Assembly (NCBI GenBank): GCA_900539695.1
Contig: UQDG01000008.1
Location: forward strand, 24,463 to 88,462
Direction of reading: 5' to 3'
DNA: 64,000 nucleotides
DNA from: an uncultured Oscillospiraceae bacterium
Lineage (GTDB): Bacteria > Bacillota > Clostridia > Oscillospirales > Ruminococcaceae
The translations under genes were made by a program, and so were the position numbers. This document shows, piece after piece, positions 1-64,000 of this stretch (its first letter is position 1; every line of letters begins with the position of its first letter). The notes under the pieces are model-generated. The model ran no database searches. It had not been told where the DNA came from and saw only the letters and a list, made by a program, of their open reading frames with translations.

Positions 1-281
1 CACGGGATGACGTTGCAGGTAGCCAGCCCCTTGGCGCTGCGCCGTTTCAGGTAGCACGGGTAGTCCAGCTGCTGCCAGGCAAGGCCCTTGCGGGTGCCGA
101 ACGGAACAACTTTTATGTTGGTGTATGCGGGCGTTTTGACCCCCTGTGGCACAACGATCTCCACCAGCCCCGCCGGGACGATGGCGTCCAGCGCGGCCAA
201 AAGCTCAATGGAGTAGCGCTGGATGCCCGAGATTCGCTGGGCAAAAAACGAGCCATCCATGGCCCAGACGGTTTGCTGCAT
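1..281 (-). CDS. Glycosyltransferase family 4, N-terminal part (cut by window start)
   Basis: Reading from an ATG at 281 back to the window edge gives 93 residues beginning MQQTVWAMDGSFFAQ. The stretch RISGIQRYSIELLAAL is typical of the N-terminal Rossmann half of GT-B glycosyltransferases (family 4), where a G-x-x-R-Y segment follows the first strand. Such enzymes transfer a sugar from an activated donor to a polysaccharide or lipid acceptor on the cytoplasmic side of the membrane. A strong Shine-Dalgarno (GGGAGG) lies a few bases upstream of the start. The donor-binding C-terminal half lies outside the window, so acceptor and donor cannot be inferred. It is probably co-transcribed with the GH3 gene just upstream, which ends 11 bases before this start. 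Confidence 0.75.
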   Translation of the reverse strand, partial: MQQTVWAMDGSFFAQRISGIQRYSIELLAALDAIVPAGLVEIVVPQGVKTPAYTNIKVVPFGTRKGLAWQQLDYPCYLKRRSAKGLATCNVIP

Positions 282-292
282 AGCAGCCTCCC

Positions 293-1516
293 TTATGCGC
301 AGAATTGCGCTTTCATACGTAAAATTTTGTTAACGCTCAGGTCCAGTCGGTCCTCGCTGAGGGTGCCATTCTGCACGGCCGCCAGCACAGCATCGTAGGC
401 ATCGGCCAGGCCGTCGGGCATCAGCAGCACGTCGCACCCGGCCTGCAAAGCCTGCACAGCGGCTTCGCCGGGGGTGTAGCTGTCGGTGATGGCCCCCATG
501 GCCAGCGAGTCCGTAACGATAAGCGTGTTCTCCGCATCCGGCACCAGCGCAATGGCGTCGGCACAAAGCGTTGCGGGCAGGTCGCCGGTCAGCTCCGGCA
601 CCACGATGTGCCCCACCATCACGGCGCGTGGGCCAACCTCAGCGGCGGCCTCAAAAGGCAGCAGTTCGCAGGCAGCCAGTTCATCCACCGTGCGGTAGCT
701 GTAGGCCAGGCCGGTGTGGCTGTCCTCGGCGGTATCGCCGTGGCCGGGGAAATGCTTGAAGGTGGGCAGGATTCCCTCGCCCGCCAGTCCCCTGGCCATG
801 GCCGCCGCACAATCGGCGGCGTCGGCGGCGTCGGACGAAAACGCCCGCGTGCCGATGATGGGGTTATCCGGGTTGGTGTTCACGTCGGCGTCGGGGGCGA
901 AATCCATATTGAAGCCGTAGGTACGCAGGTAGCCGCCAATGGTCTGCCCCATGGCACAGGCGGCGTCGGCCCCCTCGGCTCCCACGGCGGCGGCGCTCTC
1001 ATACCGGGGCAGGTCAAAGGTATCTTTATTGGCCAGCCGCGCCACCGCGCCGCCCTCCTCGTCCACCGAGATAAACAGTGGGACGTCGGAGGCCTCCTGC
1101 AGGGCCGCGTTGAAGGCGGTGATCTGTTCCGGGTCCACGATGTTTTTGCCGAATTGGCACACGCCGCCCACGGGATACTTTTGCAGCGCGTCCCGCATGA
1201 CGTCGGTCAGCTCGGTCACGCCGTCCGCCTTGGCGTCGTCGATTTGCTCCTGCGGCAGGGTCAGATCCAGGGAATCCGGCCGGATAATGAACAGCTGGCC
1301 GACTTTTTCTTCCAGCGTCAGGTCGGCGGCGGTCAAGGTCGTTTCCGCTGCGGGCGTCGGTTCGGGCGTTGGTCCTGCCTCGTCAGCAGGCAGGTCAGAC
1401 ACCACCGGGCGCTCGGTATTCATAGGCAGGGTCACAGCGCTCTGCCCCGTTGGCTGTGCCCCGCAGGCACACAGCACCCCCGCCAGCAAAACAGGCCAAA
1501 CAAACCACTTTTTCAT
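293..1516 (-). CDS. Glycoside hydrolase family 3 beta-N-acetylhexosaminidase (NagZ-like lipoprotein)
   Basis: The 407-residue product carries a lipoprotein signal (MKKWFVWPVLLAG, with the lipobox Cys in LCAC) and a Thr/Pro-rich spacer, then a single GH3 barrel. The NagZ-type motif KHFPGHGDT is at about residues 252-260, followed by DSHTGL, and the likely nucleophile Asp lies in VTDSLAMG near residue 332. Enzymes of this type remove terminal beta-N-acetylglucosamine from muropeptides or related glycans. The signal places it outside the cell, anchored to the membrane. An in-frame extension of 17 codons exists upstream, but the ATG at 1516 is preferred because it starts the signal peptide and follows AAAGGG. 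The natural substrate is not visible from sequence. Confidence 0.9.
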   Translation of the reverse strand: MKKWFVWPVLLAGVLCACGAQPTGQSAVTLPMNTERPVVSDLPADEAGPTPEPTPAAETTLTAADLTLEEKVGQLFIIRPDSLDLTLPQEQIDDAKADGVTELTDVMRDALQKYPVGGVCQFGKNIVDPEQITAFNAALQEASDVPLFISVDEEGGAVARLANKDTFDLPRYESAAAVGAEGADAACAMGQTIGGYLRTYGFNMDFAPDADVNTNPDNPIIGTRAFSSDAADAADCAAAMARGLAGEGILPTFKHFPGHGDTAEDSHTGLAYSYRTVDELAACELLPFEAAAEVGPRAVMVGHIVVPELTGDLPATLCADAIALVPDAENTLIVTDSLAMGAITDSYTPGEAAVQALQAGCDVLLMPDGLADAYDAVLAAVQNGTLSEDRLDLSVNKILRMKAQFCA

Positions 1517-1546
1517 AGGCAGATACCCTTTCTGTCGCTTTTGTTC

Positions 1547-1575
1547 ATTGTACCATATTCCCAGCAAGGGAGCAA
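1547..1575 (-). promoter_or_regulatory. Sigma-A-type promoter of the GH3 gene
   Basis: On the minus strand TTGCTC (1570-1575) is followed by a 17-base spacer and TACAAT (1547-1552), about 30 bases before the GH3 start at 1516. Spacing and -10 are good; the -35 matches only partly. Confidence 0.5.
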
Positions 1576-1610
1576 GAGAGTTACATCCGGGTATAAGGGG
1601 GTAGGTGTGA

Positions 1611-1638
1611 AAAAGGCTCCCCGCAAGGGGAGCCTTTT
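1611..1638 (-). terminator. Factor-independent terminator, mainly for the ABC export operon
   Basis: An 8-bp GC-rich stem, GGCTCCCC (1615-1622) and GGGGAGCC (1627-1634), closes on a GCAA loop and is flanked by A and T runs on both sides. It lies immediately after the stop of the DUF4340 gene read on the minus strand. Confidence 0.85.
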
Positions 1639-1646
1639 CTCATAAT

Positions 1647-2648
1647 TCAGTGTTCCGCCACCACATCATCGGCGGCCGCCGTTTCCTTTGTGGAGGTATC
1701 CAGCAAACTCTCCTTCGTCACAGCAAAGGCGTCCTTGTGGGCGGCCTTTACCTCGTAGACAATGCCGGGTGCCCCATCGCTGGCCAGATAGCACAAACTC
1801 GTGGTGGTCGTGCTGCCGGTATCCGTGTCGTCCGCGGCTTCGGGCACCAGATCACCAAACCGCACGGTCAGCTGCGTGCCGTCACTAAACGCCAGCACCG
1901 CCGTCACATCCGGCGCATCCAGCCCGTAGGCGCTGTCCGCTTCCGGCGTGGTGATGCTCCACTCGGTCTGCATCTCGCAAAGGGTGCTTACCATCCGCTT
2001 CACCGCGCTCTGGTCCAGCGCATAATCGGCATCATCGGCCAGCTGCCAGGTGCCATCGTTCAAAACGAACTGCAAGTCGCCCACCGTCAGGGCGGTCACA
2101 TCGTCGCTGGTCTTGTCGGTCAAACTCTGTGCCGCGTACAGGCTGCGGGGGGCCTTGCATAGGTTGTTCAAATCGCTTTTGGCCACGGTGTACACGCCTC
2201 CCGCGTCATCGTAGACGTAGTACACGCCTGCCACATCGTTGAGCTGATCCACCGTCAGCGTGCGGGTCGTTTTTCCTGCCTTCAGGGTAAATACCATGGC
2301 CGGGGTGTCGCTCATCACGGGGATCTCGCCCAGCTCACTGTCCTGCAGTTGGCGGGCAGCGGTCAGGTCGGTGAACTTCTCCACCAAACTCTGCACGGCG
2401 CTCTGCTCCAGCGGCAGGGTCGGGTCGGAATCCAGCATCCAGTTGCCCTCGCTGCCCTTGAGCAGCGTCACATCCACATTGTTGCCGGAGTAGGCCAGCT
2501 CGTCCACATCCTCGGCGGCAAAGTCCACCAGCTGGATGCCGGTATCTTCCTCCGCCTCATTCTCGCAGGTCAGCACTGCCAGCAGCACGCCCAGCAGCAC
2601 AGCCCCCGCCGCCAGCAGCACCAGCGGCAGCATTTTTTTACGGTTCAT
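1647..2648 (-). CDS. DUF4340-domain protein of a Gld-like ABC export operon
   Basis: The 333-residue protein has one N-terminal membrane anchor (about residues 6-26, MLPLVLLAAGAVLLG) followed by an extracytoplasmic region. This contains repeated beta-rich segments such as LKGSEGNWMLDSD and LQFVLNDGTWQLADD, the repeated pattern of DUF4340. DUF4340 proteins are regularly encoded after GldG-like proteins in ABC-2 operons; their molecular job is unknown. Here it is the last of four genes, 9 bases after the GldG-like gene, with its own Shine-Dalgarno AAGGAG, and it is followed by a terminator. I infer that it is an accessory part of the same membrane complex. Confidence 0.8.
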   Translation of the reverse strand: MNRKKMLPLVLLAAGAVLLGVLLAVLTCENEAEEDTGIQLVDFAAEDVDELAYSGNNVDVTLLKGSEGNWMLDSDPTLPLEQSAVQSLVEKFTDLTAARQLQDSELGEIPVMSDTPAMVFTLKAGKTTRTLTVDQLNDVAGVYYVYDDAGGVYTVAKSDLNNLCKAPRSLYAAQSLTDKTSDDVTALTVGDLQFVLNDGTWQLADDADYALDQSAVKRMVSTLCEMQTEWSITTPEADSAYGLDAPDVTAVLAFSDGTQLTVRFGDLVPEAADDTDTGSTTTTSLCYLASDGAPGIVYEVKAAHKDAFAVTKESLLDTSTKETAAADDVVAEH

Positions 2649-2657
2649 GGGGTCTCC

Positions 2658-4079
2658 TTATCTTCTGCGCCGGATCACGCAGATCACAAGCCCAGCCACC
2701 ACACACACGATGGGCAGCACAATGGTAAACAGCAGCCCCAGCACGATGATCATGTTGTTGGGCACGGTCAGGCTGGCGGCGCTCAGGCTCTTGCCGCTGA
2801 TGACCGCGGTGGTCTGCTCGCCGTCGAACCAGTTGACGATGCTGCCCAGCAACTGGGCATTGCCACCGGACACGCTCTGGTTGATGGTGCCCTGCAAAAA
2901 GTTGGGGCAGTTGATCCACACCACGCGGGTGCCGGTGGTGGTGTTCTCGGCAGCCAGGGCCACGTCAAAGCTGCCTTCGGGGTCGGTGTCGGCCTTCTGG
3001 GCGGTCTCGGCGGTGGCGTAGCCTTCCATCGAGTAAGCGGTCGAACTGGTGGACAGCAGGCTGGTAAAGGTGTAGTCACCATCCTCGTGCTTCACGATGC
3101 CCTGGGCGATGGGGGTGTACACCATCATGTTGCTACCCACACCGGCGGTGATCTCATTGCTCTGCACCGTCGGCAGCAGGTAGGTCTGGGGGTAGCCGTA
3201 GGGGTAATGGTTGGCGTCGTTTTCAATGAGCAAGCCCGCCTGCCGGGTCATGCCGCAGCTTTCCAAAATGGCATCCAGGCGCGGGGTGTCGGTGGTAAAG
3301 TCGGTCACGGCCAGCAGCTTGCCGCCGTTTGTTACGTAGTCGCTCAACAGGGCGGCTTCGGCCTCGGTCAGGTCGGCCAGGGGCGCGTTCAGCAGCAGGC
3401 TGTCGGCATCGGCGGGGATGCTGCCCGCCGTGGTCAGGTTCAGTTCCTCGGTGGTCACACCGGCGTTGGTCAGCGTGTCGGTAAAGTCGGTGTCCAGCGC
3501 CAGTTCGCCGTGGCCGGTCAGCTGGTAGAGCTTATAGGCCGTGGTGCGGCTGACCTGGGCCAGGGCGCTTGTCAGGGCGTTTTCGGCTTCAAAGGTGTAC
3601 TGCTGGCTGCCGCTGGTGTAGTAGTTCTCAATGTCCAGCTGGTACATATCGTTGTAGCCCACCACACGGTAGTTATCGCCGCAGCTCAGAACGACCGAGC
3701 CGGTGGCCGCGCCGTCGTACTGCTGGGCAAAGGTCGGGTACAGCACCGGGTCGCGCTGCTGCCAGCCGAAGTGGCTGCTCTCGTCGGCATAGCGGTCCAG
3801 CAGGCGGGTGATGTTGGTATCATCCTGCCCGGACTCGACCAGGTAGTAGGCGGTGACATCGCTGTTCAGCTCGTGCAGAAGATTTTTCGATGTATCGCTT
3901 AACGTAAACAGGGACGAAGTGGAAATATCAAACTCGGTCCACTTGCTGGGCAATGCCTGCACCACCAGGTTGACCAGGATCACAAAGGCCAGCACCACCA
4001 CGGCCAGCACGGTGGCGTAGCTGCCGCTGCGCAGGGTGCGCTTGCTGCCCTGCAGGTTTTTCAAATCAAACTTTTTCAT
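2658..4079 (-). CDS. GldG-like auxiliary component of ABC-2 transporter
   Basis: The 473-residue protein has a membrane span near the N-terminus (about residues 18-40, TVLAVVVLAFVILVNLV), a long extracytoplasmic domain, and a second span at the C-terminus (IVLGLLFTIVLPIVCVVAGL) ending in RRRR. The region containing FTLSDTSKNLL, ALTSALAQVSRT and LYQLTGHGE is characteristic of the GldG/ABC-type uncharacterised transport family. In Bacteroidetes the Gld ABC genes affect gliding; in Firmicutes the role is unknown and gliding should not be inferred. The ATG at 4079 is preferred over a TTG two codons upstream because a G-rich Shine-Dalgarno (AGGGGG) is better spaced for it. Confidence 0.82.
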   Translation of the reverse strand: MKKFDLKNLQGSKRTLRSGSYATVLAVVVLAFVILVNLVVQALPSKWTEFDISTSSLFTLSDTSKNLLHELNSDVTAYYLVESGQDDTNITRLLDRYADESSHFGWQQRDPVLYPTFAQQYDGAATGSVVLSCGDNYRVVGYNDMYQLDIENYYTSGSQQYTFEAENALTSALAQVSRTTAYKLYQLTGHGELALDTDFTDTLTNAGVTTEELNLTTAGSIPADADSLLLNAPLADLTEAEAALLSDYVTNGGKLLAVTDFTTDTPRLDAILESCGMTRQAGLLIENDANHYPYGYPQTYLLPTVQSNEITAGVGSNMMVYTPIAQGIVKHEDGDYTFTSLLSTSSTAYSMEGYATAETAQKADTDPEGSFDVALAAENTTTGTRVVWINCPNFLQGTINQSVSGGNAQLLGSIVNWFDGEQTTAVISGKSLSAASLTVPNNMIIVLGLLFTIVLPIVCVVAGLVICVIRRRR

Positions 4080-4092
4080 GGTCAACGCCCCC

Positions 4093-4956
4093 TTAGTGCC
4101 AACGGCGGCGTTCCAGCGACTGCCCCGTCAAAAACAAAAACAGCGCGATCACCGAAAGATAGTACACGATGGCCGACATGCTGAACATGCCGCCCACCAC
4201 GCCGTTGAACGGCTGGAACAGTGCCAGCGCCCCCAGCACCGCGTTAAAGGCCGAGAGCAGCCACGCCGGGCGCAGCTGGAACAGCACCACCAGCACCACA
4301 GCGCCCGCACCGAACACGCCCAGGCCAACCGGCAGGCTTTTGCAAAGCACACCCACCAGCACAGCCGCGATGAGCAGTACCACCAAAAACACGATGAGCG
4401 CCAGCAGGTTGCCGCTGGTGAACATGGTCTTGATGCCGTTCATCAGGTAGGCGATGAGCAGCGCGCCAAAGGTGGCCAGGTAGGCAATGATCTGGTTTTC
4501 GGTCAGCGCCGAGATCCAGGTCCCCACGGCCAGGCAGGCCGCGCCCAGCAGCAGATACGCAAACAGTGCGCTGAACGCCGACACCAGCGACACCGTGCCG
4601 AACGCCGTCAAGATCAGCGGCATAATAACGGCCACGGTCAGCGGCAGGGCAAACACCACGACCTCGGCCAGGAACTTGCCCAGCACGATGCCGGGGATGC
4701 TGACCGGGCTGGTCAGCAGCAATTGGTCGGTCTTGTTGCGGCGGTCCTCGGCAAAGCTGCGCATGCTGATGGCGGGCAGCAGGAACAGCATGATCAGCGT
4801 AGTTGTGTACAAAACGGACGCAAAGTCCGACGAAGCGTACATCAGGTTGCGGTTGGTAAAGTACAGCCCCAGGAAAAACAGGCTGACCGCCGCGGTGACG
4901 TAGCCCACCATGCCGGTGTAGTAGCTTTTGGTTTCCCGTTTAAAGATGGCAGCCAT
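4093..4956 (-). CDS. ABC-2 type transporter permease (GldF-like)
   Basis: The 287-residue protein is almost entirely membrane-embedded, with about six hydrophobic spans, starting MAAIFKRETKSYYTGMVGYV. The segment ISMRSFAEDRRNKTDQLLLTSPVS is the cytoplasmic loop found in ABC-2 permeases of the GldF/NosY type, where it contacts the ATPase. The start codon directly follows the stop codon of the ATPase gene, indicating translational coupling. With the neighbouring ATPase, GldG-like and DUF4340 genes it forms one operon read from 5940 down to 1647. The substrate is unknown. Confidence 0.87.
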   Translation of the reverse strand: MAAIFKRETKSYYTGMVGYVTAAVSLFFLGLYFTNRNLMYASSDFASVLYTTTLIMLFLLPAISMRSFAEDRRNKTDQLLLTSPVSIPGIVLGKFLAEVVVFALPLTVAVIMPLILTAFGTVSLVSAFSALFAYLLLGAACLAVGTWISALTENQIIAYLATFGALLIAYLMNGIKTMFTSGNLLALIVFLVVLLIAAVLVGVLCKSLPVGLGVFGAGAVVLVVLFQLRPAWLLSAFNAVLGALALFQPFNGVVGGMFSMSAIVYYLSVIALFLFLTGQSLERRRWH

Positions 4957-5940
4957 TTATTCTGCCTCCTGTTCATTGGTTTCCGTTTCGGTCGTTTCGG
5001 TTTCTTCCGGTGCCTCGGTCAGCTGCAGGAACACATCCTCCAGGCTCATGCTCTCGGCTCTCAGATTCAGCACCGGGCAGCCTGCCTTGGCCAGTGCCAG
5101 AGACAGCGCACCGCGCAGGTCGGCGCCGCTCTCGCTTACGGCGGTAAAGCTGACCTCGCCGCCCTTTTCGGCGGTCACCCGCAGGTCGGTCAGGCCGGGC
5201 ACGGTGGCGGCCGCAGCCAGCACGGCGTCCCGTTCGCCCTGGGCGGTGGCCGAGATGGTACCCTTGGCGGCCAGCTTGCCGGCCAGTTCCTCGGGCGTGC
5301 CCTGGGCTACCAGTTTACCATGGGCAATGATGAGAACGCGGTCGCATACGGTCTGCACCTCGCTTAAAATATGGCTGGATAAAATGACCGTGTGGGTCTT
5401 GCCCAGGTCATGGATCAGGCTGCGGATTTCGATCATCTGCGCAGGGTCCAGGCCGACGGTGGGCTCGTCCAGGATGATGACCTTGGGGGTGCCCAGCAGC
5501 GCCCCGGCAATACCCACGCGCTGGCGGTAGCCCTTGGACAGGTTGCGGATCAGCCGCCCTTCCATCTCCTGCAGGCCGGTGCGGGCGCAGGCGTTTTCTA
5601 CAGCCGCGATGCGGTCGGCCTTTTTGCGGTTGCCCTTCAGCTCGGCCACAAACAGCAGATATTCCCGCACAGTCATATCCTGGTACAGCGGCGGCTGCTC
5701 CGGCAGGTAGCCGATGCAGGCCTTTGCGGCGGCGGGTTCCTCGGCAATATCATGGCCGTTGATGGTCACGGTGCCGTCGGTGGCCGACAGGTAGCCGGTG
5801 ATGATATTCATGGTCGTAGACTTGCCCGCGCCGTTCGGCCCCAGCAGGCCGTAGATGCAGCCGTCCTCAACGGTAAAACTGATGTCATCCACAGCGGTAT
5901 GGCCGCCGTAGCGTTTCGTCAGATGTTCGACTTGAATCAA
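4957..5940 (-). CDS. ABC transporter ATP-binding protein (GldA-like), TTG start
   Basis: The 327-residue protein has a complete ABC nucleotide-binding domain: Walker A GPNGAGKST (about residues 35-43), signature LSKGYRQR, Walker B VIILDEPTVGLDP and the switch His in LSSHILSEV. The last 100 residues form the extra domain common in ABC-2 exporters and end in an acidic ETETTETETNEQEAE tail. The start is TTG at 5940, with GGGGAG about 8 bases upstream; no better ATG exists, and the protein begins exactly where the family does (IQVEHLTKRYGG). It is the first gene of the four-gene Gld-like operon and should power its permease. Confidence 0.92.
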   Translation of the reverse strand: MIQVEHLTKRYGGHTAVDDISFTVEDGCIYGLLGPNGAGKSTTMNIITGYLSATDGTVTINGHDIAEEPAAAKACIGYLPEQPPLYQDMTVREYLLFVAELKGNRKKADRIAAVENACARTGLQEMEGRLIRNLSKGYRQRVGIAGALLGTPKVIILDEPTVGLDPAQMIEIRSLIHDLGKTHTVILSSHILSEVQTVCDRVLIIAHGKLVAQGTPEELAGKLAAKGTISATAQGERDAVLAAAATVPGLTDLRVTAEKGGEVSFTAVSESGADLRGALSLALAKAGCPVLNLRAESMSLEDVFLQLTEAPEETETTETETNEQEAE

Positions 5941-6023
5941 AATGCTCTCCCCTTTTTCTATGCAGAGTCATGGACATGATAAAGTATAGCCGCCATTTGT
6001 GAAAATTGTGCGATAGCCTTATG

Positions 6024-6057
6024 AAAAAATGTGGGACAGTGCTGCCACCATCCCACA
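6024..6057 (-). terminator. Terminator of asnB
   Basis: On the minus strand a 7-bp stem, TGTGGGA with TCCCACA (6051-6057 with 6030-6036), is followed by six T residues (6024-6029). It begins 5 bases after the asnB stop codon. Confidence 0.8.
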
Positions 6058-6061
6058 AAAT

Positions 6062-7909
6062 TCAAACCAGTTCAACTCGATATTTCTTCATCCAATAATT
6101 TACCTGCAAAAACCAGGCGATCGTCTGCGGCGTGGTCATCAGCTGGCCGTACCAGGGCACGGGGTTGTCGGCCCCGCTGGCCAGCAGTACTTCCAGTGCC
6201 TCCTTTTTGATAATGGCAAGCAGCGGCGCCGCCGGGTCAGAAATCACCCGCCGCAGCTCGGCACTGACTGCCGCTAAATACGCCGGGTTCCAGGTCTTGG
6301 GGTAGGGGCTCTTGCGCCGCCACAAAACCTCTTTGGGCAAAACACCCTGCATGGCGTAGCGCAAAAGACCCTTCTCCTGGCCCTGGTAATCCTTAAAATC
6401 CCACGGCACAGCGTAGAGATACTCTGCAATGCGATAATCGCAGAACGGCACGCGCACCTCCAGGCCCGAGTACATGCTCATCCGGTCCTTGCGGTCCAGC
6501 AGCGTCTGCATGAACCAGGCAAAGTTCAAATTGACCATCTGGCGCATCCGGGTCTCCACTGCATCCCGCCCCGGCAGCACCGAGGTCTCGGCCAGCGTTT
6601 GCTGATACCGCGCGTCCACAAACGCTGCCGGGTCGATATCCCCCAGCACGCCCTCCTTTATAAATGCCGCCCGGTAGGCCGTGGACTGCGCCCAGGGGAA
6701 ACCGTACTTTTCCCGCACGGCGGGGTCGCGGTACCATGGGTAACCGCCAAAAATTTCGTCGGCGCACTCGCCCGAAAGCGCCACCGTGGCATGGGGCTTG
6801 ATCTGGCGGCAGAACAGCAGCAACGAGGAATCCACGTCCGCCATGCCGGGCAGGTCGCGGGCCTCCACCGCGGCGTAGAGCGCCAGCACCAGTTCGGGGG
6901 TGTCCAGCGTGACCCAGTGGTGCCGTGCGCCCAAAAAGTCGTTCATCTTGCGGATGTAGGGCGCGTCGGCCCCGGGCTGAAACTTGGTGGCGTGGAAATA
7001 CCGCCGGTTGTCCTTGTACCCCACCGAGAACGTCTGCAATTGCCGACCCCGCGCGGTAAAATAGGTGTCCGCCACCGCCGAGATCAGGCTGGAATCCAAC
7101 CCGCCGGACAAAAACGTCGCCACCGGCACATCACTGACCAGCTGCCGCTGGATGGCATCCACGACCAAATCCCGCACGTTGCGGGCGGTGGTCTCGAAGT
7201 CGTCGGGGTGGTCGTGGTCGGTCAGCTGCCAGTAGCGGTTCAGGGTCAGGCGGCCGGTGTCAGCCTCATACACGGCGCACTGGCCGGGGAGCAGCTCTCG
7301 GATATTTTTAAACACCCCGCACCCCGGCGTGCGGCCGGGACCAAGCAGCAGCACTTCGGCCAGGCCGTTGGCGTCCACCCGGGGCGGCACGGCCGGGTGG
7401 GCCAGCAGGGTCTTGATCTCGCTGCCAAACAGCAGGCTGTCCCCTGTCTGCACGTAAAACAGCGGCTTGACCCCGCAGCGGTCCCGCGCCAAAAACAACC
7501 TACCCGCCCGCTGCGCCCAGACGGCAAAGGCAAAAATGCCGTTGCAGCGTTCCAGGCAGCCCGCCCCCCACTGGGCGAAGGCGTGCAGCAGCACCTCGGT
7601 ATCCGAATGGCCGGTAAAGCTGTGGCCCTTGTTTTGCAGCGCGGCACGCAGTTCCGGCGTGTTGTACAGCTCGCCATTATACACGAGGGTATAGCTTTCG
7701 CCCTGCCAATCCAGCTGCATGGGCTGCAGGCCGTTCTCAATATCCACCACCGCCAGCCGCGCATGGATGAGCGCCGCCCGCCCGCTGATGAACATGCCCC
7801 GCTGGTCCGGCCCACGGCGGGATAAAGTTTGCTGCATCGCGCAATAGGCCGCATACTGCCCTTGGATCACCCGCGGGTCCCGCCCGATCTGCCCTGCGAT
7901 CCCACACAT
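6062..7909 (-). CDS. asnB: Asparagine synthase (glutamine-hydrolysing)
   Basis: The 615-residue enzyme converts aspartate to asparagine using ATP and glutamine-derived ammonia. The N-terminal class II glutaminase begins MCGIAGQ, so Cys2 is the nucleophile after Met removal; RRGPDQRG and YNGELYN are the glutamine-binding segments. The synthetase half has the pyrophosphate loop FLSGGLDSS at about residues 266-274 and GECADEIFGGYPWYRD. Its length fits the Gram-positive AsnB group. AAGGGGG precedes the ATG. It appears to be a single-gene unit with a terminator. I found no T-box in the short upstream region, so asparagine-tRNA control is not supported here. Confidence 0.95.
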   Translation of the reverse strand: MCGIAGQIGRDPRVIQGQYAAYCAMQQTLSRRGPDQRGMFISGRAALIHARLAVVDIENGLQPMQLDWQGESYTLVYNGELYNTPELRAALQNKGHSFTGHSDTEVLLHAFAQWGAGCLERCNGIFAFAVWAQRAGRLFLARDRCGVKPLFYVQTGDSLLFGSEIKTLLAHPAVPPRVDANGLAEVLLLGPGRTPGCGVFKNIRELLPGQCAVYEADTGRLTLNRYWQLTDHDHPDDFETTARNVRDLVVDAIQRQLVSDVPVATFLSGGLDSSLISAVADTYFTARGRQLQTFSVGYKDNRRYFHATKFQPGADAPYIRKMNDFLGARHHWVTLDTPELVLALYAAVEARDLPGMADVDSSLLLFCRQIKPHATVALSGECADEIFGGYPWYRDPAVREKYGFPWAQSTAYRAAFIKEGVLGDIDPAAFVDARYQQTLAETSVLPGRDAVETRMRQMVNLNFAWFMQTLLDRKDRMSMYSGLEVRVPFCDYRIAEYLYAVPWDFKDYQGQEKGLLRYAMQGVLPKEVLWRRKSPYPKTWNPAYLAAVSAELRRVISDPAAPLLAIIKKEALEVLLASGADNPVPWYGQLMTTPQTIAWFLQVNYWMKKYRVELV

Positions 7910-8046
7910 AAAAAGTCCCCCTTTTCGCTGTGCTCATTCTCTTGCATGAGTATGCGGGAAGGGGGTGGTTTTAGTATTTTATTTATCTATTTCGTTCGCC
8001 GCCACCCTGCGGCGGCTCTCTCGTTTTAACAGCAATATGCCATTAT

Positions 8047-8076
8047 AAAAGGCTCTGCCGCAAGGTAGGCAGAGCC
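8047..8076 (-). terminator. Terminator of coaBC
   Basis: A 9-bp perfect stem, GGCTCTGCC (8051-8059) with GGCAGAGCC (8068-8076), is followed on the minus strand by TTTTAT. It lies about 20 bases past the coaBC stop. Confidence 0.8.
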
Positions 8077-8097
8077 GGTCTAGCACAATATCAAAAA

Positions 8098-9285
8098 TCA
8101 GGCAAAATGATCCACAATCGCCATGGCTACATCATCTTTACTTTGCAGCGGCAACTGCTCTGCCCCCTCGTGGGTGATGATCGTTACCACGTTGGTATCC
8201 ACACCAAACCCGGCGCCGGGGACTTTCAGGTTGTTGGCCACGATCATGTCCATCTTCTTCTTGTTCAGCTTGGCGGTAGAGTTCTCGACTAAATCCCGCG
8301 TCTCCATCGAAAAGCCGCAGACAAACAGCGTTTCCGGCTTGTGTGCGCCGACCCACGCCAAAATGTCATCGGTGCGTTCCAGCGCGATGTTCATCTCGCC
8401 ATCGTGCTTTTTCACCTTGTCCGATGCTACTTCCGCCGGGCGGTAGTCGGCCACGGCGGCAGCCATCACCAGGGCATCGGCATCCATGGCGTTGGCCTTT
8501 ACGGCTTCAAACAGGTCTTTGGCCGTGGTGAACGGCACCTTCTTCACAAAAGGCACGTCCGGCTGGGTGCAGCTCGTCGAGGACAGCAGCACGACCTCCG
8601 CGCCGCGCAGCATACAGGCACGGGCCACGGCGTAACCCATCTTGCCGGTGGAGTGGTTGGTCAGGTAACGCACGGGGTCCATCGGCTCCTGGGTGGCACC
8701 GGCCGAGACCACCACCTTTTTGCCCGTCAGGTCCTTCTCGCAGGCCAGCTCCCGCAGCACGTAATCCACCAGCACGCTCTCCTCGGGCAGACGGCCGGAG
8801 CCGACGTCGCCGCAGGCCAGCAGGCCGGAGCCGGACGGGATGACCGTAAAGCCGTAATGCTCCAGCGTCTTGATGTTATCCTGGGTAATGGGGTTTTCCA
8901 GCATGTGGGTGTTCATGGCCGGGGCCACCAGCTTGGGGCAGTGGGCCGCCAGGGTCACGGTGGTCAGCATGTCGTCGGCCTGGCCGTGGGCCATTTTGGC
9001 AATCACATTGGCCGTGGCCGGGGCGATGAGCATCAGGTCGGCGGCGTTGGCAAGGCTGACATGTGCCACGTCGTACTGGAAGTTGCGGTCAAATGTATCC
9101 ACGATGCAGCGGCGATTTGTCAGCGTTTCAAACACCAGCGGGGTGATGAACTCGGTGGCGTTCTGGGTCATCAGCACATGGACGTCGGCGCCCAGCTTGA
9201 CCAGCGCGTGGGCCACATTGGGCATTTTATAAGCGGCAATGCCCCCGGTAATGCCGAGGACGATGGTTTTGCCTTTCAGGTTCAT
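8098..9285 (-). CDS. coaBC: Bifunctional phosphopantothenoylcysteine synthetase/decarboxylase
   Basis: The 395-residue protein catalyses two successive coenzyme A steps: cysteine ligation to 4'-phosphopantothenate, then decarboxylation. The N-terminal flavodoxin-like CoaC part starts LGITGGIAAYK and has the substrate-recognition segment APAMNTHMLENP near residue 120. The CoaB part begins at SAGATQEPMDPVRYL near residue 190 and contains NHSTGKMGYAVA. The ATG at 9285 is chosen over one six codons upstream because AAGGAT is spaced for it and the family starts here. It is transcribed divergently from coaX, which encodes the enzyme just before it in the pathway. Confidence 0.95.
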   Translation of the reverse strand: MNLKGKTIVLGITGGIAAYKMPNVAHALVKLGADVHVLMTQNATEFITPLVFETLTNRRCIVDTFDRNFQYDVAHVSLANAADLMLIAPATANVIAKMAHGQADDMLTTVTLAAHCPKLVAPAMNTHMLENPITQDNIKTLEHYGFTVIPSGSGLLACGDVGSGRLPEESVLVDYVLRELACEKDLTGKKVVVSAGATQEPMDPVRYLTNHSTGKMGYAVARACMLRGAEVVLLSSTSCTQPDVPFVKKVPFTTAKDLFEAVKANAMDADALVMAAAVADYRPAEVASDKVKKHDGEMNIALERTDDILAWVGAHKPETLFVCGFSMETRDLVENSTAKLNKKKMDMIVANNLKVPGAGFGVDTNVVTIITHEGAEQLPLQSKDDVAMAIVDHFA

Positions 9286-9309
9286 GGAGATCACATCCTT
9301 CATAATGTT

Positions 9310-9338
9310 AGTATACCCGTTTACAGCACTGCCGTCAA
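9310..9338 (-). promoter_or_regulatory. Promoter of coaBC, overlapping the coaX promoter
   Basis: On the minus strand TTGACG (9333-9338), a 17-base spacer and TATACT (9310-9315) form a near-consensus sigma-A promoter. It overlaps face-to-face with the coaX promoter at 9320-9349, so the two polymerases would compete for the same DNA. Confidence 0.75.
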
Positions 9339-9349
9339 TCTGCTATAAT
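9320..9349 (+). promoter_or_regulatory. Promoter of coaX
   Basis: TTTACA (9320-9325), an 18-base spacer and a perfect TATAAT (9344-9349) lie about 34 bases before the coaX ATG. The spacer contains the -35 of the opposite coaBC promoter. Confidence 0.78.
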
Positions 9350-9382
9350 GGTGCTACATTTTCAGGAAAAGAGACAAGCACC

Positions 9383-10156
9383 ATGGTTTTAGCAGTTGAC
9401 ATCGGCAACAGCAACATCTGCATCGGCGGGCTGGCGGGCGAAGCGCACCGCGACATCCTGTTCACCACCCGGATGGTCACCCGCCCCCGCTGCACAGCGG
9501 ATGAATACGCCGCCGAGCTGCGATTTTTGCTGGGGCGCTTAAAGGTCGACCCCACCGCCTGCGAGGGCGTCATCGTGTGCAGCGTAGTACCGGGTTTAAC
9601 GCCCGTACTGGCCCACGCCTGCAGGCGGCTGACCGGCAGGGACGCTTTAATTGTGAGCAACGCGCTGGACACCGGCCTGACCTTTGCCGTGGACGAGCCG
9701 GACCGCGTGGGCCGCGATCGTCTGGCTGATGCCGCAGCCGCCGCAGCGCATTATCCCCTGCCCTGCATGACGGTGGACATGGGCACGGCCACGACCTACA
9801 ATGTGCTTTCGGCCGAGGGCTGCTTTTTAGGCGGGTTCATCGTGCCCGGCGTGCAGACCAGCCTGCGGGCCATCAGTGCAGGCACGGCCCAGCTGCCGCC
9901 CATCGCCCCGGAACCGCCGGAGCATCTGGTCGGCCGCAACACGGTCGAGGCGCTCAACAACGGCGCGATGTTTGGCACTGCCGCCATGCTGGACGGCCTG
10001 GCCGACCGTGTGGAAGCGGAACTGGGCCAACCGCTGACGGTAGTCGCCACCGGCGGCTTAGCGCCTTACATCATGCCCTGCTGCAAACGGAAGATTTTGT
10101 ATGATGGAGATCTGCTGTTTAAGGGCCTGGCTTTGATTTGGGAACGGAATTCTTGA
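9383..10156 (+). CDS. coaX: Type III pantothenate kinase
   Basis: The 257-residue enzyme phosphorylates pantothenate in the first committed step of coenzyme A synthesis. It belongs to the ASKHA fold: the phosphate-1 motif DIGNSNICIGG is at residues 5-15, the pantothenate-binding segment PDRVGRDRLADAAAA is in the middle, and MTVDMGTATTYNVL supplies the second phosphate motif. GGFIVPGVQTSLRAIS follows the family pattern. Type III kinases are not inhibited by CoA and need a monovalent cation. In-frame ATGs exist upstream, but the one at 9383 is the family start and lies just after a consensus promoter. It is divergent from coaBC. Confidence 0.95.
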   Translation: MVLAVDIGNSNICIGGLAGEAHRDILFTTRMVTRPRCTADEYAAELRFLLGRLKVDPTACEGVIVCSVVPGLTPVLAHACRRLTGRDALIVSNALDTGLTFAVDEPDRVGRDRLADAAAAAAHYPLPCMTVDMGTATTYNVLSAEGCFLGGFIVPGVQTSLRAISAGTAQLPPIAPEPPEHLVGRNTVEALNNGAMFGTAAMLDGLADRVEAELGQPLTVVATGGLAPYIMPCCKRKILYDGDLLFKGLALIWERNS

Positions 10157-10176
10157 TTTTTATTTATATGTTTACA

Positions 10177-10215
10177 CTTTGCGGGGGACACCACATGGTG
10201 GTGTCCCCCGCAAAG
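10177..10215. terminator. Long perfect hairpin between convergent coaX and galK
   Basis: Two 18-base arms (10177-10194 and 10198-10215) are perfectly complementary with a 3-base loop, centred between the coaX and galK stops. It is symmetric, so it could stop both transcripts. The flanking tracts are AT-rich but have no clean T run on either strand. Confidence 0.65.
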
Positions 10216-10227
10216 CAGATATAATAA

Positions 10228-11532
10228 TTACATGTCCACAGTAACCGGCACGGCGCCATAGTTGCGGATATTCAGCACATGGCAGCTGCCTTCGCCGAAG
10301 CAGGCATCGATGGTCGCCTTGTAAGTATCCAGCAGATCATAAGGCACAAACGCCTGGATGGTGCCGGCGAAGCCGCCACCCTGCAGACGCCAGGCACCGC
10401 GGCCGTTCAGCACTTTCTGGCTCAGGGCCAGTGCGATGGGCACACCCTGCTCCTTGTAGTTCTTGATGCTGTAAGCATTCTGGTTGAATTCAAAGCTGGA
10501 GTGGCCGCCCTCGACGATCAGCTTCAGGAAGGTATCCATATCGTCGGCGCGCACGGCATCGCACAGGGCGGCGGCGCGGCGGCAGTCGTTGTAGAAGTGG
10601 ATGGCACGCACCACAGCACGGTCGCCCACGGCCTTGCGCAGCTGCGGGATGGCGGCGTAGAACGCGTCCTCATCCACCTCGCGCAGGACCTTTTTGCCCA
10701 TCTGCTCGGCCACGCTCTCCATCTCGCGGCGGATGGCAGCGTAATCATCCGTCAGGTCAGCGTGGCTGCCCTTGGTGTCGGTGATACACATGGCCAGCTT
10801 GTGCTTGGCCAGGTCGATGGACGTCTGGCCCACGATGGGGTGTGCCGGGTCCTTGAAGTCGATGGTGATGACGCCGCCGACAGCGCAGGCGGTCTGGTCC
10901 ATCAGGCCGCAGGGCTTGTCGAAGAAGACGTTCTCGGCATACTGGCCGATCTGGGCGATCTTGACCTGGGAGAATTTCTCCATGTCGTTATCGTTGTACT
11001 CGCCGCGCAGGATGGCACCGATGCAGACCTCGAAGGCGGCGGAGCTGGACAGGCCGGAGCCGCGCAGCACGTTGCTGGTGGTGTAGGCGTCAAAGCCGCC
11101 GACCTTGCCGCCCGCGTTGACGATACCGGCGGCCACACCGCGGATCAGGGCAGCGGAGTGCTCCTTCTCCTGCTCCTGCGGGACCAGGTTGGTCACGTCC
11201 ACATCGTCGATCTTCTCAAAGCCCAGGGACTTGACGCGGATGATGTTCTCCTCGTTGGGGGAAACGACCGCCACAATGTCCAGGTTGACGGAACCCGCCA
11301 GCACCACGCCGTTGTTGTGGTCGGTGTGGTTGCCGCCGATCTCGGTGCGGCCGGGGGCGGAGTAGAGGCGCACGGAGCGCCCGGAGCCAAACTCGTTCTC
11401 GAACTGGTCGATGACGGAAATGTAACGCTCACGCTGGGCGTTTACGTCCACATCAGTACCGTAAAGTTTTACAAAAGCTGCATCATAGGCACCCTGCTGG
11501 ATCTGCTGTTTCAGTTCAATGGTGTTCGCCAT
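10228..11532 (-). CDS. galK: Galactokinase
   Basis: The 434-residue GHMP kinase phosphorylates galactose at C1 in the Leloir pathway. It shows the galactokinase signature [15 protein letters not shown] near residues 55-70, the ATP-binding GHMP motif [11 protein letters not shown] near residue 156, and the C-terminal motif [13 protein letters not shown]. The substrate-binding Asp of the family is in [13 protein letters not shown]. The ATG at 11532 follows AAAGGCGAG, and 27 extra upstream codons lack a ribosome site. No other gal genes are adjacent. The divergent AraC-type regulator is a candidate controller by position only. Confidence 0.94.
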
Positions 11533-11645
11533 AATTGCACTCGCCTTTCTGTTGCGCGGCTCTTTTCGCCAGTATGCACAAAATGAGCCTGTATCTTTTA
11601 GGCAAACGGACAAAGTACACCGCCGCCTGCCGGGTTCTTAATCTT

Positions 11646-11673
11646 AGTATAACAAATTTTGAAAGAAAGTAAA
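11646..11673 (-). promoter_or_regulatory. Promoter of galK
   Basis: On the minus strand TTTACT (11668-11673), a 16-base spacer and TATACT (11646-11651) lie about 115 bases before the galK ATG, leaving a fairly long leader. Confidence 0.55.
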
Positions 11674-11694
11674 CATTTTTTTACGGCGCTTTTA

Positions 11695-11723
11695 TGGACT
11701 TTTGATGAATCCCCTGCTATAAT
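11695..11723 (+). promoter_or_regulatory. Candidate promoter of the AraC-family regulator
   Basis: A perfect TATAAT (11718-11723) is preceded at 17 bases by the weak -35 TGGACT (11695-11700). It lies about 85 bases before the regulator start and back-to-back with the galK promoter. Confidence 0.45.
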
Positions 11724-11807
11724 AAAATTACTATATTTTGCCCGCGGCCCCGGCTGCAGGCAAGGCGGCGCGGTGCCGGGGCGGCACCGCGCGGAGAGGG
11801 AGCTGTC

Positions 11808-12671
11808 ATGGATAACGAAACCAAGCAATCCTATAAGCAGAGCTACACCGATAATGTAGAGCTGTCCATCTTCAACTGCGGGCATGAGTACTGCCAGCCG
11901 GGCCACACCTGGGGCCCCGGCGTGCGCGACCATTACCTCATCCACCTGGTGGTGGCGGGCCGCGGCGTGTACCAGGTCAACGGGTCGTCCTATACCCTGC
12001 AGGAGGGCGATCTGTTTCTGGCCAAGCCCAACCAGCTGATCACCTATGCGGCGGACGAGACCGACCCGTGGGAGTACTATTGGGTAGGCTTCAACGGGGC
12101 CTGCGCCAATAAGCTGGTGCAGCAGACGCCCTTCTCGGACACTCAACCGGTACACCGTTGCAAGGATCCCCAGGCCGTGCGGGAAGCGCTGTACAACATC
12201 TATCTGTCCCGCGGGCCGGAGCCCCAGTGCGAGGCCCTGATGACCGGCTACCTCTATATCTTTATGGCCCACCTGATGCAGGCGGCCCGCGAAGCCATGC
12301 CCAACGTGGGCTCCTCCAGCAGCCAGTATGTGCTGGCCGCCATCAAGTATATCCAGTTCAACTATTCCCACGACATCTCGGTGGACGACATCGCCAAGGC
12401 CGTCGGCGTCAGCCGCAGCCATTTGTACCGTGTGTTTATGTCCAACGTTGGGCAAAGCCCCATCGATTATTTGACGCATTATCGTATCAGCGAGGCCTGC
12501 AGCCTGCTGAAGAATTCCACCCTATCCATCGCCGAGATTGCGGTGTCGGTCGGCTTCTTTGACCAGTTCTACTTCTCCCGCGTCTTCAAAAAGGTAAAGA
12601 AAGTCCCGCCGAGCAAGTACCTGACCGCCCTGGACGCCGAGCAGAAAGCCGCCCAGCAGGCCCAGCAGTAA
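11808..12671 (+). CDS. AraC-family transcriptional regulator with cupin sensor domain
   Basis: The 287-residue protein has an N-terminal cupin-type sugar-sensing domain (about residues 40-110; HLVVAGRGVYQVNG and LQEGDLFLAKPNQ are the family strands). It also has a C-terminal double helix-turn-helix (about residues 180-275) with VDDIAKAVGVSRSHLYRVF and the AraC signature around IAEIAVSVGFFDQFYFSRVFKK. Such proteins usually activate sugar-use genes when bound to ligand. The start has GGGAG upstream. It is transcribed away from galK across a 275-base gap holding both promoters, so galK control by galactose or a related glycoside is plausible but unproven. The RNA methyltransferase downstream has its own ribosome site and may be co-transcribed. 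Confidence 0.9.
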   Translation: MDNETKQSYKQSYTDNVELSIFNCGHEYCQPGHTWGPGVRDHYLIHLVVAGRGVYQVNGSSYTLQEGDLFLAKPNQLITYAADETDPWEYYWVGFNGACANKLVQQTPFSDTQPVHRCKDPQAVREALYNIYLSRGPEPQCEALMTGYLYIFMAHLMQAAREAMPNVGSSSSQYVLAAIKYIQFNYSHDISVDDIAKAVGVSRSHLYRVFMSNVGQSPIDYLTHYRISEACSLLKNSTLSIAEIAVSVGFFDQFYFSRVFKKVKKVPPSKYLTALDAEQKAAQQAQQ

Positions 12672-12694
12672 AGAGCAAAATGTAAGGAGCAACC

Positions 12695-14053
12695 ATGGCC
12701 TTTCAGAAAAATCAGATCCTGACCCTCTCCATTGAATCCCTTTCCAACGACGGCAGCGGCGTGGCCCATCATGACGGCCAGGCCGTTTTTGTCGCAGCCG
12801 CCGCCCCCGGCGATGTGGCCGAAGTGCGCATCGTCAAGCCCATGAAAGGCTATGCCTTCGGCAAACTGGAAAAGCTGCTGACCCCCGGCCCTGGCCGCGT
12901 CAAACAGGATTGTCCCGTAGCCGGCCCCTGCGGCGGCTGCGGCCTGCGGCACATCAGCTATGCGGCCGAGTGCGCCGCCAAAACGCAGTTTGTGCGGGAT
13001 GCTTTTGAGCGCCTGGCCAAGCTGGACGTGCCCGTGCACGAGGTGCTGGGCGCCCCCGCCGCCGACCGCTACCGCAACAAGGTGCAGCTGCCCGTCGGCA
13101 CCGACGAAAACGGGCATCTGGTGACCGGCTTTTTTGCGGGCCGCAGCCATCGCATCGTCCCCTGCACCGACTGCAAGCTGCAGCCGGACTGGATGAACGC
13201 CCTGGCCGCCCGCGCCTGCACCCTGTTGGAAGAAAACGGCATCACCGCCTACAACGAGGAAACCCACACCGGCCGTGTGCGCCATTTATACATGCGTCAG
13301 GGCTGGCACAGCGGCCAGCGGCTGCTCTGCTTTGTGGTAAACGGCAACGGCCTGCCCAATGAGGCGGAGATTTGCGAAGCACTGCAAAAAGAGTTCGATT
13401 TAACGACGATTCTCATCAACCGCAACAACGCCCGCACCAATGTGATTTTGGGTGCTAAAACCCGTGTGGCGCTCGGCCCCGGGTATATCGAGGATACGCT
13501 GTCCGGGGTCTCGCTTCGGATGGGTGTGCACGAATTTTACCAGGTCAACACCCCCGCCGCCGAAGCCTTGTATGCCAAAGCGCGGGAATTTGCCGCGCTG
13601 ACGCCGGATGATTTCCTGCTGGATCTCTACTGCGGCATGGGCACGATCGGGCTTTCGATGCTGCCCGACTGCCACCGCCTGGTAGGCGTTGAGGTCGTGC
13701 CACAGGCTGTAGACGGCGCGAAGGAGACCGCCGCCCGGCTGGGGCTGGATGCTGACAAGGCTGACTTCCGCTGCCAAGACGCCGGTGCCGCTGCGGCCCA
13801 GCTGGCCGCCGAGGGTGCCCGCCCGGATGTGATCGTCGTCGACCCGCCCCGCAAGGGCTGCGACGAAGCCACGCTGACAGCCATCGTCGCCATGGCCCCG
13901 CGCACGGTGGTCATGGTAAGCTGCAACGCCGCCACCGCCGCCCGCGACACCCGCTGGCTGGTAGAGCACGGGTATAAGGCCGAAGAGGTGCAGCCGGTAG
14001 ACCTCTTCCCCCGCACTAAACATGTGGAGTGCGTGGTGAAACTGGTGCGTTGA
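12695..14053 (+). CDS. 23S rRNA (uracil-C5)-methyltransferase, RlmD/TrmA family
   Basis: The 452-residue protein begins with a TRAM RNA-binding domain (residues 1-60) and has an iron-sulphur Cys cluster around CPVAGPCGGCGLRH (about residues 72-85). The C-terminal SAM methyltransferase has DLYCGMGTIGL near residue 310, DPPRKGCD near 381 and the nucleophilic Cys in VSCNAATAARD near 408. The family makes 5-methyluridine in rRNA or tRNA; Gram-positive members such as RlmCD can modify two 23S sites, so the exact target cannot be read from sequence. AAGGAG precedes the start. Confidence 0.92.
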   Translation: MAFQKNQILTLSIESLSNDGSGVAHHDGQAVFVAAAAPGDVAEVRIVKPMKGYAFGKLEKLLTPGPGRVKQDCPVAGPCGGCGLRHISYAAECAAKTQFVRDAFERLAKLDVPVHEVLGAPAADRYRNKVQLPVGTDENGHLVTGFFAGRSHRIVPCTDCKLQPDWMNALAARACTLLEENGITAYNEETHTGRVRHLYMRQGWHSGQRLLCFVVNGNGLPNEAEICEALQKEFDLTTILINRNNARTNVILGAKTRVALGPGYIEDTLSGVSLRMGVHEFYQVNTPAAEALYAKAREFAALTPDDFLLDLYCGMGTIGLSMLPDCHRLVGVEVVPQAVDGAKETAARLGLDADKADFRCQDAGAAAAQLAAEGARPDVIVVDPPRKGCDEATLTAIVAMAPRTVVMVSCNAATAARDTRWLVEHGYKAEEVQPVDLFPRTKHVECVVKLVR

Positions 14054-14083
14054 GTAATACGATTTTTGCATAGCGAGGTCGTT

Positions 14084-14797
14084 ATGAATCTTTTTCAATC
14101 TTTATGGGAAAAACTTTTAGACAAGTATAGAAACTATGCGTCTGCTCAAAAGGAACGCATTCAACACTTACAAGAATTGGAACTTGAAAACGAACAACAT
14201 AAAGGGCATATTCAAAACCCATTGTCTCTTGTTTCTCGCAATCGAGAAATTAGCCGCCTAAAGCGTGAAATCAAAGACTATAGGAATAGATGTCTTTCCG
14301 TATGCGGTGTAGTTGCTCTTTTATTTTTTCTTCTTCTTTGTTTCTCCATATCTGCAATTGGTGCCCGCCGTGATGAACGCAATCACATTAGAGAACTTAT
14401 GGTTTCTTCTATGGCAACTTCCAGTAGTTCTTTTGTCCCCACACCAATTCCAGAGGTCACCCCTTCCGCAACACCCCTTCCTACTCCTACAATAACTCCA
14501 TCACCCACGCCGTCCCCCTCTATCTCGCCTTCTCCAACACCGACCCTTACACCCATTCCAACAATAGAGCCAACCACTTCTCCGCAAGTTTCTGTCGCTC
14601 AATCTTCGGTTACTCCTCCCCAAGATAGTGCCAATTCACCACGAACCAGCACATCTTCTTCAAATTATGTCTATATCACTGAAAACGGGAAAAAATACCA
14701 TCGCCGTCCAGGCTGTAGTAATATGGAAAATCCTATGGAAGTTACCGTAGAGCAAGCCATTGCCTGGGGATATACCCCCTGCAAAAAATGCTATTGA
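14084..14797 (+). CDS. AT-rich orphan membrane protein with Pro-rich linker and Cys/His C-terminal motif
   Basis: The function is not recognised. The 237-residue product has a charged coiled-coil-like N-terminus (about residues 15-70), one transmembrane span (GVVALLFFLLLCFSISA), and a long Pro/Thr/Ser linker of PTP and PSP repeats. A compact C-terminal motif follows, in which KYHRRPGC is separated by about 22 residues from GYTPCKKC. That Cys-His spacing resembles the zinc-binding Ada-like domain seen at the ends of various extracellular or DNA-related proteins. The topology suggests the C-terminus is displayed outside. The gene is clearly more AT-rich than both neighbours, with unlike codon use, suggesting transfer. 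GCGAGG precedes the chosen ATG. Confidence 0.7.
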   Translation: MNLFQSLWEKLLDKYRNYASAQKERIQHLQELELENEQHKGHIQNPLSLVSRNREISRLKREIKDYRNRCLSVCGVVALLFFLLLCFSISAIGARRDERNHIRELMVSSMATSSSSFVPTPIPEVTPSATPLPTPTITPSPTPSPSISPSPTPTLTPIPTIEPTTSPQVSVAQSSVTPPQDSANSPRTSTSSSNYVYITENGKKYHRRPGCSNMENPMEVTVEQAIAWGYTPCKKCY

Positions 14798-14904
14798 CGT
14801 TCTCGTTTCCCCCATTTGTTCAAACTCTTTTCCCCTCCTGTTCACGATTTGCCAATATTTGTGTGGGATAATAGCCTATAGACTATACAAAAGGTGGTTT
14901 TTTC

Positions 14905-15297
14905 ATGAGAAGCTGGTTTCAGCGGTTTATGTCCGGGCGGTATGGGTTTGACCAGTTGGGCGGGTTCCTTTGCATTGTTTCGTTTATTCTGGTCATTGTG
15001 GGGGCCTGGGTCAGCCCGGTGCTGTACTGGCTGGGGCTGGTGTTGCTCATCTACTGCTACTTTCGGGTGCTCAGCCGCAACCGTTCTAAGCGATACAGCG
15101 AGAATTTAAAATACCTCTCCGTCCAGAACAAAGTCGTGGACTGGGCCAACCGGTACATCCTGCGCTTTAAGCAGCGCAAGCAGTACCGCTACTTCCACTG
15201 CCCACAGTGCGGGCAGCAGCTACGGGTGCCCCGCGGGCGCGGCAAAATTTCCATCACCTGCCCCAAGTGCCACAACCAGTTCATTAAAAAGAGTTGA
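14905..15297 (+). CDS. Small membrane protein with C-terminal zinc ribbon
   Basis: The 130-residue product has two hydrophobic spans (about residues 20-50, LGGFLCIVSFILVIVGAW and VLYWLGLVLLIYCYF) and a basic middle. Its C-terminal zinc ribbon has CPQCGQQ and CPKCHNQ spaced by 17 residues. This architecture is common among uncharacterised clostridial proteins. It starts a probable three-gene operon, as the next gene begins 6 bases after its stop and that one overlaps the J-domain gene. AAGGTGG precedes the ATG. Confidence 0.75.
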   Translation: MRSWFQRFMSGRYGFDQLGGFLCIVSFILVIVGAWVSPVLYWLGLVLLIYCYFRVLSRNRSKRYSENLKYLSVQNKVVDWANRYILRFKQRKQYRYFHCPQCGQQLRVPRGRGKISITCPKCHNQFIKKS

Positions 15298-15303
15298 CGC
15301 ACG

Positions 15304-16155
15304 ATGTTCGGGTATGTTACCATCTACCACAAAGGGTTGGAAAAGCCGGAGCTGGACCGCTACCAGGCTTACTACTGCGGCCTTTGCCGCACGCTGGGCC
15401 AAAAGTACGGCCTGCCCGGCCAGCTGACGTTAAGTTACGATCTGGCATTTATCGCCATTTTGCACTCGGCGCTGTATGAGCCGGAAACGCAATTCTCCGC
15501 CGGACGATGCGCACCGCATCCCATCAAGGCACGCCCCCGCGCCGCCAACGAATTTCTGGACTACGCCGCTGATATGACCATCGCGCTGGCGTACTACAAT
15601 TTTTTAGACAACTGGCAGGATGACCACAGCCGTGCCAGCCTGCACCAGGCGCAAAAGCTGGAGCCGTACTTGCCCGCCATCCGGGGGCACTGGCCCCGCC
15701 AGACAGCAGCCATCACGGCACAGCTGGAGGCGCTGAACGCGCTGGAAAAAGCAGGCTCCCATGATCTGGACGCTTTATGCCGCGCCTTTGGCGACCTGCT
15801 GGGCGCGGTGTTCGCCTTCCGGGAGGACATCTGGTCCCCCACCCTGCAGGCCATGGGCCGGGGGTTGGGCGGATTCATTTATTTAATGGACGCCTACGAC
15901 GACCTGCCCAAGGACGCCCGCAAGGGGCAGTTCAACGCGCTGCAAGAGCTGCACGACACCCTGCCCCCCACTGAATTTGAGGACCGCTGCCACGACCTGC
16001 TGACCCAGCAGATGGGGCTGTGCGCCCAGCAGTTTGAACTTTTGCCCATATTAAAAGAGACCCCGGAGGGGAAACTATTGTACAATACCATTTATTCCGG
16101 CGTGTGGAGCAAGTATGCGCCAATCCGTAAGCACAGAGAGGGGAAGCAGAAATGA
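15304..16155 (+). CDS. DUF5685 family protein
   Basis: The 283-residue soluble protein has the DUF5685 beginning: MFGYVTIYHKGLEKPELDRYQAY..CGLCRTLG, with two Cys as in CGLCR and a Cys in GRCAPHP. It is alpha-helical in character, with DNWQDD and LMDAYDDLPKDARKG segments that resemble the Asp-rich motifs of all-helical prenyl-type folds; that resemblance is only suggestive. The family is nearly always encoded before a J-domain gene, as here, with a 4-base overlap (ATGA). A chaperone-linked role is inferred from context. Confidence 0.78.
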   Translation: MFGYVTIYHKGLEKPELDRYQAYYCGLCRTLGQKYGLPGQLTLSYDLAFIAILHSALYEPETQFSAGRCAPHPIKARPRAANEFLDYAADMTIALAYYNFLDNWQDDHSRASLHQAQKLEPYLPAIRGHWPRQTAAITAQLEALNALEKAGSHDLDALCRAFGDLLGAVFAFREDIWSPTLQAMGRGLGGFIYLMDAYDDLPKDARKGQFNALQELHDTLPPTEFEDRCHDLLTQQMGLCAQQFELLPILKETPEGKLLYNTIYSGVWSKYAPIRKHREGKQK

Positions 16156-16919
16156 CCGATCCGTACAGCGTTTTGGGCATCACCCCCAGTGCCGACGACG
16201 AGACCATCAAAAAAGCCTACCGCCAGAAATGCAAGCAGTACCATCCCGACCTGCACCCCAACGACCCAACCGCCGAGGAGCATTTTAAAGAAGTACAGGC
16301 CGCCTACAGCGAGATCATGCGGATGAAGCAGAGCGGCGGCCAGAACTATGGCAGCTACGGCAATCCCCAGGGCAGCTACAGCCAGCAGGGATACGGCCAG
16401 CAAAGCGGCTACAACCAGCAGTACGGCAACCCCTTTGGCGGCGGAACCGGCGGGTTTGGCTTTGGGCCGTTCGGGTTTGGGTATTACAGCACCTCCGGCG
16501 GGGCGCGCCAGACCTACACCACTGGCCAGGAAAGCCCCGAACTGCGCGCCGCAGCCAACTACATCCGCAGCGGATTTTATGAGGAAGCCCTGAACACCCT
16601 GAACGGTATCGCCCAGAACGAGCGCACCGCCCAGTGGCACTACTACGCCGCGCTGGCCAACCAAGGCCTGGGCAATAACATCCGCGCCCGGGACGAAGCC
16701 CGCACCGCCGTGAACATGGAGCCCAACAACTACGCCTACCAAAACCTGCTGGACCAGCTGCAAAATCCCAGCCAAAGCTACGCTGGGTCTCAGCAGCCCT
16801 ACGCCCAGCCCAGCGGCAATCCGGGCCGGTTCTGCCTGTCCTTCTGGCTGTATATGATGTTCTGCCAGCTGCTAAGCTGCTGCTGCACCGGGCGGCCGGG
16901 CGGATTTTTCTTCTGCTGA
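16152..16919 (+). CDS. J-domain (DnaJ-like) co-chaperone protein
   Basis: The 255-residue protein has an N-terminal J domain (residues 1-65) with the essential HPD tripeptide in KQYHPDLHPNDP, preceded by YSVLGI and KKAYRQK. A Gly/Tyr/Gln-rich stretch (about 65-120) follows in place of the usual G/F linker, then a TPR-like helical region (ELRAAANYIRSGFYEEAL, about 135-205). The C-terminus is hydrophobic and Cys-rich (CQLLSCCCTG). There is no zinc-finger or classical DnaJ C-terminal domain, so it is a specialised J protein rather than DnaJ itself. It overlaps the DUF5685 gene by 4 bases. Confidence 0.85.
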   Translation: MTDPYSVLGITPSADDETIKKAYRQKCKQYHPDLHPNDPTAEEHFKEVQAAYSEIMRMKQSGGQNYGSYGNPQGSYSQQGYGQQSGYNQQYGNPFGGGTGGFGFGPFGFGYYSTSGGARQTYTTGQESPELRAAANYIRSGFYEEALNTLNGIAQNERTAQWHYYAALANQGLGNNIRARDEARTAVNMEPNNYAYQNLLDQLQNPSQSYAGSQQPYAQPSGNPGRFCLSFWLYMMFCQLLSCCCTGRPGGFFFC

Positions 16920-16936
16920 TTGGCTCAAACCCTATC

Positions 16937-16968
16937 TGTAGGGGTCGATGCAAGCATCCACCCCTACA
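16937..16968 (+). repeat. GTAGGGGTCGATGC hairpin repeat, copy 1
   Basis: TGTAGGGG and CCCCTACA form an outer stem and GATGC/GCATC an inner stem with an AA loop. Related copies are at 31099, 49659 and about 61848. It lies 18 bases after the J-domain gene and may help end its transcript. Confidence 0.8.
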
Positions 16969-17003
16969 CCTTTATTTTCGTTCAATGTTCATCTAAACAA
17001 AAA

Positions 17004-17036
17004 GCCCGAACCTTTTTTTAAGGTCCGGGTATTTTT
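17004..17036 (+). terminator. Terminator between convergent genes
   Basis: A hairpin pairs CCCGAACCTT with AAGGTCCGGG (one mismatch) and is followed by ATTTTTT. It lies between the J-domain operon and the convergent Cys-cluster gene. Confidence 0.7.
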
Positions 17037-17710
17037 TATGCCAGCAGCTTCTCCAAAAGCGGCTGCAAAATCTCAATATTCTGTTGGAACTGCGGGTAAA
17101 AATCGTCCCCCAGTTCGTAGTCATAATACAGCGCCCGCTCCACACGCTTTACGGCAGCGGCAAAATGCGGGTGGTCAGCGGCAGCCTGCAGCTGCTCGGA
17201 CAAGCGGGTACACACCACGGCCCAGCGGGCGTCGATGCCCGCACGGTCCAAAATGGCGGCATCGGTCAGGTAATCGTTCAGCACACGGCCACCGTCTGTC
17301 CGCGCCCCGCAAAGCGGCGTCTGCACGTAATATTCGATTTTCGCCGTCACAGGGTCGATGCTCTGCCCCAGCGGGTACAGCGCGCAGGCCAGCGGCCGCG
17401 CCGCATGGATGGCGCAGGCGCTGCCCTCAAAAAAGCGGCAGTTTCCGGTCCTGGGGTCGGGGGTCAGGCGCAGGGCGGGCAGCAGCGTTTGCGGGGCCAG
17501 GTAGCTTTTGCAGAACGCTCCCGCCACGATGCGGGGCGACAACCCCAGCCGCCGGGCGATGCGGTACAGATCGTACCCGGACAGCACCAGATCCCGCCGT
17601 CCGCGGCAGCAGCAACCGCACCCGGCGCAGGCAAAGTCAAAGCTGTCCCCTGCCGCAATGCGCGGCAGGTCATCCCAGTTCTCACCGCTGCGGCCGGGTT
17701 CCACGGTCAC
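17036..17710 (-). CDS. YkgJ-family cysteine cluster (metal-binding) protein
   Basis: The 224-residue protein has the CxxC-type cluster FACAGCGCCCRGR at about residues 27-40 and a second cluster ending in CRFFEGSACAIHAARPLACALYPLG. This is the pattern of the YkgJ/UPF0153 family, proposed to hold a zinc or iron-sulphur centre; no activity is established. The start is GTG at 17710, giving a GTGA overlap with the dehydrogenase stop, with GAGG 7 bases upstream. Tight coupling suggests both genes are expressed together, although no functional link is known. Confidence 0.85.
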   Translation of the reverse strand: MTVEPGRSGENWDDLPRIAAGDSFDFACAGCGCCCRGRRDLVLSGYDLYRIARRLGLSPRIVAGAFCKSYLAPQTLLPALRLTPDPRTGNCRFFEGSACAIHAARPLACALYPLGQSIDPVTAKIEYYVQTPLCGARTDGGRVLNDYLTDAAILDRAGIDARWAVVCTRLSEQLQAAADHPHFAAAVKRVERALYYDYELGDDFYPQFQQNIEILQPLLEKLLA

Positions 17711-18693
17711 AGCGGCACCTCGCAGGGGTTGGAGCGGCCCGCGGCAAAGTCTGTCAGTTCCTCAAAGCCGCTGCGCACCATGCTGGCCACGTTCACGTCG
17801 GTATAAAAGGCGTTATGGGGACTGACGATGACGTTGGGCATACTGCGCAAGATGTTCATCGTGCGGTGGGGCAGCGCAGCGCCGGCGCGGTTGAAGTAGA
17901 CGAGGTCGTTCTCCCCCTCGACCACATCCAGCCCGGCGCCGCCGACCTTGCCGCTTTCCAGCGCAGCAATCAACGCCTCTTCGTCGATCAGCGCACCGCG
18001 GGCGGTGTTGACGATGAGCACGCCGTCCTTCATCTTGGCCAGCGACTCGGCATTGATGAGGTGGTGGTTCTCGGCGGTGGCATTGGTGTGCAGGGTGATG
18101 ACGTCGCTGCGGGCGTACAACTCATCCAGCGGGACATACTCGGCCATTTGGGCCACCTCGTCGCTCTGGTACAGGTCGTAGGCCAAAATTTTGCAGCCAA
18201 AGCCCTGCAAATGGGCAATGACAGTGCGGCCGATTTTGCCGGTGCCGATGACGCCTACCGTGCAGTTGGACAAATCCTTGCCCATCTTGCCGGGCAGCGT
18301 GTAATCCTGGGCGGCGGCACGCAGCATGGTCTGGTTCATCTTGCGGGTACACATCAGCATCAGCATGATGGCGTAGTTGGCCACACCTTCCGGCGGGTAG
18401 TGGCTGTGGGCTACCCGCATGCCCAGCTTTTTGGCGGTCTCCAGCGGGATATGATCGTAGCCGATGCTGCGGCAAAGCAGGTACTTTACGCCCATCCTGG
18501 CCCAGGCCTCGACGTACTCGGGCAGAATTTCGCAGGGATTCTGGCTGACGGCATCGCAGCCTGCGGCCTTGTCCAGATTTTCCGGGCAGGGTGCGCCGGG
18601 GATCGTCACGTAGTCGATGCCGAACTCCCTGCTGAACTGCTCGATATACGCCTGCTCGTCGAAGGGGCGCATTTGGTAAAATGCGATCTTCAT
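17707..18693 (-). CDS. D-2-hydroxyacid dehydrogenase (D-lactate dehydrogenase-like)
   Basis: The 328-residue protein belongs to the NAD-dependent D-isomer-specific 2-hydroxyacid dehydrogenases. The dinucleotide motif VGVIGTGKIGRTV is near residue 148. The substrate-binding Arg is in VNTARGALID, the catalytic Glu in the LDVVEGEND region, and the catalytic His in PHNAFYT. The N-terminal segment MKIAFYQMRPFDEQ matches the LdhA/VanH branch rather than phosphoglycerate dehydrogenase. It probably reduces pyruvate or a close 2-keto acid, regenerating NAD. GGAGGGGAG precedes the ATG. The stop overlaps the start of the Cys-cluster gene. Confidence 0.88.
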   Translation of the reverse strand: MKIAFYQMRPFDEQAYIEQFSREFGIDYVTIPGAPCPENLDKAAGCDAVSQNPCEILPEYVEAWARMGVKYLLCRSIGYDHIPLETAKKLGMRVAHSHYPPEGVANYAIMLMLMCTRKMNQTMLRAAAQDYTLPGKMGKDLSNCTVGVIGTGKIGRTVIAHLQGFGCKILAYDLYQSDEVAQMAEYVPLDELYARSDVITLHTNATAENHHLINAESLAKMKDGVLIVNTARGALIDEEALIAALESGKVGGAGLDVVEGENDLVYFNRAGAALPHRTMNILRSMPNVIVSPHNAFYTDVNVASMVRSGFEELTDFAAGRSNPCEVPL

Positions 18694-18708
18694 ATACTCC
18701 CCTCCCTG

Positions 18709-19518
18709 TTACAGATGAAAATGTAAGGTTTCAGCCAGCCAATCGGTGCACAGGGACACCCAGGCGGCGTTGTGGCGGTTGGGGGTGTTGACCTCCTGCG
18801 TACAGGTGCTGGAGCCATGCCCGCCGTGGGTGAAAAGGTGCAGCTCGTAGGGCACGTGGTTTTCGGTCAGGGCGCTGGCCAGCAGCAGCGAGTTTTCCAC
18901 CGGCACAGCCTGGTCGGCCACGGTGTGCCAGATGAAGAACGGCGGCAGATCGCCGCGCACCTGGTTTTCCAGGCTGAAGATCGCCTGCAGGGCGGTATCG
19001 TCCCCGGCCAGGTTGGCGATGGACCCGCCGTGGGTCTTGATGCCCGACGTAATGACCGGGTAGCCCAGCACAACAGCGTCGGGGCGGGCTTCCTCGGCGG
19101 TGATACCCAGGGCTTTCTGCACGGGGGCGGCGTCCCACAAAATGGCGGTGGACGCGGCCAGGTGCCCGCCAGCCGAGAAGCCGCAGACCGCGATCTTGAA
19201 CGGGTCCAGCCGCAGTTTGGCGGCGTTGCGGCGCAGATGCAGGATGGCGCCGGCGGCGTCGATCAACGGCTGCCAGCGCAGAGGGGCCTGCTCCGGCGTG
19301 TGGGCACAGGTGTATTCCAGCACAAAGGTCTGGTAGCCCGCCTGCAAAAACTGCATGGCGATGGGGTCTGCCTCCCGCGCGCTGCAAAAGGCATACCCGC
19401 CACCGGGCAAAATCAGCATCGCCGGGCGGATATTGAAGGCAGGCATCTCGTTGGTTTCGTCCCGCAGGTAACCGGTAAGTTTGGCCCCGCTGGGGAGAGT
19501 GTGGGTGTATAATTGCAT
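18709..19518 (-). CDS. Alpha/beta-hydrolase esterase (acetyl-xylan-esterase/BD-FAE-like)
   Basis: The 269-residue hydrolase has the oxyanion segment LILPGGGYAFCSAREADPIA (an HGGG-like turn), the nucleophile elbow CGFSAGGHLAAS with Ser near residue 114, and a C-terminal THGGHGSS supplying the His. An Asp near VADQAVPVENS completes the likely triad. Close relatives deacetylate or deferuloylate plant polysaccharides, which would suit a gut fermenter, but the substrate is not shown. There is no signal peptide, so it acts inside. The ATG at 19518 is preferred over an upstream one 15 codons earlier. Confidence 0.85.
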   Translation of the reverse strand: MQLYTHTLPSGAKLTGYLRDETNEMPAFNIRPAMLILPGGGYAFCSAREADPIAMQFLQAGYQTFVLEYTCAHTPEQAPLRWQPLIDAAGAILHLRRNAAKLRLDPFKIAVCGFSAGGHLAASTAILWDAAPVQKALGITAEEARPDAVVLGYPVITSGIKTHGGSIANLAGDDTALQAIFSLENQVRGDLPPFFIWHTVADQAVPVENSLLLASALTENHVPYELHLFTHGGHGSSTCTQEVNTPNRHNAAWVSLCTDWLAETLHFHL

Positions 19519-19625
19519 AGGGCTTCTTCTTTCCTTTTTATATTTTATATATAAAGTAAGCATACCGCAAAAATCCCTATTTGAAAAGAGGATTTTAAAA
19601 TTTCTGTTAAATCCGCCGTAAGGGG

Positions 19626-19654
19626 TTGCAGTTTGCTCGCAAGAGTGCTAAACT
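19626..19654 (+). promoter_or_regulatory. Candidate promoter of htpG
   Basis: TTGCAG (19626-19631), a 17-base spacer and TAAACT (19649-19654) place the start near 19661, inside the CIRCE element. The match is modest. A lone CIRCE half-site, GAGTGCTAA (19643-19651), overlaps the -10. Confidence 0.5.
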
Positions 19655-19658
19655 AGCA

Positions 19659-19685
19659 TTAGCAGTTAAATCAAAAGAGTGCTAA
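19659..19685 (+). promoter_or_regulatory. CIRCE operator (HrcA-binding) upstream of htpG
   Basis: TTAGCAGTT (19659-19667), nine bases, then GAGTGCTAA (19677-19685). The right half is identical to the CIRCE consensus and the left half matches 7 of 9 (consensus TTAGCACTC-N9-GAGTGCTAA). It lies 30 bases before htpG. A further direct copy of the right half is at 19643-19651. Confidence 0.85.
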
Positions 19686-19715
19686 TTCACATAAATAAAG
19701 CGAGGTCCTTTTATT

Positions 19716-21617
19716 ATGGCTATGCACCAATTCAAAGCCGAAAGCAAAAAACTGATGGACTTGATGATCAACTCCATCTACACCAACCGCGATATCTTCC
19801 TGCGTGAGCTGATTTCCAACGCATCCGATGCCTGCGATAAGCGCTATTTCAAGAGCCTGACCGACACCAGCATCGGCATTACGAAAGATGACCTGAAGAT
19901 CCATATCCAGCCCGATAAGGAAGCCCGCACCCTGACCATCACCGATAACGGTATCGGCATGACCAAGGAAGATCTGGAAAAGAACCTGGGCACCATCGCC
20001 AAGTCCGGCTCCCTCGATTTCAAGACCGAGAACCAGAGCGATAACATCGACATCATCGGTCAGTTCGGCGTGGGCTTCTACTCTGCCTTTATGGTGGCCC
20101 AGAAAGTCACCGTCATTTCCCGTGCCCAGGGCGCTGACACCGCCTGGAAGTGGGAGTCCAAGGGCGTGGAAGGCTACACCATCACCGAGGCCGACAAGGA
20201 CGATGTCGGCACCGAGATCATCCTGGTGCTGAAAGACGACACCGACTCCGAGAATTACAGCGAGTATCTGGACGATTACACCATCGCCAACCTTGTCAAG
20301 AAATACAGCGATTACATCCGCTTCCCCATCACGATGTATCGTGAGAAATCCCGCCAGAAGCCGAAGCCGGAAGACGCCGGCGACGACTACAAGCCCGAGT
20401 ACGAGACCTACACCGAGCTGGAGACCCTGAACAGCATGGTCCCCATCTGGAAGCGCCCGAAGAGCGAGGTCAAGGACGAGGACTACAACGAGTTCTATAA
20501 GAACAAGTTCATGGACTACTCTGACCCGCTGCGGGTCATTACCAGCCGCACCGAGGGCACCGCCACCTACACGGCCCTGCTGTTTGTGCCCGGCCGCACG
20601 CCTTACGACTACTACACCAAGGAGTACGAGAAGGGCCTGGCCCTCTACGCTTCCGGCGTGATGATCATGGAAAAGTGCGCTGACCTGCTGCCCGACTATT
20701 TCAGCTTCATCAAAGGCGTTGTCGACAGCGAGGATCTGAGCCTGAACATCAGCCGTGAGACCCTGCAGAAGGACAGCCAGCTCAAGCTCATCCGCAACAG
20801 CCTGGAGAAGAAGATCAAGAACGAGCTGCACGCCATGCTGGTCAACGACCGCGAAAAATACGAGACCTTCTGGAAGAGCTTCGGCCGCCAGATCAAGTTT
20901 GGCGTCTACGGCGATTACGGCATGCACAAAGACCTGCTGGGCGACCTGCTGATGTTCTACTCCGCCAAGGAGCAGAAGATGGTCACGCTGGACGAGTACA
21001 TCGAGAAGATGTCCGAGGGCCAGAAGTGCATCTACTTTGCTGCCGGTGACGACACTGACCGCCTGGGCAAGCTGCCCAACGCCCAGCTGGTGCTGAGCAA
21101 GGGCTACGATCTGCTGCTGTGCACCGAGGATGTGGATGAATTCTGCCTGCAGATGATGCACGATTACAAAGAGAAGGAATTCAAGAACATCAACGCCGGT
21201 GATCTGGGCCTGGAGACCGAGGAGGAAAAGAAAGCCGCCGAGGAGACCGCCAACGAGAACAAGGACCTGTTTGAGGAGATCAAGAAGGCCCTGAACGGCA
21301 AGGTCAAGGAAGTCAAGGTCAACCCCACCCTGCAGGAGCATCCTGTTACCCTGTCCAGCGAGGGCGGCATCTCGATGGAGATGGAGAAGGTCCTGCGCAA
21401 GATGCCTGGTTCCGGTGATGTGGAAAGCACCAAGGTGCTGGAGCTGAACCCCAACCACACTGTGTTCGCTGCGCTGAAAGCCGCCCACGAGGCTGGCGAC
21501 ACTGCCAAGGTGGACCAGTATGCCGAGCTGCTGTATGACCAGTCTCTGCTGATCGCCGGCCTGCCCATCGAGGACCCCGTGGCCTACGCACAGCTGGTCT
21601 GCGGCCTGATGAAGTAA
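19716..21617 (+). CDS. htpG: Hsp90-family molecular chaperone HtpG
   Basis: The 633-residue chaperone has the full Hsp90 order. The GHKL ATPase domain (about residues 1-230) has LRELISNASDACDK, ITDNGIGMTKEDL and GQFGVGFYSAFMV. The middle domain has RPKSEVKDEDYNEFYK, GRTPYDYYTKEYEKGL and the catalytic-loop Arg in LSLNISRETLQ. A dimerisation domain forms the C-terminus. It has no organelle-type insert and no MEEVD tail, as expected for bacteria. It is a single-gene unit with a CIRCE element in the promoter and a strong terminator after the stop, so heat-induced control by HrcA is likely. Confidence 0.97.
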   Translation: MAMHQFKAESKKLMDLMINSIYTNRDIFLRELISNASDACDKRYFKSLTDTSIGITKDDLKIHIQPDKEARTLTITDNGIGMTKEDLEKNLGTIAKSGSLDFKTENQSDNIDIIGQFGVGFYSAFMVAQKVTVISRAQGADTAWKWESKGVEGYTITEADKDDVGTEIILVLKDDTDSENYSEYLDDYTIANLVKKYSDYIRFPITMYREKSRQKPKPEDAGDDYKPEYETYTELETLNSMVPIWKRPKSEVKDEDYNEFYKNKFMDYSDPLRVITSRTEGTATYTALLFVPGRTPYDYYTKEYEKGLALYASGVMIMEKCADLLPDYFSFIKGVVDSEDLSLNISRETLQKDSQLKLIRNSLEKKIKNELHAMLVNDREKYETFWKSFGRQIKFGVYGDYGMHKDLLGDLLMFYSAKEQKMVTLDEYIEKMSEGQKCIYFAAGDDTDRLGKLPNAQLVLSKGYDLLLCTEDVDEFCLQMMHDYKEKEFKNINAGDLGLETEEEKKAAEETANENKDLFEEIKKALNGKVKEVKVNPTLQEHPVTLSSEGGISMEMEKVLRKMPGSGDVESTKVLELNPNHTVFAALKAAHEAGDTAKVDQYAELLYDQSLLIAGLPIEDPVAYAQLVCGLMK

Positions 21618-21650
21618 GTTTACCCCACCGCACCCAGCTTATAAATAGCA

Positions 21651-21692
21651 CGCCCCCTGTCGGAGTTTTCCGGCAGGGGGCGTTTTGTTTTT
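21651..21692 (+). terminator. Terminator of htpG
   Basis: A 13-bp stem with one G-U pair (21651-21663 with 21670-21682) closes on AGTTTT and is followed by TTTTGTTTTT. It lies about 35 bases after the htpG stop. Confidence 0.9.
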
Positions 21693-23049
21693 ACAGCGGC
21701 AGGGTCAAAGCAGCGGCCGCGCCGTGGGGCAGTGCTTGGGCAAAAGCGGCAGTGCCGCCGTGGGCGGCTAGGATCTGCTCTACCACATGCAGGCCTAAAA
21801 TGTGCGGGGGATTCTCCCCTGTTTCGCCAGCCTGCAATACGGCCAGCACGGCGGGCGGGTAGCCCTGGCCGTCGTCGGTCACCTGGATGGTCAGCATGCC
21901 GTCCGCCGCATCCGCGCGGATGGTGACATGCACGGGGACTGCATTGTGGCCGACAGTGTTGTGCAAAAGGTTTTCGATGGCCCGCAGAAGCAGGGCTTCG
22001 TCCGCCTGCACCACCGTGTGTTCTGCCGCCTGGGTCAGTTCCAGTTCAAGGGTGCTGTCACCTGCGGCGGGGCTTTCGTAAAATTCGGCGGCACACCGGC
22101 GCAGGAACGGGCCGACCGTCACAGCCTTGCGGCGTAAAGGCTGTGCGCCGTATTGCAGCTTGCTGGTCAAGTTCAAATCGCCGATGAGCGACCGTATCTT
22201 CTCGCTTTGGGTGCAGATGCCCGCGGCTTTCTGCCGGGCTGCGGCAGGCAGGACCTCATCCTGCTGCAGCTGCTCGCCCCAGCCCAGGATCAGCGCCAGC
22301 GGCGTGCGGATGTCATGGCTGACACCTGCGATCCAATCGGTGCGGGCGGTGTCCCTCCGGGCGATGATCTCATTGCGGCGGCGCAGCTGCTCGCCGGTCT
22401 CGTTCAGCTTTTCGGCCAGCTCCCCGGCAAAGCCGGTGGTGGGCAGCTGCACCGCGCCGCCCTGGGCTAAAGTGTCCAGCCCGTCCGCCACCGCCTGCAA
22501 ATGGCGTGCCCCGCGCCAGCTGAACCACAGGCAGCACCCCAGCACCACGGCCAGCAGCAGCACCGCTACCGGCAGCAGCCCGCCGACCATTGCCTCCATG
22601 CGTGCCTGCGGGGCGGTGATGTTGTATTTCCATTGGCTGCCGACTGGCTCTGCTGCCACAAACAGGCCGTAATCCGCCGCCCAGCACTGCACGGGGTAAT
22701 CGGCCAGATACCAGCGGGAGAACACTGCAATATCGCTGGCGGTGTAGCGGTGGTTCAGCGCCTCGGGCAGGTCTTGCTGCCAGATAACGTTGCCGTCCTC
22801 GTCCAGCACCATGGCCCAGGCATAGCCGTGCATCCACTCGGCCGGGGTGTGGGCGGCGTCCCGTTGCAGGCCGTCGGCGGTGGGGTGCAGGGCCTCGGCC
22901 AAGGCACCCACTTTTTGCACACTGTCGGATGCGCCATTGTACCGCACTCCGGCGTAGATCGTCATGCCCAGCAGCAGCGCCACCACCACCAAAATGATAC
23001 CCGCCGTGGCCAGTACATAGCGGCGGATGAGACGCGCAAAAGTTTTCAT
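21691..23049 (-). CDS. Sensor histidine kinase of a lantibiotic/bacitracin-type response system
   Basis: The 452-residue kinase has two membrane spans (about residues 10-32 and 155-178) enclosing an extracytoplasmic sensor of about 120 residues. A HAMP-like linker and the H-box VSHDIRTPLALILGW (His near residue 246) follow. ATP-binding boxes are ENLLHNTVGHN, VTDDGQGYPP and LGLHVVEQILAAHGG. The start overlaps the response-regulator stop (ATGA), so the pair is translated together. The divergent neighbour is a three-gene ABC transporter of the peptide-protection class, pointing to sensing of a membrane-active antimicrobial or cell-envelope stress; the ligand is unknown. Confidence 0.9.
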   Translation of the reverse strand: MKTFARLIRRYVLATAGIILVVVALLLGMTIYAGVRYNGASDSVQKVGALAEALHPTADGLQRDAAHTPAEWMHGYAWAMVLDEDGNVIWQQDLPEALNHRYTASDIAVFSRWYLADYPVQCWAADYGLFVAAEPVGSQWKYNITAPQARMEAMVGGLLPVAVLLLAVVLGCCLWFSWRGARHLQAVADGLDTLAQGGAVQLPTTGFAGELAEKLNETGEQLRRRNEIIARRDTARTDWIAGVSHDIRTPLALILGWGEQLQQDEVLPAAARQKAAGICTQSEKIRSLIGDLNLTSKLQYGAQPLRRKAVTVGPFLRRCAAEFYESPAAGDSTLELELTQAAEHTVVQADEALLLRAIENLLHNTVGHNAVPVHVTIRADAADGMLTIQVTDDGQGYPPAVLAVLQAGETGENPPHILGLHVVEQILAAHGGTAAFAQALPHGAAAALTLPL

Positions 23050-23765
23050 CGCTGCGCCTCCCCTGCCAGCTTATAGCCGATGCCCCGCACCGTCAACAGC
23101 CATTGGGGGCGGCTGGCGTTTTCCTCCAGCTTTTCCCGCAGGTGGCGGATATGCACGTTCAGCGCGTTCTCGCAGCCGTAATAGTCCGCGCCCCAGACGG
23201 CCTCGCACAGGGCGTCGTAGGTCACGATGTGCCCGCGGTTGTCTGCCAACTTTTGCAGCAGGGCGCGCTCGGTGGCGGTCAGAGGCAGGGTCACGCCGTC
23301 GGGGCGGTACACGGTAGCATCGTCCAGATCGACCTGGCAGTCCCCCAGCTCCAGGGCAGGCGGGGCGGCGCGGCACAGTTCGGCCCGGTAGGCGCGCTGC
23401 AAAATACGCTGCACCCGCAAAAGCAATTCCTGCATCAAAAAGGGCTTGGTCAGGTAGTCGTCCGCGCCAAGGCCCAGCCCCAGCAAGCGGTCAGCGTCAG
23501 CGTCTCGAGCCGAAAGGAACAGCGCGGGCACATCAGCCTTGGCGTGCAGCTGGCGCAATAGGGTAAAGCCGTCGCCGTCCGGCAGGTTGATGTCCAAGAT
23601 CATTAACTCCGGCGCAGCAGCGGCAAACAGTGCCCGGGCCTCGGCACATGTGGCAGCGGTGCGGATGCAGGTATACCCCGCCGTGCGCAGGCTGTCCCCC
23701 ACCAGCACCAGCAGATCGGGGTTATCATCCACCAATAAAATCGATGCTTCGTAAATCGTCTGCAT
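23046..23765 (-). CDS. OmpR-family response regulator
   Basis: The 239-residue protein has a receiver domain with acidic residues in LLVDDNPDL, the phosphoacceptor Asp in LMILDINLPDGDGF, and a conserved Lys in YLTKPFLMQEL. The C-terminal winged helix (about residues 135-235) has LTATERALLQKLADN, VTYDALCEAVWG and NVHIRHLREKLEEN. It is the partner of the kinase gene that overlaps it. Four 11-bp-spaced TTAAG-like repeats upstream of the divergent ABC operon are a good candidate binding site. The ATG at 23765 is chosen over one 13 codons upstream because TAGGAG is positioned for it. Confidence 0.92.
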   Translation of the reverse strand: MQTIYEASILLVDDNPDLLVLVGDSLRTAGYTCIRTAATCAEARALFAAAAPELMILDINLPDGDGFTLLRQLHAKADVPALFLSARDADADRLLGLGLGADDYLTKPFLMQELLLRVQRILQRAYRAELCRAAPPALELGDCQVDLDDATVYRPDGVTLPLTATERALLQKLADNRGHIVTYDALCEAVWGADYYGCENALNVHIRHLREKLEENASRPQWLLTVRGIGYKLAGEAQR

Positions 23766-23781
23766 AGTCTCAACTCCTACC

Positions 23782-23813
23782 TTTATTATACACGCCCTGC
23801 GCACCGCTGCCAG
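23782..23813 (-). promoter_or_regulatory. Candidate promoter of the two-component genes
   Basis: A perfect minus-strand TATAAT (23785-23790) lies 20 bases before the response-regulator start. The -35 region near 23808-23813 (CTGGCA) is a weak match. Confidence 0.5.
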
Positions 23814-23827
23814 CGTTCGTGGAAAAT

Positions 23828-23866
23828 CTTAAGGCAAAATTAAGCTGGGCTTACGGGGCAGATAAG
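23828..23866 (+). promoter_or_regulatory. Four 11-bp-spaced direct repeats, likely response-regulator operator
   Basis: TTAAG at 23829, TTAAG at 23840, TTACG at 23851 and ATAAG at 23862 are exactly 11 bases apart, the helical spacing of OmpR/PhoB-family boxes. A TATACT at 23877-23882 follows, giving an expected start near 23889. No good -35 hexamer is present, as at many activator-dependent promoters. Confidence 0.6.
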
Positions 23867-23896
23867 ATTTGGCGTTTATACTGGGCTTGTACTTAA

Positions 23897-24068
23897 GGCA
23901 ACACCGCACAATTCCCGCCTGACGGCTTAAGCACCGCTCCGGCGGCCGCGGCACGGCATCTGCGTTGCCAAAATGCTCGATAATACACAAAGTATTATCT
24001 GCGCTTTTGGCTTAGCATCTGCCGCACCTCGCTCGCCGTATCGGCACTTAGAATTATGCGGTATTGCC
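23897..24068 (+). mobile_element. MITE-like element, copy 1 (172 bp)
   Basis: Imperfect inverted ends (GGCAACACCGCACAATTC against GGCAATACCGCATAATTC, 16 of 18) bound a sequence that folds along most of its length, with an inner GATAATAC/GTATTATC stem. TTAA directly flanks both sides (23893-23896 and 24069-24072), consistent with a 4-bp target duplication. It differs from the copy at 37830 by two substitutions and has no coding capacity. It separates the probable ABC promoter from the ATPase start. Confidence 0.85.
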
Positions 24069-24096
24069 TTAAGATACGAGTAAGGAGCGTGTGACT

Positions 24097-25017
24097 ATGC
24101 AAAACGTGATTGAAACCGACGCCCTGTGCAAGCGCTATGGCAGCCATCTGGTGGTGGATCATCTGGCGCTGACCGTGCCGGAGGGCTGTGTCTACGGCTT
24201 TTTAGGCCCCAACGGTGCGGGCAAATCCACCACGATGAAGATGCTGCTGGGTCTGGTGCACCCCACCGGCGGCACGGTGCGGCTGCTGGGCCGGGAGATG
24301 ACCGACGCCAACCGCCTGGCTCTGCTGCGGCAGACCGGCAGTCTGATCGAGTCGCCCTCCGGCTACCTGCACCTGACCGCGCGGGAGAATCTGGAGATCG
24401 TGGCCGACTTAAAAGGTGTGCCCCACAAGGACATTGCCCGTGTACTGGACATTGTACAGCTGACCAATGACCAGCACCGCAAGGTGGGGCAGTATTCGCT
24501 GGGCATGAAGCAGCGGCTGGGCATCGCCATGGCCCTGCTGGGCAGTCCCAAGCTGCTGGTGCTGGACGAACCCACCAACGGCCTGGACCCCGCCGGTATC
24601 CAGGAGATGCGGGAACTCATCCGCACCATGCCCGCCGCCACCGGAGCCACTGTGCTGATCTCCAGCCATCTGCTGGGCGAGATGGAGCAGATGGTGGAGC
24701 ATGTGGGCATCATCGACCATGGGCGGATGCTGTTTGAAGGCCCGCTGACTGAACTGCAGCGCCACAGCAAGGGTGCGCTGACCCTGCGGCTGCTGCACCC
24801 TGCCAAGGCTTTGCCGGTGCTGCAGGCCAACGGGCTGCCCACCGCCGCAGTGGGCGAGGATAACACCATCGCCCTGCCGCCCCTGCGAGATGACCTGCTG
24901 GCGGGCCTGGTGCAGGCCTTAGCGGACAGCGGCGCCGGGGTGGTGGGCCTGACCCAGCACACCAGGACGCTGGAGGAAATTTTCCTGACGCTGACCGCGC
25001 CGAAGGAGGTGGGCTGA
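24097..25017 (+). CDS. ABC transporter ATP-binding protein, lantibiotic/bacitracin protection type
   Basis: The 306-residue ATPase has Walker A GPNGAGKST (about residues 38-46), signature YSLGMKQRLG, Walker B LLVLDEPTNGLDPAG and the switch His in ISSHLLGEMEQ. It closely follows the BcrA/MutF/NisF group, which exports or expels cationic peptides from the membrane. AAGGAG lies 9 bases before the ATG at 24097; a GTG two codons upstream is too close to it. It heads a three-gene operon with two permeases (one base, then three bases between genes) and is divergent from a two-component system. A 172-bp repeat element lies in its leader. Confidence 0.92.
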   Translation: MQNVIETDALCKRYGSHLVVDHLALTVPEGCVYGFLGPNGAGKSTTMKMLLGLVHPTGGTVRLLGREMTDANRLALLRQTGSLIESPSGYLHLTARENLEIVADLKGVPHKDIARVLDIVQLTNDQHRKVGQYSLGMKQRLGIAMALLGSPKLLVLDEPTNGLDPAGIQEMRELIRTMPAATGATVLISSHLLGEMEQMVEHVGIIDHGRMLFEGPLTELQRHSKGALTLRLLHPAKALPVLQANGLPTAAVGEDNTIALPPLRDDLLAGLVQALADSGAGVVGLTQHTRTLEEIFLTLTAPKEVG

Positions 25018-25018
25018 G

Positions 25019-25771
25019 ATGCTGCAAGCCCTGCATGCCGAATGGCAGAAAGCCCGCCGACGCCACGATCTTGTGCTGTGCCTTACCTTTGCGGTCATCC
25101 TCTATCTCTGGCTGGGCAGCACCGCGCCCACCGGGCAGGATGAACTGGCCAACGCCTACAGCGCCCTGTTTTTCGGCGCGCCCATCATCAATACCATTTT
25201 GCTGCCGGTGCTGATGGCCGTACTGGCCAGCCGGTTGTGGGATGTGGAGGTCAAAGGCTATACAGCCAAACTGCTTTACACCCTGCAAAGCCGCCGCAGT
25301 TTGTTCTTCGGCAAGGCGGTGTTTGGGCTGGGGGAAATTGTGCTGATGGTCGCGCTGGAAGCCGCCGTCCTCCTGCTGCTGGGGCACACGCAAGGCTACA
25401 CCGAGGCCTTTCCTGCCGGGCAGTTTGCCTACCTCAACCTCTGCACGCTGACGGTCTGCACCATGCTTTACTTTTCGGAGCTGCTGCTGGCGCTGTGGTT
25501 CAGCAATCCCCTGCCTGCGGTGTGCGTGGGCGTCATCGGTGCGCTGCTGGGTCTGTTCTCGGCTTTTATGCCGCAGATCGCCAGCTATTTTGTGCCCTGG
25601 GGCTACTTTGTGCCGCTGTGCAGCTACGAGGTCAAGGTCTGGGACCAGGCCAGCCACACCGTACTTTACGGCACGCGGCCCTGCAACTGGGGGCTGTTGG
25701 TATTTACCTTTGGGCTGGCGGTCTCTTTGTTTGGCGTTTGCTGGCGCGTGATGTGCAATAAGGAGGTATGA
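25019..25771 (+). CDS. ABC-2 permease, MutE/EpiE-like
   Basis: The 250-residue protein has about six transmembrane spans and begins MLQALHAEWQKARRRHD, a typical N-terminus of lantibiotic-immunity permeases, where a short amphipathic helix precedes the first span. The cytoplasmic segment WDVEVKGYTAKLLYTLQSRRSLFFGKAVF is the coupling loop of this family. It starts one base after the ATPase stop. Together with the second permease it should form a heterodimer powered by that ATPase. No lantibiotic precursor or modification gene is nearby, so this is likely resistance rather than self-immunity. Confidence 0.85.
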   Translation: MLQALHAEWQKARRRHDLVLCLTFAVILYLWLGSTAPTGQDELANAYSALFFGAPIINTILLPVLMAVLASRLWDVEVKGYTAKLLYTLQSRRSLFFGKAVFGLGEIVLMVALEAAVLLLLGHTQGYTEAFPAGQFAYLNLCTLTVCTMLYFSELLLALWFSNPLPAVCVGVIGALLGLFSAFMPQIASYFVPWGYFVPLCSYEVKVWDQASHTVLYGTRPCNWGLLVFTFGLAVSLFGVCWRVMCNKEV

Positions 25772-25774
25772 ACC

Positions 25775-26509
25775 ATGCTGAAACGCTGTATTACAGCCGA
25801 AAACCGCAAGCTGCACCGCTCGCCGATCTGGCTACTGTTTTTTGTGATGCCGCTGATCTCGGCCAGTTACGGCACCTTCAACTACCTGCAAAATCTCGAA
25901 ATCCTGCACGAGCGCTGGTACAGCTTGTGGACCCAGCACACGCTGTTTTACTCGATGCTGTTCTTCCCTGCCATGGTGGCGGCCTATGCGGCCTACCTGT
26001 GGCGGCTGGAGCATATGGGCCACAACTGGAATTTAATTATGGCCGCCCCCGTGCCGCCGCTGGATCTGTTTTTGGCCAAGTTCTGCGTGGTGTTTAAGCT
26101 GGCGCTGTTCACCCAAGTCTGGGAACTGACACTGTTTGTTGCCTGCGGCAAGCTGTTTGCCCAGTTTCCCGATTGGCCGCCGGTGGAACTGATTTTGTTT
26201 GGGCTGCGGGGCACAGTAGGGGCGCTGGCGGTGATTGCAGCGCAATTGCTGCTGGCCATGGTCCTCCGCAGCTTTGCGGTGCCGATCTTCCTTGCCATTG
26301 TCGGCGGCATCGTGGGCATGCTGCTGGGCAGCAAGGGGTATTCCCTCTTTTGGCCCTACTGCCTGATGCAGGCTGGCATGAACGCCAACCGCAGCGAGGA
26401 TATTCTCGCCGGGCAGGGCGTGCAGTTTGCCGCCGCCAGCGCCTTTTGGCTGGCAGCCATATTTGTAACGGCCTACTTGCTTTTAAAAGAACGTGACGTG
26501 AAAGCTTAA
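25775..26509 (+). CDS. ABC-2 permease, MutG/EpiG-like
   Basis: The 244-residue protein has six predicted spans and begins MLKRCITAENRKLHRSPIW, the characteristic N-terminus of the second permease in lantibiotic-protection ABC systems. The coupling segment WRLEHMGHNWNLIMAAPVP after the second span supports the assignment. AAGGAGG precedes the ATG, 3 bases after the previous stop. It completes a transporter of one ATPase and two unlike permeases. Confidence 0.85.
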   Translation: MLKRCITAENRKLHRSPIWLLFFVMPLISASYGTFNYLQNLEILHERWYSLWTQHTLFYSMLFFPAMVAAYAAYLWRLEHMGHNWNLIMAAPVPPLDLFLAKFCVVFKLALFTQVWELTLFVACGKLFAQFPDWPPVELILFGLRGTVGALAVIAAQLLLAMVLRSFAVPIFLAIVGGIVGMLLGSKGYSLFWPYCLMQAGMNANRSEDILAGQGVQFAAASAFWLAAIFVTAYLLLKERDVKA

Positions 26510-26512
26510 TTA

Positions 26513-26541
26513 TTGCCAAGCCCCCTTTTGTGCGGTATAAT
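26513..26541 (+). promoter_or_regulatory. Promoter of the hypothetical gene at 26575
   Basis: TTGCCA (26513-26518), a 17-base spacer and perfect TATAAT (26536-26541) start right after the permease stop. Confidence 0.7.
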
Positions 26542-26574
26542 GAGAGAAAACTACCGCCAAGGAGGGCTTTTATT

Positions 26575-26964
26575 ATGGCCTGGACTGCCACTGACTTTGC
26601 CGGGCGCGGATGCGGACGCCGGTACGAGAAAGAACTGGAAACTCATTTCCGCGATTGTATGTTGTTTTATCTGGATGGCCGCATCCGGTTTGAGCGGTAT
26701 TGCTACGGCGAGGCCGCGTGCCTGGTGTTCAGCGTATGGGGGCACGGCATCGACGCTGACGGTAAACTGCTGTGGGACCGGGAACCAGAATTTGAAAGCC
26801 AGCAGACCGCCCTGCCCCGGTATTTGACCGATGTGCAGGAGGACGGCAAAGCCCTGCAATTTGACGGTGCCCGCAAACGGTATATCCTGACCGAGGAATT
26901 TGATGAGGATAAACTCAATGGATATTCCAAATTCAAAGTTTTTTGGATGAAGAGGAAGAAGTAA
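26575..26964 (+). CDS. Hypothetical protein, 129 residues
   Basis: I do not recognise the family. The product is soluble and acidic-basic mixed, with an early CGRRYEKELETHFRD stretch and aromatic beta-like segments (FERYCYGEAACLVFSVWG, RKRYILTEEFDEDKL); it ends in KRKK. It has its own consensus promoter and an AAGGAGGG ribosome site, so it is very likely expressed independently of the ABC operon. Palindromic repeat DNA follows the stop. Confidence 0.65.
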   Translation: MAWTATDFAGRGCGRRYEKELETHFRDCMLFYLDGRIRFERYCYGEAACLVFSVWGHGIDADGKLLWDREPEFESQQTALPRYLTDVQEDGKALQFDGARKRYILTEEFDEDKLNGYSKFKVFWMKRKK

Positions 26965-26976
26965 GCAGCCGCCGAA

Positions 26977-27081
26977 GGCTCCCTCTGTGAGGGAGCTGTC
27001 AGCACAAGCTGACTGAGGGAGAGACTTTTCGTAGGCTCTCTCCCCCACCCGCTTCGCGGGAGCCCCCTCCCAGAGGGGGCC
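26977..27081. repeat. Long palindromic intergenic repeat, copy 1
   Basis: This 105-base unit is made of nested hairpins: GGCTCCCTC-GAGGGAGC, GTCAGC-GCTGAC, and CCCGCTTCGCGGG inside GGGGGC arms, ending CCCCTCCCAGAGGGGGCC. The same sequence with one 48-base insert is at 54498-54650. It occupies the gap between two convergent genes and could end transcription both ways. Confidence 0.8.
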
Positions 27082-27104
27082 TTTATTATGGCTCTACAAT
27101 AAAC

Positions 27105-27141
27105 AAAAGGCATGCAGCCAAATCGACTGCATGCCTTTTCT
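27105..27141 (-). terminator. Terminator of the nucleoside ABC operon
   Basis: Two 13-base arms (27105-27117 and 27127-27139) with a 9-base loop pair perfectly and are bordered by A and T runs, so the hairpin can work in both directions. It lies about 70 bases past the last permease gene. Confidence 0.85.
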
Positions 27142-27209
27142 TATTGATTTTGTTTAGAGTTTCTTCGGTTCCTTCTTTGCAAAGAAGGAACAAAACGTAC
27201 TCCCGTAAC

Positions 27210-28202
27210 TTAGCGGCTGCCCTTATCGTAGGGGATGCCCTCGGCCTTGGGGGCCTGAGAGTTCTTGGAGGTGAAGATCAGCACGATCATCGTGACGATA
27301 TACGGCAGCATCTGGTAGAAGTTGGAGATTTCCTTAACGCCATCGAACTTCGGCAGGAAGGACAGCGACGAGCTGTAAGCCGCGATGACCTTGAACAGCG
27401 CAAAGAACACCGAGGATGCCAGGATCGGGAACGGTTTCCAGTTACCGAAGATCATAACTGCCAGCGCCAGGAAGCCATAGCCGCCCACGTCGGAGTTGAA
27501 GCCGGAACCGGCTGCCACTGTGTAGGCCAGGCCTCCGATGCCGCCCAGGAAACCGGAGATCAGCACGCCAGCGTAGCGCATCTTGTAGACATTGATGCCC
27601 ACAGAGTCCGCTGCCTGGGGATGCTCGCCGCAGGCGCGCAGGCGCAGGCCAAAGCGGGTCTTGTACATGACGATATAGGCCACGATAAACAGGATGACGG
27701 CGATGGGGGTAGTCAGGTAGAAATACTTGAAGATCAGGTTGTTCCAGAAACTGGGGCCATCCACCGGGGCGAGGCCGAAAGTTTCGCGGGTGATGCGCAC
27801 CCAGCTGGGGATGGCGATGGTGGTCAGGCCCTGGCCCTGGATGGCCCAGGTCATAACGACTGCGAAGGCCGGGGCGAACTGGTTCAGCGCCGTGCCGCCG
27901 ATGGTCTGGTCAGCTTTCAGGTTGATGGCAGCAAAACCCAGGAAGAAGGAGAAGATCACGCCGGTCAGGCCTGCCACCAGGATGGCAACCAGCATGGCCA
28001 GCTGCGGATGTGCCGGACCGAAGCCGCTCTGGTCAAACGCCTGCAAGGTGAAGCAGGCAAACAGAGCGCCAATGATCATCATGCCTTCCAGCGCGATGTT
28101 GATAACGCCGGAATGCTCACTGAACATACCGCCCAGGGCAACCAGCAGCAGCGGTACCGCAAACAGGACGGTCAAGCTGATAATATTAGCAGCGATCATC
28201 AT
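27210..28202 (-). CDS. Nucleoside ABC transporter permease, NupQ/YufQ-like
   Basis: The 330-residue membrane protein has about eight to ten spans and belongs to the branched-chain permease superfamily in its BMP-nucleoside branch. MFSEHSGVINIALEGMMIIGAL at residues 27-48 is the diagnostic EAA-like region, and LRACGEHPQAADSVGINVYKMRYAGVLISG is the cytoplasmic loop contacting the ATPase. It is the last gene of the operon; its start overlaps the other permease's stop by 4 bases. With the double ATPase and the BMP lipoproteins it should import purine and pyrimidine nucleosides. Confidence 0.92.
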   Translation of the reverse strand: MMIAANIISLTVLFAVPLLLVALGGMFSEHSGVINIALEGMMIIGALFACFTLQAFDQSGFGPAHPQLAMLVAILVAGLTGVIFSFFLGFAAINLKADQTIGGTALNQFAPAFAVVMTWAIQGQGLTTIAIPSWVRITRETFGLAPVDGPSFWNNLIFKYFYLTTPIAVILFIVAYIVMYKTRFGLRLRACGEHPQAADSVGINVYKMRYAGVLISGFLGGIGGLAYTVAAGSGFNSDVGGYGFLALAVMIFGNWKPFPILASSVFFALFKVIAAYSSSLSFLPKFDGVKEISNFYQMLPYIVTMIVLIFTSKNSQAPKAEGIPYDKGSR

Positions 28203-29314
28203 TTGGCAGCGCCCCCTTTCTCTTTACGGCCGGAAACCGCCTTGGCGATCACGCCGCGCATCAGCAGGGCGAAAGCCGCCAGATAGATGATGACAGCGAT
28301 CACGATGTCGATCGTCTCGGAGGAGTAAGCCGGCTGCATGGCAGCGCCGCCCACCTGGATGTAGCTGATGAACAGCGCCGAGAAGATGGTGCCGATGGGG
28401 TTAGAGCTTGCCAGCAGCGCAACGGGGATGCCGTTGAAGCCCATGCCCAGGATGGATTTTTCGATAACGTACTGACCCGTGCCGGCCAAGTAGTAGATGC
28501 CGCCGCCGATGCCGGACAGCGCACCGGCGATGACCATGGACAGCACGATGTTGCGCTTGGCGTTGATGCCGGCGTACTGGGCAGCGTCGCGGCTGAGACC
28601 GCAGGCTTTCAGCTCATAGCCGAAGGTGGTCTTTTGCAGCACGACCCAGACGATCAGCGCGAAGATGATGGTCAGGATGATGCCGATGTTGATCCAGCTG
28701 GAATTACCGAACAGCCCGGCGAACGGGCCCTTGGGCAGGATGGCGCCGGGGTTGGCGGCAGACAGCGCCGCGGTACGATCCGAGTTGGAAGCGCCCCAGC
28801 CGGAAGCCAGCATCTTGGGCGAGTTGGCCAGAATCAGATTGACGAGGTACATGCCGATCCAGTTGAACATGATGGAGGTAATGACCTCGTTGACGTTAAA
28901 GTATGCCTTGAACAGGCCGGGGAAGATGCCCCAGATCGCACCGCCGATGGCCGCTGCCAGCAGGCAGACGAACCAAGGCAGCTGAAACTGGATGGCGCAC
29001 AGCAGGGCGAAGAACGAGCCCATGGTGTACTGGCCAGGTGCGCCGATGTTGAACAGGCCGGTCTTGAATGCAAAGCCGACCGACAGGCCGCACATCATCA
29101 GCGGCGCTGCCTGATATAATACCTTGCCAAGCTTGTCCATGCTGGCAAAGCCGGTGGTCATCATAGCCTTCATGCCTTCCAGCGATGCGCCGGGGTTCAG
29201 CACCACAAGCAGGATAAAGCCCAGCACCAGGCCGATGACGATGGACAGCAAACTTGCCAGAACGCCTACCACGCCGGGGTTCTGCAAAAGCGGCTGTTTG
29301 GATTTTTTACTCAT
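28199..29314 (-). CDS. Nucleoside ABC transporter permease, NupP/YufP-like
   Basis: The 371-residue permease has a longer N-terminal region than its partner. The typical segments are AGVS-like VGFAFKTGLFNIGAPGQY (about residues 78-95) and YELKACGLSRDAAQYAGINAKRN, the coupling loop. It is translationally coupled on both sides: its start overlaps the ATPase stop and its stop overlaps the next permease. The pair forms the heterodimeric channel of a BMP-type nucleoside importer. Confidence 0.92.
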   Translation of the reverse strand: MSKKSKQPLLQNPGVVGVLASLLSIVIGLVLGFILLVVLNPGASLEGMKAMMTTGFASMDKLGKVLYQAAPLMMCGLSVGFAFKTGLFNIGAPGQYTMGSFFALLCAIQFQLPWFVCLLAAAIGGAIWGIFPGLFKAYFNVNEVITSIMFNWIGMYLVNLILANSPKMLASGWGASNSDRTAALSAANPGAILPKGPFAGLFGNSSWINIGIILTIIFALIVWVVLQKTTFGYELKACGLSRDAAQYAGINAKRNIVLSMVIAGALSGIGGGIYYLAGTGQYVIEKSILGMGFNGIPVALLASSNPIGTIFSALFISYIQVGGAAMQPAYSSETIDIVIAVIIYLAAFALLMRGVIAKAVSGRKEKGGAAK

Positions 29315-30849
29315 GCTTTCGCCTCCCCTTGCTTTTTAGCGCCTGCCATGTACAGGCCCAGTTCCTCAACCGTCGTGGTCTTGGGATCGAACTCGCCCAC
29401 GATCTCACCCTCGTACATAACAAGGATGCGGTCGGACAGGTTCATGACCTCGTCCAGCTCCAGGCTGACGAGGAGAACAGCCTTGCCTTTATCGCGCTCG
29501 GCCACAATCTGCTTGTGGATATACTCGATCGCGCCGACGTCCAGGCCGCGGGTGGGCTGGACAGCTACCAGCAAGTCGGGGTCTTTATCGACCTCGCGGG
29601 CGATAATGGCTTTCTGCTGGTTGCCGCCGGACATGCTGCGGGCGATCGTGATGGGACCCTGGCCGCTGCGCACGTCGTACTGTTTGATGAGGCGCTCGGC
29701 ATAGTCCATGACAGCACTTTTTTTGATGAAGCCGTGGTTCTGGAACTCCGGCTGCCAGTAGCGCTGCAATACCATGTTGTCGGCCACGGTGTAGTCCAGC
29801 ACCAGGCCATGCTTGTGGCGGTCCTCCGGGATATGGCTCATGCCATCCTTGGAGCGCTCACGGATGGGGGCGTGGGTGATGTCCTTGCCGTTGAGCTTGA
29901 CCGTGCCGCCGGTGACTTTCTCCAGGCCGGTCAGGCCGTAGATCAACTCGGTCTGGCCGTTGCCTTCGATACCGGCCACGCAGACGATCTCCCCTGCGTT
30001 GACCTTGAAGCTGACGCTGCGGACGGCGTTGTTCTTGTGCGCCTTGCTGGGCACGACCAGGCCGTCCACTTCCAGGATGGTCTTGCCCGGCTTGCAAGGG
30101 GCCTTGTCGACAGCAAACTGCACGTCGCGGCCGACCATCATGCGGGACAGTTCCTCTTTGGTGGTATTGGCAATATCCACGGTACCGATGCCGCGGCCCT
30201 TTTGCAGGACGGTGCAGCGGTCGGCAACCGCCATGATCTCATTCAGCTTGTGGGTGATGAACAGGATGCTCTTGCCCTCGGCCTTGAAGCCGCGCATGAT
30301 CTCCATCAGCTCGTCGATCTCCTGCGGAGTCAGAACCGCCGTAGGCTCGTCGAAAATAAGGATCTCGTTGTCGCGGTAGAGCATTTTGAGGATTTCGACA
30401 CGCTGCTGCATACCGACGGAGATGTCGCTGACCAGCGCATCAGGGTCGACTTTCAGGCCGTACTTCTCGCTGAGCTGCATGACCTTTTTGCGGGCAGCGT
30501 CCTTTTGCAGGAAACCATGGCGGGTATCCTCGACACCCAGGATGATATTGTCAAGAACGGTAAAACATTCGACCAGCTTGAAATGCTGATGCACCATGCC
30601 GATGCCAAGCGCGTTGGCGTCGTTGGGGTTCTGGATCTTGACCTCTTTGCCATTTTTCTTGATAACGCCTTTTTCCGGCTGATACAGACCGAACAGTACG
30701 CTCATCAGGGTAGATTTACCGGCACCGTTTTCGCCCAGCAGCGCATGGATCTCGCCTTTGCGCAGCTGCAGCGTGACATCGTCGTTGGCCTTGATACCGG
30801 GGAACTCCTTGGTGATGTGCAGCATCTCGATAACGAAATTATCTGCCAA
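29311..30849 (-). CDS. Nucleoside ABC transporter double ATPase, NupO/YufO-like, TTG start
   Basis: The 512-residue protein contains two ABC domains. The first has Walker A GENGAGKST, signature SVGMQQRVEI and Walker B LIFDEPTAVLTPQ. The second has GIEGNGQTEL instead of a canonical Walker A, and MSGGNQQKAIIAREVD with a PTRGLDVGA Walker B, as usual for sugar/nucleoside double ATPases. The likely start is TTG at 30849, 10 bases after AAAGGGG; this gives the family N-terminus, whereas the ATG nine codons upstream has no ribosome site. A consensus promoter lies just upstream, and both permeases follow with 4-base overlaps. Confidence 0.93.
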   Translation of the reverse strand: MADNFVIEMLHITKEFPGIKANDDVTLQLRKGEIHALLGENGAGKSTLMSVLFGLYQPEKGVIKKNGKEVKIQNPNDANALGIGMVHQHFKLVECFTVLDNIILGVEDTRHGFLQKDAARKKVMQLSEKYGLKVDPDALVSDISVGMQQRVEILKMLYRDNEILIFDEPTAVLTPQEIDELMEIMRGFKAEGKSILFITHKLNEIMAVADRCTVLQKGRGIGTVDIANTTKEELSRMMVGRDVQFAVDKAPCKPGKTILEVDGLVVPSKAHKNNAVRSVSFKVNAGEIVCVAGIEGNGQTELIYGLTGLEKVTGGTVKLNGKDITHAPIRERSKDGMSHIPEDRHKHGLVLDYTVADNMVLQRYWQPEFQNHGFIKKSAVMDYAERLIKQYDVRSGQGPITIARSMSGGNQQKAIIAREVDKDPDLLVAVQPTRGLDVGAIEYIHKQIVAERDKGKAVLLVSLELDEVMNLSDRILVMYEGEIVGEFDPKTTTVEELGLYMAGAKKQGEAKA

Positions 30850-30891
30850 TCGGTACACGCCCCTTTCTATTTTCATAGTTTATTAATTTAT

Positions 30892-30920
30892 ATTATATAA
30901 AAAAATCGCGTGTTGTACAA
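30892..30920 (-). promoter_or_regulatory. Promoter of the nucleoside ABC operon
   Basis: On the minus strand TTGTAC (30915-30920), a 17-base spacer and perfect TATAAT (30892-30897) lie about 43 bases before the TTG start. Confidence 0.75.
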
Positions 30921-30984
30921 GAGAAACTGCGCAAAAAGCGGAAAAAAGTTGGAGAAGATGTACTTATTGGTGCGGCTGAAGCAG

Positions 30985-31075
30985 CCACGCCTCAGTCGCC
31001 TGCGGCGACAGCGCCCCTCCAAGGGGAGCCTTTAGCCTTCCCTTGAGGGAAGGTGGTGCGCAGCGCCGGAAGGCT
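30985..31075. repeat. Degenerate palindromic repeat relative
   Basis: GC-rich nested hairpins (CCTCAGTCGCCTGCGGCGAC, CCCCTCCAAGGGG, CCTTCCCTTGAGGGAAGG) resemble parts of the long repeats at 26977 and 54498. They fill much of the 356-base gap before the double-ATPase gene, which otherwise holds its promoter, one short hairpin repeat and a terminator. Confidence 0.6.
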
Positions 31076-31098
31076 GGCTACTTTAGCAGAGTATTTCC

Positions 31099-31128
31099 GT
31101 AGGGGTCGATGCTTGCATCCGCCCCTAC
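31099..31128 (+). repeat. GTAGGGGTCGATGC hairpin repeat, copy 2
   Basis: GTAGGGG and CCCCTAC arms enclose GATGC-TT-GCATC. This is the clearest member of the family seen also at 16937, 49659 and 61848. Confidence 0.8.
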
Positions 31129-31149
31129 AGGTTCAACTTACTCTTATAT

Positions 31150-31187
31150 ATAAAAAACCGCCCCGCGCGGTTAAGCACGGAGCGGTT
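31150..31187 (-). terminator. Terminator of the first BMP lipoprotein gene
   Basis: A 13-bp stem with G-U pairs (31175-31187 with 31156-31168, read on the minus strand) is followed by six T residues. It starts about 19 bases after the stop, so this gene is transcribed separately from the ABC operon. Confidence 0.85.
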
Positions 31188-31205
31188 GACTTATTCAGTT
31201 ACGAA

Positions 31206-32336
31206 TTAGCCCTGGTAGTCCACGGTCACGTTGGTGACGGAAGGAGTAACAGTGGTATCGAAGCTGTCGTCGATGGTCAGGGTGCCGTCAACGATGGAAG
31301 CATACATAGCGTCGTACTGCTCCTGGGTGAACTTGTTGAACTTGCTGGTCTCCATGGGCAGGCCAACGCAGTTCTCGGCAGCGCCCAGCTTGGTCTCCTT
31401 GCCGGCGTAAGTCTCGGTGAACTTCCAGCCATTGTTCATGGAGTCGGTCAGAGCCTCGTTCACGGACTCGGCCAGGCCCTTCATGGCAGAGGTGATAACG
31501 GTGTCGTACCGGCCGGACTGGTCGACGTCAACGCCGATCATCTTGCCGCCGTTGGCCTGAGCAGCAGCGTCGCAGCTCTCGCAGACGGGGCCGCCGCAGG
31601 CAAAGACGACCTCGGTACCCTCAGAGTACCAGCCGTCCATCTTGTTCTTGACCTCATCGGTAGCAGCGAAGCCGCCGGAGTACCAGTACTTGATGTTGAC
31701 ATCGTCAACGCCCAGCTCCTTAGCAGCAGCGTCAGCGCCCTGCACGAAGCCGTAGCCGTAACGGATAACCGCGGGAACAGCCATGCCGCCCAGGAAGCCC
31801 AGCTCTTTGTAGCCGTCGTAAACAGCGGCGTAGCCAGCCAGATAACCGGCCTGCTCTTCCTTGTAGGTGATCAGAGCGGTGTTCTCAGCGGGGGCAGTGT
31901 CGCCCAGGTCGACGGTGGAAACGTCCAGAGCCAGGAACTCAACGTCGGGGTACTTGGCCTGAGCCTCAGCGATAGAGGAACCGAACAGGTAGCCGGCAAC
32001 GACGACGGCCTTAGCGCCGTCATTGACAGCGTTGTCCATCTGCTCCAAACGGGCAGCGTCGGAGTCCTCGGTAGGACGATAGTAGTTAGCGTTCAGGCTG
32101 TTTGCAGAGCAGAAGTCCTGCACGCCCTGCCAGGTGTACTGGTTGAAGGACTGGTCATCGATGTTGCCAACGTCGGTAACGAAAGCGACGTCGGTCTTGC
32201 TGCCGGAAGCAGCAGCCTCAGAGGTAGCCTCGGTGCTGGTAGCAGTGCTCTCGGCAGTGCTGGCGGAGGAACCGCCGCAGGCAGCCAGAGAGAGGGCCAT
32301 GCAGCCGGCCATCGCCATAGAAATAAACTTCTTCAT
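31206..32336 (-). CDS. BMP-family nucleoside-binding lipoprotein (first copy)
   Basis: The 376-residue lipoprotein has a signal peptide with lipobox Cys near residue 20 (ALSLAACGG), a Ser/Thr/Ala/Glu-rich linker, then a periplasmic-binding fold of the BMP/PnrA family. Family landmarks are FVTDVGNIDDQSFNQYTWQG at the start and the ligand pocket Asp in GVDVDQSGRYDTVITSAMKG. BMP proteins deliver nucleosides to ABC permeases of the type encoded downstream. It has its own promoter and terminator, which would allow the abundant binding protein to be made in excess over the membrane parts. Confidence 0.93.
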   Translation of the reverse strand: MKKFISMAMAGCMALSLAACGGSSASTAESTATSTEATSEAAASGSKTDVAFVTDVGNIDDQSFNQYTWQGVQDFCSANSLNANYYRPTEDSDAARLEQMDNAVNDGAKAVVVAGYLFGSSIAEAQAKYPDVEFLALDVSTVDLGDTAPAENTALITYKEEQAGYLAGYAAVYDGYKELGFLGGMAVPAVIRYGYGFVQGADAAAKELGVDDVNIKYWYSGGFAATDEVKNKMDGWYSEGTEVVFACGGPVCESCDAAAQANGGKMIGVDVDQSGRYDTVITSAMKGLAESVNEALTDSMNNGWKFTETYAGKETKLGAAENCVGLPMETSKFNKFTQEQYDAMYASIVDGTLTIDDSFDTTVTPSVTNVTVDYQG

Positions 32337-32411
32337 GGTGTAAGCTCTCCTTTGTCATGGAACCAAAAATGGTTTTTTCAGGGCAGGGGCCTTCCCTGCC
32401 ACAGTAGTTTC

Positions 32412-32440
32412 AGTATACCGCATTTTGGCGGGCATTTCAA
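32412..32440 (-). promoter_or_regulatory. Promoter of the first BMP lipoprotein gene
   Basis: On the minus strand TTGAAA (32435-32440), a 17-base spacer and TATACT (32412-32417) lie about 76 bases before the start. Confidence 0.75.
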
Positions 32441-32491
32441 CGCAATAATAATCACAATTTCATTACAAAATGCAATTTTTTCGTTGTTTCA

Positions 32492-33667
32492 TCAGTTTTG
32501 CTTCTCCACCGTCACGTTGGGGGTGTCGGGCAGGGTATTCATGTCGGCATAGGCGTCCACCTTCAGGTCGCTGTTGCGCAGCTGGGTGTACAGGCGCTCA
32601 TAGTCGTGCTGGCTCAGCTCGGCAAAGCGCCAGTGGGGGCCTGCCAGGGCCACAGCGCCGGTGGTGTAGCCCACCTTTTCGCTCTGGCCTGCCGCAGTCT
32701 GGTCCCAGGCGGCATTGCCGGAGAAGAAGGCATACAGTTCCTGCTGCACGGCGGAGTTATAGCACTTGATGGCACTGCCCAGGATCAGATCCGAGGAATC
32801 GTTCTGGTCATAGTCGCTGGCCATCACGCGGACCTCGTTGCCGCTGGTGGTCTCCTTGGCGGCGTCGATAGCACTGGCGATCAGGTTGCCGCCGTTGACG
32901 AAGAGCAGCGTGGTGCCGTTGTTGCACCAATCCAGCATGCGGTTGGTGGTGTCATCGCTGGCGCTGTAGGTACCGGCAAACCAGGTGCGCAGATCCACCG
33001 TAAGGCCCTGCTGCTCGGCCGCATACTCGGCCCCCTGCAAAAAGCCGGTGACGTAGCGCACCACGCCGGGAATCTCCTCGGCACCGATAAAGCCCAGCTG
33101 GGTGTAGCCGTCCGTCACGGCGGCGTAACCCGCCAGGAAACCGGCCTGCTCCTCCTGGAAGAGGACACAGTGGACGTTGGACTCGGTGGTATAGTTGGTG
33201 TAGCTGCTGTTGTGGGGCTCGCCGTCAAACAGCAGGTAGTGTACGCCGGGGTAGTTGTTCTGGATGTTGAACAGCGCCTGGGCCATGGCCTCGCCGCGGC
33301 AGACGACCAGCGCCGCGCCGCTCTCGGCGGCTTCACGCAGGGCGGCTTCGGCCGCCTCCACCGAGGTATCGGCGGCAGTGTGGTTCTCGGCCGTGTAGCC
33401 GTAGGTGCCGGCAAAAGTCTGGATGCCCTTCCACAGCAGGGTGTCGGCGCCGTCGTCCAGGCTGGCCTGCTCGGCCGCCAGAGCGATGGTTGCCCCGCCG
33501 GGCAGGGTGGCAGACTCGCCGTTTTCGTCAACCGGGGCCGTAAAGGTATAGGTACTGTCGTCCATCGGCACCGTGAAGGTCACCGTCTGGCTGCTGGCCT
33601 TGCTGCTGCAGGCGCACAGGCTTACCGCCAGCGCCAGGGTCAGGACCAGCGCAATGAATTTTTTCAT
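32492..33667 (-). CDS. BMP-family binding lipoprotein (second, divergent copy)
   Basis: The 391-residue lipoprotein has a signal peptide with the lipobox in VSLCACSS. An unusual extra segment of about 35 residues follows (VTFTVPMDDSTYTF, APVDENGE), before the BMP fold begins near ALAAEQASLDDGADT. Compared with the first BMP protein, the pocket region reads MASDYDQNDSSDLILGSAIKC, so ligand preference may differ. Conserved scaffold segments such as QEEQAGFLAGYAAVTDGYTQLGFIG are shared. It lies 28 bases after the cytidine deaminase gene and is probably in the deoD-cdd operon. The ATG at 33667 starts the signal peptide and follows TAAGGAG. Confidence 0.88.
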   Translation of the reverse strand: MKKFIALVLTLALAVSLCACSSKASSQTVTFTVPMDDSTYTFTAPVDENGESATLPGGATIALAAEQASLDDGADTLLWKGIQTFAGTYGYTAENHTAADTSVEAAEAALREAAESGAALVVCRGEAMAQALFNIQNNYPGVHYLLFDGEPHNSSYTNYTTESNVHCVLFQEEQAGFLAGYAAVTDGYTQLGFIGAEEIPGVVRYVTGFLQGAEYAAEQQGLTVDLRTWFAGTYSASDDTTNRMLDWCNNGTTLLFVNGGNLIASAIDAAKETTSGNEVRVMASDYDQNDSSDLILGSAIKCYNSAVQQELYAFFSGNAAWDQTAAGQSEKVGYTTGAVALAGPHWRFAELSQHDYERLYTQLRNSDLKVDAYADMNTLPDTPNVTVEKQN

Positions 33668-33695
33668 GGGATTCGGGAAACTCCTTAACATAGGT

Positions 33696-34115
33696 TTAAT
33701 CGAGGTTCGCCGGGCCGAAGCCGTAGGGCAGCAGTTCACCCAAGGTCGTCACGATGTAATCGTCCTCGCTCTTGGCCATGATAACGGTCAGGCTCGGGCC
33801 GCCGAACTCAAACAATGCCTGGCGGCAAACCCCGCAGGGGCCGGTGACAAGGGTGTTCTTCTCCCCCACCTTGCTGCCCACGATGGCAATCGCGGTAAAC
33901 TCCCGCTCACCCTCGCTGACCGCCTTGAACAGGGCGGTGCGCTCGGCACAGTTGGTGGGGGTGTAACCGGCATTCTCGATATTGCAGCCTTTGTAGACCG
34001 TGCCGTTTTTGCCCAGCAACGCCGCGCCCACATGGAAGCGGGAGTAGGGCACGTAGGCAAACTTCTGGGCTTCAAAGGCGTCGCGGATCAGGCTTTGGAT
34101 CTCTGCTTTTTCCAT
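33696..34115 (-). CDS. cdd: Cytidine deaminase
   Basis: The 139-residue enzyme deaminates cytidine and deoxycytidine to uridine forms. The zinc and catalytic residues are visible as NCAERTALF (zinc Cys and catalytic Glu) and GPCGVCRQAL (two zinc Cys), and NIENAGY binds the ribose. Its length is that of the homotetrameric Gram-positive type. It begins one base after the deoD stop and is followed by a BMP lipoprotein gene, so imported nucleosides are processed by the same transcription unit. Confidence 0.95.
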   Translation of the reverse strand: MEKAEIQSLIRDAFEAQKFAYVPYSRFHVGAALLGKNGTVYKGCNIENAGYTPTNCAERTALFKAVSEGEREFTAIAIVGSKVGEKNTLVTGPCGVCRQALFEFGGPSLTVIMAKSEDDYIVTTLGELLPYGFGPANLD

Positions 34116-34116
34116 A

Positions 34117-34848
34117 TTACTTCTCCAAATAAGCGTCCACGCCCAGGGCCACCTTCATCATTTCGGTAAAGCTGGTCTGGCGCTGTTCGGCGGTTGTGAT
34201 CTCGGGAGAGACAAAGCTGTCCGAGATGGTCAACAGGCAGGCGGCGCGCTTGCCCAGCACCTTGGCATTGTGGAAAAGGGCGAAGCTCTCCATCTCGACG
34301 GCCAGGCAGCCCTTCTCGTCCCGCAGCTTTTCCCAATAAGTCGGCTTGGCATCGCTGGGCTGGCGGTAGAACACGTCCGAGGAATGGATGTTGCCCTCGA
34401 TCAGAGGAATGTTCTGGGCGGCGGCGCTGGCACGCAGGGCGTTGTTCAGCTCGCAGCTGGGCTGCTGGATGTCGTCGGTGTCGCCGCTCTGGGTCACAGC
34501 GTAGTTGCTCTCCGAGTAAGCGCCGGTGGCCAGCACCACGTCAAACAGCTTGGCCTTGTCGGTGTAAGAACCGGCAGAGCCGATGCGGATGATGTTCTCG
34601 ACGCCATACTGGCTGAACAGCTCGTAGGAATAGATGCCGATGGACGGCATGCCCATGCCGCTGCCCATCACGCTGATGGGGCGGCCCTGGTAAGTGCCGG
34701 TAAAGCCGTACATACCGCGCACGTCGGTGACGAGGCGCGGGTTCTCCAAAAAGGTTTCGGCGATGAACTTCGCCCGCAGCGGATCACCGGGCATCAGGAC
34801 AGTCTTGGCAAAATCGCCTTTTTCGGCGCGGTTATGAGGGGTAGACAT
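34117..34848 (-). CDS. deoD: Purine nucleoside phosphorylase, DeoD type
   Basis: The 243-residue enzyme splits purine nucleosides with phosphate into base and ribose-1-phosphate. It shows the hexameric-type landmarks VLMPGDPLRAKFIAE (phosphate Gly/Arg), GMGMPSIGIYSYEL, the nucleoside-binding VEMESFALF with its conserved ME, and the ISDSF segment with the catalytic Asp. AAAAGGAG precedes the start. It heads a probable operon with cdd and the second BMP gene and is divergent from the radical SAM gene. Confidence 0.95.
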   Translation of the reverse strand: MSTPHNRAEKGDFAKTVLMPGDPLRAKFIAETFLENPRLVTDVRGMYGFTGTYQGRPISVMGSGMGMPSIGIYSYELFSQYGVENIIRIGSAGSYTDKAKLFDVVLATGAYSESNYAVTQSGDTDDIQQPSCELNNALRASAAAQNIPLIEGNIHSSDVFYRQPSDAKPTYWEKLRDEKGCLAVEMESFALFHNAKVLGKRAACLLTISDSFVSPEITTAEQRQTSFTEMMKVALGVDAYLEK

Positions 34849-34951
34849 AAACGTACTCTCCTTTTCAGGTTATTGTAATATAATAGTATACCACATTTCG
34901 GGCGTTTGTGGTAAAATCAAATGGAAAAAAGTTGTGAAAGAGGTTGGAACC

Positions 34952-35866
34952 ATGCAGCTGCCGAATCCTTGTACCCTTTGCCCCCGTGCCTGCCGGGCGG
35001 ACCGCGCCCACGGGCAGCGGGGTTTCTGTGGGGCCGATGGCACTTTGCGGGTGGCCCGCGCCGCCCTGCACCACTGGGAGGAGCCGTGCCTGAGCGGCGA
35101 CCCCAACGCCGCCACCGGCAGCGGTACGGTGTTTTTTTCCAACTGCGCGCTGCGGTGCTGCTACTGCCAGAACTATCCCATCAGCCAGGGGGATGTGGGC
35201 AAAGAAATTACCGTGGAGCGGCTGACGGAAATCTTTCTCGCGCTGCAAAAGAGCGGCGCGAAAAACTTAAACCTTGTCACCGCCACCCAATACCTGCCCT
35301 GGGCACTGCCCGCGCTGGATGCCGCACGGGCGGCAGGTTTTGCCCTGCCGGTCGTCTACAATACCGGTGGGTATGAGACGTTGGAGACCGTCAAGGCACT
35401 GGCCGGCTACGTAGATATTTGGCTGGCCGATGTAAAATATGCCAGCCCGGACCTGGCGGCCGAGCTATCCGCCGCGCGGGATTATCCCGCCGTAGCCGAA
35501 GCCGCCCTGCGGCAGATGCTGCGCCAGGCCGGTGCGCCAGTGTACGATGCCGACGGCTACCTGCAAAAGGGCGTCATCGTGCGGCACCTGGCCCTGCCCG
35601 GCCACACTGACGACAGCTTTGCCGTGCTGGCGCTGCTGGCCCGCATCCGGGACGAGGAGGGCGTGCCTTTCATTCCCAGCCTGATGAGCCAGTTCACGCC
35701 GTTTTATAAGGCGGCCGAACATAATTTGGGGCGGCGCATCACGACCTACGAGTACCGCAAGGTCATCGACGAGGCGGTGCGCCTGGGCCTGACCGACGGC
35801 TACATGCAGGAGAAAAGCAGTGCGCGGGAAGAATACACCCCGCCCTTTGACCTGGAGGGCGTGTGA
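34952..35866 (+). CDS. Radical SAM protein, PflA-like (COG1313)
   Basis: The 304-residue protein begins with a Cys cluster, CTLCPRACRADR...GFCG, typical of this pyruvate-formate-lyase-activase-like group. The radical SAM motif CALRCCYCQNYP (CxxxCxxC) is near residues 65-72. SAM-contact segments follow (TATQYLPWALPAL, YNTGGYETLE). The true substrate of the group is unknown. The ATG at 34952 is preferred to a GTG six codons upstream because GAGG is spaced for it. Its stop overlaps the start of the membrane protein downstream, so they are co-expressed. Confidence 0.85.
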   Translation: MQLPNPCTLCPRACRADRAHGQRGFCGADGTLRVARAALHHWEEPCLSGDPNAATGSGTVFFSNCALRCCYCQNYPISQGDVGKEITVERLTEIFLALQKSGAKNLNLVTATQYLPWALPALDAARAAGFALPVVYNTGGYETLETVKALAGYVDIWLADVKYASPDLAAELSAARDYPAVAEAALRQMLRQAGAPVYDADGYLQKGVIVRHLALPGHTDDSFAVLALLARIRDEEGVPFIPSLMSQFTPFYKAAEHNLGRRITTYEYRKVIDEAVRLGLTDGYMQEKSSAREEYTPPFDLEGV

Positions 35867-37749
35867 TGCTTATCGGTATCGCGTATCTGGCGCTGTTTTT
35901 GGCCGCCGGGCTGCTGCTGGCACGGTGGGCCGTGCCAGACGGCTCCCTTGCCGTGGCGGTCCCGCTAGGGTGCGGGTTTTGTGTTTCGTTGCTGGCGGCG
36001 CTGCCCGCCGGGTTCGCGCTGGTGTGCGGCTTCACGCTGCGGGCCGTCTGGCTTGCGGCTGCCGGGGCCGCCCTGCTTTGCGCGGTATTGATTTTTGCCG
36101 GGCGCGGACATATCCGTTTTGCTAGGGACCCCGACCGCGGCGCGATGTGGCTCTGCCTGCTGCCGGTGCTGGCCGTGACGCTGTACCTGCTGCACACCCA
36201 TGTGCTGCACAAGGTAAACGGCACGCTGCACACCGGTCAGAGCTGCTACGGCGACATGCCGATGCACCTGGGGTTCATCGAGTACATTGCCCAGAGCGGC
36301 CAGTTCCCACCCCGGTATCCCCTGCTGGCCGGGGCGCACCGGTTCGGCTACCCGTTTTTGTGCGAGACCGTGTCCAGCGTGTTCCGTCTGCTGGGGGCCG
36401 GGCGGCGGGCGGCGTATCTGCTGCCGATGGTGCCCGCCTTTGTCAGCGTATACGGCATGTTCTGGCAGTTGGCGCGGCGGATGCTGGGCAGCGCGGGCAA
36501 AGCGTGTCTGGCGTTTTATCTGTTTTTCATGGGCAGCGGGTTCGGTTTTGCCTACTTTTTAAAAGATGCCGCGACGTTTAAAGGTATCTTTACCGGGTTT
36601 TACACTACGCCCACCAACTATACGACGAAAAATATCGTGTGGGTCAACCCTATCGTGGATCTGCTGATCCCCCAGCGGGCCACGCTGTTTGGATGGTGCG
36701 TGCTGTTTGCGGCGCTGTACCTGCTGTGGCGATTCGCGTTTGAGGGTGGGTCACATCTTTGGCTGCCGCTGGCGGTGCTGGTATTGCCTCTGCCCCTTTT
36801 GCAGACCCACAGTGCGCTGGCGCTGGTGTTCCTCTGTTTGGCGGGCGGACTGTACACGCTGACCCGCCGCTCCCGCACGGCCAAAAATTTGCTGCCCTGG
36901 CTGGGACTGGCGGCGGTGTGCGGCGTGTGCTGGCTGGCCGAGATGTCCGGCACGGTGCTGGCCCAAAGCCTGGACGGCACCAACATGCTGCGGCTGCACT
37001 TCAACTGGGTCAACGGCAACGGCGACGGCACGCTGAAAGACCCGTGGCTGTGGTTTTACGTAAAAAATATCGGCCTGGTGTTTCTGCTCATCCTGCCGGC
37101 TGTGCGCCATGCCGGCACCCGCCAGCGCTGGCTGTTTGGCGGCGGTGCGGCGCTTTGGCTGCTGGCAGAGTTTGTGGTGTTCCAGCCCAACAACTACGAT
37201 AATAACAAGCTGCTGTTTATTACCCACGCCCTTGGCTGTATGCTGGCAGCGCAATTGCTGGCGGATTGGGCCAAACGGCTGCGCCCCCCTGCCCTGCGGG
37301 CGGCGGTGATCGCGGTTTGCTGTTTTGTGGGCATGTTCGGCAGCGTGCTGACCGTGGGACGGGAGCTGGTGAGCGACTACCAGCAGTGGGACGCCTCTGA
37401 CATTGCGTTAGCCGACTATATCAGCAAAAACGCCGAAAGCGACGCACTGTTTTTGACCAGTGACAGCCACCTGACTCCGGTGTTCGCCCTGGCCGGGCGG
37501 CGCATTGTCTGTGGTTCGTCCAGCTGGGTGTATTTCCACGGCATGGACTACGGGGCTGAGTATGCGGCCATGCAGGCTTTGTATGAGACCCCGGATGAGG
37601 ATACTTTGCAGACCTGGGGCGTGGATTACGTGGTATTTGACGGCTCTGCCCTGGCCCGGTTTGACACTGATGAAGATTGGTATGCGGAGCGGTTCCCGGT
37701 GTGGTACGAGGATACGGGATGCAGAATTTATAAAACAGCCGCGCCCTAA
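35866..37749 (+). CDS. Large polytopic membrane protein, possible GT-C-type glycosyltransferase
   Basis: I do not recognise a named family with certainty. The 627-residue protein has about twelve transmembrane spans. A conserved-looking extracytoplasmic loop follows the third span (SCYGDMPMHLGFIEYIAQS), containing an acidic pair and His. The C-terminal tail of about 120 residues is soluble (SDYQQWDASDIALADYISK to IYKTAAP). Loops rich in Asp/Glu after an early span and a C-terminal globular region are features of GT-C lipid-sugar transferases and YfhO-like proteins. It overlaps the radical SAM stop (TGATG), with GGAGGG upstream. A terminator follows. Confidence 0.65.
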   Translation: MLIGIAYLALFLAAGLLLARWAVPDGSLAVAVPLGCGFCVSLLAALPAGFALVCGFTLRAVWLAAAGAALLCAVLIFAGRGHIRFARDPDRGAMWLCLLPVLAVTLYLLHTHVLHKVNGTLHTGQSCYGDMPMHLGFIEYIAQSGQFPPRYPLLAGAHRFGYPFLCETVSSVFRLLGAGRRAAYLLPMVPAFVSVYGMFWQLARRMLGSAGKACLAFYLFFMGSGFGFAYFLKDAATFKGIFTGFYTTPTNYTTKNIVWVNPIVDLLIPQRATLFGWCVLFAALYLLWRFAFEGGSHLWLPLAVLVLPLPLLQTHSALALVFLCLAGGLYTLTRRSRTAKNLLPWLGLAAVCGVCWLAEMSGTVLAQSLDGTNMLRLHFNWVNGNGDGTLKDPWLWFYVKNIGLVFLLILPAVRHAGTRQRWLFGGGAALWLLAEFVVFQPNNYDNNKLLFITHALGCMLAAQLLADWAKRLRPPALRAAVIAVCCFVGMFGSVLTVGRELVSDYQQWDASDIALADYISKNAESDALFLTSDSHLTPVFALAGRRIVCGSSSWVYFHGMDYGAEYAAMQALYETPDEDTLQTWGVDYVVFDGSALARFDTDEDWYAERFPVWYEDTGCRIYKTAAP

Positions 37750-37788
37750 AGCCTCCCTCTTGGAGAGGGGCCAACACAAAGATTAACA

Positions 37789-37828
37789 GCTGGCACCCAT
37801 CTGAATAGGTGCCAGCCGTTTTGTTTTT
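37789..37828 (+). terminator. Terminator after the large membrane protein gene
   Basis: GCTGGCACC (37789-37797) pairs with GGTGCCAGC (37808-37816) and is followed by a T-rich tail ending in TTTTT. A 172-bp MITE-like element is inserted directly after this tail. Confidence 0.85.
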
Positions 37829-37829
37829 A

Positions 37830-38001
37830 GGCAACACCGCACAATTCCCGCCTGACGGCTTAAGCACCGCTCCGGCGGCTGCGGCACGGCATCTGCGTTG
37901 CCAAAATGCTCGATAATACACAAAGTATTATCTGCGCTTTTGGCTTAGCAGCTGCCGCACCTCGCTCGCCGTATCGGCACTTAGAATTATGCGGTATTGC
38001 C
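37830..38001 (+). mobile_element. MITE-like element, copy 2 (172 bp)
   Basis: It has the same length as, and 170 of 172 identical positions with, the element at 23897-24068, including both inverted ends. The 4-bp TTTA flanks it on both sides (37826-37829 and 38002-38005), a second independent target duplication. The right-hand duplication contains the stop codon of the minus-strand NYN gene. The element fills the whole space between that gene and the terminator of the convergent gene. Confidence 0.85.
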
Positions 38002-38002
38002 T

Positions 38003-38821
38003 TTATTTACTTTTCCTTGTCGTCCGCCGTTTGGTGGTCGTTTTCCGTGCCGCTTTTTTCGGCGCGGGGGCCGGGCGCATGTGGACGAACTGGATCGGAT
38101 TGCCATTGGCCAAAATGCGCTCTTCCACTTCCAGTTCCGGCAGGGATGCCAGGAACTTGTTCAGGCTCTTGGAGCCGAAGTTGCGCACATCAAAGTCCGG
38201 GTAACGCTTGATGAGCTGGTCGCCCACGCGGGAGGTGCGCACCCAACCGGTGCCGTCGTCCATCTCATCGATCATGCCGTCGATGATGCGGCCGATGGAT
38301 TCGCGGTTGATGGCGGTATCGTCCCCTGCGGCGGCGCGGGCACCGGCTTCGGCGGCAGGCACCGCCGGGGCGCTGTCGGCCTCACCATGGTCCAGGATCA
38401 GGTCCAGATACTTGAACTGATCGCAGGCTTTGACAAAGGGACCGAGAGCCTTGCTCTCGCCCATGCCGATGACCAGCTTGCCGGCCTCCCGCAGACGGGC
38501 GGCCAGGCGGGTGAAGTCACTGTCCGAGGACACGATGCAGAACCCATCCAGGTTGCCGCTGTACAAAAGGTCCATAGCATCGATGATCATGGCCGAGTCG
38601 GTGGCGTTTTTGCCGGTGGTGTAGCTGTACTGCTGGATGGGGATGATGGAGTTGTTCAGCAAAGCATCTTTCCAGCTTTTCAGCCGCACGTCCGACCAGT
38701 CGCCATAGATGCGCTTGCAGGCAGCCACGCCAAAGGACGCTGCTTCGTCCAAAATCACCTTTACATATTTTGGCGAGATGTTGTCCGCGTCAATGAGAAT
38801 CGCAAGTTTCAGGTCCTGCAT
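38003..38821 (-). CDS. NYN-domain RNase-like protein with LOTUS/OST-HTH domain
   Basis: The 272-residue protein starts with a NYN (LabA/DUF88) nuclease-like domain: acidic residues in AILIDADNIS (about residues 7-16), NATDSAMIIDAMDLLY, and SSDSDFTRLAARLRE form the PIN-like metal site. The second domain (about 185-245, VRTSRVGDQLIKRYPDFDVRNFG) fits the OST-HTH/LOTUS RNA-binding fold. The tail is highly basic (KKAARKTTTKRRTTRKSK). This suggests RNA cleavage or RNA handling. The start at 38821 has GAGG upstream and lies 4 bases after the rRNA methyltransferase stop. A MITE-like element sits at the stop codon. Confidence 0.87.
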   Translation of the reverse strand: MQDLKLAILIDADNISPKYVKVILDEAASFGVAACKRIYGDWSDVRLKSWKDALLNNSIIPIQQYSYTTGKNATDSAMIIDAMDLLYSGNLDGFCIVSSDSDFTRLAARLREAGKLVIGMGESKALGPFVKACDQFKYLDLILDHGEADSAPAVPAAEAGARAAAGDDTAINRESIGRIIDGMIDEMDDGTGWVRTSRVGDQLIKRYPDFDVRNFGSKSLNKFLASLPELEVEERILANGNPIQFVHMRPAPAPKKAARKTTTKRRTTRKSK

Positions 38822-38825
38822 AGGC

Positions 38826-39965
38826 TTACCTCTTCTCGCGCTTGGGCTGCTCAAAGTACATATACAACTGGCACGGGATCATGCCGTTGTAAATTTTGCG
38901 GCGACGGGCGGCCTTTTTGCCAAAATGCTGCTCAAAGTCAGCATCGGCGGTGATGGCATACAACCCCTGCGCCGGGTGGCGCTGCCAGACCTGGCCCAGC
39001 GTTTTGGCCAGGGCGGCGGCTTCGCCCGCGTCGCCCAGGCGCTCGCCATAGGGCGGGTTGGTCAGCACGGTGGCGGCGTCGGCAGCGGTAAAGTCCTTGA
39101 CGTCGGCCACCTCAAAGCGGCAGCGCTCCCCCACGCCGGCCAGCTTGGCGTTAGCGTTAGCCAGGGCCACAGCGGCGGGGTCGATGTCGTAGCCGATGCC
39201 CTCAAAGGCGGCATCGGTGCGCACCTCGGACAGAGCTTTCTGGCGCTGCTCGGCCCAAATAGACGCGGGCACAAAGTCGAAATGCTCGGCGGCAAAGCGG
39301 CGGCGCAGGCCGGGGGCCAGGTTCAGCGCTTTCTGGGCAGACTCGATGACCAGCGTGCCGGAGCCGCAGAACGGGTCCTGCACCAGACTGTCGCGGCGCA
39401 CGCGGCCCAGGTCGGCAATGGCAGCGGCCAGCGTCTCCTTGATGGGGGCCAGCGTGGCGTTTTTGCGGTAGCCGCGCTTGTGCAGGCCGTCGCCGGAGGT
39501 ATCGAGGTAGATCTCCACGGTATCCTTGCGCAGGGCAAAGCGTACCTTGTACAGTGCGCCGCTTTCCGGCAGAGTGCTGGTCTTGTGGCCGGCCATCAGG
39601 CGCTTGACAATGGCCTTTTTTACGATGCTCTGGCAGGCGGGCACGCTGGAAAGCTGGCTGGACAGGCTGGAACCCTTGACCGGGAAGGCCGCGTCGGCAG
39701 GCAGCAGTTCTTCCCAGGCGATGTTGTAGCAGCCGTCGAACAGTTCATCAAAGGTGGTGGCCTTGTAGGTAGCCAGCAGCAGCAGCACACGCTCGGCGGT
39801 GCGTAGGTTCAGGTTGGCGGCGGCGATGATGTCGGCCCCGCCCTGGAACGCCACGCGGCCGTCGGTGACCTGGATGTTCTGGGCACCCAGGCGCTTGACC
39901 TCAAAGTTCAGCGTGGATTCGGTGCCGAAAAAGCACGGCGCCACCATGGTATACAGTGTAGGCAT
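38826..39965 (-). CDS. THUMP-domain 23S rRNA guanine-N2 methyltransferase (RlmL/YpsC family)
   Basis: The 379-residue protein has an N-terminal THUMP RNA-binding region (about residues 45-160, with FDELFDGCYNIAWEELLP and KGSSLSSQLSSVPACQSIVKKAI). The SAM methyltransferase shows DPFCGSGTLVIESA and the catalytic VLTNPPYGERLGD (NPPY motif). Short Gram-positive members of this family correspond to the N-terminal half of RlmL and modify 23S rRNA. The ATG at 39965 follows AAAGGAT. It is co-transcribed with the NYN-LOTUS gene, both of which act on RNA. Confidence 0.9.
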   Translation of the reverse strand: MPTLYTMVAPCFFGTESTLNFEVKRLGAQNIQVTDGRVAFQGGADIIAAANLNLRTAERVLLLLATYKATTFDELFDGCYNIAWEELLPADAAFPVKGSSLSSQLSSVPACQSIVKKAIVKRLMAGHKTSTLPESGALYKVRFALRKDTVEIYLDTSGDGLHKRGYRKNATLAPIKETLAAAIADLGRVRRDSLVQDPFCGSGTLVIESAQKALNLAPGLRRRFAAEHFDFVPASIWAEQRQKALSEVRTDAAFEGIGYDIDPAAVALANANAKLAGVGERCRFEVADVKDFTAADAATVLTNPPYGERLGDAGEAAALAKTLGQVWQRHPAQGLYAITADADFEQHFGKKAARRRKIYNGMIPCQLYMYFEQPKREKR

Positions 39966-40003
39966 AAAGATCCTTTCGTTATTATAAGACAGGTAAAATT
40001 CAC

Positions 40004-40047
40004 AAAAAGGCCCTGACCCCGGCGCTGTTGCTGCCGGAGCAGAGCCC
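40004..40047 (-). terminator. Terminator after the yabR-like gene
   Basis: On the minus strand GGCTCTG...CCGGC pairs with GCCGG...CAGGGCC (one bulge), then TTTTT. It begins about 30 bases after the S1-domain gene. Confidence 0.75.
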
Positions 40048-40076
40048 ATTTTATTCAAACTAATTGTGGGCCAAAA

Positions 40077-40550
40077 TCAGCCGCGGCGGCGGGAATAGCC
40101 CCCGCGATGGTTTTCGGTCACGCGCTTGAGGTCGGCAATCTTTTCCTCGCTGCGGGATTTGTAGCGGGCCATCATATCCTCAAAGCTCATCTCGCCCTGG
40201 GGTGCCTGGGGCTTGGGCTGCCAGACGCGGGGCTTCTCCTCGCGCTTCTGGCGCGGCTGGTTCGGGCGCGGGCCGCCATTGCCGCCGCCCTGGGGGCGAT
40301 GGCCGCGCTCCGGTGCGGGCTGCGTGCGCTTGATGGAAAGCGCGATCTTGCCGTCCGGTGCAATGGAAAGCACCTTGACCTGCACAGTCTGCCCATCGCT
40401 CAGCACGGCAGAAAGATCCTGCACGAACTCATACGAAACCTCAGAAATATGAACAAGACCCGTCTTGCCCTCGGGCAGAGAAACAAATGCGCCGAAAGGC
40501 TTGATGCCGGTGACCTTCCCCTCGACAATATCCCCAACTTGTAATGCCAA
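40077..40550 (-). CDS. yabR: S1-domain RNA-binding protein, YabR-like
   Basis: The 157-residue protein has a single S1 domain at residues 1-75 (VGDIVEGKVTGIKPFGAFVSLPEGKTG and GLVHISEVSYEFV). A low-complexity Gly/Pro/Arg/Gln tail and a basic end (GGYSRRRG) follow. In Bacillus the gene after divIC in the yab cluster is yabR, an S1 protein; the same order occurs here, so the symbol is given on synteny. It probably binds ribosomes or mRNA. It is the last gene of the yabO-yabP-yabQ-divIC-yabR block. Confidence 0.85.
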   Translation of the reverse strand: MALQVGDIVEGKVTGIKPFGAFVSLPEGKTGLVHISEVSYEFVQDLSAVLSDGQTVQVKVLSIAPDGKIALSIKRTQPAPERGHRPQGGGNGGPRPNQPRQKREEKPRVWQPKPQAPQGEMSFEDMMARYKSRSEEKIADLKRVTENHRGGYSRRRG

Positions 40551-40623
40551 ACTATGATACCCCTTTTTTCTTTAGACTGAATATTCAGAGGGGTTGCCGC
40601 AAAGCGCCCCCGCTAAAACAAAA

Positions 40624-40908
40624 TTATTTGCCGCTGATGTCCACAAACACGCGCTCGTTCGGGCGCACATAGCCCTGCTCGCGGGCGTAGCGCTCAATAA
40701 TGGCGCTGTCGCCCTGGTCCAGCGTGCTGGACAACTCGGCATTGGTGGTTTCCTGGGCTGTAAGCTGGTCCTGCAGGCTTTGCAGCTCCTGCTGTTTGGA
40801 GGCAATAGACACCTGGTACTGGATCAGCAGGAAAAACAGGTAGCCGCAAAGCGCCACAAAAGCAAGGGGCACCAGCCAGCCGGGAAGCAGTCCTTTTCGC
40901 TTTTTCAT
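40624..40908 (-). CDS. divIC: Septum formation initiator, DivIC/FtsB-like
   Basis: The 94-residue bitopic protein has a short basic cytoplasmic start (MKKRKGLLPGW), one span (LVPLAFVALCGYLFFLLIQY), and a coiled coil (IASKQQELQSLQDQLTAQETTNAELSS is its heptad region). A C-terminal IIERYAREQGYVRPNERVFVD motif follows, typical of DivIC/FtsB. These proteins join FtsL and DivIB at the division septum. The ATG at 40908 has GGGAGG upstream; an in-frame GTG 11 codons earlier has none. Position after yabQ matches Bacillus. Confidence 0.9.
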   Translation of the reverse strand: MKKRKGLLPGWLVPLAFVALCGYLFFLLIQYQVSIASKQQELQSLQDQLTAQETTNAELSSTLDQGDSAIIERYAREQGYVRPNERVFVDISGK

Positions 40909-40959
40909 CTTAAAGACCGCCTCCCTTCCGTACAAATCCACATTACAGCTTACGTATAG

Positions 40960-41451
40960 CTAATTATATAATATCTTCGACTTCTTTTGCAACTGGTTTT
41001 TTCCAGATTTTTTTGATTTTCCCGCTTTTTTCCGCGGTCGGCGGGGACTGCAGCGCTTTTTCAGTGCTGCCAGGCGGGCGCAGGCGGCTTTGCGCAGCGG
41101 TACGGCAATGTACCGCCGCCCCCAGCGAGCCGGGGCCAGCAGCAATCGGACGATCCATTCGGTCAAGACATGCAGCGGCGGCACGATGGCTTTCTGCCAG
41201 GCCAGTGCCCCGGCAGCCAGCCCCGCCGCCATGTACCAGCGGGCCAGCCCCGCCGCGCTGACGCCCGCCGAGAAACCCACCAGCAGCACTGCAGCCGCTG
41301 TAAAGGCCAGCAAGTCCAGCACAAAGCAGCGCACCGGGCCGCGGCCCACCAGCAGCTCCGCACCATCCCGCACAGCCCAGACCAGACAGCCCAGCCCTAA
41401 GCACCACAGCACATCCGCCCAGACAGCCGCAGCGGCGGGCGCGGCGGCCAT
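40960..41451 (-). CDS. yabQ: Sporulation membrane protein YabQ
   Basis: The 163-residue protein has about four hydrophobic spans (residues 8-105) and a very basic C-terminal tail (CSPRRPRKKAGKSKKSGKN). Hydrophobicity, length and position between yabP and divIC identify it as YabQ, needed for spore cortex formation in Bacillus. The start overlaps the yabP stop (ATGA). Its sequence is strongly Ala/Leu-rich and diverged, so the assignment rests on synteny as much as on motif. Confidence 0.8.
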   Translation of the reverse strand: MAAAPAAAAVWADVLWCLGLGCLVWAVRDGAELLVGRGPVRCFVLDLLAFTAAAVLLVGFSAGVSAAGLARWYMAAGLAAGALAWQKAIVPPLHVLTEWIVRLLLAPARWGRRYIAVPLRKAACARLAALKKRCSPRRPRKKAGKSKKSGKNQLQKKSKILYN

Positions 41452-41798
41452 CAGCGGAAAAGCCTAGCCAGTAGGCTGCCGCCGGATTGGCGGTTCTCGG
41501 CATACTGCAGATACTCGATCTTGCCGGAAAGCTGTACCTGGCCGCTGGCCACCGAAAGTTCGCTGACCTGCAGGCCTTGCCCGCCCACCGTCAGGTTGCC
41601 TAGCGGCGTTTCCAGCACGGCAGCGTTTTCATCACAGCTGATGATGCGGGTAACGCCGGTAAGCGCTAAACGGCTGCGGTCTTTCAGCGCCAGGCTGTGG
41701 CTGCGGGGTGTATTTGCAGTTTGCGCCGGGCCTGCCGGGGCGGCGGGCTGGTGCAGCGGTACGGTCTTGCTTTCCTGCCTGGTCTCCTGCATGGGCAT
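41451..41798 (-). CDS. yabP: Sporulation protein YabP
   Basis: The 115-residue protein ends in the YabP/YqfC domain: LALKDRSRLALTGVTRIISCDENAAVLETPLG, then LTVGGQGLQVSELSVASGQVQLSGKIEYLQY. In Bacillus, YabP is a mother-cell protein whose loss delays sporulation. The N-terminal 30 residues form a polar, Pro/Thr-rich extension. GGGAGG lies 5 bases before the ATG. It is coupled with yabQ. Confidence 0.9.
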   Translation of the reverse strand: MPMQETRQESKTVPLHQPAAPAGPAQTANTPRSHSLALKDRSRLALTGVTRIISCDENAAVLETPLGNLTVGGQGLQVSELSVASGQVQLSGKIEYLQYAENRQSGGSLLARLFR

Positions 41799-41868
41799 GT
41801 TTCCCTCCCGCGTGGCAATTTCCTAAAGTGCGAATTCCCTATAAGATATGCGGGGCGGGGCGGAAATA

Positions 41869-42111
41869 TTACTCGATGACCTCAAATAATTCGCGGGCGA
41901 CATCCTTGCCTTTCGGCTCCTCAACGGCCAGCACCCGCACTTTGACAGGGCGGTTGCCGAAGGTGATCTCGATGACATCACCGACTTTGACGGCATAGCT
42001 GGCCTTGGCAGGCTTATCGTTGACCATCACGCGGCCAGCATCGGCGACCTCGTTGGCCAGGGTACGCCGCTTGATCAGGCGGCTGACCTTTAAGTATTTG
42101 TCCAAACGCAT
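41869..42111 (-). CDS. rqcP: S4-domain RNA-binding protein RqcP/YabO
   Basis: The 80-residue protein is a single S4 domain: MRLDKYLKVSRLIKRR, LANEVADAGRVMVND, and KVGDVIEITFGNR. It matches RqcP (YabO, Hsp15-like), which binds the 50S subunit in ribosome quality control with RqcH. Gene order before yabP is conserved with Bacillus. It follows hup after a terminator, and yabP begins 70 bases after its stop, so this gene probably starts its own transcript. Confidence 0.92.
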   Translation of the reverse strand: MRLDKYLKVSRLIKRRTLANEVADAGRVMVNDKPAKASYAVKVGDVIEITFGNRPVKVRVLAVEEPKGKDVARELFEVIE

Positions 42112-42136
42112 GGAGTTCTTCTCCTTCTTATTGACT

Positions 42137-42170
42137 AAAAATGCACCCCGTGCCGAAGCGACGGGGTGCA
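42137..42170 (-). terminator. Terminator of hup
   Basis: TGCACCCCGT (42142-42151) and ACGGGGTGCA (42161-42170) form a perfect 10-bp stem. On the minus strand it is followed by TTTTAGT, 16 bases after the hup stop. Confidence 0.88.
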
Positions 42171-42185
42171 GAACTTTGGGATAGC

Positions 42186-42458
42186 TTACTGAACAGCGTC
42201 CTTCAGGGCCTTGCCAGCCTTGAATGCGGGCAGCTTGGAAGCCTCGATGGTGATCTCGGCACCGGTCTGGGGGTTGCGGCCCTTGCGCTCGGGGCGCTCG
42301 CGGACCTCGAAAGTGCCAAAGCCAACCAGAGTGACCTTGTCGCCGCCCTTCAGGGACTCGGTGATGACATCGAGAGCGCCGTTGACAGCAGCCTCGGCAT
42401 CCTTCTTGGTCAGATTTGCTTTTTCCGCAACAGCGGCGATCAGTTCAACTTTCGTCAT
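42186..42458 (-). CDS. hup: DNA-binding protein HU
   Basis: The 90-residue histone-like protein begins [25 protein letters not shown]. It has the beta-arm core [22 protein letters not shown], which holds the DNA-intercalating Pro. It compacts and bends DNA as a dimer. The ATG at 42458 has GGAGG 8 bases upstream. Its place between mazG and rqcP is that seen in several clostridia, whereas Bacillus has no hup here. Confidence 0.97.
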
Positions 42459-42542
42459 GGTTTGTACCTCCAAAAAATTATCAGCAAAAAGCAGCTGCGA
42501 ACGCGGGGCGTGCCCGGTCCTACTATGCTTCTTGTCTTACAG

Positions 42543-43208
42543 TTAGTGCGGGGCTGCGGTAAAGGCGGCGTTGGCCTTTTGCAGCGCCTGCTCGGGGTCC
42601 AGGCCAGCCAGGCGGGCCAGGGCGACGGTTTTAAACAGCAGCTCACCCAGTGCGGCTTCGGCGTTGTCCCCTGCTTCTACCCGGCGGGCCAGGGTCTCCA
42701 GTTCTGCCGGGTCGGTGGTGACGGTCACCCCGCCGCGGGCAGCCCTCTTTTGCAGCTTGGCGGCGCGCATCAGGGCGGGCAGGGCTTTAGGCACGCTGTC
42801 CAGGTCGTCCTGCAGGGTCACACGGCCCTTTTCCTTATTCTTGAGCGCATCCCAGTCTTTTATACTGGTGTCACCGCCAAAAATATGCGGGTGGCGGTCA
42901 ATCAGCTTACGGCAGACGCCGTCACAGACCTGCTGCCAAGTAAAGCGGCCTGCCTCCTGCTCGATCTGGGTATGGAAACCCACCTGCATCAGCACATCGC
43001 CCAGTTCCTCGCACAACAGTTCGGGGTCGTCCAGGTCGATGGCGTCCACGGCCTCGTAGGCTTCCTCCAGGAAATTCATGCGGATGGATGTGTGGGTCTG
43101 CACCTTATCCCAGGGGCAGCCGTTTTCCGGGTCGCGCAGGATCGCCAGGATGGCCAGCAGGTCGTCGGCGGTATAATGCTCTTTTTGCGGGTAGGCGTTC
43201 ATAGGCAT
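42543..43208 (-). CDS. mazG: Nucleoside triphosphate pyrophosphohydrolase MazG/YabN
   Basis: The 221-residue protein has a MazG domain with NGCPWDKVQTHTSIRMNFLEEAYEAVDAI near residues 30-60 and an EELGDVLMQVGFHTQ metal site near residue 80, plus a second, weaker repeat. It hydrolyses NTPs to NMP and pyrophosphate, cleaning nucleotide pools. It lacks the N-terminal methyltransferase domain found in Bacillus YabN. Two in-frame ATGs (43208 and 43202) are equally possible, as no strong ribosome site is visible. It opens the yab-type block. Confidence 0.9.
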   Translation of the reverse strand: MPMNAYPQKEHYTADDLLAILAILRDPENGCPWDKVQTHTSIRMNFLEEAYEAVDAIDLDDPELLCEELGDVLMQVGFHTQIEQEAGRFTWQQVCDGVCRKLIDRHPHIFGGDTSIKDWDALKNKEKGRVTLQDDLDSVPKALPALMRAAKLQKRAARGGVTVTTDPAELETLARRVEAGDNAEAALGELLFKTVALARLAGLDPEQALQKANAAFTAAPH

Positions 43209-43238
43209 GGTTTGTTATGCTGCCGCACAGCTTGTAAC

Positions 43239-43266
43239 ATTTTACTCCCAAATCAGGATTTGTCAA
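43239..43266 (-). promoter_or_regulatory. Promoter of mazG
   Basis: On the minus strand a perfect TTGACA (43261-43266), a 16-base spacer and TAAAAT (43239-43244) lie about 30 bases before the start. Confidence 0.75.
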
Positions 43267-43354
43267 GCCTTGCGGGCGGAGCCGTGTTGACAGCGCCGCC
43301 CGCAGGCATCAAAATCGTCGCGTTATTCCGTTATTTTTGCGGAAGCTGTAAACT

Positions 43355-43828
43355 TTACAGCTGGGCGCCGCAATGGTTGCAGAAGAGGGCGTCGCCGTCC
43401 ACCTCGGCCTTGCAGACGGGGCAGATCTTGGTCTCGCCGCGCAGCTTAATGGGCTCTTCCTCGATTTCTTCCTCGGCAGCTTCTTCCCCGGTGGCAGGCT
43501 CATCCTCGATGATCTGCTCTTCTTCCTCAGACTCGCAGGCGGCGCACTCCTCGGGAGTCATGTTGGCTTTCAGCTCCTCGATGGACTTTTCCACCTCAGC
43601 CACGGCGTCGATGTATTTATCAACCAGGGGCTGGTTTTCTTCGCCAGCCTTATGCAGGCTGTAGACCAGAGCACCCAACTGGCGCTGTGCCTTGGACAGG
43701 CGTGCCTGCTGGTTCAGCAGCTCGAGCTGGTTTTTGCCCTTATCAGCAATGTCCTGGGCGGTCTTTTTGGCAGTGTCGAAGAGCTGGATGCCCTGCTCTT
43801 TCAGCATATCAATATCGAGTTCAAACAT
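43355..43828 (-). CDS. Coiled-coil protein with C-terminal zinc ribbon
   Basis: The 157-residue protein is helical over residues 1-75 (DMLKEQGIQLFDTAKKTAQDIADKG is the start of the coil), followed by a very acidic linker (EEEEQIIEDEPATGEEAAEEEIEEE region). A zinc ribbon with CPVCKAEVDGDALFCNHCG ends the protein. Similar clostridial proteins are uncharacterised. The ATG at 43828 has AAAGAGG 8 bases upstream; an in-frame GTG three codons earlier is less likely. It stands alone between mazG and the kinase gene. Confidence 0.75.
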   Translation of the reverse strand: MFELDIDMLKEQGIQLFDTAKKTAQDIADKGKNQLELLNQQARLSKAQRQLGALVYSLHKAGEENQPLVDKYIDAVAEVEKSIEELKANMTPEECAACESEEEEQIIEDEPATGEEAAEEEIEEEPIKLRGETKICPVCKAEVDGDALFCNHCGAQL

Positions 43829-43940
43829 AGAAAACACCTCTTTCTATAACCCTGCGCGTTTCTGCTCCATCGCGCTTTGTAGCCTTATTATAGCCGATTC
43901 CTACGCGGTTTGCAACGCGCAAATGTATATTTTCCGTGAA

Positions 43941-44870
43941 TTATGCGCCAATAAACTCCCGCAGCATGCTGTCCGCCGGGACCAGGGCGGTATCCAGCGG
44001 CGGGAAAGCCGCAAACCGTGCCCGCAGCGTATCAAGCTGGCGGCGCTGGGTGGCGGTCAGGTCCTCGTCCGGGGGCATGGTGTCCAGCAGGGCGTGCCAC
44101 AGGCAGACCTCATAGGTGTGGGTGGTGTCCAGCAGCAGGTCAGCGCGGGGCTTGAAGGGCTTGATGTACTGGTCCTCGCCCGCGCAGACTTTGCCCCACA
44201 AGCCCAGCGTAAAGGCGGCGCCGTGGCCGCGGAACAGGCAGTCCCGCACCAAACGGCGGGCCAGGCGGATGTCCCGGGTGGCCAGGCAGCGGGTGCTGTC
44301 GGGGGCGGCATACTCCTCCCGCAGACCCGCGTACAGGCACAGGGCGGCGTCGGCGGGCAGGCGCTCAGTCAGGGCAGGGTTCAGGGCATGCAGTCCCTCG
44401 ATGATGACCACGCCGTCCCGGCAATCGATGGTCCGGGTGCCGTTGGGCTGCTGAATTTTAAAGTCAAAGATGGGCGCTTTGCAGACGCCCTCGGTGTGCA
44501 GCTTGGCAAGGCACTCCTGCAGCACCGGCAGGTTCAGCGAGCCCAGGCTCTCGTAGTCGTCGGTACCGTCTGGGTGCTTGGGGTAGCGGCCCGCGCCGGC
44601 ATAGAAATCGTCCAGGCTGACCACCGCGCTGCGGCAGCCGCGGGCGGCGATGGCATCGGCGATTTTGTGGGCTGAGGTGGTCTTACCGGCGGCAGACGGA
44701 CCGGTCAGCATCACGATATGCCGCCCGCTGGACAGCACATCGTCGGCGATGGACTCGATCTGGGCACGGTACTGACCCTCGCTGTAATCGGCAAAGGCCT
44801 GGGGCTGGTTGGCGGCCAGGGCGACCAGCTCCCGGCTGACGAAACGTTTACGTTGTTGTGTAGCGCGCAT
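43941..44870 (-). CDS. Uridine-kinase-like P-loop kinase
   Basis: The 309-residue protein has a P-loop, MLTGPSAAGKTTSAHKI, near residues 50-65. The uridine/phosphoribulokinase-type segments SLDDFYAGAGRYPKHPDGTDDYESLGSLN and RDGVVIIEGLHALNP follow. It differs from Udk in a longer C-terminus (RLVRDCLFRGHGAAFTLGLWGKVCAGEDQYIKPFKP), so the substrate may not be uridine. The ATG at 44870, after GGAGG, lies inside the end of hemZ (23-base overlap). A longer open frame runs upstream inside hemZ but has no ribosome site. Confidence 0.82.
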   Translation of the reverse strand: MRATQQRKRFVSRELVALAANQPQAFADYSEGQYRAQIESIADDVLSSGRHIVMLTGPSAAGKTTSAHKIADAIAARGCRSAVVSLDDFYAGAGRYPKHPDGTDDYESLGSLNLPVLQECLAKLHTEGVCKAPIFDFKIQQPNGTRTIDCRDGVVIIEGLHALNPALTERLPADAALCLYAGLREEYAAPDSTRCLATRDIRLARRLVRDCLFRGHGAAFTLGLWGKVCAGEDQYIKPFKPRADLLLDTTHTYEVCLWHALLDTMPPDEDLTATQRRQLDTLRARFAAFPPLDTALVPADSMLREFIGA

Positions 44871-46293
44871 AAAAGTCCTCCACGCCCTGCTTACGGGCGA
44901 GAATCTCCTCAAAGCGGTCAATATATTCGGTAGGATACTTGAAGTTGAAGATGCGCTCGATCTTGCCGCGGCGCTGGCCGGGGATGACCAGCTTGGTGGA
45001 GCCGCCCGCACCGGCGGACAGGATCGTGTGGATTTCTTCCATGATATAAATGTTGTACAGGCACTCGCAGCCGGGCTTGGCCCAGCCGATATTCTCCAGG
45101 TTTTGCAGCGTACCTTTCTGGCGGTACATGTAGTATGGGCGGTAGCCGACGTCAGCCAGTTCGCGGCAGCTTTCCAACATGGCGGATACATCATCGTATG
45201 CGGCGGCGCGGTGTTCCACCACCAGGTTGCTGGCGCGCTTGAGCGTCAGGGTATGCACGGTGATGTTCTCCGGGTCCAGGGCGATGGCCTGGCGCAGGCT
45301 GGCGGTGAAACCCTCCACCGTATCGCCGGGCAGGCCCGCGATGAGGTCCATGTTGATGTTGGTGTGGCCAGCGGCGCGGGCGGCAGCGAAACAATCGATG
45401 ATGTCCTGCGCGGTGTGGCGGCGGCCGATATTGCGCAGTACTTCATCGGAGAAAGTCTGCGGGTTGATGGAGATGCGGGTTGCGCCATACTGCTTGATGA
45501 TACGCAGTTTTTCGGCATCGGTGCAATCGGGACGGCCTGCCTCCACCGTGTATTCATCAAGAGCAGCCAAATCAAAGGTGCGGGCAATATGGCTCATCAG
45601 CTGTTCCAGCTGAGCCGCTGAAAGCGCCGTAGGCGTGCCGCCGCCGATATAGAAAGTACGGATGCGCAGGCCGCAGCGGTCGGCGGTCTCGCGGATAGCG
45701 GTCAACTCCCGGCACAGCTTGTCCACGTAGGGCTGCACCAGTGCGCGGGTGGCTTTGTCCCCCACCGTGCGGGAGACAAAGCTGCAATAGCTGCACCGGG
45801 TGGGGCAGAACGGGATGCCCGCATAGATGCTGCAATCCATGGGGTCGGCGGCGTCCAGCACAGGGCGCTGCAAGTCCGCAATGCCCAGCGCCAGCTTGAA
45901 TTTTTCCGGCGTGCAGGCGAAGTGGTCGAGGAACTTTTCAGCGATAGCCTCCTCGCTCTCCCCCGCCGCGCGCAGGTCGTGGATGATGCGCACCGGGCGC
46001 ACGCCGGTCATCATGCCCCAGGGCGGGTCGATATCGGTAAGGTCTTTCAGCAGGCCGAATTCCAGCTTGCACAGGGCATATTCGGGGTCAGCTTCGGGGC
46101 TGCGCAGATCGGTGCGCCAATAGAGGCGGCCGTCCTTGCGTACAAGGATCAGGTCGGTCATTTCGTGGCTTTCCGCCAGGACGAAATCCTCGGTTTCCGG
46201 CAAGTCTTCCGCCTTTTCGGCGCCCGGGAAAAAGATACGGGCCGTATGCTCGGCTTCGTAACCGGCGGCGGGGCCGCGTAAAGTGATCTGCAT
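44848..46293 (-). CDS. hemZ: Oxygen-independent coproporphyrinogen III dehydrogenase HemZ
   Basis: The 481-residue radical SAM protein has a family-specific N-terminal domain (residues 1-150), then the motif IPFCPTRCSYCSF (CxxxCxxC) near residue 165. HemN-type elements follow: YIGGGTPTALS, EYTVEAGRPDC, RISINPQTFSDEVL and NMDLIAGLPGDT. HemZ-group enzymes are annotated for decarboxylating coproporphyrinogen, though some HemN relatives do other jobs. No other haem genes are nearby, so the role is uncertain. GGAGGTGG precedes the ATG. Confidence 0.88.
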   Translation of the reverse strand: MQITLRGPAAGYEAEHTARIFFPGAEKAEDLPETEDFVLAESHEMTDLILVRKDGRLYWRTDLRSPEADPEYALCKLEFGLLKDLTDIDPPWGMMTGVRPVRIIHDLRAAGESEEAIAEKFLDHFACTPEKFKLALGIADLQRPVLDAADPMDCSIYAGIPFCPTRCSYCSFVSRTVGDKATRALVQPYVDKLCRELTAIRETADRCGLRIRTFYIGGGTPTALSAAQLEQLMSHIARTFDLAALDEYTVEAGRPDCTDAEKLRIIKQYGATRISINPQTFSDEVLRNIGRRHTAQDIIDCFAAARAAGHTNINMDLIAGLPGDTVEGFTASLRQAIALDPENITVHTLTLKRASNLVVEHRAAAYDDVSAMLESCRELADVGYRPYYMYRQKGTLQNLENIGWAKPGCECLYNIYIMEEIHTILSAGAGGSTKLVIPGQRRGKIERIFNFKYPTEYIDRFEEILARKQGVEDFYARYTTT

Positions 46294-46337
46294 AGATCCA
46301 CCTCCTGTTCAGTCAGTTCTCTTTTGCTTGGGATGGC

Positions 46338-46946
46338 TTAGTAGGCCCAGCCGCCGTCCATGTAGGGGTTGGTGCGGCGCTCCTGCCCGAGGGTGGAGAA
46401 GCTCTCGTGCCCCGGCAGGACCTGGGTGTCGTCGCCCAAAGGCAGGTTGGCCAGCAGGGACAGGCTTTCCTGCATCTGGCGCATGCTGCCGCCGGGCATA
46501 TCGGTACGCCCGCAGGAGCCGGCAAACAGCGTATCACCACTGAAAAGCAGGTTGCCACAGTTCAGCACCACACTGCCCTGGGTATGGCCGGGGGTGTGAT
46601 AGATTTTAAATGTTAAACCGTCAATGTTCAACTCGTTATTGGCGGGCCAGTTCTTGTCCACCTGCCCGGATTTCAACGGCAGCAGCTGGGTGCCGGCGGC
46701 GTCCACCGGGTCCATATAGACGGTGCAGCCGGTGGCCTGTTTCAACGCTGCCACGGCCCCCACATGGTCGTAGTGGCCATGGGTCAGCAGGATATGGGTC
46801 AGGGTGGCGTTCTCGGCTTTCAAGGCATCCAGGTAGGCCTCCGGCGCAGCGGCAGCATCGATGAGGATGCCATGTCCTGCGTCGGTGGTGATGAGAAAGG
46901 TATTGGTATACAGCGGCGGCAAGCCGTGGATGTGCTGAATTTTCAT
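46338..46946 (-). CDS. Metallo-beta-lactamase-fold hydrolase (glyoxalase II-like)
   Basis: The 202-residue protein has the MBL metal motif THGHYDHVG (HxHxDH) near residues 45-53, with later metal ligands in HTPGHTQGS and LFSGDTLFAG, and a final His in LPGHESFS. It fits the short hydroxyacylglutathione-hydrolase-like group that cleaves thioesters; the natural substrate is unknown. The ATG at 46946 follows AAGGAG and lies 10 bases after the dtd stop. Confidence 0.9.
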   Translation of the reverse strand: MKIQHIHGLPPLYTNTFLITTDAGHGILIDAAAAPEAYLDALKAENATLTHILLTHGHYDHVGAVAALKQATGCTVYMDPVDAAGTQLLPLKSGQVDKNWPANNELNIDGLTFKIYHTPGHTQGSVVLNCGNLLFSGDTLFAGSCGRTDMPGGSMRQMQESLSLLANLPLGDDTQVLPGHESFSTLGQERRTNPYMDGGWAY

Positions 46947-46956
46947 AAACAGCTCC

Positions 46957-47412
46957 TTATTTCTTCCACTCGTCGGTATCAATGACGATGGTCACGGGGC
47001 CATCGTTGACAAGATCGATCTTCATATCCGCGCCAAACTCCCCGTGCTGCACGTCTTTGAGGCCCTGATGGGACATTTCGTCGAGGAATTTCTCGTAGCA
47101 CGGCACAGCCAGATCGCCCTTGGCGGCATGGCTAAAACTGGGGCGTTTGCCGCGGGAGGTATCGCCGTAAAGCGTAAAGTTGGACACGACCAAAGCCGAG
47201 TAGCCCAGCTCCACTGCACTGCGGTTCAGCTTGCCATCCTCGTCCTCAAAAATGCGCAGATGCGCGCATTTCTCGGCCAGTTTGGGCACGATGGCGATGT
47301 CGTCGGTATCGCGCACGCCCAGCAGGATGACAAGCCCGGGGCCGATGGGCCGGGGCTCTCCGCCGTTGACGGCCACGCTGGCACGGGTCACGCGCTGAAT
47401 GACTGCTCGCAT
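46957..47412 (-). CDS. dtd: D-aminoacyl-tRNA deacylase
   Basis: The 151-residue protein begins MRAVIQRVTRASVAVNG. It contains the chirality-proofreading SNFTLYGDTSRGKRPSFSHAA (SQFTL-type motif) and a GEFGADMKIDLVNDGPVTIVID end, where the NxGP motif forms the second half of the active site. It hydrolyses D-amino acids from tRNA. It follows rel with an 18-base gap, the usual rel-dtd order in Gram-positive bacteria. Confidence 0.96.
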   Translation of the reverse strand: MRAVIQRVTRASVAVNGGEPRPIGPGLVILLGVRDTDDIAIVPKLAEKCAHLRIFEDEDGKLNRSAVELGYSALVVSNFTLYGDTSRGKRPSFSHAAKGDLAVPCYEKFLDEMSHQGLKDVQHGEFGADMKIDLVNDGPVTIVIDTDEWKK

Positions 47413-47430
47413 AAATAATAACTCCTTATA

Positions 47431-49614
47431 TCAGTTGCGGTTCACGCTGACAACATCCTTGACCTTTTTCAGGCGGGCGACCACGCTGTTCAGGTGTTCG
47501 GTGTTGGTGATGCCCACAGTCACGCTCATGCGGGCGCGGCCCTGCTCGGCCGAGCGGGCGGTCAGCGAGTAGATGGGCACCCGCATATCACCCAGCGCCA
47601 GCGCCACGTCAGACAACAGGTTCGCGCGGTCCATGCACAGCAGATCCAGCGTAGCTTTGTAGTTTTCCTTGGCATCGTCGGCCCAGTAGGCGTTCACCCA
47701 GCGGTCGGCGTTCTCGCCCTGGCGTATGCTCTCCCGCACGTTGGCGCAATCCTTTTTGTGGATGGACACGCCGAAGCCGCGGGTGACGAAACCGATGATC
47801 TCATCGCCGGGCAGCGGAGAGCAGCACTTGGCAAACTTGATGGGGCAGTTGTCGATGCCCTCGACAACGACGCCGTCGGTGGAGTGCATCCGCTTGATGT
47901 CCACGGTCACAGGCTTGACCTCGGTGGCCTTGAGCTTGGTGTACTCCTCTTTCAGTTTGGGCAGCATACGGCTGATCTGCAAACCGCCGTAGCCGATGGC
48001 AGCATACATCTCATCCACCGAGTTGCAGTGGTTGCGGCGGGCCAGCGTCTCCATAAAGGTCTCGTGCTGCTCATCGGTCATCGACATGAGGTTGCGGCGC
48101 AGCTCGCGTTCCAGTGCCTCGCGTCCCTCCTGGATATTCTCTTCCCTGCGTTCTTTCTTGAACCAGTTGCGGATCTTGTTCTTGGCTTCGCTGGTCTTTA
48201 CAATGTTCAGCCAGTCGCGGCTGGGGCCGCGGTTTTCAGGGCCGGTGATGATCTCGATGATCTCGCCGGTCTGCACCTTATGATCGATGGGCACGATGCG
48301 GTTGTTGACCTTGGCGCCGACCATGCGGTTGCCAACGGCGGAATGAATGGCGTAGGCAAAGTCGATCGCGGTGGCACCGGCGGGCAGGTTGATGACGTCG
48401 CCCCGCGGGGTGAAAGCAAACACTTCCTCCGGCAGCAGGTCGCTCTTAATGTCGCTGAGCAGGTCGGTGGCATCGGCGCTGGAGCGCTGGCTTTCTAACA
48501 GCTGGCGCACCCATGCCAGGCGCTCGTCCAGCTTATCACTGCTGCCGTTGGTGATTCCTGCCTTGTACTTCCAGTGGGCGGCGATGCCGTATTCGGCCAT
48601 GCGGTCCATATCCCAGGTGCGGATCTGCACCTCAAAGGGGATGGCCTCGCGGCCGATGACGGTGGTATGCAGGCTCTGGTAGCCGTTTGGTTTTGGCGTA
48701 GAGATGTAATCTTTAAAGCGGTTAGGCAGCGGGTGGTACATGTCGTGGATGAGGCCCAGCGCGTTATAACACTCGGACACATTCTCGAGGATGATGCGCA
48801 CGGCGTAAATATCGTAGATCTCCTCGAAATCCTTATTCTGCATGTACATCTTGCGGTAGATGCCGTAGATGCTCTTGACGCGGTGGCGGATGGTGGCTTT
48901 CTGGATGCCGTTTTCCGCCAGATGCTTGGCAATGGTGTGGCAGACCGTGTGCAGGAACTCGTCGCCGTGCTTGTTCAGCAGGTCGCGGATGGTTTCGTAG
49001 CCCACGGGGTCCAGGTAGTGCAGGCTGCGGTCCTCCAGCTCCTCCTTGATATTGCTGATGCCCAGGCGGTGGGCAATGGGGGCGTAGACCTCCATCGTTT
49101 CCAGAGCCTTATCGCGGCGTTTCTGCTCCGGCCAGGCGTCGCCGGTGCGCATATTGTGCAGCCGGTCGCACAGTTTAATGATCATCACGCGGACATCCTG
49201 ACTCATGGCCAGCAGCATCTTGCGCAGGTTCTCGGCCTGGCGGTCCTCGACATTGGAGAATTTGATCTGGGTCAGTTTGGTGACGCCGTCCACCAGCAGG
49301 GCCACATCGGGGCCGAATTTCTGCTTGATTTCGGCCACCGTGACGGGGGTATCCTCGGCCACATCGTGCATCAGGGCGGCGGCGATGCTCTCGCTGTCCA
49401 TACCCAGTTCCACCAGAATGGACGCCACCGACAGCGGATGGCAGATATACGGCTCACCGCTGCGGCGGCGCTGACCGCCGTGGGCTTTCTCGGCCAATGC
49501 GTAGGCACGGTCGATCATATCGAAATCATAGGGGCGGCCGCTGTCCACCAGCGACTGCTTTAAGTCCTCATAGGTGATGGGCATTTTTACATCACCGGTT
49601 TGGGTGTTTTCCAT
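47431..49614 (-). CDS. rel: Bifunctional (p)ppGpp synthetase/hydrolase
   Basis: The 727-residue Rel enzyme has the full set of domains. The hydrolase HD domain has HPLSVASILVELG and ALMHDVAEDTP; the synthetase has DYISTPKPNGYQSLHTT and EVQIRTWDMDRMAEYG. TGS begins FAFTPRGDVINLPAG; a Cys-containing conserved region has FAKCCSPLPGDEI and IHKKDC; ACT covers the last 75 residues. It makes and destroys (p)ppGpp in amino-acid starvation at the ribosome. The ATG at 49614 is spaced 9 bases from AAGGGG. A second ATG ten codons in lacks a clear site. Confidence 0.97.
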   Translation of the reverse strand: MENTQTGDVKMPITYEDLKQSLVDSGRPYDFDMIDRAYALAEKAHGGQRRRSGEPYICHPLSVASILVELGMDSESIAAALMHDVAEDTPVTVAEIKQKFGPDVALLVDGVTKLTQIKFSNVEDRQAENLRKMLLAMSQDVRVMIIKLCDRLHNMRTGDAWPEQKRRDKALETMEVYAPIAHRLGISNIKEELEDRSLHYLDPVGYETIRDLLNKHGDEFLHTVCHTIAKHLAENGIQKATIRHRVKSIYGIYRKMYMQNKDFEEIYDIYAVRIILENVSECYNALGLIHDMYHPLPNRFKDYISTPKPNGYQSLHTTVIGREAIPFEVQIRTWDMDRMAEYGIAAHWKYKAGITNGSSDKLDERLAWVRQLLESQRSSADATDLLSDIKSDLLPEEVFAFTPRGDVINLPAGATAIDFAYAIHSAVGNRMVGAKVNNRIVPIDHKVQTGEIIEIITGPENRGPSRDWLNIVKTSEAKNKIRNWFKKERREENIQEGREALERELRRNLMSMTDEQHETFMETLARRNHCNSVDEMYAAIGYGGLQISRMLPKLKEEYTKLKATEVKPVTVDIKRMHSTDGVVVEGIDNCPIKFAKCCSPLPGDEIIGFVTRGFGVSIHKKDCANVRESIRQGENADRWVNAYWADDAKENYKATLDLLCMDRANLLSDVALALGDMRVPIYSLTARSAEQGRARMSVTVGITNTEHLNSVVARLKKVKDVVSVNRN

Positions 49615-49658
49615 ATGAGATTCCCCTTTTGCATTTTATTCCTCTTTCACGCGAGAGT

Positions 49659-49713
49659 GTAGGAGTCGATGCTTGCATCGACCTGCGGGCGGATGACAAG
49701 CATCCGCCCCTAC
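49659..49713 (+). repeat. GTAGGGGTCGATGC hairpin repeat, copy 3 (composite)
   Basis: A first unit, GTAGGAGTCGATGCTTGCAT, runs directly into a second inverted unit ending GCATCCGCCCCTAC, giving a double hairpin of 55 bases. It fills most of the 105-base gap between recJ and rel, just before the recJ stop codon on the minus-strand side. Confidence 0.75.
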
Positions 49714-49719
49714 AGGATG

Positions 49720-51747
49720 TCACTTAACAACTGCTGCCAGCTTTTGCAGGATCGGCGCGCTGGCCAGGTCCTGCTTGGTGGTTACCGGCACGGGCAGCCA
49801 ATGGCCGTTCTGCTCCTGGATCAGCCCCAGCTCGTGCAGGGCGGCCAAGCTGGTCAGGGTCTTGCCGGTGTTCTCCGGCCCTTGGGCGGCAAACACAGGC
49901 TGCAGATCGCCCGAGGCGACCTGCCCGCCCCGGATGCGCTTGTACAGCATCACGGTGTCGGCACGGTCGGGCAGCAGCGCGGCGGCGCGGGCGGGTTCCA
50001 GCGTGCCGCCGGTGCGGAACGCCTCGAACCAGGCGGCCTGCTCGCTGGGCAGATTGCCCAGCCCCGCGGGGCGGATGGCCCGCAGATGGGCCGAGACCAT
50101 CGGCCCGCTGCGCCCGGTAAAGATCGAAACTTCCAGCGCGGCTTCCACCGCCGTGCCCACCGGGTAGGCAAAAGTCGACGGTGCTACGCCGAAGATTGAG
50201 GCAAACAGGGTATCGTTGCCCTGGCGCAGCCGCACCCGGGTGTGGCGTCCCTCGGCGCCCATAGGCCAGATACCATCGATCATAGCGTCGCAGACCAGCA
50301 GCACCGGCATGGGGTTTTCCCGTCCAAAGGGCGCCAGACGGGAGAGTTCCTGCACGTTGGGCAGCGTCAGCTCCGAGAGCTGCACCGCGGCGTCCAGTTT
50401 CAGTTCCGGCGCACCGGGGCGCGGCGCATGCTCGGCCGCCCAGGCGTTGATGGCCTGGCGGAAAGCGGGCAGCTTTTCTTCCTCAATTTCCACACCGGCG
50501 GCCGCCGCATGCCCGCCAAAGCGGGTCAGGTATTGGGCGCAGCCAGCCAACGCACCGTGCAGGTCGAACGGGTCGGGTGCACGGCCACTGCCGCGTCCCT
50601 CTCCATTTTGCAGCGAGATGACGATGGCGGGGCGGTTGTACTTTTCCATCAGCCGCGCGGCCACAATACCGATAACGCCGGGGTGCCAGTCCTCGCCGGA
50701 GACCACCAATACGCGGTCCCGCTGGCGGGCAGGGTCGGCTTCCAGCGTCTTTTGGGCGGCAGCGAACACTTCCTGTTCCGTCTGCTGGCGCTCGGTGTTG
50801 ATCTCCGCCAGGCGGGCGGCAATGCCGGCGGCCTGGGCTTCATCGGTGCAAAGCAGCAGCTTTAACGCGACCGCCGCATTATCCATGCGGCCCGCTGCGT
50901 TCAGCCGCGGGGCCAGGCTGTAGCTGACGGTGTCCGCGGTGACGGGCTTGCCCGCGACCCCGGCGTTTTCCATCAACGCCTGCAGGCCGGGGCGCATCGT
51001 GTCCTGCAAAAGGGCAAGGCCCTCCCGCACGAGGGTGCGGTTCTCCCCCACCAGCGGCATCACGTCGGCCACGGTACCCAGGGCCACCAGCTCACCGTAC
51101 ATTTCCAGCAAGTCCGCAGGCTCGCAGCCTTCCAGCGCGGCACAAAGCTTAAAGGCCACACCCGCGCCGCACAGATCCTTGAACGGGCTTTCATCGTCAG
51201 CCCGCTTGGGGTCAACCACCGCCACGGCATCGGGCAGTGTATCGCCGGGCAGATGGTGGTCGGTCACGATAAGGTCCAGCCCAAGCTCCTTGGCGCAGGC
51301 GGCTTCCTCGATGGCCGAAATGCCGTTATCCACGGTCACAACCAGATTAAAGCCCTTTTCGGCCAGGCTTTCCAGCGCCGGGCGGGTCAGACCGTAGCCG
51401 GTGCCGCGGGTGGGCAGCTTGCAGCGCACGTGGGCGCCCATACTGCTTAAACATTCATACAAAATGGCGGTGGCAGAGATACCGTCCACGTCATAGTCGC
51501 CATAAATAACGATGGTCTCCTCGTTTTCCACGGCCTGCTCGATGCGGGCCACGGCTTTGTCCATATCCCGCAGCAGGAACGGGTCCGAAAGTTCGGCCCC
51601 GGCTCCCAGCAGGGCCTGCACTTCGGCCGGGTCGGTACAGCCGCGGGCGGCCAGTACCCGGCGCAGCAGCGCACCGCACCCGGCCCCGGCCAATGCCTGC
51701 TCGGCGGCGGGGTCTGCGGTTTTGATCTGCCAGGCGGGATAGTTCAT
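49720..51747 (-). CDS. recJ: Single-stranded-DNA-specific exonuclease RecJ
   Basis: The 675-residue DHH-family exonuclease has the metal motifs IYGDYDVDGISAT (about residues 75-87), VTVDNGISA and IVTDHHLPGD. The DHHA1 motif GGHAAAAGVEIEE is near residue 410, and an OB-like region follows. The C-terminal 120 residues form the extra domain common in Firmicutes. It degrades single strands 5' to 3' in recombination and base-excision repair. The DnaJ- or SecDF-linked order of Bacillus is not seen. AAAGGAG precedes the ATG, and rel follows. Confidence 0.95.
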   Translation of the reverse strand: MNYPAWQIKTADPAAEQALAGAGCGALLRRVLAARGCTDPAEVQALLGAGAELSDPFLLRDMDKAVARIEQAVENEETIVIYGDYDVDGISATAILYECLSSMGAHVRCKLPTRGTGYGLTRPALESLAEKGFNLVVTVDNGISAIEEAACAKELGLDLIVTDHHLPGDTLPDAVAVVDPKRADDESPFKDLCGAGVAFKLCAALEGCEPADLLEMYGELVALGTVADVMPLVGENRTLVREGLALLQDTMRPGLQALMENAGVAGKPVTADTVSYSLAPRLNAAGRMDNAAVALKLLLCTDEAQAAGIAARLAEINTERQQTEQEVFAAAQKTLEADPARQRDRVLVVSGEDWHPGVIGIVAARLMEKYNRPAIVISLQNGEGRGSGRAPDPFDLHGALAGCAQYLTRFGGHAAAAGVEIEEEKLPAFRQAINAWAAEHAPRPGAPELKLDAAVQLSELTLPNVQELSRLAPFGRENPMPVLLVCDAMIDGIWPMGAEGRHTRVRLRQGNDTLFASIFGVAPSTFAYPVGTAVEAALEVSIFTGRSGPMVSAHLRAIRPAGLGNLPSEQAAWFEAFRTGGTLEPARAAALLPDRADTVMLYKRIRGGQVASGDLQPVFAAQGPENTGKTLTSLAALHELGLIQEQNGHWLPVPVTTKQDLASAPILQKLAAVVK

Positions 51748-51769
51748 AAACGGGTTCTCCTTTTATCTT

Positions 51770-52876
51770 TTACTTTACCTTAAAGTCCGCGTCAAAATCA
51801 TGGGTCAGGCCATCCTGGCGCAGCATGGCTTCCAGGGTGTCGATCTCGGTGGAAACGTCCATGCTCACATCTTGCAAAAGGGTGTCGTACAGTTTGGTGT
51901 AGGCCCCATTCAGCGTATGCAGGATGGCGGTGATGTCCCGCCGGATCTCGGCGGCGTTGGCGGTGTCGCTCTCCCCTAACCCTTGCGCCGTGTCCAGCAG
52001 CTTGCGGGTGGTGGGCAGGTAATACTCGCGGAAGCGGCGCACCCGGGGCAGCTGCTCGGGGTGATTATGCACGAAGCCCAAAATCGACGCGCAGGTCTTC
52101 TGCATCCGGGTCAGTTCTTCGTCCGTCTGGATACCCAGCTTGCCACGGCAGATTTTTAGATAGTTCAAAAAATCCACGCCGTCGCGGTTGAATTGTTCGG
52201 CATCCGTCAGGGTTTGCACGGGCGCGGCCTGCGGGGCCGGGGTACCGGCCGGGCAGAGGGAATCGTCCAGATACAGCGTGCTGTAGTCGTCGCTGATGGC
52301 GGCGTTGGGCAGGTCGCCGTTGGCCACAGCTTTGGCCACCGTGTCGTAGGCTTTTTCCTGCTTAATTTGGGCCTTGCGGGCCAGGGATGGCAGGTCGCAG
52401 GTCCAATCGTTGGCGGCTCGCAGCAGTTTGCGCAGGCGGCCAAAGTAGCTGAGCTTTTTCATACCCACAATGGCCATGAACAGAAAACCCAGCGTGATCG
52501 GGTAAAATACAGCGGTCAGAATCGGCAGCGCCACAAATTCGTCGGGTGTCAGTCCCAGCGTACCCGCGCCGACAGCGGTCAGGATGCCCAGCACCAGCGC
52601 TGCGATGCCGAAGCAGCCGGTGAAGGTCCAGCCCACAGCCGTAAGCACCACGCCCACCGATTGGCCGCCGTTTTTCCATTTGCGTTCCAAGCGGCGTTTC
52701 CAGGCCGAAAAGCTATCCGGCTGGGCAGCGGCACGGGTCATAGCGTCCCCGGCCTGCTCCAGTGCATCGGCAATGCTGCCCAGCACCGAAGAACCGACCT
52801 GCGTGCCAAACTGCACGGCTGAGTCGATCATATCGCCGAGGTCGTAATCGTAGTTGTTTTTGTTGTTATCAGGCAT
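51770..52876 (-). CDS. XpaC-like membrane protein
   Basis: The 368-residue protein has a polar N-terminus, two close transmembrane spans (about residues 75-105 and 112-135; GVVLTAVGWTFTGCFGIAALVLGIL is the first), and a helical cytoplasmic C-terminal half. That half has RRFREYYLPTTRKLLDTA and MQKTCASILGFVHNH, hallmarks of the XpaC family (named for 5-bromo-4-chloroindolyl phosphate hydrolysis). XpaC proteins often accompany toxic-anion-resistance TelA; no telA is adjacent here. Function is unknown. AAGGACAT precedes the ATG. Confidence 0.75.
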   Translation of the reverse strand: MPDNNKNNYDYDLGDMIDSAVQFGTQVGSSVLGSIADALEQAGDAMTRAAAQPDSFSAWKRRLERKWKNGGQSVGVVLTAVGWTFTGCFGIAALVLGILTAVGAGTLGLTPDEFVALPILTAVFYPITLGFLFMAIVGMKKLSYFGRLRKLLRAANDWTCDLPSLARKAQIKQEKAYDTVAKAVANGDLPNAAISDDYSTLYLDDSLCPAGTPAPQAAPVQTLTDAEQFNRDGVDFLNYLKICRGKLGIQTDEELTRMQKTCASILGFVHNHPEQLPRVRRFREYYLPTTRKLLDTAQGLGESDTANAAEIRRDITAILHTLNGAYTKLYDTLLQDVSMDVSTEIDTLEAMLRQDGLTHDFDADFKVK

Positions 52877-52885
52877 TTTATGTCC

Positions 52886-54484
52886 TTACTCACACGGTTT
52901 GTATCGTTTCATCAGTGCGGCGGCACAGCGCACACCGTCCACGGCGGCGGTCATGATGCCGCCGGCGTAACCGGCGCCCTCACCGCAGGGGTACAGGCCG
53001 GGCAGGGCCTCGCACACCAGCGTTTCCTTATCGCGCAGCAGGCGCACCGGACTGCTGGTGCGGGTCTCCAGGCCCGTCAATACGGCGTCCGGGGCACGGT
53101 AGGCGGCTAGCTTGCGGCCAAAGGAGTTCAGGCCATCCCGCAGGGCGCTGCTCAGTTCATCGGGCAGTAGTGCGCCCAGGTCAGCAGGCGTTACGCCGCG
53201 GGGGTAGGTAGGCTGCACAGCGCCCAGTTCCAGCTGGCCGCGCCCGGCCAAAAAGCTGCCCACGGTCTCGGCCGGGGCCAGGTATCCCCCGCCGCCCGCA
53301 CGGTAGGCGGCCTGTTCCAGCTGGCGTTGGAAGGCCACCGCCTTGGCTGGGTCATTATCAAAGTCGCGGCCATCCACGCTGACCACCACCGCCGCGTTGG
53401 CGTTTTTGCCGTTGCGGGCATGCAGGCTCATGCCGTTGGTGACCACGGCGTTTTCCTCGCTGGCGGCGGCACAAACCGAACCGCCGGGGCACATACAGAA
53501 CGTATACACGCACCGCCCGCCGCTGACATGCTGGCTGAGTTGGTACTCGCCCACCGGCAGCACCGGGTGGCCGGCTGCGGCATGGTAGAGGCTTTTATCA
53601 ATCTCGGTTTGCAGGTGTTCGGCCCGGAAGCCCACCGAGAAAGGCTTGCACTCCAGCGGCAGGCCTGAACCGTGCAGCATGGCAAAGGTGTCCCGGGCGC
53701 TGTGGCCGACCGCCAGGATCAGCTGCTCGCAGGCAAAATCGCCCGCTGTGGTCTCGACGCTCGCCAGGGCACCGTTTTCGATCTTCAAACCGGTCAGGGC
53801 GGTGTTGAACCGCACCTCACCGCCCAGCGCGATAATTTCCTGCCGGATGCTGCGGATGATGCCGCGCAAAAGATCAGTACCCACATGGGGCTTTTGCCGC
53901 CAGGCAATGTCCGCCGGGGCGCCGTGCTGCAAAAAGGCATCGGTCACAAAGGCGCAAAGCGGGTCGCCCACGCGGGTGGTCAGCTTGCCGTCGGAGAAAG
54001 TACCTGCGCCGCCCTCGCCAAACTGGATGTTGGCGTTCAGGTTCAGTTCACCGGTCTTTTCAAAATGCTCGACGGCTTTCACGCGCTCGTCCAGTTCTGG
54101 GCCGCGTTCCAGCACCAGCGGACGGAAGCCGCTGCGGGCCAGCAGCAGCGCGGCAAAGAGGCCCGCCGGGCCAAGGCCCACGACCACCGGGCGCGTTTTT
54201 AACGCTGTATCGCCTACCGAGAAAGAAAACCTGGCGGGCTGTGTGAAACAGACGCAGGGCGAGGCCCCGGCGTATGCCGATTCCTCACCCTCGTCTTTGA
54301 GCGTGATCGCCATGGTATAGACCAGCACGGGCTTGCCGTGCCGGGCATCTACCGATAATTTTGCCACCCCGCAGCGGGCCGCTTTGTGGGCGGGCACGCG
54401 CAGGATGTGCAAAGCCTGGGCCGCCGCCTCTGCGTCCGGATCAGGACAGCTGAGCGGCAGGCGGATATTGCGGACTAATAGCAT
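52886..54484 (-). CDS. FAD-dependent dehydrogenase-like protein (COG2509)
   Basis: The 532-residue flavoprotein has an N-terminal domain of about 90 residues (MLLVRNIRLPLSC start), then an FAD-binding VVVGLGPAGLFAALLLARSGF near residue 105. NIQFGEGGAGTFSDGKL and a C-terminal GAGYAGGIMTAAVDGVRCA follow. These are the landmarks of COG2509, uncharacterised proteins related to GidA-like and geranylgeranyl-reductase flavoenzymes. The open frame runs 37 codons upstream into repeat DNA, but the ATG at 54484, with AAAGAGG before it, is the family start. Confidence 0.88.
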   Translation of the reverse strand: MLLVRNIRLPLSCPDPDAEAAAQALHILRVPAHKAARCGVAKLSVDARHGKPVLVYTMAITLKDEGEESAYAGASPCVCFTQPARFSFSVGDTALKTRPVVVGLGPAGLFAALLLARSGFRPLVLERGPELDERVKAVEHFEKTGELNLNANIQFGEGGAGTFSDGKLTTRVGDPLCAFVTDAFLQHGAPADIAWRQKPHVGTDLLRGIIRSIRQEIIALGGEVRFNTALTGLKIENGALASVETTAGDFACEQLILAVGHSARDTFAMLHGSGLPLECKPFSVGFRAEHLQTEIDKSLYHAAAGHPVLPVGEYQLSQHVSGGRCVYTFCMCPGGSVCAAASEENAVVTNGMSLHARNGKNANAAVVVSVDGRDFDNDPAKAVAFQRQLEQAAYRAGGGGYLAPAETVGSFLAGRGQLELGAVQPTYPRGVTPADLGALLPDELSSALRDGLNSFGRKLAAYRAPDAVLTGLETRTSSPVRLLRDKETLVCEALPGLYPCGEGAGYAGGIMTAAVDGVRCAAALMKRYKPCE

Positions 54485-54497
54485 AGATAACCTCTTT

Positions 54498-54650
54498 GGC
54501 TCCCTCTGTGAGACAGACTCCCCCCGACGCGGGGGAGGTGGCACGAAGTGCCAGAGAAGGAGTGCTGTCAGTGAAGCTGACTGAGGGAGAGACATTCAAA
54601 CCAAGGCTCTCCCCCACCCGCTTCGCGGGAGCCCCCTCCCAGAGGGGGCC
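54498..54650. repeat. Long palindromic intergenic repeat, copy 2
   Basis: It shares its ends and the CCCGCTTCGCGGG core with the repeat at 26977-27081 but carries an extra block near 54513-54560 containing CCCCCCGACGCGGGGG and GGCACGAAGTGCC hairpins. It fills the gap between cdaR and the FAD gene and would act as a terminator for cdaA-cdaR. Confidence 0.8.
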
Positions 54651-54670
54651 ATTTGCGGGATGCGCACTTT

Positions 54671-55960
54671 CTATTTCGCCGTGACCTCGCACTGTACCGT
54701 GTAGCTGCCGGTGGCGAAGATGCGGGTGGAGGACGGGATCTGGATGGTGACCGGGATGGTCTGCTGGCCTACCGTCAGGCTGATGCTCTGGCAATCGATC
54801 TGCGCGACTACGCTGTCGGCGGACAGCTCCTCGATCTCATCTTTCGGGCCGTACAATTCCACGCCGCTGACCAGGCTGGACAGGATCTCCATATCATAGT
54901 TGCTGGGCACGTTGACCAGCCGGATGTTGGAGATGTTCAGCGTAGTGGAGGCCATATCCGTAGTGTCAAAGCTCAGCGTTACATTTGTCACGCCGTCCAG
55001 CGAGACTACGCCGGCGGGCAGCTCGATCAAACGCTGGTAGTCGCGGTCCATCTCGAACTCGCGGGCCAGGTCAAAGTCGGTCACGGTCAGGCTTTCCAGC
55101 GCACTGACGGTGCGGGCCGGGCCTGCTACGCGCAGCTTCTGCTGGCTCAAGGTGTAGTGCAGGCTGCTGGTGTCAAAGCCGTTGGGCACGCCGATGAAAT
55201 CCACTTCCAGCGGCAGCTCCCGCACCTGGTAGATCGTCAGCGTGACGTTGGCGGAATCGCTGTCCATCGTGGTGTACTGCGGGGTGATGGTGTTGCCGTT
55301 CTCGTCCCGCAGCTCCAGCGTGGAGGGCGTGGTGGTGGTGTCGGCCAGCGCGTCGTCGCTCAGCACCGGGGCCACCACCTGGCTGATCTGATCCAGCTCA
55401 CTGGTGGGGCCGCGCAGCGTGATCTCAGCGGGAACAGCGGAGGTCTTATTCAGCATATAGCCGTCGGCGATAGAGACAGCCGAGGCATCCACCGTGACGG
55501 GCACGGTTTTTTCGCTGACTTCATCGAACACGACGTCGATCGTATCGTAGGGTTTTTCCACTGTACACTTGATGTTGCCGGAGTAATCGGTGGTATTGGT
55601 CACGCGGGCCTGCAGGCGCAGGGTGACCTTGCCCGCACCGCTGACGCCGGAATAGCTGGGATAGACCATGATGTCGGAGCTGGTCATCTTACCAATGCTG
55701 GTGATGTTGCCCTCGACCCGCACGGTTACGCCGTTGATGTCGGGCCGCTCCACAATGTCCAAGCCCTGGTTGGTGTAGGTAGTGGCGGAGTTGGCGTAGT
55801 TGATGGGCACATCCCGGATGGTGGTGCTGCCCTGGGGATCGATGTAGATGGTAACGACCAACCAGGTAGCCAGGCCGCAGGCCAGCGCCATCAGGATGGA
55901 AACTACGCGGTTATCCATCAGGGATTTGCGCCCCTGGGGTGCGTTATTCGGCTTTGGCAT
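54671..55960 (-). CDS. cdaR: YbbR-domain regulator of diadenylate cyclase
   Basis: The 429-residue protein has one N-terminal membrane anchor (about residues 17-38, VVSILMALACGLATWLVV) and then four YbbR repeats outside the cell. Each repeat has a beta pattern such as SEKTVPVTVDASAVSIADGY and PAEITLRGPTSELDQI. CdaR binds CdaA in the membrane and modulates c-di-AMP synthesis. The start lies inside the cdaA end (17-base overlap) with GGAGGG upstream. The usual third gene, glmM, is absent here. Confidence 0.92.
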   Translation of the reverse strand: MPKPNNAPQGRKSLMDNRVVSILMALACGLATWLVVTIYIDPQGSTTIRDVPINYANSATTYTNQGLDIVERPDINGVTVRVEGNITSIGKMTSSDIMVYPSYSGVSGAGKVTLRLQARVTNTTDYSGNIKCTVEKPYDTIDVVFDEVSEKTVPVTVDASAVSIADGYMLNKTSAVPAEITLRGPTSELDQISQVVAPVLSDDALADTTTTPSTLELRDENGNTITPQYTTMDSDSANVTLTIYQVRELPLEVDFIGVPNGFDTSSLHYTLSQQKLRVAGPARTVSALESLTVTDFDLAREFEMDRDYQRLIELPAGVVSLDGVTNVTLSFDTTDMASTTLNISNIRLVNVPSNYDMEILSSLVSGVELYGPKDEIEELSADSVVAQIDCQSISLTVGQQTIPVTIQIPSSTRIFATGSYTVQCEVTAK

Positions 55961-56840
55961 GGGGTGCGTTCCCTCCTTTTCGCAGCAGTTTTTTCAGCAC
56001 GGATTCGTTGTCTTCCTCGGTCTCCTCAGGCGGGACGACCTCCTCCTGCAAGAGGTTAAAGAGGTTCTGGCGGTCCAGGCGGCGGATCAGCACGCCGTTT
56101 TTTGCCAGCGAGATAATGCCGGTCTCCTCGGACACAACCACGACGATGGCGTCGGAATTCTCGCTCATGCCCAGGCCGGCGCGATGGCGTGTGCCCATAT
56201 CCTTGCCCATATCCAGGTTGTTGGAAAGGGGCAGCACGCAGCCTGCAGCCACAATGACGCCGTCCCGGATGACAACTGCGCCGTCGTGCAGGGGCGTGCC
56301 CTCGTAAAAGATGGTGCCCAGCATTTCGGGGATGACGTCAGCATGCATCGGCGTGCCGGTGCGGATGATCTCGTCCAGGTTATTGCGGCGTTCCAGCACC
56401 ATCAGGGCACCGGTGCGGGTGTCGGAAAGCTGTTCAGCCGCATCGCAGATGGCAACCACAGCGCTCTGCCACACACCGCGCAGCGAAGGATCGGTGCGGC
56501 GGTTGCCGAACAGCCGGTTCGCCCATACGGTGGTCTGGCCCATGCGCTCCAGTGCACGGCGCAGCTCCGGCTGGAAGATGACCACCGCCGCCGTAAAGGC
56601 CACAGTGACCACGTTGTTCAGTACCCAGGTGACGGTGCGCAGGTCCAGCAGCACCGCGAAGCCGTAGAATAAGATCAGCAGCGCGATGCCTTTGACCAAC
56701 TGGCCGGCCCGGGATTTGCGGGCGAACTGGATGAGCTGGTAAAACACAAAGGAAACGATCAGGATGTCGAGCGTGTCTGAAAACAGATCGAACGCCCGCA
56801 GGCTGCTGATGATAGCGGATAACGTTTGGTTTTGCAGCAT
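55944..56840 (-). CDS. cdaA: Membrane diadenylate cyclase
   Basis: The 298-residue enzyme makes c-di-AMP from two ATP. Three N-terminal spans (about residues 15-95) precede a DAC domain with the catalytic GTPLHDGAVVIRDG (DGA motif, near residue 190) and GTRHRAGLGMSE (RHR motif, near residue 222). The extended end is acidic. c-di-AMP controls potassium, osmolyte and cell-wall balance in Gram-positive bacteria. It heads the cdaA-cdaR operon. Confidence 0.96.
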   Translation of the reverse strand: MLQNQTLSAIISSLRAFDLFSDTLDILIVSFVFYQLIQFARKSRAGQLVKGIALLILFYGFAVLLDLRTVTWVLNNVVTVAFTAAVVIFQPELRRALERMGQTTVWANRLFGNRRTDPSLRGVWQSAVVAICDAAEQLSDTRTGALMVLERRNNLDEIIRTGTPMHADVIPEMLGTIFYEGTPLHDGAVVIRDGVIVAAGCVLPLSNNLDMGKDMGTRHRAGLGMSENSDAIVVVVSEETGIISLAKNGVLIRRLDRQNLFNLLQEEVVPPEETEEDNESVLKKLLRKGGNAPHAKAE

Positions 56841-56880
56841 GGGTAAAGTCCTGTCCTTTCCTCTTAAAGGTTGGTTACGT

Positions 56881-58017
56881 TCACTCGATCAGAGCGACAG
56901 CGTGGGCCGCAATCCCCAGCCCTTCGCCGGTAAAGCCGAGATGTTCCTCGGTGGTGGCCTTTACGCTCACAGCGTCCAGCGGCAGGCCGAAGGCATCGGC
57001 GATATTTTTACGCATAGCCGGGATGTGGGGGGCCAGCTTCGGCCGCTGGCATAGGATCGTCGCATCGATGTTGCCCACCTTGTAGCCGTGAGCGGCGATA
57101 ATTTTCGCTACTTCGCGGGTCAGCGCCAGGGAGTCCGCGCCCTTGTAGGCGGGGTCGGTATCGGGGAAATGCTGGCCGATGTCACCCAGGGCCGCTGCGC
57201 CCAGCACGGCGTCCATCACCGCGTGCAGCAGCACATCGGCGTCGGAATGGCCCAGCAGGCCTTTCTCGTAGGGGACCTCTACCCCGCCTAAGATAAGCTT
57301 GCGGTCCTCGACCAAACGGTGTACATCATATCCGTGACCAATACGCATGGTGTTCTCCTTTTGTAAGTCCTCTTTGGTGGTGATTTTTAAATTGGCGTAG
57401 TCACCCGCCGTCAGTGTGACGGGCAGGCCGGCCAGTTCAAACAGGCTGCAATCATCGGTGACCAGGCTGGCTTTCTCGCCGCTGACAGCTTCCAGCGCCT
57501 GTAAGTACAGTGCCCGGTCAAAGCACTGGGGCGTCTGCACGGCGTAAAGGGTGGCGCGGTCCGGCGTGGTGACGACTTTGCCGTCCTTGTCCGCCACCTT
57601 GATAGTATCCTTCACGGGCACCGCCGGGGCGGCAGCGCCGGTCTTGGCGGCAGCCTGCAAGACCTGGGTGATGACTTCCTCGCTGGCAAAAGGGCGGGCA
57701 GCATCGTGGATGGCCACCAGCTGGCCCTTGGCGGCAGCCAGGCCATTATGCACACTGTCGGCACGAGTCGCGCCCCCCTGCACCACGGTGCAAGGCTTGG
57801 GGCAGGCCGCGGCGATAGCCTCGCACTGGGGGCGGTTGCCGCCCGCCACCAGCACCAGCTCATCCACCGCCGGGTGGGCGACAAACAGGGCACAGCTTGT
57901 CTCCAATACCGTGCGCCCATCGGGCAGACAGTAGCTGAGTTTATCAAATCCCATGCGGCGGGAGGCCCCCGCGGCCACGATAATGGCAGTTACAGTTGGC
58001 AGCCCCTTTTGCGGCAT
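56881..58017 (-). CDS. ispDF: Bifunctional IspD/IspF isoprenoid enzyme
   Basis: The 378-residue fusion has an N-terminal IspD cytidylyltransferase domain (about residues 1-220; [22 protein letters not shown], and [11 protein letters not shown]). A C-terminal IspF synthase domain (about 222-378) follows, with [12 protein letters not shown] (zinc DxH), [17 protein letters not shown] and [15 protein letters not shown]. It catalyses two non-consecutive steps of the MEP pathway. The IspF start Met in the fusion is preceded by a short linker without a stop. AAGGGGG precedes the ATG at 58017. Confidence 0.95.
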
Positions 58018-58167
58018 ACAGCTGCGCCCCCTTACACTTAGATATATACTTATCATTATACAGGGTCAGCTTGAAAAAATCCACTAAAATCAAGAGGTTT
58101 TTTCGGTGAAAGTTCCGAAGGTGCTCTCTCACCTTACACGACCTTATACGAGCGGCACAGAACCACC

Positions 58168-58196
58168 TTGACGGAACTGCCTGTACCTTCTATAAT
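58168..58196 (+). promoter_or_regulatory. Strong promoter of the degV-like gene
   Basis: TTGACG (58168-58173), a 17-base spacer and perfect TATAAT (58191-58196) lie 43 bases before the start. Confidence 0.85.
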
Positions 58197-58239
58197 AGTA
58201 TATAGAAATAACAAGCCACAGAAACGGAGGCTTTTGCCT

Positions 58240-59079
58240 ATGGCGTGGATGATCGTATGTGACAGCTCCTGCGAGATCCGGGAGCTGGAGCACCCCAGTG
58301 CCGGGGTGCAGTTTGCCCTTGTACCGTTCAAGATCCGTGTGGGTGAGCGCGAATATGTGGACCTGGCCACCCTGAATGTGCCCCAGATGCTGCAGGCCAT
58401 GACCGACTACAACGGCGCCAGCACCACTGCCTGCCCCAGCCCGGAAGAATGGGCCGAGTATTTTTTGCAGGCCGATAACTGCATTGCGCTGACCATCAGC
58501 AGCAATCTTTCCGGCAGCTATAACGCCGCCGTGGCCGCCCGGACCATGGTGCTGGAAGAACACCCCGAAAAGAAGATCTTCATTCTGGACACCCTCAGCT
58601 GCTCCGGTGCGCTGGCCGGTGCGGCCGAGCTGGCCAATAAGCTTATCGGCGAGGGCCAGACATTTGAGGACATCTGCTTTGCGCTGGAAAAGTTCGCCGA
58701 AAGCACCCACATCCTGTTTTCCCTGGCCAGCTTTGACAACCTGGCCAAGAACGGCCGCGTCAGCAAGGTGGTGGGCTTTATCGCAGGCCGCCTGAACATG
58801 CGTGTACTGGGCCGCCGCACCTCCGATGGTAAGATCGACTTCTACTTCAAGACCCGCGGCGAGACCCGCGTGCTGGCCAAGATTCTGGAGCAGATGGACG
58901 AGGACAACTACGACGGTGTGCACCCAGTGCTCATCAGCGAGTGCGGCAACCAGACCGCCGCCCGCCTGCTGGAACACGGCATCCTGGCCAAATGGCCCGA
59001 AGCCCCTGTGCGCATCGTGCCCTGCAGCGGTCTGTGCAGCTTCTATGCCCAGGACCAGGGTATTATCATCACCTACTGA
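58240..59079 (+). CDS. DegV family fatty-acid-binding protein
   Basis: The 279-residue protein begins MAWMIVCDSSCEI, close to the DegV start. It has the fatty-acid-site segments ALTISSNLSGSYNAA (about residues 85-100) and LDTLSCSGALAG, and ends YAQDQGIIITY. DegV-type proteins bind a fatty acid and, as FakB, present it to the FakA kinase for phosphorylation; no fakA is adjacent. GGAGG lies 9 bases before the ATG. It is a single-gene unit with a strong promoter and terminator. Confidence 0.9.
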   Translation: MAWMIVCDSSCEIRELEHPSAGVQFALVPFKIRVGEREYVDLATLNVPQMLQAMTDYNGASTTACPSPEEWAEYFLQADNCIALTISSNLSGSYNAAVAARTMVLEEHPEKKIFILDTLSCSGALAGAAELANKLIGEGQTFEDICFALEKFAESTHILFSLASFDNLAKNGRVSKVVGFIAGRLNMRVLGRRTSDGKIDFYFKTRGETRVLAKILEQMDEDNYDGVHPVLISECGNQTAARLLEHGILAKWPEAPVRIVPCSGLCSFYAQDQGIIITY

Positions 59080-59097
59080 TTTTTGCAATTTTACCAA

Positions 59098-59147
59098 CAA
59101 CACCCCCGCACAGCCGTTTTGGCTGTGCGGGGGTGTTGTTTATTTTT
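59098..59147 (+). terminator. Terminator between the degV-like and exonuclease genes
   Basis: Two perfect 18-base arms (59098-59115 and 59121-59138) with a GTTTT loop are followed by TTTATTTTT. It lies between convergent genes, 18 bases after the degV-like stop. Confidence 0.92.
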
Positions 59148-59163
59148 GATAAATAAAAAAGGA

Positions 59164-60120
59164 TTATTCTTTGTTCGCCTTGCGCTTCATACGCTCCAGC
59201 AGGGCAGCTTTCTGCTTGTCCCACTTGGCGTCGGCCTCAGGGGTGGCAGGCTCAGTGCACCGGGCAAAGCTCCAATGCAGGCCGTCGCGGCGGCTGAGCT
59301 TGAACCGCAGGTACCACGCCCCGCAGTAGGGGCAGGTGCAACGGGTGTAGTAGCCGGTGTTCCCTCGCTTGAGCCACACTTCGTCAGGCGTCAGCGGTGC
59401 GCTGCACTCGGGGCAGGCTGCCTCGGTCAGTTCGGACACGTTGCGGTAGTCGTCATGCTCCATCCGGTTCATGAACAGGCGGATGTCCCGCGCGGCAGGG
59501 TTCGGCTCGGCGCCCAGCAAGGCTTCTTTCAGCAGTTCTTCCTCGGTGGGGTAGGTCGCCAGCCCCTCGGTCAGCGGCAGCTTACGGCAGACCTTGGTGG
59601 TGTACAGTGCGTCATCCAAAGCGTTGTGGAAGGGTTCCTCCTTGGGGATGCCCAGCCGGTCGACCACGCTTTCCAGCGTCAGGCCCTCCCCTTCTTTGCG
59701 GGGATAGGCCTGCAAAAAGATACGCTGCAGGTCGTACCAGCGGTCGGGCCAGTTCTCATCCAGGCCTGCCAAAAAAAGGTTCTGCTTCAGAACAGGTACG
59801 TCATCCAGGCCCCATTCGGCCAGCTCGGCGTCCGGGCCGGCCCAATCCAGGAACTTCTGCAGACCCTCTTTCATCGGCAGCCCGGCGTCCAGGTCGCCCT
59901 GGCTCAGGCCGGTCACTTTGGCGATGTGGTGCTGCAATTTGCGGAAGATGCGCGGTCGCAGGTTCACTTCAAAAGTATCCAGCACGTCGCCGCGGGCATT
60001 GATGCGCACCGCACCAATCTGGATGATCTCACCCCGCAGCGTCAATTCTGTACCGTGGTACAAAAACGTTTTGGGCTGATACCCGATATTCCATTCGAGG
60101 TCAAAAACGATCAGGTTCAC
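59164..60120 (-). CDS. KapD-like DEDDh exonuclease with C-terminal zinc ribbon
   Basis: The 318-residue protein starts with a 3'-5' exonuclease domain (about residues 1-185): the first acidic pair is in VFDLEWNIG, a second acid is in the AEWGLDDVPVLKQN segment, and FHNALDDALYT supplies the final His/Asp. The C-terminal part (about 230-285) has a zinc ribbon with CPECSAPL and CTCPYCGAWY. Bacillus KapD, a KinA-pathway sporulation inhibitor, shares the exonuclease fold, but the substrate here is unknown. The start is GTG at 60120 with GAGGAG upstream. It lies 3 bases after the HAD gene. Confidence 0.85.
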   Translation of the reverse strand: MNLIVFDLEWNIGYQPKTFLYHGTELTLRGEIIQIGAVRINARGDVLDTFEVNLRPRIFRKLQHHIAKVTGLSQGDLDAGLPMKEGLQKFLDWAGPDAELAEWGLDDVPVLKQNLFLAGLDENWPDRWYDLQRIFLQAYPRKEGEGLTLESVVDRLGIPKEEPFHNALDDALYTTKVCRKLPLTEGLATYPTEEELLKEALLGAEPNPAARDIRLFMNRMEHDDYRNVSELTEAACPECSAPLTPDEVWLKRGNTGYYTRCTCPYCGAWYLRFKLSRRDGLHWSFARCTEPATPEADAKWDKQKAALLERMKRKANKE

Positions 60121-60123
60121 AGG

Positions 60124-60942
60124 TCAGTTCTCCTCGCTCAAGATAAATTTTTCTACAGCCAGCCCCACACCGTCGTGGTCGTTGTCGGCCGTCTGGTAGT
60201 CGGCCGCCGCTTTTACGGGGGCCTGGGCATTGCCCATCGCCACGCCCATACCGGCGCAGCGGATCATCGGCAGGTCATTCCAGCCGTCGCCGCAGGCCAT
60301 CAAGTTGGCAGCGGTCAGGCCTTTGGCGCGCAGCAGCATCTCCAGCGAGGTATCCTTGCCCACGCCCAGCGGCATCGTCTCGATAAAGAAGGGCTGGCTG
60401 CGGCAGATGGACAGCTTGCCCGCGAACTCCTGCTGCATCAGCTCCTCCACATGGGGCATGTCCACGGGGTCGCCGGTCAGCAGCAGCTTGTTGATGGGAT
60501 AATTCACGGTGGCAGGCAGGTTTTCTACCTGGCGCACCGGGATCTTGTTGATGCGGGCTTCCTCCTGCACGTAGGGGCTGGAGGCGTTCTCGGTAATGAT
60601 GCCGTGGGTGTCATAGGTCAGGGGCACCACGTTCCAGTAGCGGGAGAAAGTGCACACCGGCTCGATGAGGTCCGGCGGGAAGGCGTGCTGCACCAGCACG
60701 TGGCCGGTCTTGCAATCGATGATCTTGCCGCCGTTATAGCTTAAAATGCAGCCGCCGTATTTTTGCAGTTCCAGTTCCCGCGCCAGCGGCTCAATGCCGA
60801 CGGTGGGGCGGCCGCTGGCCAGCACAATGCAGACGCCGCGGGCCGCGGCTTCCATCAAAGCTGCCTTGGTGCGTGGCGTGATGATTTTCTCGCTGTTGGT
60901 CAGTGTACCGTCCAGATCCAGTGCCAGAACTTTGTATTGCAT
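60124..60942 (-). CDS. HAD-superfamily phosphatase, Cof type
   Basis: The 272-residue phosphatase has the HAD motifs: LALDLDGTLTNSEK (nucleophile Asp and DxD), LASGRPTVG (motif II), and CGDGWNDLPMIRCAGMGVAMGNA (motifs III and IV). A C2-type cap lies between about residues 85 and 190. Cof enzymes hydrolyse sugar phosphates, flavin mononucleotide or related compounds. It precedes the exonuclease gene by 3 bases in one operon, with GGGGG before the ATG. Confidence 0.93.
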   Translation of the reverse strand: MQYKVLALDLDGTLTNSEKIITPRTKAALMEAAARGVCIVLASGRPTVGIEPLARELELQKYGGCILSYNGGKIIDCKTGHVLVQHAFPPDLIEPVCTFSRYWNVVPLTYDTHGIITENASSPYVQEEARINKIPVRQVENLPATVNYPINKLLLTGDPVDMPHVEELMQQEFAGKLSICRSQPFFIETMPLGVGKDTSLEMLLRAKGLTAANLMACGDGWNDLPMIRCAGMGVAMGNAQAPVKAAADYQTADNDHDGVGLAVEKFILSEEN

Positions 60943-61048
60943 AGGTATCCCCCGATTACTTATATTAAATCCATCCTATTTTACCCCAAACCGACAGATT
61001 GTGCAAGGGGCGCAGTGCGTCGGGCAAAAATTAGACATTTCTAACGTA

Positions 61049-61077
61049 TTGACAAACTTTCTTTTCCGTGGTACACT
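61049..61077 (+). promoter_or_regulatory. Promoter of mntP
   Basis: A perfect TTGACA (61049-61054), a 17-base spacer and TACACT (61072-61077) precede the manganese riboswitch. Confidence 0.8.
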
Positions 61078-61085
61078 ACGAAAAT

Positions 61086-61188
61086 AACATAAGGGAGTAG
61101 TCAGCACCCTATGCGGTGGAGCAGCCGCGCGGTGCAGTTCTGCCAACATAATGGGGCGTGCCCCTGGCTTAACTTTAAACGACGAGAC
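61086..61188 (+). promoter_or_regulatory. yybP-ykoY manganese riboswitch
   Basis: Conserved pieces of the aptamer are present in order: AAGGGAGTAG at 61091, paired variable stems, GCCAACAT at 61142, GCCCCTGGC near 61160, and ACGAGAC at 61182. This class binds Mn2+ and stabilises an antiterminator. A terminator overlaps its 3' end, and the next gene is the manganese exporter mntP. Confidence 0.9.
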
Positions 61189-61233
61189 TTATCTGTTCAG
61201 CGCCTTTTGCGCAGGACAGATAGGTCTTTTTTT
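61185..61233 (+). terminator. Riboswitch-controlled terminator before mntP
   Basis: Two 14-base arms (61185-61198 and 61214-61227) pair with G-U wobble around a second inner stem and are followed by seven T residues. The left arm overlaps the end of the aptamer (ACGAGAC), as needed for manganese-dependent antitermination. Confidence 0.88.
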
Positions 61234-61261
61234 GTGCCCTTACAAAAACGGAGGAATACCC

Positions 61262-61819
61262 ATGACATTATTTGATCTGATCCTGATCGCCATCAGCCTT
61301 TCCATGGACGCTTTTGCCGTTTCGATCTGCAAGGGCCTTTCGGTCCACAAGGTCAGCTTTGCCCACGCCATGATCTGCGGGCTGTGGTTCGGCGGCTTCC
61401 AGTTCTTGATGCCCACACTGGGCTTCTTCCTGGGTGACCGCTTCGCCGTGGTCTTGACCAACTTCGGTCCCTGGGTCGCCTTTGTGCTGCTGGCCATCAT
61501 CGGCGTCAACATGGTGCGGGAAAGCTTCGGCGGCGACGAAAAGCTGGACGATGACTACTCCGCCAAAGCAATGCTGCCGCTGGCCGTTGCCACCAGCATC
61601 GATGCCTTCGCCGTCGGCGTCAGCTTTGCCGCCATGCAGGTCAATATCCTGCCCGCCGCCGGCCTGATTGGCTGCATCACCTGCCTGCTGTCTGCCATCG
61701 GTGTGCGCGTAGGTGCCCTCTTCGGCGATAAGTACCGCGCTCCTTCCGAGCGCATCGGCGGCATCGTGCTGATCCTGATCGGCCTCAAGACCCTGCTGAC
61801 GGGACTGGGAATTTTGTAA
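61262..61819 (+). CDS. mntP: Manganese efflux pump MntP
   Basis: The 185-residue membrane protein has six spans. Conserved acidic residues are in ISLSMDAFAVSICKGLS (second span) and in ATSIDAFAVGVSF, a duplicated SMDAFAV-type motif that forms the ion path. A charged loop (GGDEKLDDDYSAK) separates the halves. It exports Mn2+ to prevent toxicity. The ATG at 61262 follows GGAGG at 8 bases; the riboswitch and terminator occupy the leader. Confidence 0.95.
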   Translation: MTLFDLILIAISLSMDAFAVSICKGLSVHKVSFAHAMICGLWFGGFQFLMPTLGFFLGDRFAVVLTNFGPWVAFVLLAIIGVNMVRESFGGDEKLDDDYSAKAMLPLAVATSIDAFAVGVSFAAMQVNILPAAGLIGCITCLLSAIGVRVGALFGDKYRAPSERIGGIVLILIGLKTLLTGLGIL

Positions 61820-61847
61820 TTTTTGCTATATACTTTCCGTTCCCATT

Positions 61848-61878
61848 GTAAGGGTCGATGCTCGCATCTACCCGCTCC
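61848..61878 (+). repeat. GTAGGGGTCGATGC hairpin repeat, copy 4 (degenerate)
   Basis: GTAAGGGTCGATGCTCGCAT with a GGGT/ACCC outer stem and GATGC/GCATC inner stem resembles the three better copies. It lies in the convergent gap after mntP. Confidence 0.55.
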
Positions 61879-61905
61879 CGCAGCCATTCGCTCTTCCAAC
61901 AAACA

Positions 61906-61947
61906 AAAAGTGCATGCGCCTTCACCCGGCACATGCACTTTTCTTTT
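61906..61947. terminator. Bidirectional terminator after mntP
   Basis: AAAAGTGCATG (61906-61916) and CATGCACTTTT (61932-61942) form a perfect 11-bp stem with A and T borders, 15 bases from the stop of the minus-strand amidotransferase gene. Confidence 0.85.
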
Positions 61948-61956
61948 CCTATTTTA

Positions 61957-62658
61957 TTATCCCCGGCAGGCGTCCACAAAACTGCGCAGCAAACTTTGGC
62001 TTTCCGCCGCCTGCCAACGATGTTCCGGGTGCCACTGCACGGCCTGTACGAAACGGTATTCCGGCAAGTAAACAGCTTCGATCAGCCCATCCGAAGCCAC
62101 CGCCTGGGCATGTAGCGCCGGAGCCAGCCCCTTGATGCCCTGATGATGGCGGCTGTTCACCGCCAGCGGACCGGGGCCGTATAACGCAGCCAGCGGCGTG
62201 TCGGGCAGGATGTTCACTTCATGCACGGTGCGGTCATACGGCTTGTCCATACTGTGGGTAATCTCGGTGCCGGTCTGGGTTTTCAAATCCTGATATAGCG
62301 TACCTCCCAGTACCACATTTAAAATTTGCAGCCCGCGGCAGATGCCAAACACCGGCTTGTCCGCCTGCAAAGCCAACTCGATGAGCCTGGCCTCCATGCG
62401 GTCACGCCGCGGGTCATTTTCGCCGCAGAACGTCTCTTTTGTCTCACCGTACAGCACCGGTGCCACATCGTTGCCACCGGTCAGCAAAAGGCCGTCCACC
62501 CGGTCCACAATGTCTTTCAGCATAGCGGCGTCATCCGTCAGCGGCAGCATCATCCCGATGCCCCCAACTGCCTCCAGCCCCTGCATGTACCCGGGCAGCA
62601 TCCACAGGCTGTCCCGTCCCGCGTCCACGATAGGCGTCAATCCAATCAACGGTTTCAT
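61957..62658 (-). CDS. Class I glutamine amidotransferase-like hydrolase, PuuD family
   Basis: The 233-residue enzyme has a gamma-glutamyl hydrolase fold: the nucleophile Cys in VFGICRGLQILNVVLGG near residue 105 and the partner His in VQWHPEHRW near the C-terminus. The oxyanion Gly is in LLTGGNDVAP. PuuD-type enzymes hydrolyse gamma-glutamyl-GABA or similar compounds; no other polyamine genes are nearby, so the substrate is open. The ATG at 62658 is preferred over one 26 codons upstream; AAGGG lies before it. Confidence 0.88.
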   Translation of the reverse strand: MKPLIGLTPIVDAGRDSLWMLPGYMQGLEAVGGIGMMLPLTDDAAMLKDIVDRVDGLLLTGGNDVAPVLYGETKETFCGENDPRRDRMEARLIELALQADKPVFGICRGLQILNVVLGGTLYQDLKTQTGTEITHSMDKPYDRTVHEVNILPDTPLAALYGPGPLAVNSRHHQGIKGLAPALHAQAVASDGLIEAVYLPEYRFVQAVQWHPEHRWQAAESQSLLRSFVDACRG

Positions 62659-62815
62659 TGGCTGTTCCCTTCCCTCTCTATAATTTTGCATTATAGCGCA
62701 GCCTGGAAGCGGTGTAAAGCACCCGCCCCGATTCACGTAGATTTTTAAGAAAACACCCGAAAAAAATGTTGGATTTTAAGACCAACCGTTGTTATTCAGC
62801 GCACAATTTGATTTT

Positions 62816-63745
62816 TTATTTTTGCAGGTACTTTTCCGCGTCCTTTTCCATCTCTTTCCAAACCGGATAGGAAGCACCATTTTCCTCAAACAGCTTTTTC
62901 AGGTCGCGGTTAAGCGTGCTCATCTCCTCAATGGCATTCATTGCGTGGTCCGAGGCGCAGACTTTGCCCAGGCCCGTTGCGCACATCAGGGTAAAGAATT
63001 TCACGCAGGTCTTGCGGTACTTTTCGCCCTCAAACTCCTCGTCATCCTTGGGCAAAATCGCATGGCCGCTGTTTTTCAGTGCGCGATAGCCCTCTACATT
63101 GGCATCGGTCATCTTATTAAAGTAAGCGGTGTCCCCTTTCAGCCGCTTGAGGTCACCGTCGGTTTTGTAGCAGGCAAAGGCCACTGGCAGCACAAAGGCG
63201 GCGTGACAAAGCAGATAGTCCCCCATGTTCGGCTCATATGTGACTTTATAACCCGTCCCGGCAAAGATTTTCTGAATCAGCTGCTCGTCAGATTGCGCAC
63301 CGCACAGCTGGCCGATCGTAATTTTTTTCAGATCAACTGAAACAACACGGTCCTGCTCACGGTGCCCTGCCGAAGAGGCAAAGGCAAACATCACATTCTT
63401 TTCTGGCAGAGCCGTCACCAGTTTCTCTGGCTGCACATTATTGCCCAGGAAAACAACGTTTTTGCTCTTATTGGCGCGCAACGCATCCAGGATCGTAGCC
63501 ACCTGCGTGTAGCGCGCAGCAACGAAGATCACATCATACTCATCCTCCGATGCCAATTCCGTCACCACCGGCACACGGACGGTCGATTTCACTGGGAGCA
63601 CATAGTTTTTAATGCACAGCCCGTTTGTTTTGATGGTCTCGGCCCATTTCCCCCGCGCAAGCAGAGTAACGTCCTTCCCTGCCTTGAAAAAGTCCCGTGC
63701 CAGATTGCACCCCAGCACACCCGCACCATATACAAGAATTCGCAT
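62816..63745 (-). CDS. Ketopantoate-reductase-family oxidoreductase
   Basis: The 309-residue protein begins MRILVYGAGVLGCNLARDFFKAG, the NADP-binding GxGxxG of the PanE/ApbA family, with LLARG and a mid-region FLGNNVQP. The C-terminal helical half contains KFFTLMCATGLGK and DHAMNAIEEMSTLN. The usual catalytic Lys/Asn arrangement of true PanE is not clearly visible, and no pan gene is adjacent, so it may reduce another 2-oxo acid. GAGGAGG overlaps the first ATG and is well spaced for the ATG at 63745. Confidence 0.82.
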   Translation of the reverse strand: MRILVYGAGVLGCNLARDFFKAGKDVTLLARGKWAETIKTNGLCIKNYVLPVKSTVRVPVVTELASEDEYDVIFVAARYTQVATILDALRANKSKNVVFLGNNVQPEKLVTALPEKNVMFAFASSAGHREQDRVVSVDLKKITIGQLCGAQSDEQLIQKIFAGTGYKVTYEPNMGDYLLCHAAFVLPVAFACYKTDGDLKRLKGDTAYFNKMTDANVEGYRALKNSGHAILPKDDEEFEGEKYRKTCVKFFTLMCATGLGKVCASDHAMNAIEEMSTLNRDLKKLFEENGASYPVWKEMEKDAEKYLQK

Positions 63746-63910
63746 CGTGCCCATCCTCCTCTATTTCGCAGTTAATCAATGCTAACCCATTGTTACAAGC
63801 ATACGCCGGACTTGGGGTGCTGTCAAGCGCTGTGCCCTCAAATCATCGTTTGCTTCATCAACTTCAGCCGTCTATTTCCCTCAGTTCTGTAGGAAAGGCT
63901 GCACATAACA

Positions 63911-63942
63911 AAAAGCTCTGCCTCCGAAGAAGCAGAGCTTTT
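63911..63942 (-). terminator. Terminator after tRNA-Glu
   Basis: AAAAGCTCTGC (63911-63921) and GCAGAGCTTTT (63932-63942) form a perfect 11-bp stem. On the minus strand it starts next to the tRNA 3' end and is followed by TTGTTATG after the T run. Confidence 0.85.
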
Positions 63943-63943
63943 A

Positions 63944-64000
63944 TGGTGACCCGTGCGGGAATCGAACCCACGTTAACGGCGTGAGAGGCCGCTGTCTTAA
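63944..64000 (-). tRNA. tRNA-Glu (anticodon CTC), 5' part beyond the window
   Basis: The minus strand shows the anticodon stem-loop CGGC-CTCTCAC-GCCG with anticodon CTC, the T-loop GGTTCGATTCC in a perfect stem, the acceptor end GGGTCA, and an encoded CCA. The D-arm and the 5' acceptor strand are cut off at 64000. Confidence 0.9.

Follow-up and report, generated by a model that had tools for sequence, protein, structure and literature searches.

A 172-bp MITE of Clostridia with IS5-family ends and a conserved fold that may act as RNA

The window considered here, i.e., the whole stretch of 64,000 nucleotides analysed from an uncultured Oscillospiraceae bacterium, holds two copies of a short repeat close to several genes. 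Their features, in order of position, are the following.

23878..23883, plus strand: TATACT, putative -10-like box for the ABC-transporter operon, immediately upstream of copy 1
23893..23896, no strand: left target duplication of copy 1 (TTAA), from the sequence and from orthologous loci, empty in 18 of 18
23897..24068, minus strand (the strand with the conserved fold): element copy 1, 172 bp, from sequence and alignment
23897..23914, plus strand: terminal inverted repeat of copy 1, C-form GGCAACACCGCACAATTC, by end-sequence match
23917..23926, minus strand: small side hairpin of copy 1 (columns 143-152 of alignment A1; covarying CG/GC)
23970..24007, minus strand: conserved core of copy 1, consisting of AAAGCGCAG, a variable 19-nt stem-loop, and CGAGCATTTT
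24051..24068, minus strand: terminal inverted repeat of copy 1, T-form GGCAATACCGCATAATTC, by end-sequence match
24069..24072, no strand: right target duplication of copy 1 (TTAA), from the sequence
24097..25017, plus strand: ABC transporter ATPase gene with copy 1 in its leader; start ATG by inspection, the listed ORF running from 24091
37826..37829, no strand: left target duplication of copy 2 (TTTA), from the sequence
37830..38001, minus strand: element copy 2, 172 bp, with two differences, from the sequence
37830..37847, plus strand: terminal inverted repeat of copy 2, C-form, by end-sequence match
37850..37859, minus strand: small side hairpin of copy 2, positions by alignment
37903..37940, minus strand: conserved core of copy 2, by core pattern
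37984..38001, minus strand: terminal inverted repeat of copy 2, T-form, by end-sequence match
38002..38005, no strand: right target duplication of copy 2 (TTTA)
38003-38854, minus strand: NYN-domain gene, whose TAA stop codon lies inside the right duplication of copy 2

The initial annotation described these copies accurately. Both are 172 bp long and differ at two positions of the element, 51 (C/T) and 122 (T/G). The first 18 bases agree with the inverted last 18 at 16 positions, and the two mismatches of copy 1 are C.A on the plus strand and G.U on the minus strand. Each copy lies between its own 4-bp direct repeats (TTAA/TTAA and TTTA/TTTA), the interior pairing GATAATAC/GTATTATC is present along with strong self-pairing, and, as had been stated of their coding capacity, neither copy contains an ORF of 90 aa or more. 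The 18-base end occurs four times in the window at up to three mismatches, compared with 0.20 expected in shuffles. There is no third copy in the window, where the remaining BLAST matches (E up to 1) are the arms of the element itself and stretches of 13-19 bp. A tRNA gene at 63947-64000 is cut by the window end and is absent from the ARAGORN output.

Copy 1 is placed, in an alignment of 10 orthologues, between the -10-like box and the ribosome-binding site of the ABC-transporter operon. The TATACT box is presumably what its match to the general consensus suggests, and a TA-rich stretch occupies its position in most of the 10 orthologues. A promoter and terminator scan around copy 1 did not flag this box and returned no terminator-like site; its one promoter-like site, with 0.6 expected, is on the minus strand near a response regulator. 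Upstream of copy 1, at 23828-23844, there are CTTAAGGCAAAATTAAG-like boxes that recur in the aligned Gemmiger orthologues, and the adjacent response regulator may bind there. Copy 2 sits between convergent genes.

Could the repeat be a host regulatory element, such as a terminator or an mRNA-stability or processing hairpin, for which transposition is merely ancestral? An operon leader and a convergent intergenic region are places where such a sequence might be expected, and the hairpin is very stable. Even so, this account is very improbable: the scan found no terminator near copy 1, many copies occupy different sites with exact duplications, and 51 copies show no evident preference for context or orientation. 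Relative to the neighbouring genes, 21 are divergent, 13 convergent, 10 opposed, and 7 co-directional (22 of 73 elements, at contig ends or with no ORF within 500 bp, were dropped). Because there is no orientation bias, a role for the element itself is favoured over the control of host genes.

Transposition, which had been claimed from the two copies, is supported by empty sites at copy 1 and by exact duplications at many copies. All 18 orthologous loci of copy 1 (L334-L351; 12 weaker and probably paralogous loci, L352-L363, are omitted from this count) have both flanks and no match to the element. The distance from flank to flank departs from the empty length by no more than 7 bp in 8 of the 18 and by no more than 15 bp in 9, and the remaining orthologues have up to 135 bp of other sequence between the flanks. 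The 24 loci compared for copy 2 (six weaker ones, L388-L393, omitted) say little about empty sites, given that the left gene is found in 5, at a distance of 0.9-1.1 kb, and not found in 19; one of these loci, L369, has a 37-bp match to the element. As for the flanking 4-mers, the duplications are exact at 51 of 73 Gemmiger-clade copies and at 35 of 46 elements in 20 stretches of the genome G005. In three partly overlapping sets, 34 of 51, 27 of 35, and 52 of 64 duplications fit YTNA or its complement, compared with 3.3% of the 4-mers of the window. An ORF running across the element is absent in 49 of the 51 copies with called neighbours.

The element is patchily distributed. The genes beside the copies have 73-87% identity to orthologous loci in the genus of G001, Gemmiger formicilis ATCC 27749, which makes the source of the window a Gemmiger-like gut bacterium. 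The element is matched in 7 of 35 genomes of this genus, with 23-32 BLAST matches in four, element pieces included, and 0-1 in the other 31. At the level of the family of G001, it is found in 12 of 297 genomes. The exact end pattern is present in at least 115 stretches of the genome collection; among the matches listed, these belong mostly to Ruminococcus, Ruminococcaceae, Oscillospiraceae, Clostridiales/Clostridia, or Gemmiger, and some to Anaerotignum. Isolated matches in other phyla (L023, L027, L113) lack a convincing second end accompanied by a matching duplication and are probably due to chance. From 128 records, 97 candidate end pairs were obtained, alternative pairings of single elements included, and 66 of them have an exact 4-bp duplication; lengths of 172 bp (20 pairs) and 161 bp (14 pairs) dominate among these 66. 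With up to two mismatches, the end occurs 20 to 466 times in each of eight genomes, and the reversed control gives zero. Related elements are matched in 26 human-gut 'phage' contigs, with no annotation on the 20 matches listed, and in four Subdoligranulum plasmid records. The load is heavy in G005, a Ruminococcus MAG from sheep with a genome of 2.1 Mb: 237 forward and 229 reverse end matches correspond to about one element per 9 kb.

In short, the repeat is what a MITE is: short, non-coding, and multi-copy, with inverted ends, a constant 4-bp duplication, and presence or absence among relatives. The suggestion that it was recently active is plausible. The window copy has 98-99% identity to copies in other genomes, but the search of Gemmiger genomes gave no matching transposase.

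Another question is which enzyme moves the element. The proposed search for a full-length insertion sequence with GGCAAYACCGCAYA ends was successful in part: such elements, of the IS5 family, are found in relatives, but none in the Gemmiger genomes that were searched, which include G001-G003 and G346 and gave no partner transposase at E 1e-20 or better. A search of 23 genomes with the PF13612 profile gave matches in four, one of which led to a partner locus in G312. Here, an ORF lies between GGCAACACCGCATAACTG and an inverted GGCAACACCGCACAGAAA, 1134 bp end to end, and its product is an IS5-family transposase (NCBIfam NF033581, E 7.5e-97; PF01609, PF05598). Relatives of this transposase are present in 8 of 59 repeat-bearing genomes (E 1e-20 or better) and, at 1e-60 or better, at 22 places in 16 of the 394 genomes of the order.

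When 24 IS loci were inspected, fragments or neighbours of one copy included, at least one matching end (up to one mismatch in 14) was seen in 14. The ends follow the protein: they match at 14 of 17 loci with at least 69% identity to the query protein P0001 and at 0 of 7 below 50%. Two facing ends, 1020-1150 bp apart, are present at 7 of the 24 loci, and three of these seven have exact 4-bp duplications (CTAA, TTAG, and TTAA); some ORFs of the partner loci are broken. Seven further relatives of the transposase (L216-L222), with 31-59% identity, are without matching ends. In G315, one IS (L215) has a GGAAACACCGC end and the same genome carries a repeat with GGAAAYACCGC ends (L019:1063-1202); the other repeats of G315 start with the usual GGCAA. 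The IS5-clade elements of the relatives are likely the autonomous partner of the MITE, and the prediction that an IS5-clade transposase would move it in trans is well supported by the ends, the duplications, and the empty sites.

A number of other candidates were set aside. IS701 was considered because it makes 4-bp duplications, as stated in the available part of PMC2266710, and its domain PF13546 is found in 0 of 8 genomes carrying the end sequence. PF01609 gave 12 matches in seven of eight genomes, none bracketed by matching ends; at two of these loci, a repeat or a single end lies beside the gene. PF13586 matched in 3 of 23 genomes and yielded no partner. In Anaerotignum, a 1577-bp candidate has two end matches 1.5 kb apart, and the ORFs between them do not look transposase-like by eye. 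REP/RAYT and IS200/IS605-type hairpin elements are not known to make a target duplication and use an HUH transposase; the exact 4-bp duplications speak against an element of this kind.

The reading as a MITE holds for the mobility of the repeat; it is incomplete because the interior, missed in the initial annotation, seems to be more than passive filler, with a conserved fold that favours one strand. Compared with the seven partner ISs, convincing similarity is confined to the terminal 12-17 bp. Interior matches are 12-21 bp at E 0.15-0.5; in three ISs, 12-15 bp lying about 100 bp from an IS end match element positions 18-32. The idea that the element is an internal deletion of an IS5-family IS is not supported, as the seven have no convincing subterminal sequence in common with it, and the interior is not clearly IS-derived.

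What, then, is this interior? The predicted fold begins with a stem formed by the ends; further inwards there is a small 3'-side hairpin, then a long stem, which leads through an internal loop to the apical stem. The minus strands of 63 distinct 172-mers align gap-free, and in their consensus structure of 67 pairs, 97.4% of 4221 cells are paired, compared with 31-48% in slid controls. Changes on both sides of a pair affect 21 of the 67 pairs (145 cells), against 0 of 500 shuffles, a control that leaves shared ancestry in. In Rfam 15, the element has no match at the gathering threshold and copy 1 none at E up to 5.

Covariation could be mimicked in a plain MITE with a functionless interior, if the palindrome were upheld by template switching or by correction of one arm against the other. 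Such an account, which agrees with the terminal inverted repeats, the duplications, and the IS5 partner, is in our view rather unlikely, and several features of the fold go against it. One of them is the small hairpin beside the main axis (columns 143-152), which covaries as CG:40 and GC:23 among the 63 Gemmiger sequences. In Gemmiger it can form on both sides in 58 of 63, and outside Gemmiger it is on the 3' side in 39 of 58 elements and on the other side in 17 (14.6 in shuffles). Another is the conservation of the unpaired internal loop (columns 67-69 and 91-92), in which C68, A69, and A92 are invariant and G67 and G91 are kept at 90% or more; its letters recur in several other families, where the apical stem varies.

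A third feature is the polarity of the strands. Copy 1 has a predicted folding energy of -104.0 kcal/mol on the minus strand vs -79.3 on the plus strand. The minus strand is the more stable one in 68 of 68 copies (average -100.0 vs -79.6), and the same holds for 69 of 71 elements from three length classes, whose orientation was set by identity or end state; the common ancestry of the copies bears on these comparisons. Simulated unbiased decay of a perfect palindrome produced a difference of at least 20 kcal/mol in 6.7% of 300 runs, so the gap seen in one element proves little.

The mismatches add to this. At Watson-Crick-major pairs in Gemmiger, G.U exceeds A.C by 98 to 15 cells (rare cells, 38 to 15, p 0.002), and C>U and A>G changes alike show the excess. 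Restricted to pairs common to the structures of both strands, the count is 28 to 10 (p 0.005), and with the structure of the complement strand the rare cells are 41 to 26 (p 0.086). The 161-bp class (26 to 18, p 0.29) and Anaerotignum (11 to 3, p 0.057) go in the same direction and are not significant, and at end position 6 the minus strand has C.A in 11 of 63 copies. Arm-to-arm correction is blind to the strand, yet G.U outnumbers A.C on one strand in Gemmiger. A G-U argument to judge the folding strand is also used in the available text of PMC2864571.

Because of the G.U excess, an RNA form is moderately supported over a DNA form. Hairpin ends of IS200/IS605 elements and attC sites are single-stranded DNA folds needed for mobility, and the fold described here might likewise function as a DNA single strand, e.g., while the element transposes or when it is on the lagging strand. 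Strand polarity and covariation would suit any single strand, as would the lack of orientation bias towards genes, and the available part of PMC11109978 leaves RNA or DNA open for the similar hairpin MRSC-65-2. Nevertheless, a DNA fold required for mobility is improbable, given that the 4-bp duplications and a DDE transposase as partner (PF01609) point to double-strand cut-and-join chemistry.

Size variants of the element are also informative. Ten of the 15 regions compared contain a complete element. Exact duplications flank 3 of 4 elements of 99 bp, 1 of 2 of 236 bp, 4 of 4 of 283/284 bp, and the one of 348 bp, seen in two loci. The larger variants gain a 68-nt arm at the side loop (L399:422-489), a 112-nt multi-hairpin module at the apical loop (L400:384-495), or both. 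These modules occur in the 283-, 236-, and 348-bp forms, and elsewhere in the sequences compared there are only two weak partial matches to the side arm (L311, L353); neither module has an Rfam match (E up to 1). The 112-nt module is present in six gut contigs and absent from the plasmid records searched. That arms join at loops speaks against a functionless interior.

At the other extreme, 35-bp palindromes made from the two ends are found at eight loci (L028, L052, L073, L084, L087, L095, L104, and L125) and at L225, L227, L230, L231, and L237. Nearly all are flanked by matching 4-mers, and in G005 the duplications are exact at 6 of 7 (the sets overlap), so that judged by sequence these are very small transposed units. 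Their insertion with little beyond the ends is a point in favour of the plain MITE, and the fact that 35- and 99-bp forms move without the core speaks against single-stranded DNA as a requirement for mobility. A 295-bp element at L019:7521-7815 has a second palindrome, with GGAAACACCGAACAAAGG ends, nested inside.

The core is not restricted to this element. It is a hairpin made of the internal loop GCA/GA and a covarying apical stem, and its pattern, AAAGCRCAG-N19-CGAGCATTTT with up to one mismatch, is found in 19 of 391 Clostridia genomes, with 0 in all for the reversed control. Among the free 19-mers of the exact pattern, 28 of 42 distinct ones pair completely, counting all sequences gathered, Gemmiger copies included. 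Their 294 cells are 264 Watson-Crick, 13 G.U, 4 A.C, and 13 other, and the comparison of 13 G.U with 4 A.C (p 0.049) has its strand fixed by the pattern itself.

Most core-pattern loci have ends other than those of the 172-bp element. Among 30 loci, GGCAAYACCGCA ends are seen in L414 and L431, both from G. formicilis, and a distant form in L413; other loci have ends such as ACCTCTAAAGATTCG and TTGTAAAATGTAATTGG, and longer elements of about 270 bp end in sequences like GGCATAAGGGAG or ACCTGAACG. Inverted repeats served to define these ends; few of them have duplications longer than 2 bp, and several loci (e.g., L418, L422, L427, L433, L434, L436, and L440) have no ends assigned. The strand polarity of the 172-bp element recurs in L412, L413, L424, L425, and L426. 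The elements of about 270 bp have no consistent polarity, the complement being slightly or clearly more stable in 8 of 11, which counts against a universal RNA-strand signal and agrees with the plain MITE. A core-hairpin relative lies 3' of OLE RNA (Rfam RF01071) in L424:808-1447, L425:1595-2232, and L428:1796-2433, possibly a single inherited insertion.

These observations suggest a broader picture, offered tentatively as it falls somewhat short of probable: a mobile RNA module, i.e., one hairpin core captured or exchanged among transposon-like elements with unrelated ends across Clostridia, kept for the service of the RNA to the element, and with arms added at its loops. In any case, a functional structured nucleic acid inside the element is supported because of the covariation, the side hairpin, the conserved loop, the loop-bound modules, and the re-use with other ends.

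The reading that we prefer, with a probability of roughly 0.6, is that of a MITE whose ends are of the IS5 family and whose interior is a conserved structured nucleic acid; an RNA of the minus strand is its most likely form. An IS5-family transposase of the NF033581 clade would recognise the GGCAAYACCGCAYA ends in trans and insert the element at AT-rich, YTNA-like 4-mers, mostly intergenic, duplicating 4 bp. One strand would then form a long hairpin: its ends close in a stem, a small hairpin branches off at the side, the internal loop hardly varies, and the apical stem covaries freely. On that strand the fold would be kept by selection, with G.U tolerated; because G.U is allowed on the folding strand, A.C mismatches would be left in the other. 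The fold would serve the element, e.g., by giving it a small RNA or by forming a hairpin for insulation or processing. Insertion, IS5-clade ends, covariation, strand polarity in several classes, modular arms, and the core under other ends are all seen in the sequences compared, and from them we infer movement by the transposase, transcription of the strand, and a fold that serves its carrier.

MITEs are commonly regarded as inert deletion products dependent on a borrowed transposase. The ends of this one fit an IS5 clade that can be named, yet inside there is a conserved, modular, strand-polar fold, and its core recurs under other ends. If the fold is RNA, it would amount to a non-coding gene spreading like a transposon through common gut bacteria, and the question why long hairpins are retained in some bacterial MITEs could be tested directly. 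The asymmetry of G.U and A.C could also be a general way to separate selection on RNA from selection on DNA in palindromic repeats: a G.U pair of the folding strand corresponds to A.C on its complement, which leaves the RNA able to fold and weakens the DNA cruciform. A keyword search of the literature on MITEs, on Gemmiger, Faecalibacterium, and Subdoligranulum, on IS5, and on structured RNA found no published report of the element.

How does the element relate to known systems? RUP, Correia/NEMIS, and BOX are small palindromic mobile repeats of bacterial intergenic regions, some of them transcribed into hairpins. The 172-bp element is alike in being small, palindromic, mobile, and intergenic, and it differs in duplication and partner; for RUP, these are TA and the IS630 type. 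With the IS5-family ISs of the NF033581 clade it has in common the 14-bp ends and, where exact, AT-rich 4-bp duplications, whereas those ISs are 1.02-1.15 kb long and contain a transposase gene. Porphyromonas gingivalis has IS5-family MITEs (MITE239, MITE464, MITE700, and BrickBuilt) that are likewise short, non-coding, and multi-copy, with ends matching full-length IS5-family elements (PMC4596501). Their end sequences differ, and the part of that paper available describes no conserved strand-polar fold (PMC4596501).

A survey of ncRNA in 50 genomes lists mobile or repeat sequence candidates (MRSC), such as MRSC-65-2, recognised by inconsistent orientation; in the available text, a link to a transposase is considered possible and the choice of RNA or DNA is left open (PMC11109978). 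One of the other 249 MRSC candidates of this survey may in fact be the 172-bp repeat. MRSC-65-2, as described in that text, is similar in its long covarying hairpin and its dozens of copies per genome, and it has a UYCCGG repeat unlike the core of the 172-bp element (PMC11109978). What sets the 172-bp element apart from MRSC-65-2 as presented there is that its ends are defined, 4-bp duplications flank it, and an IS is likely its partner.
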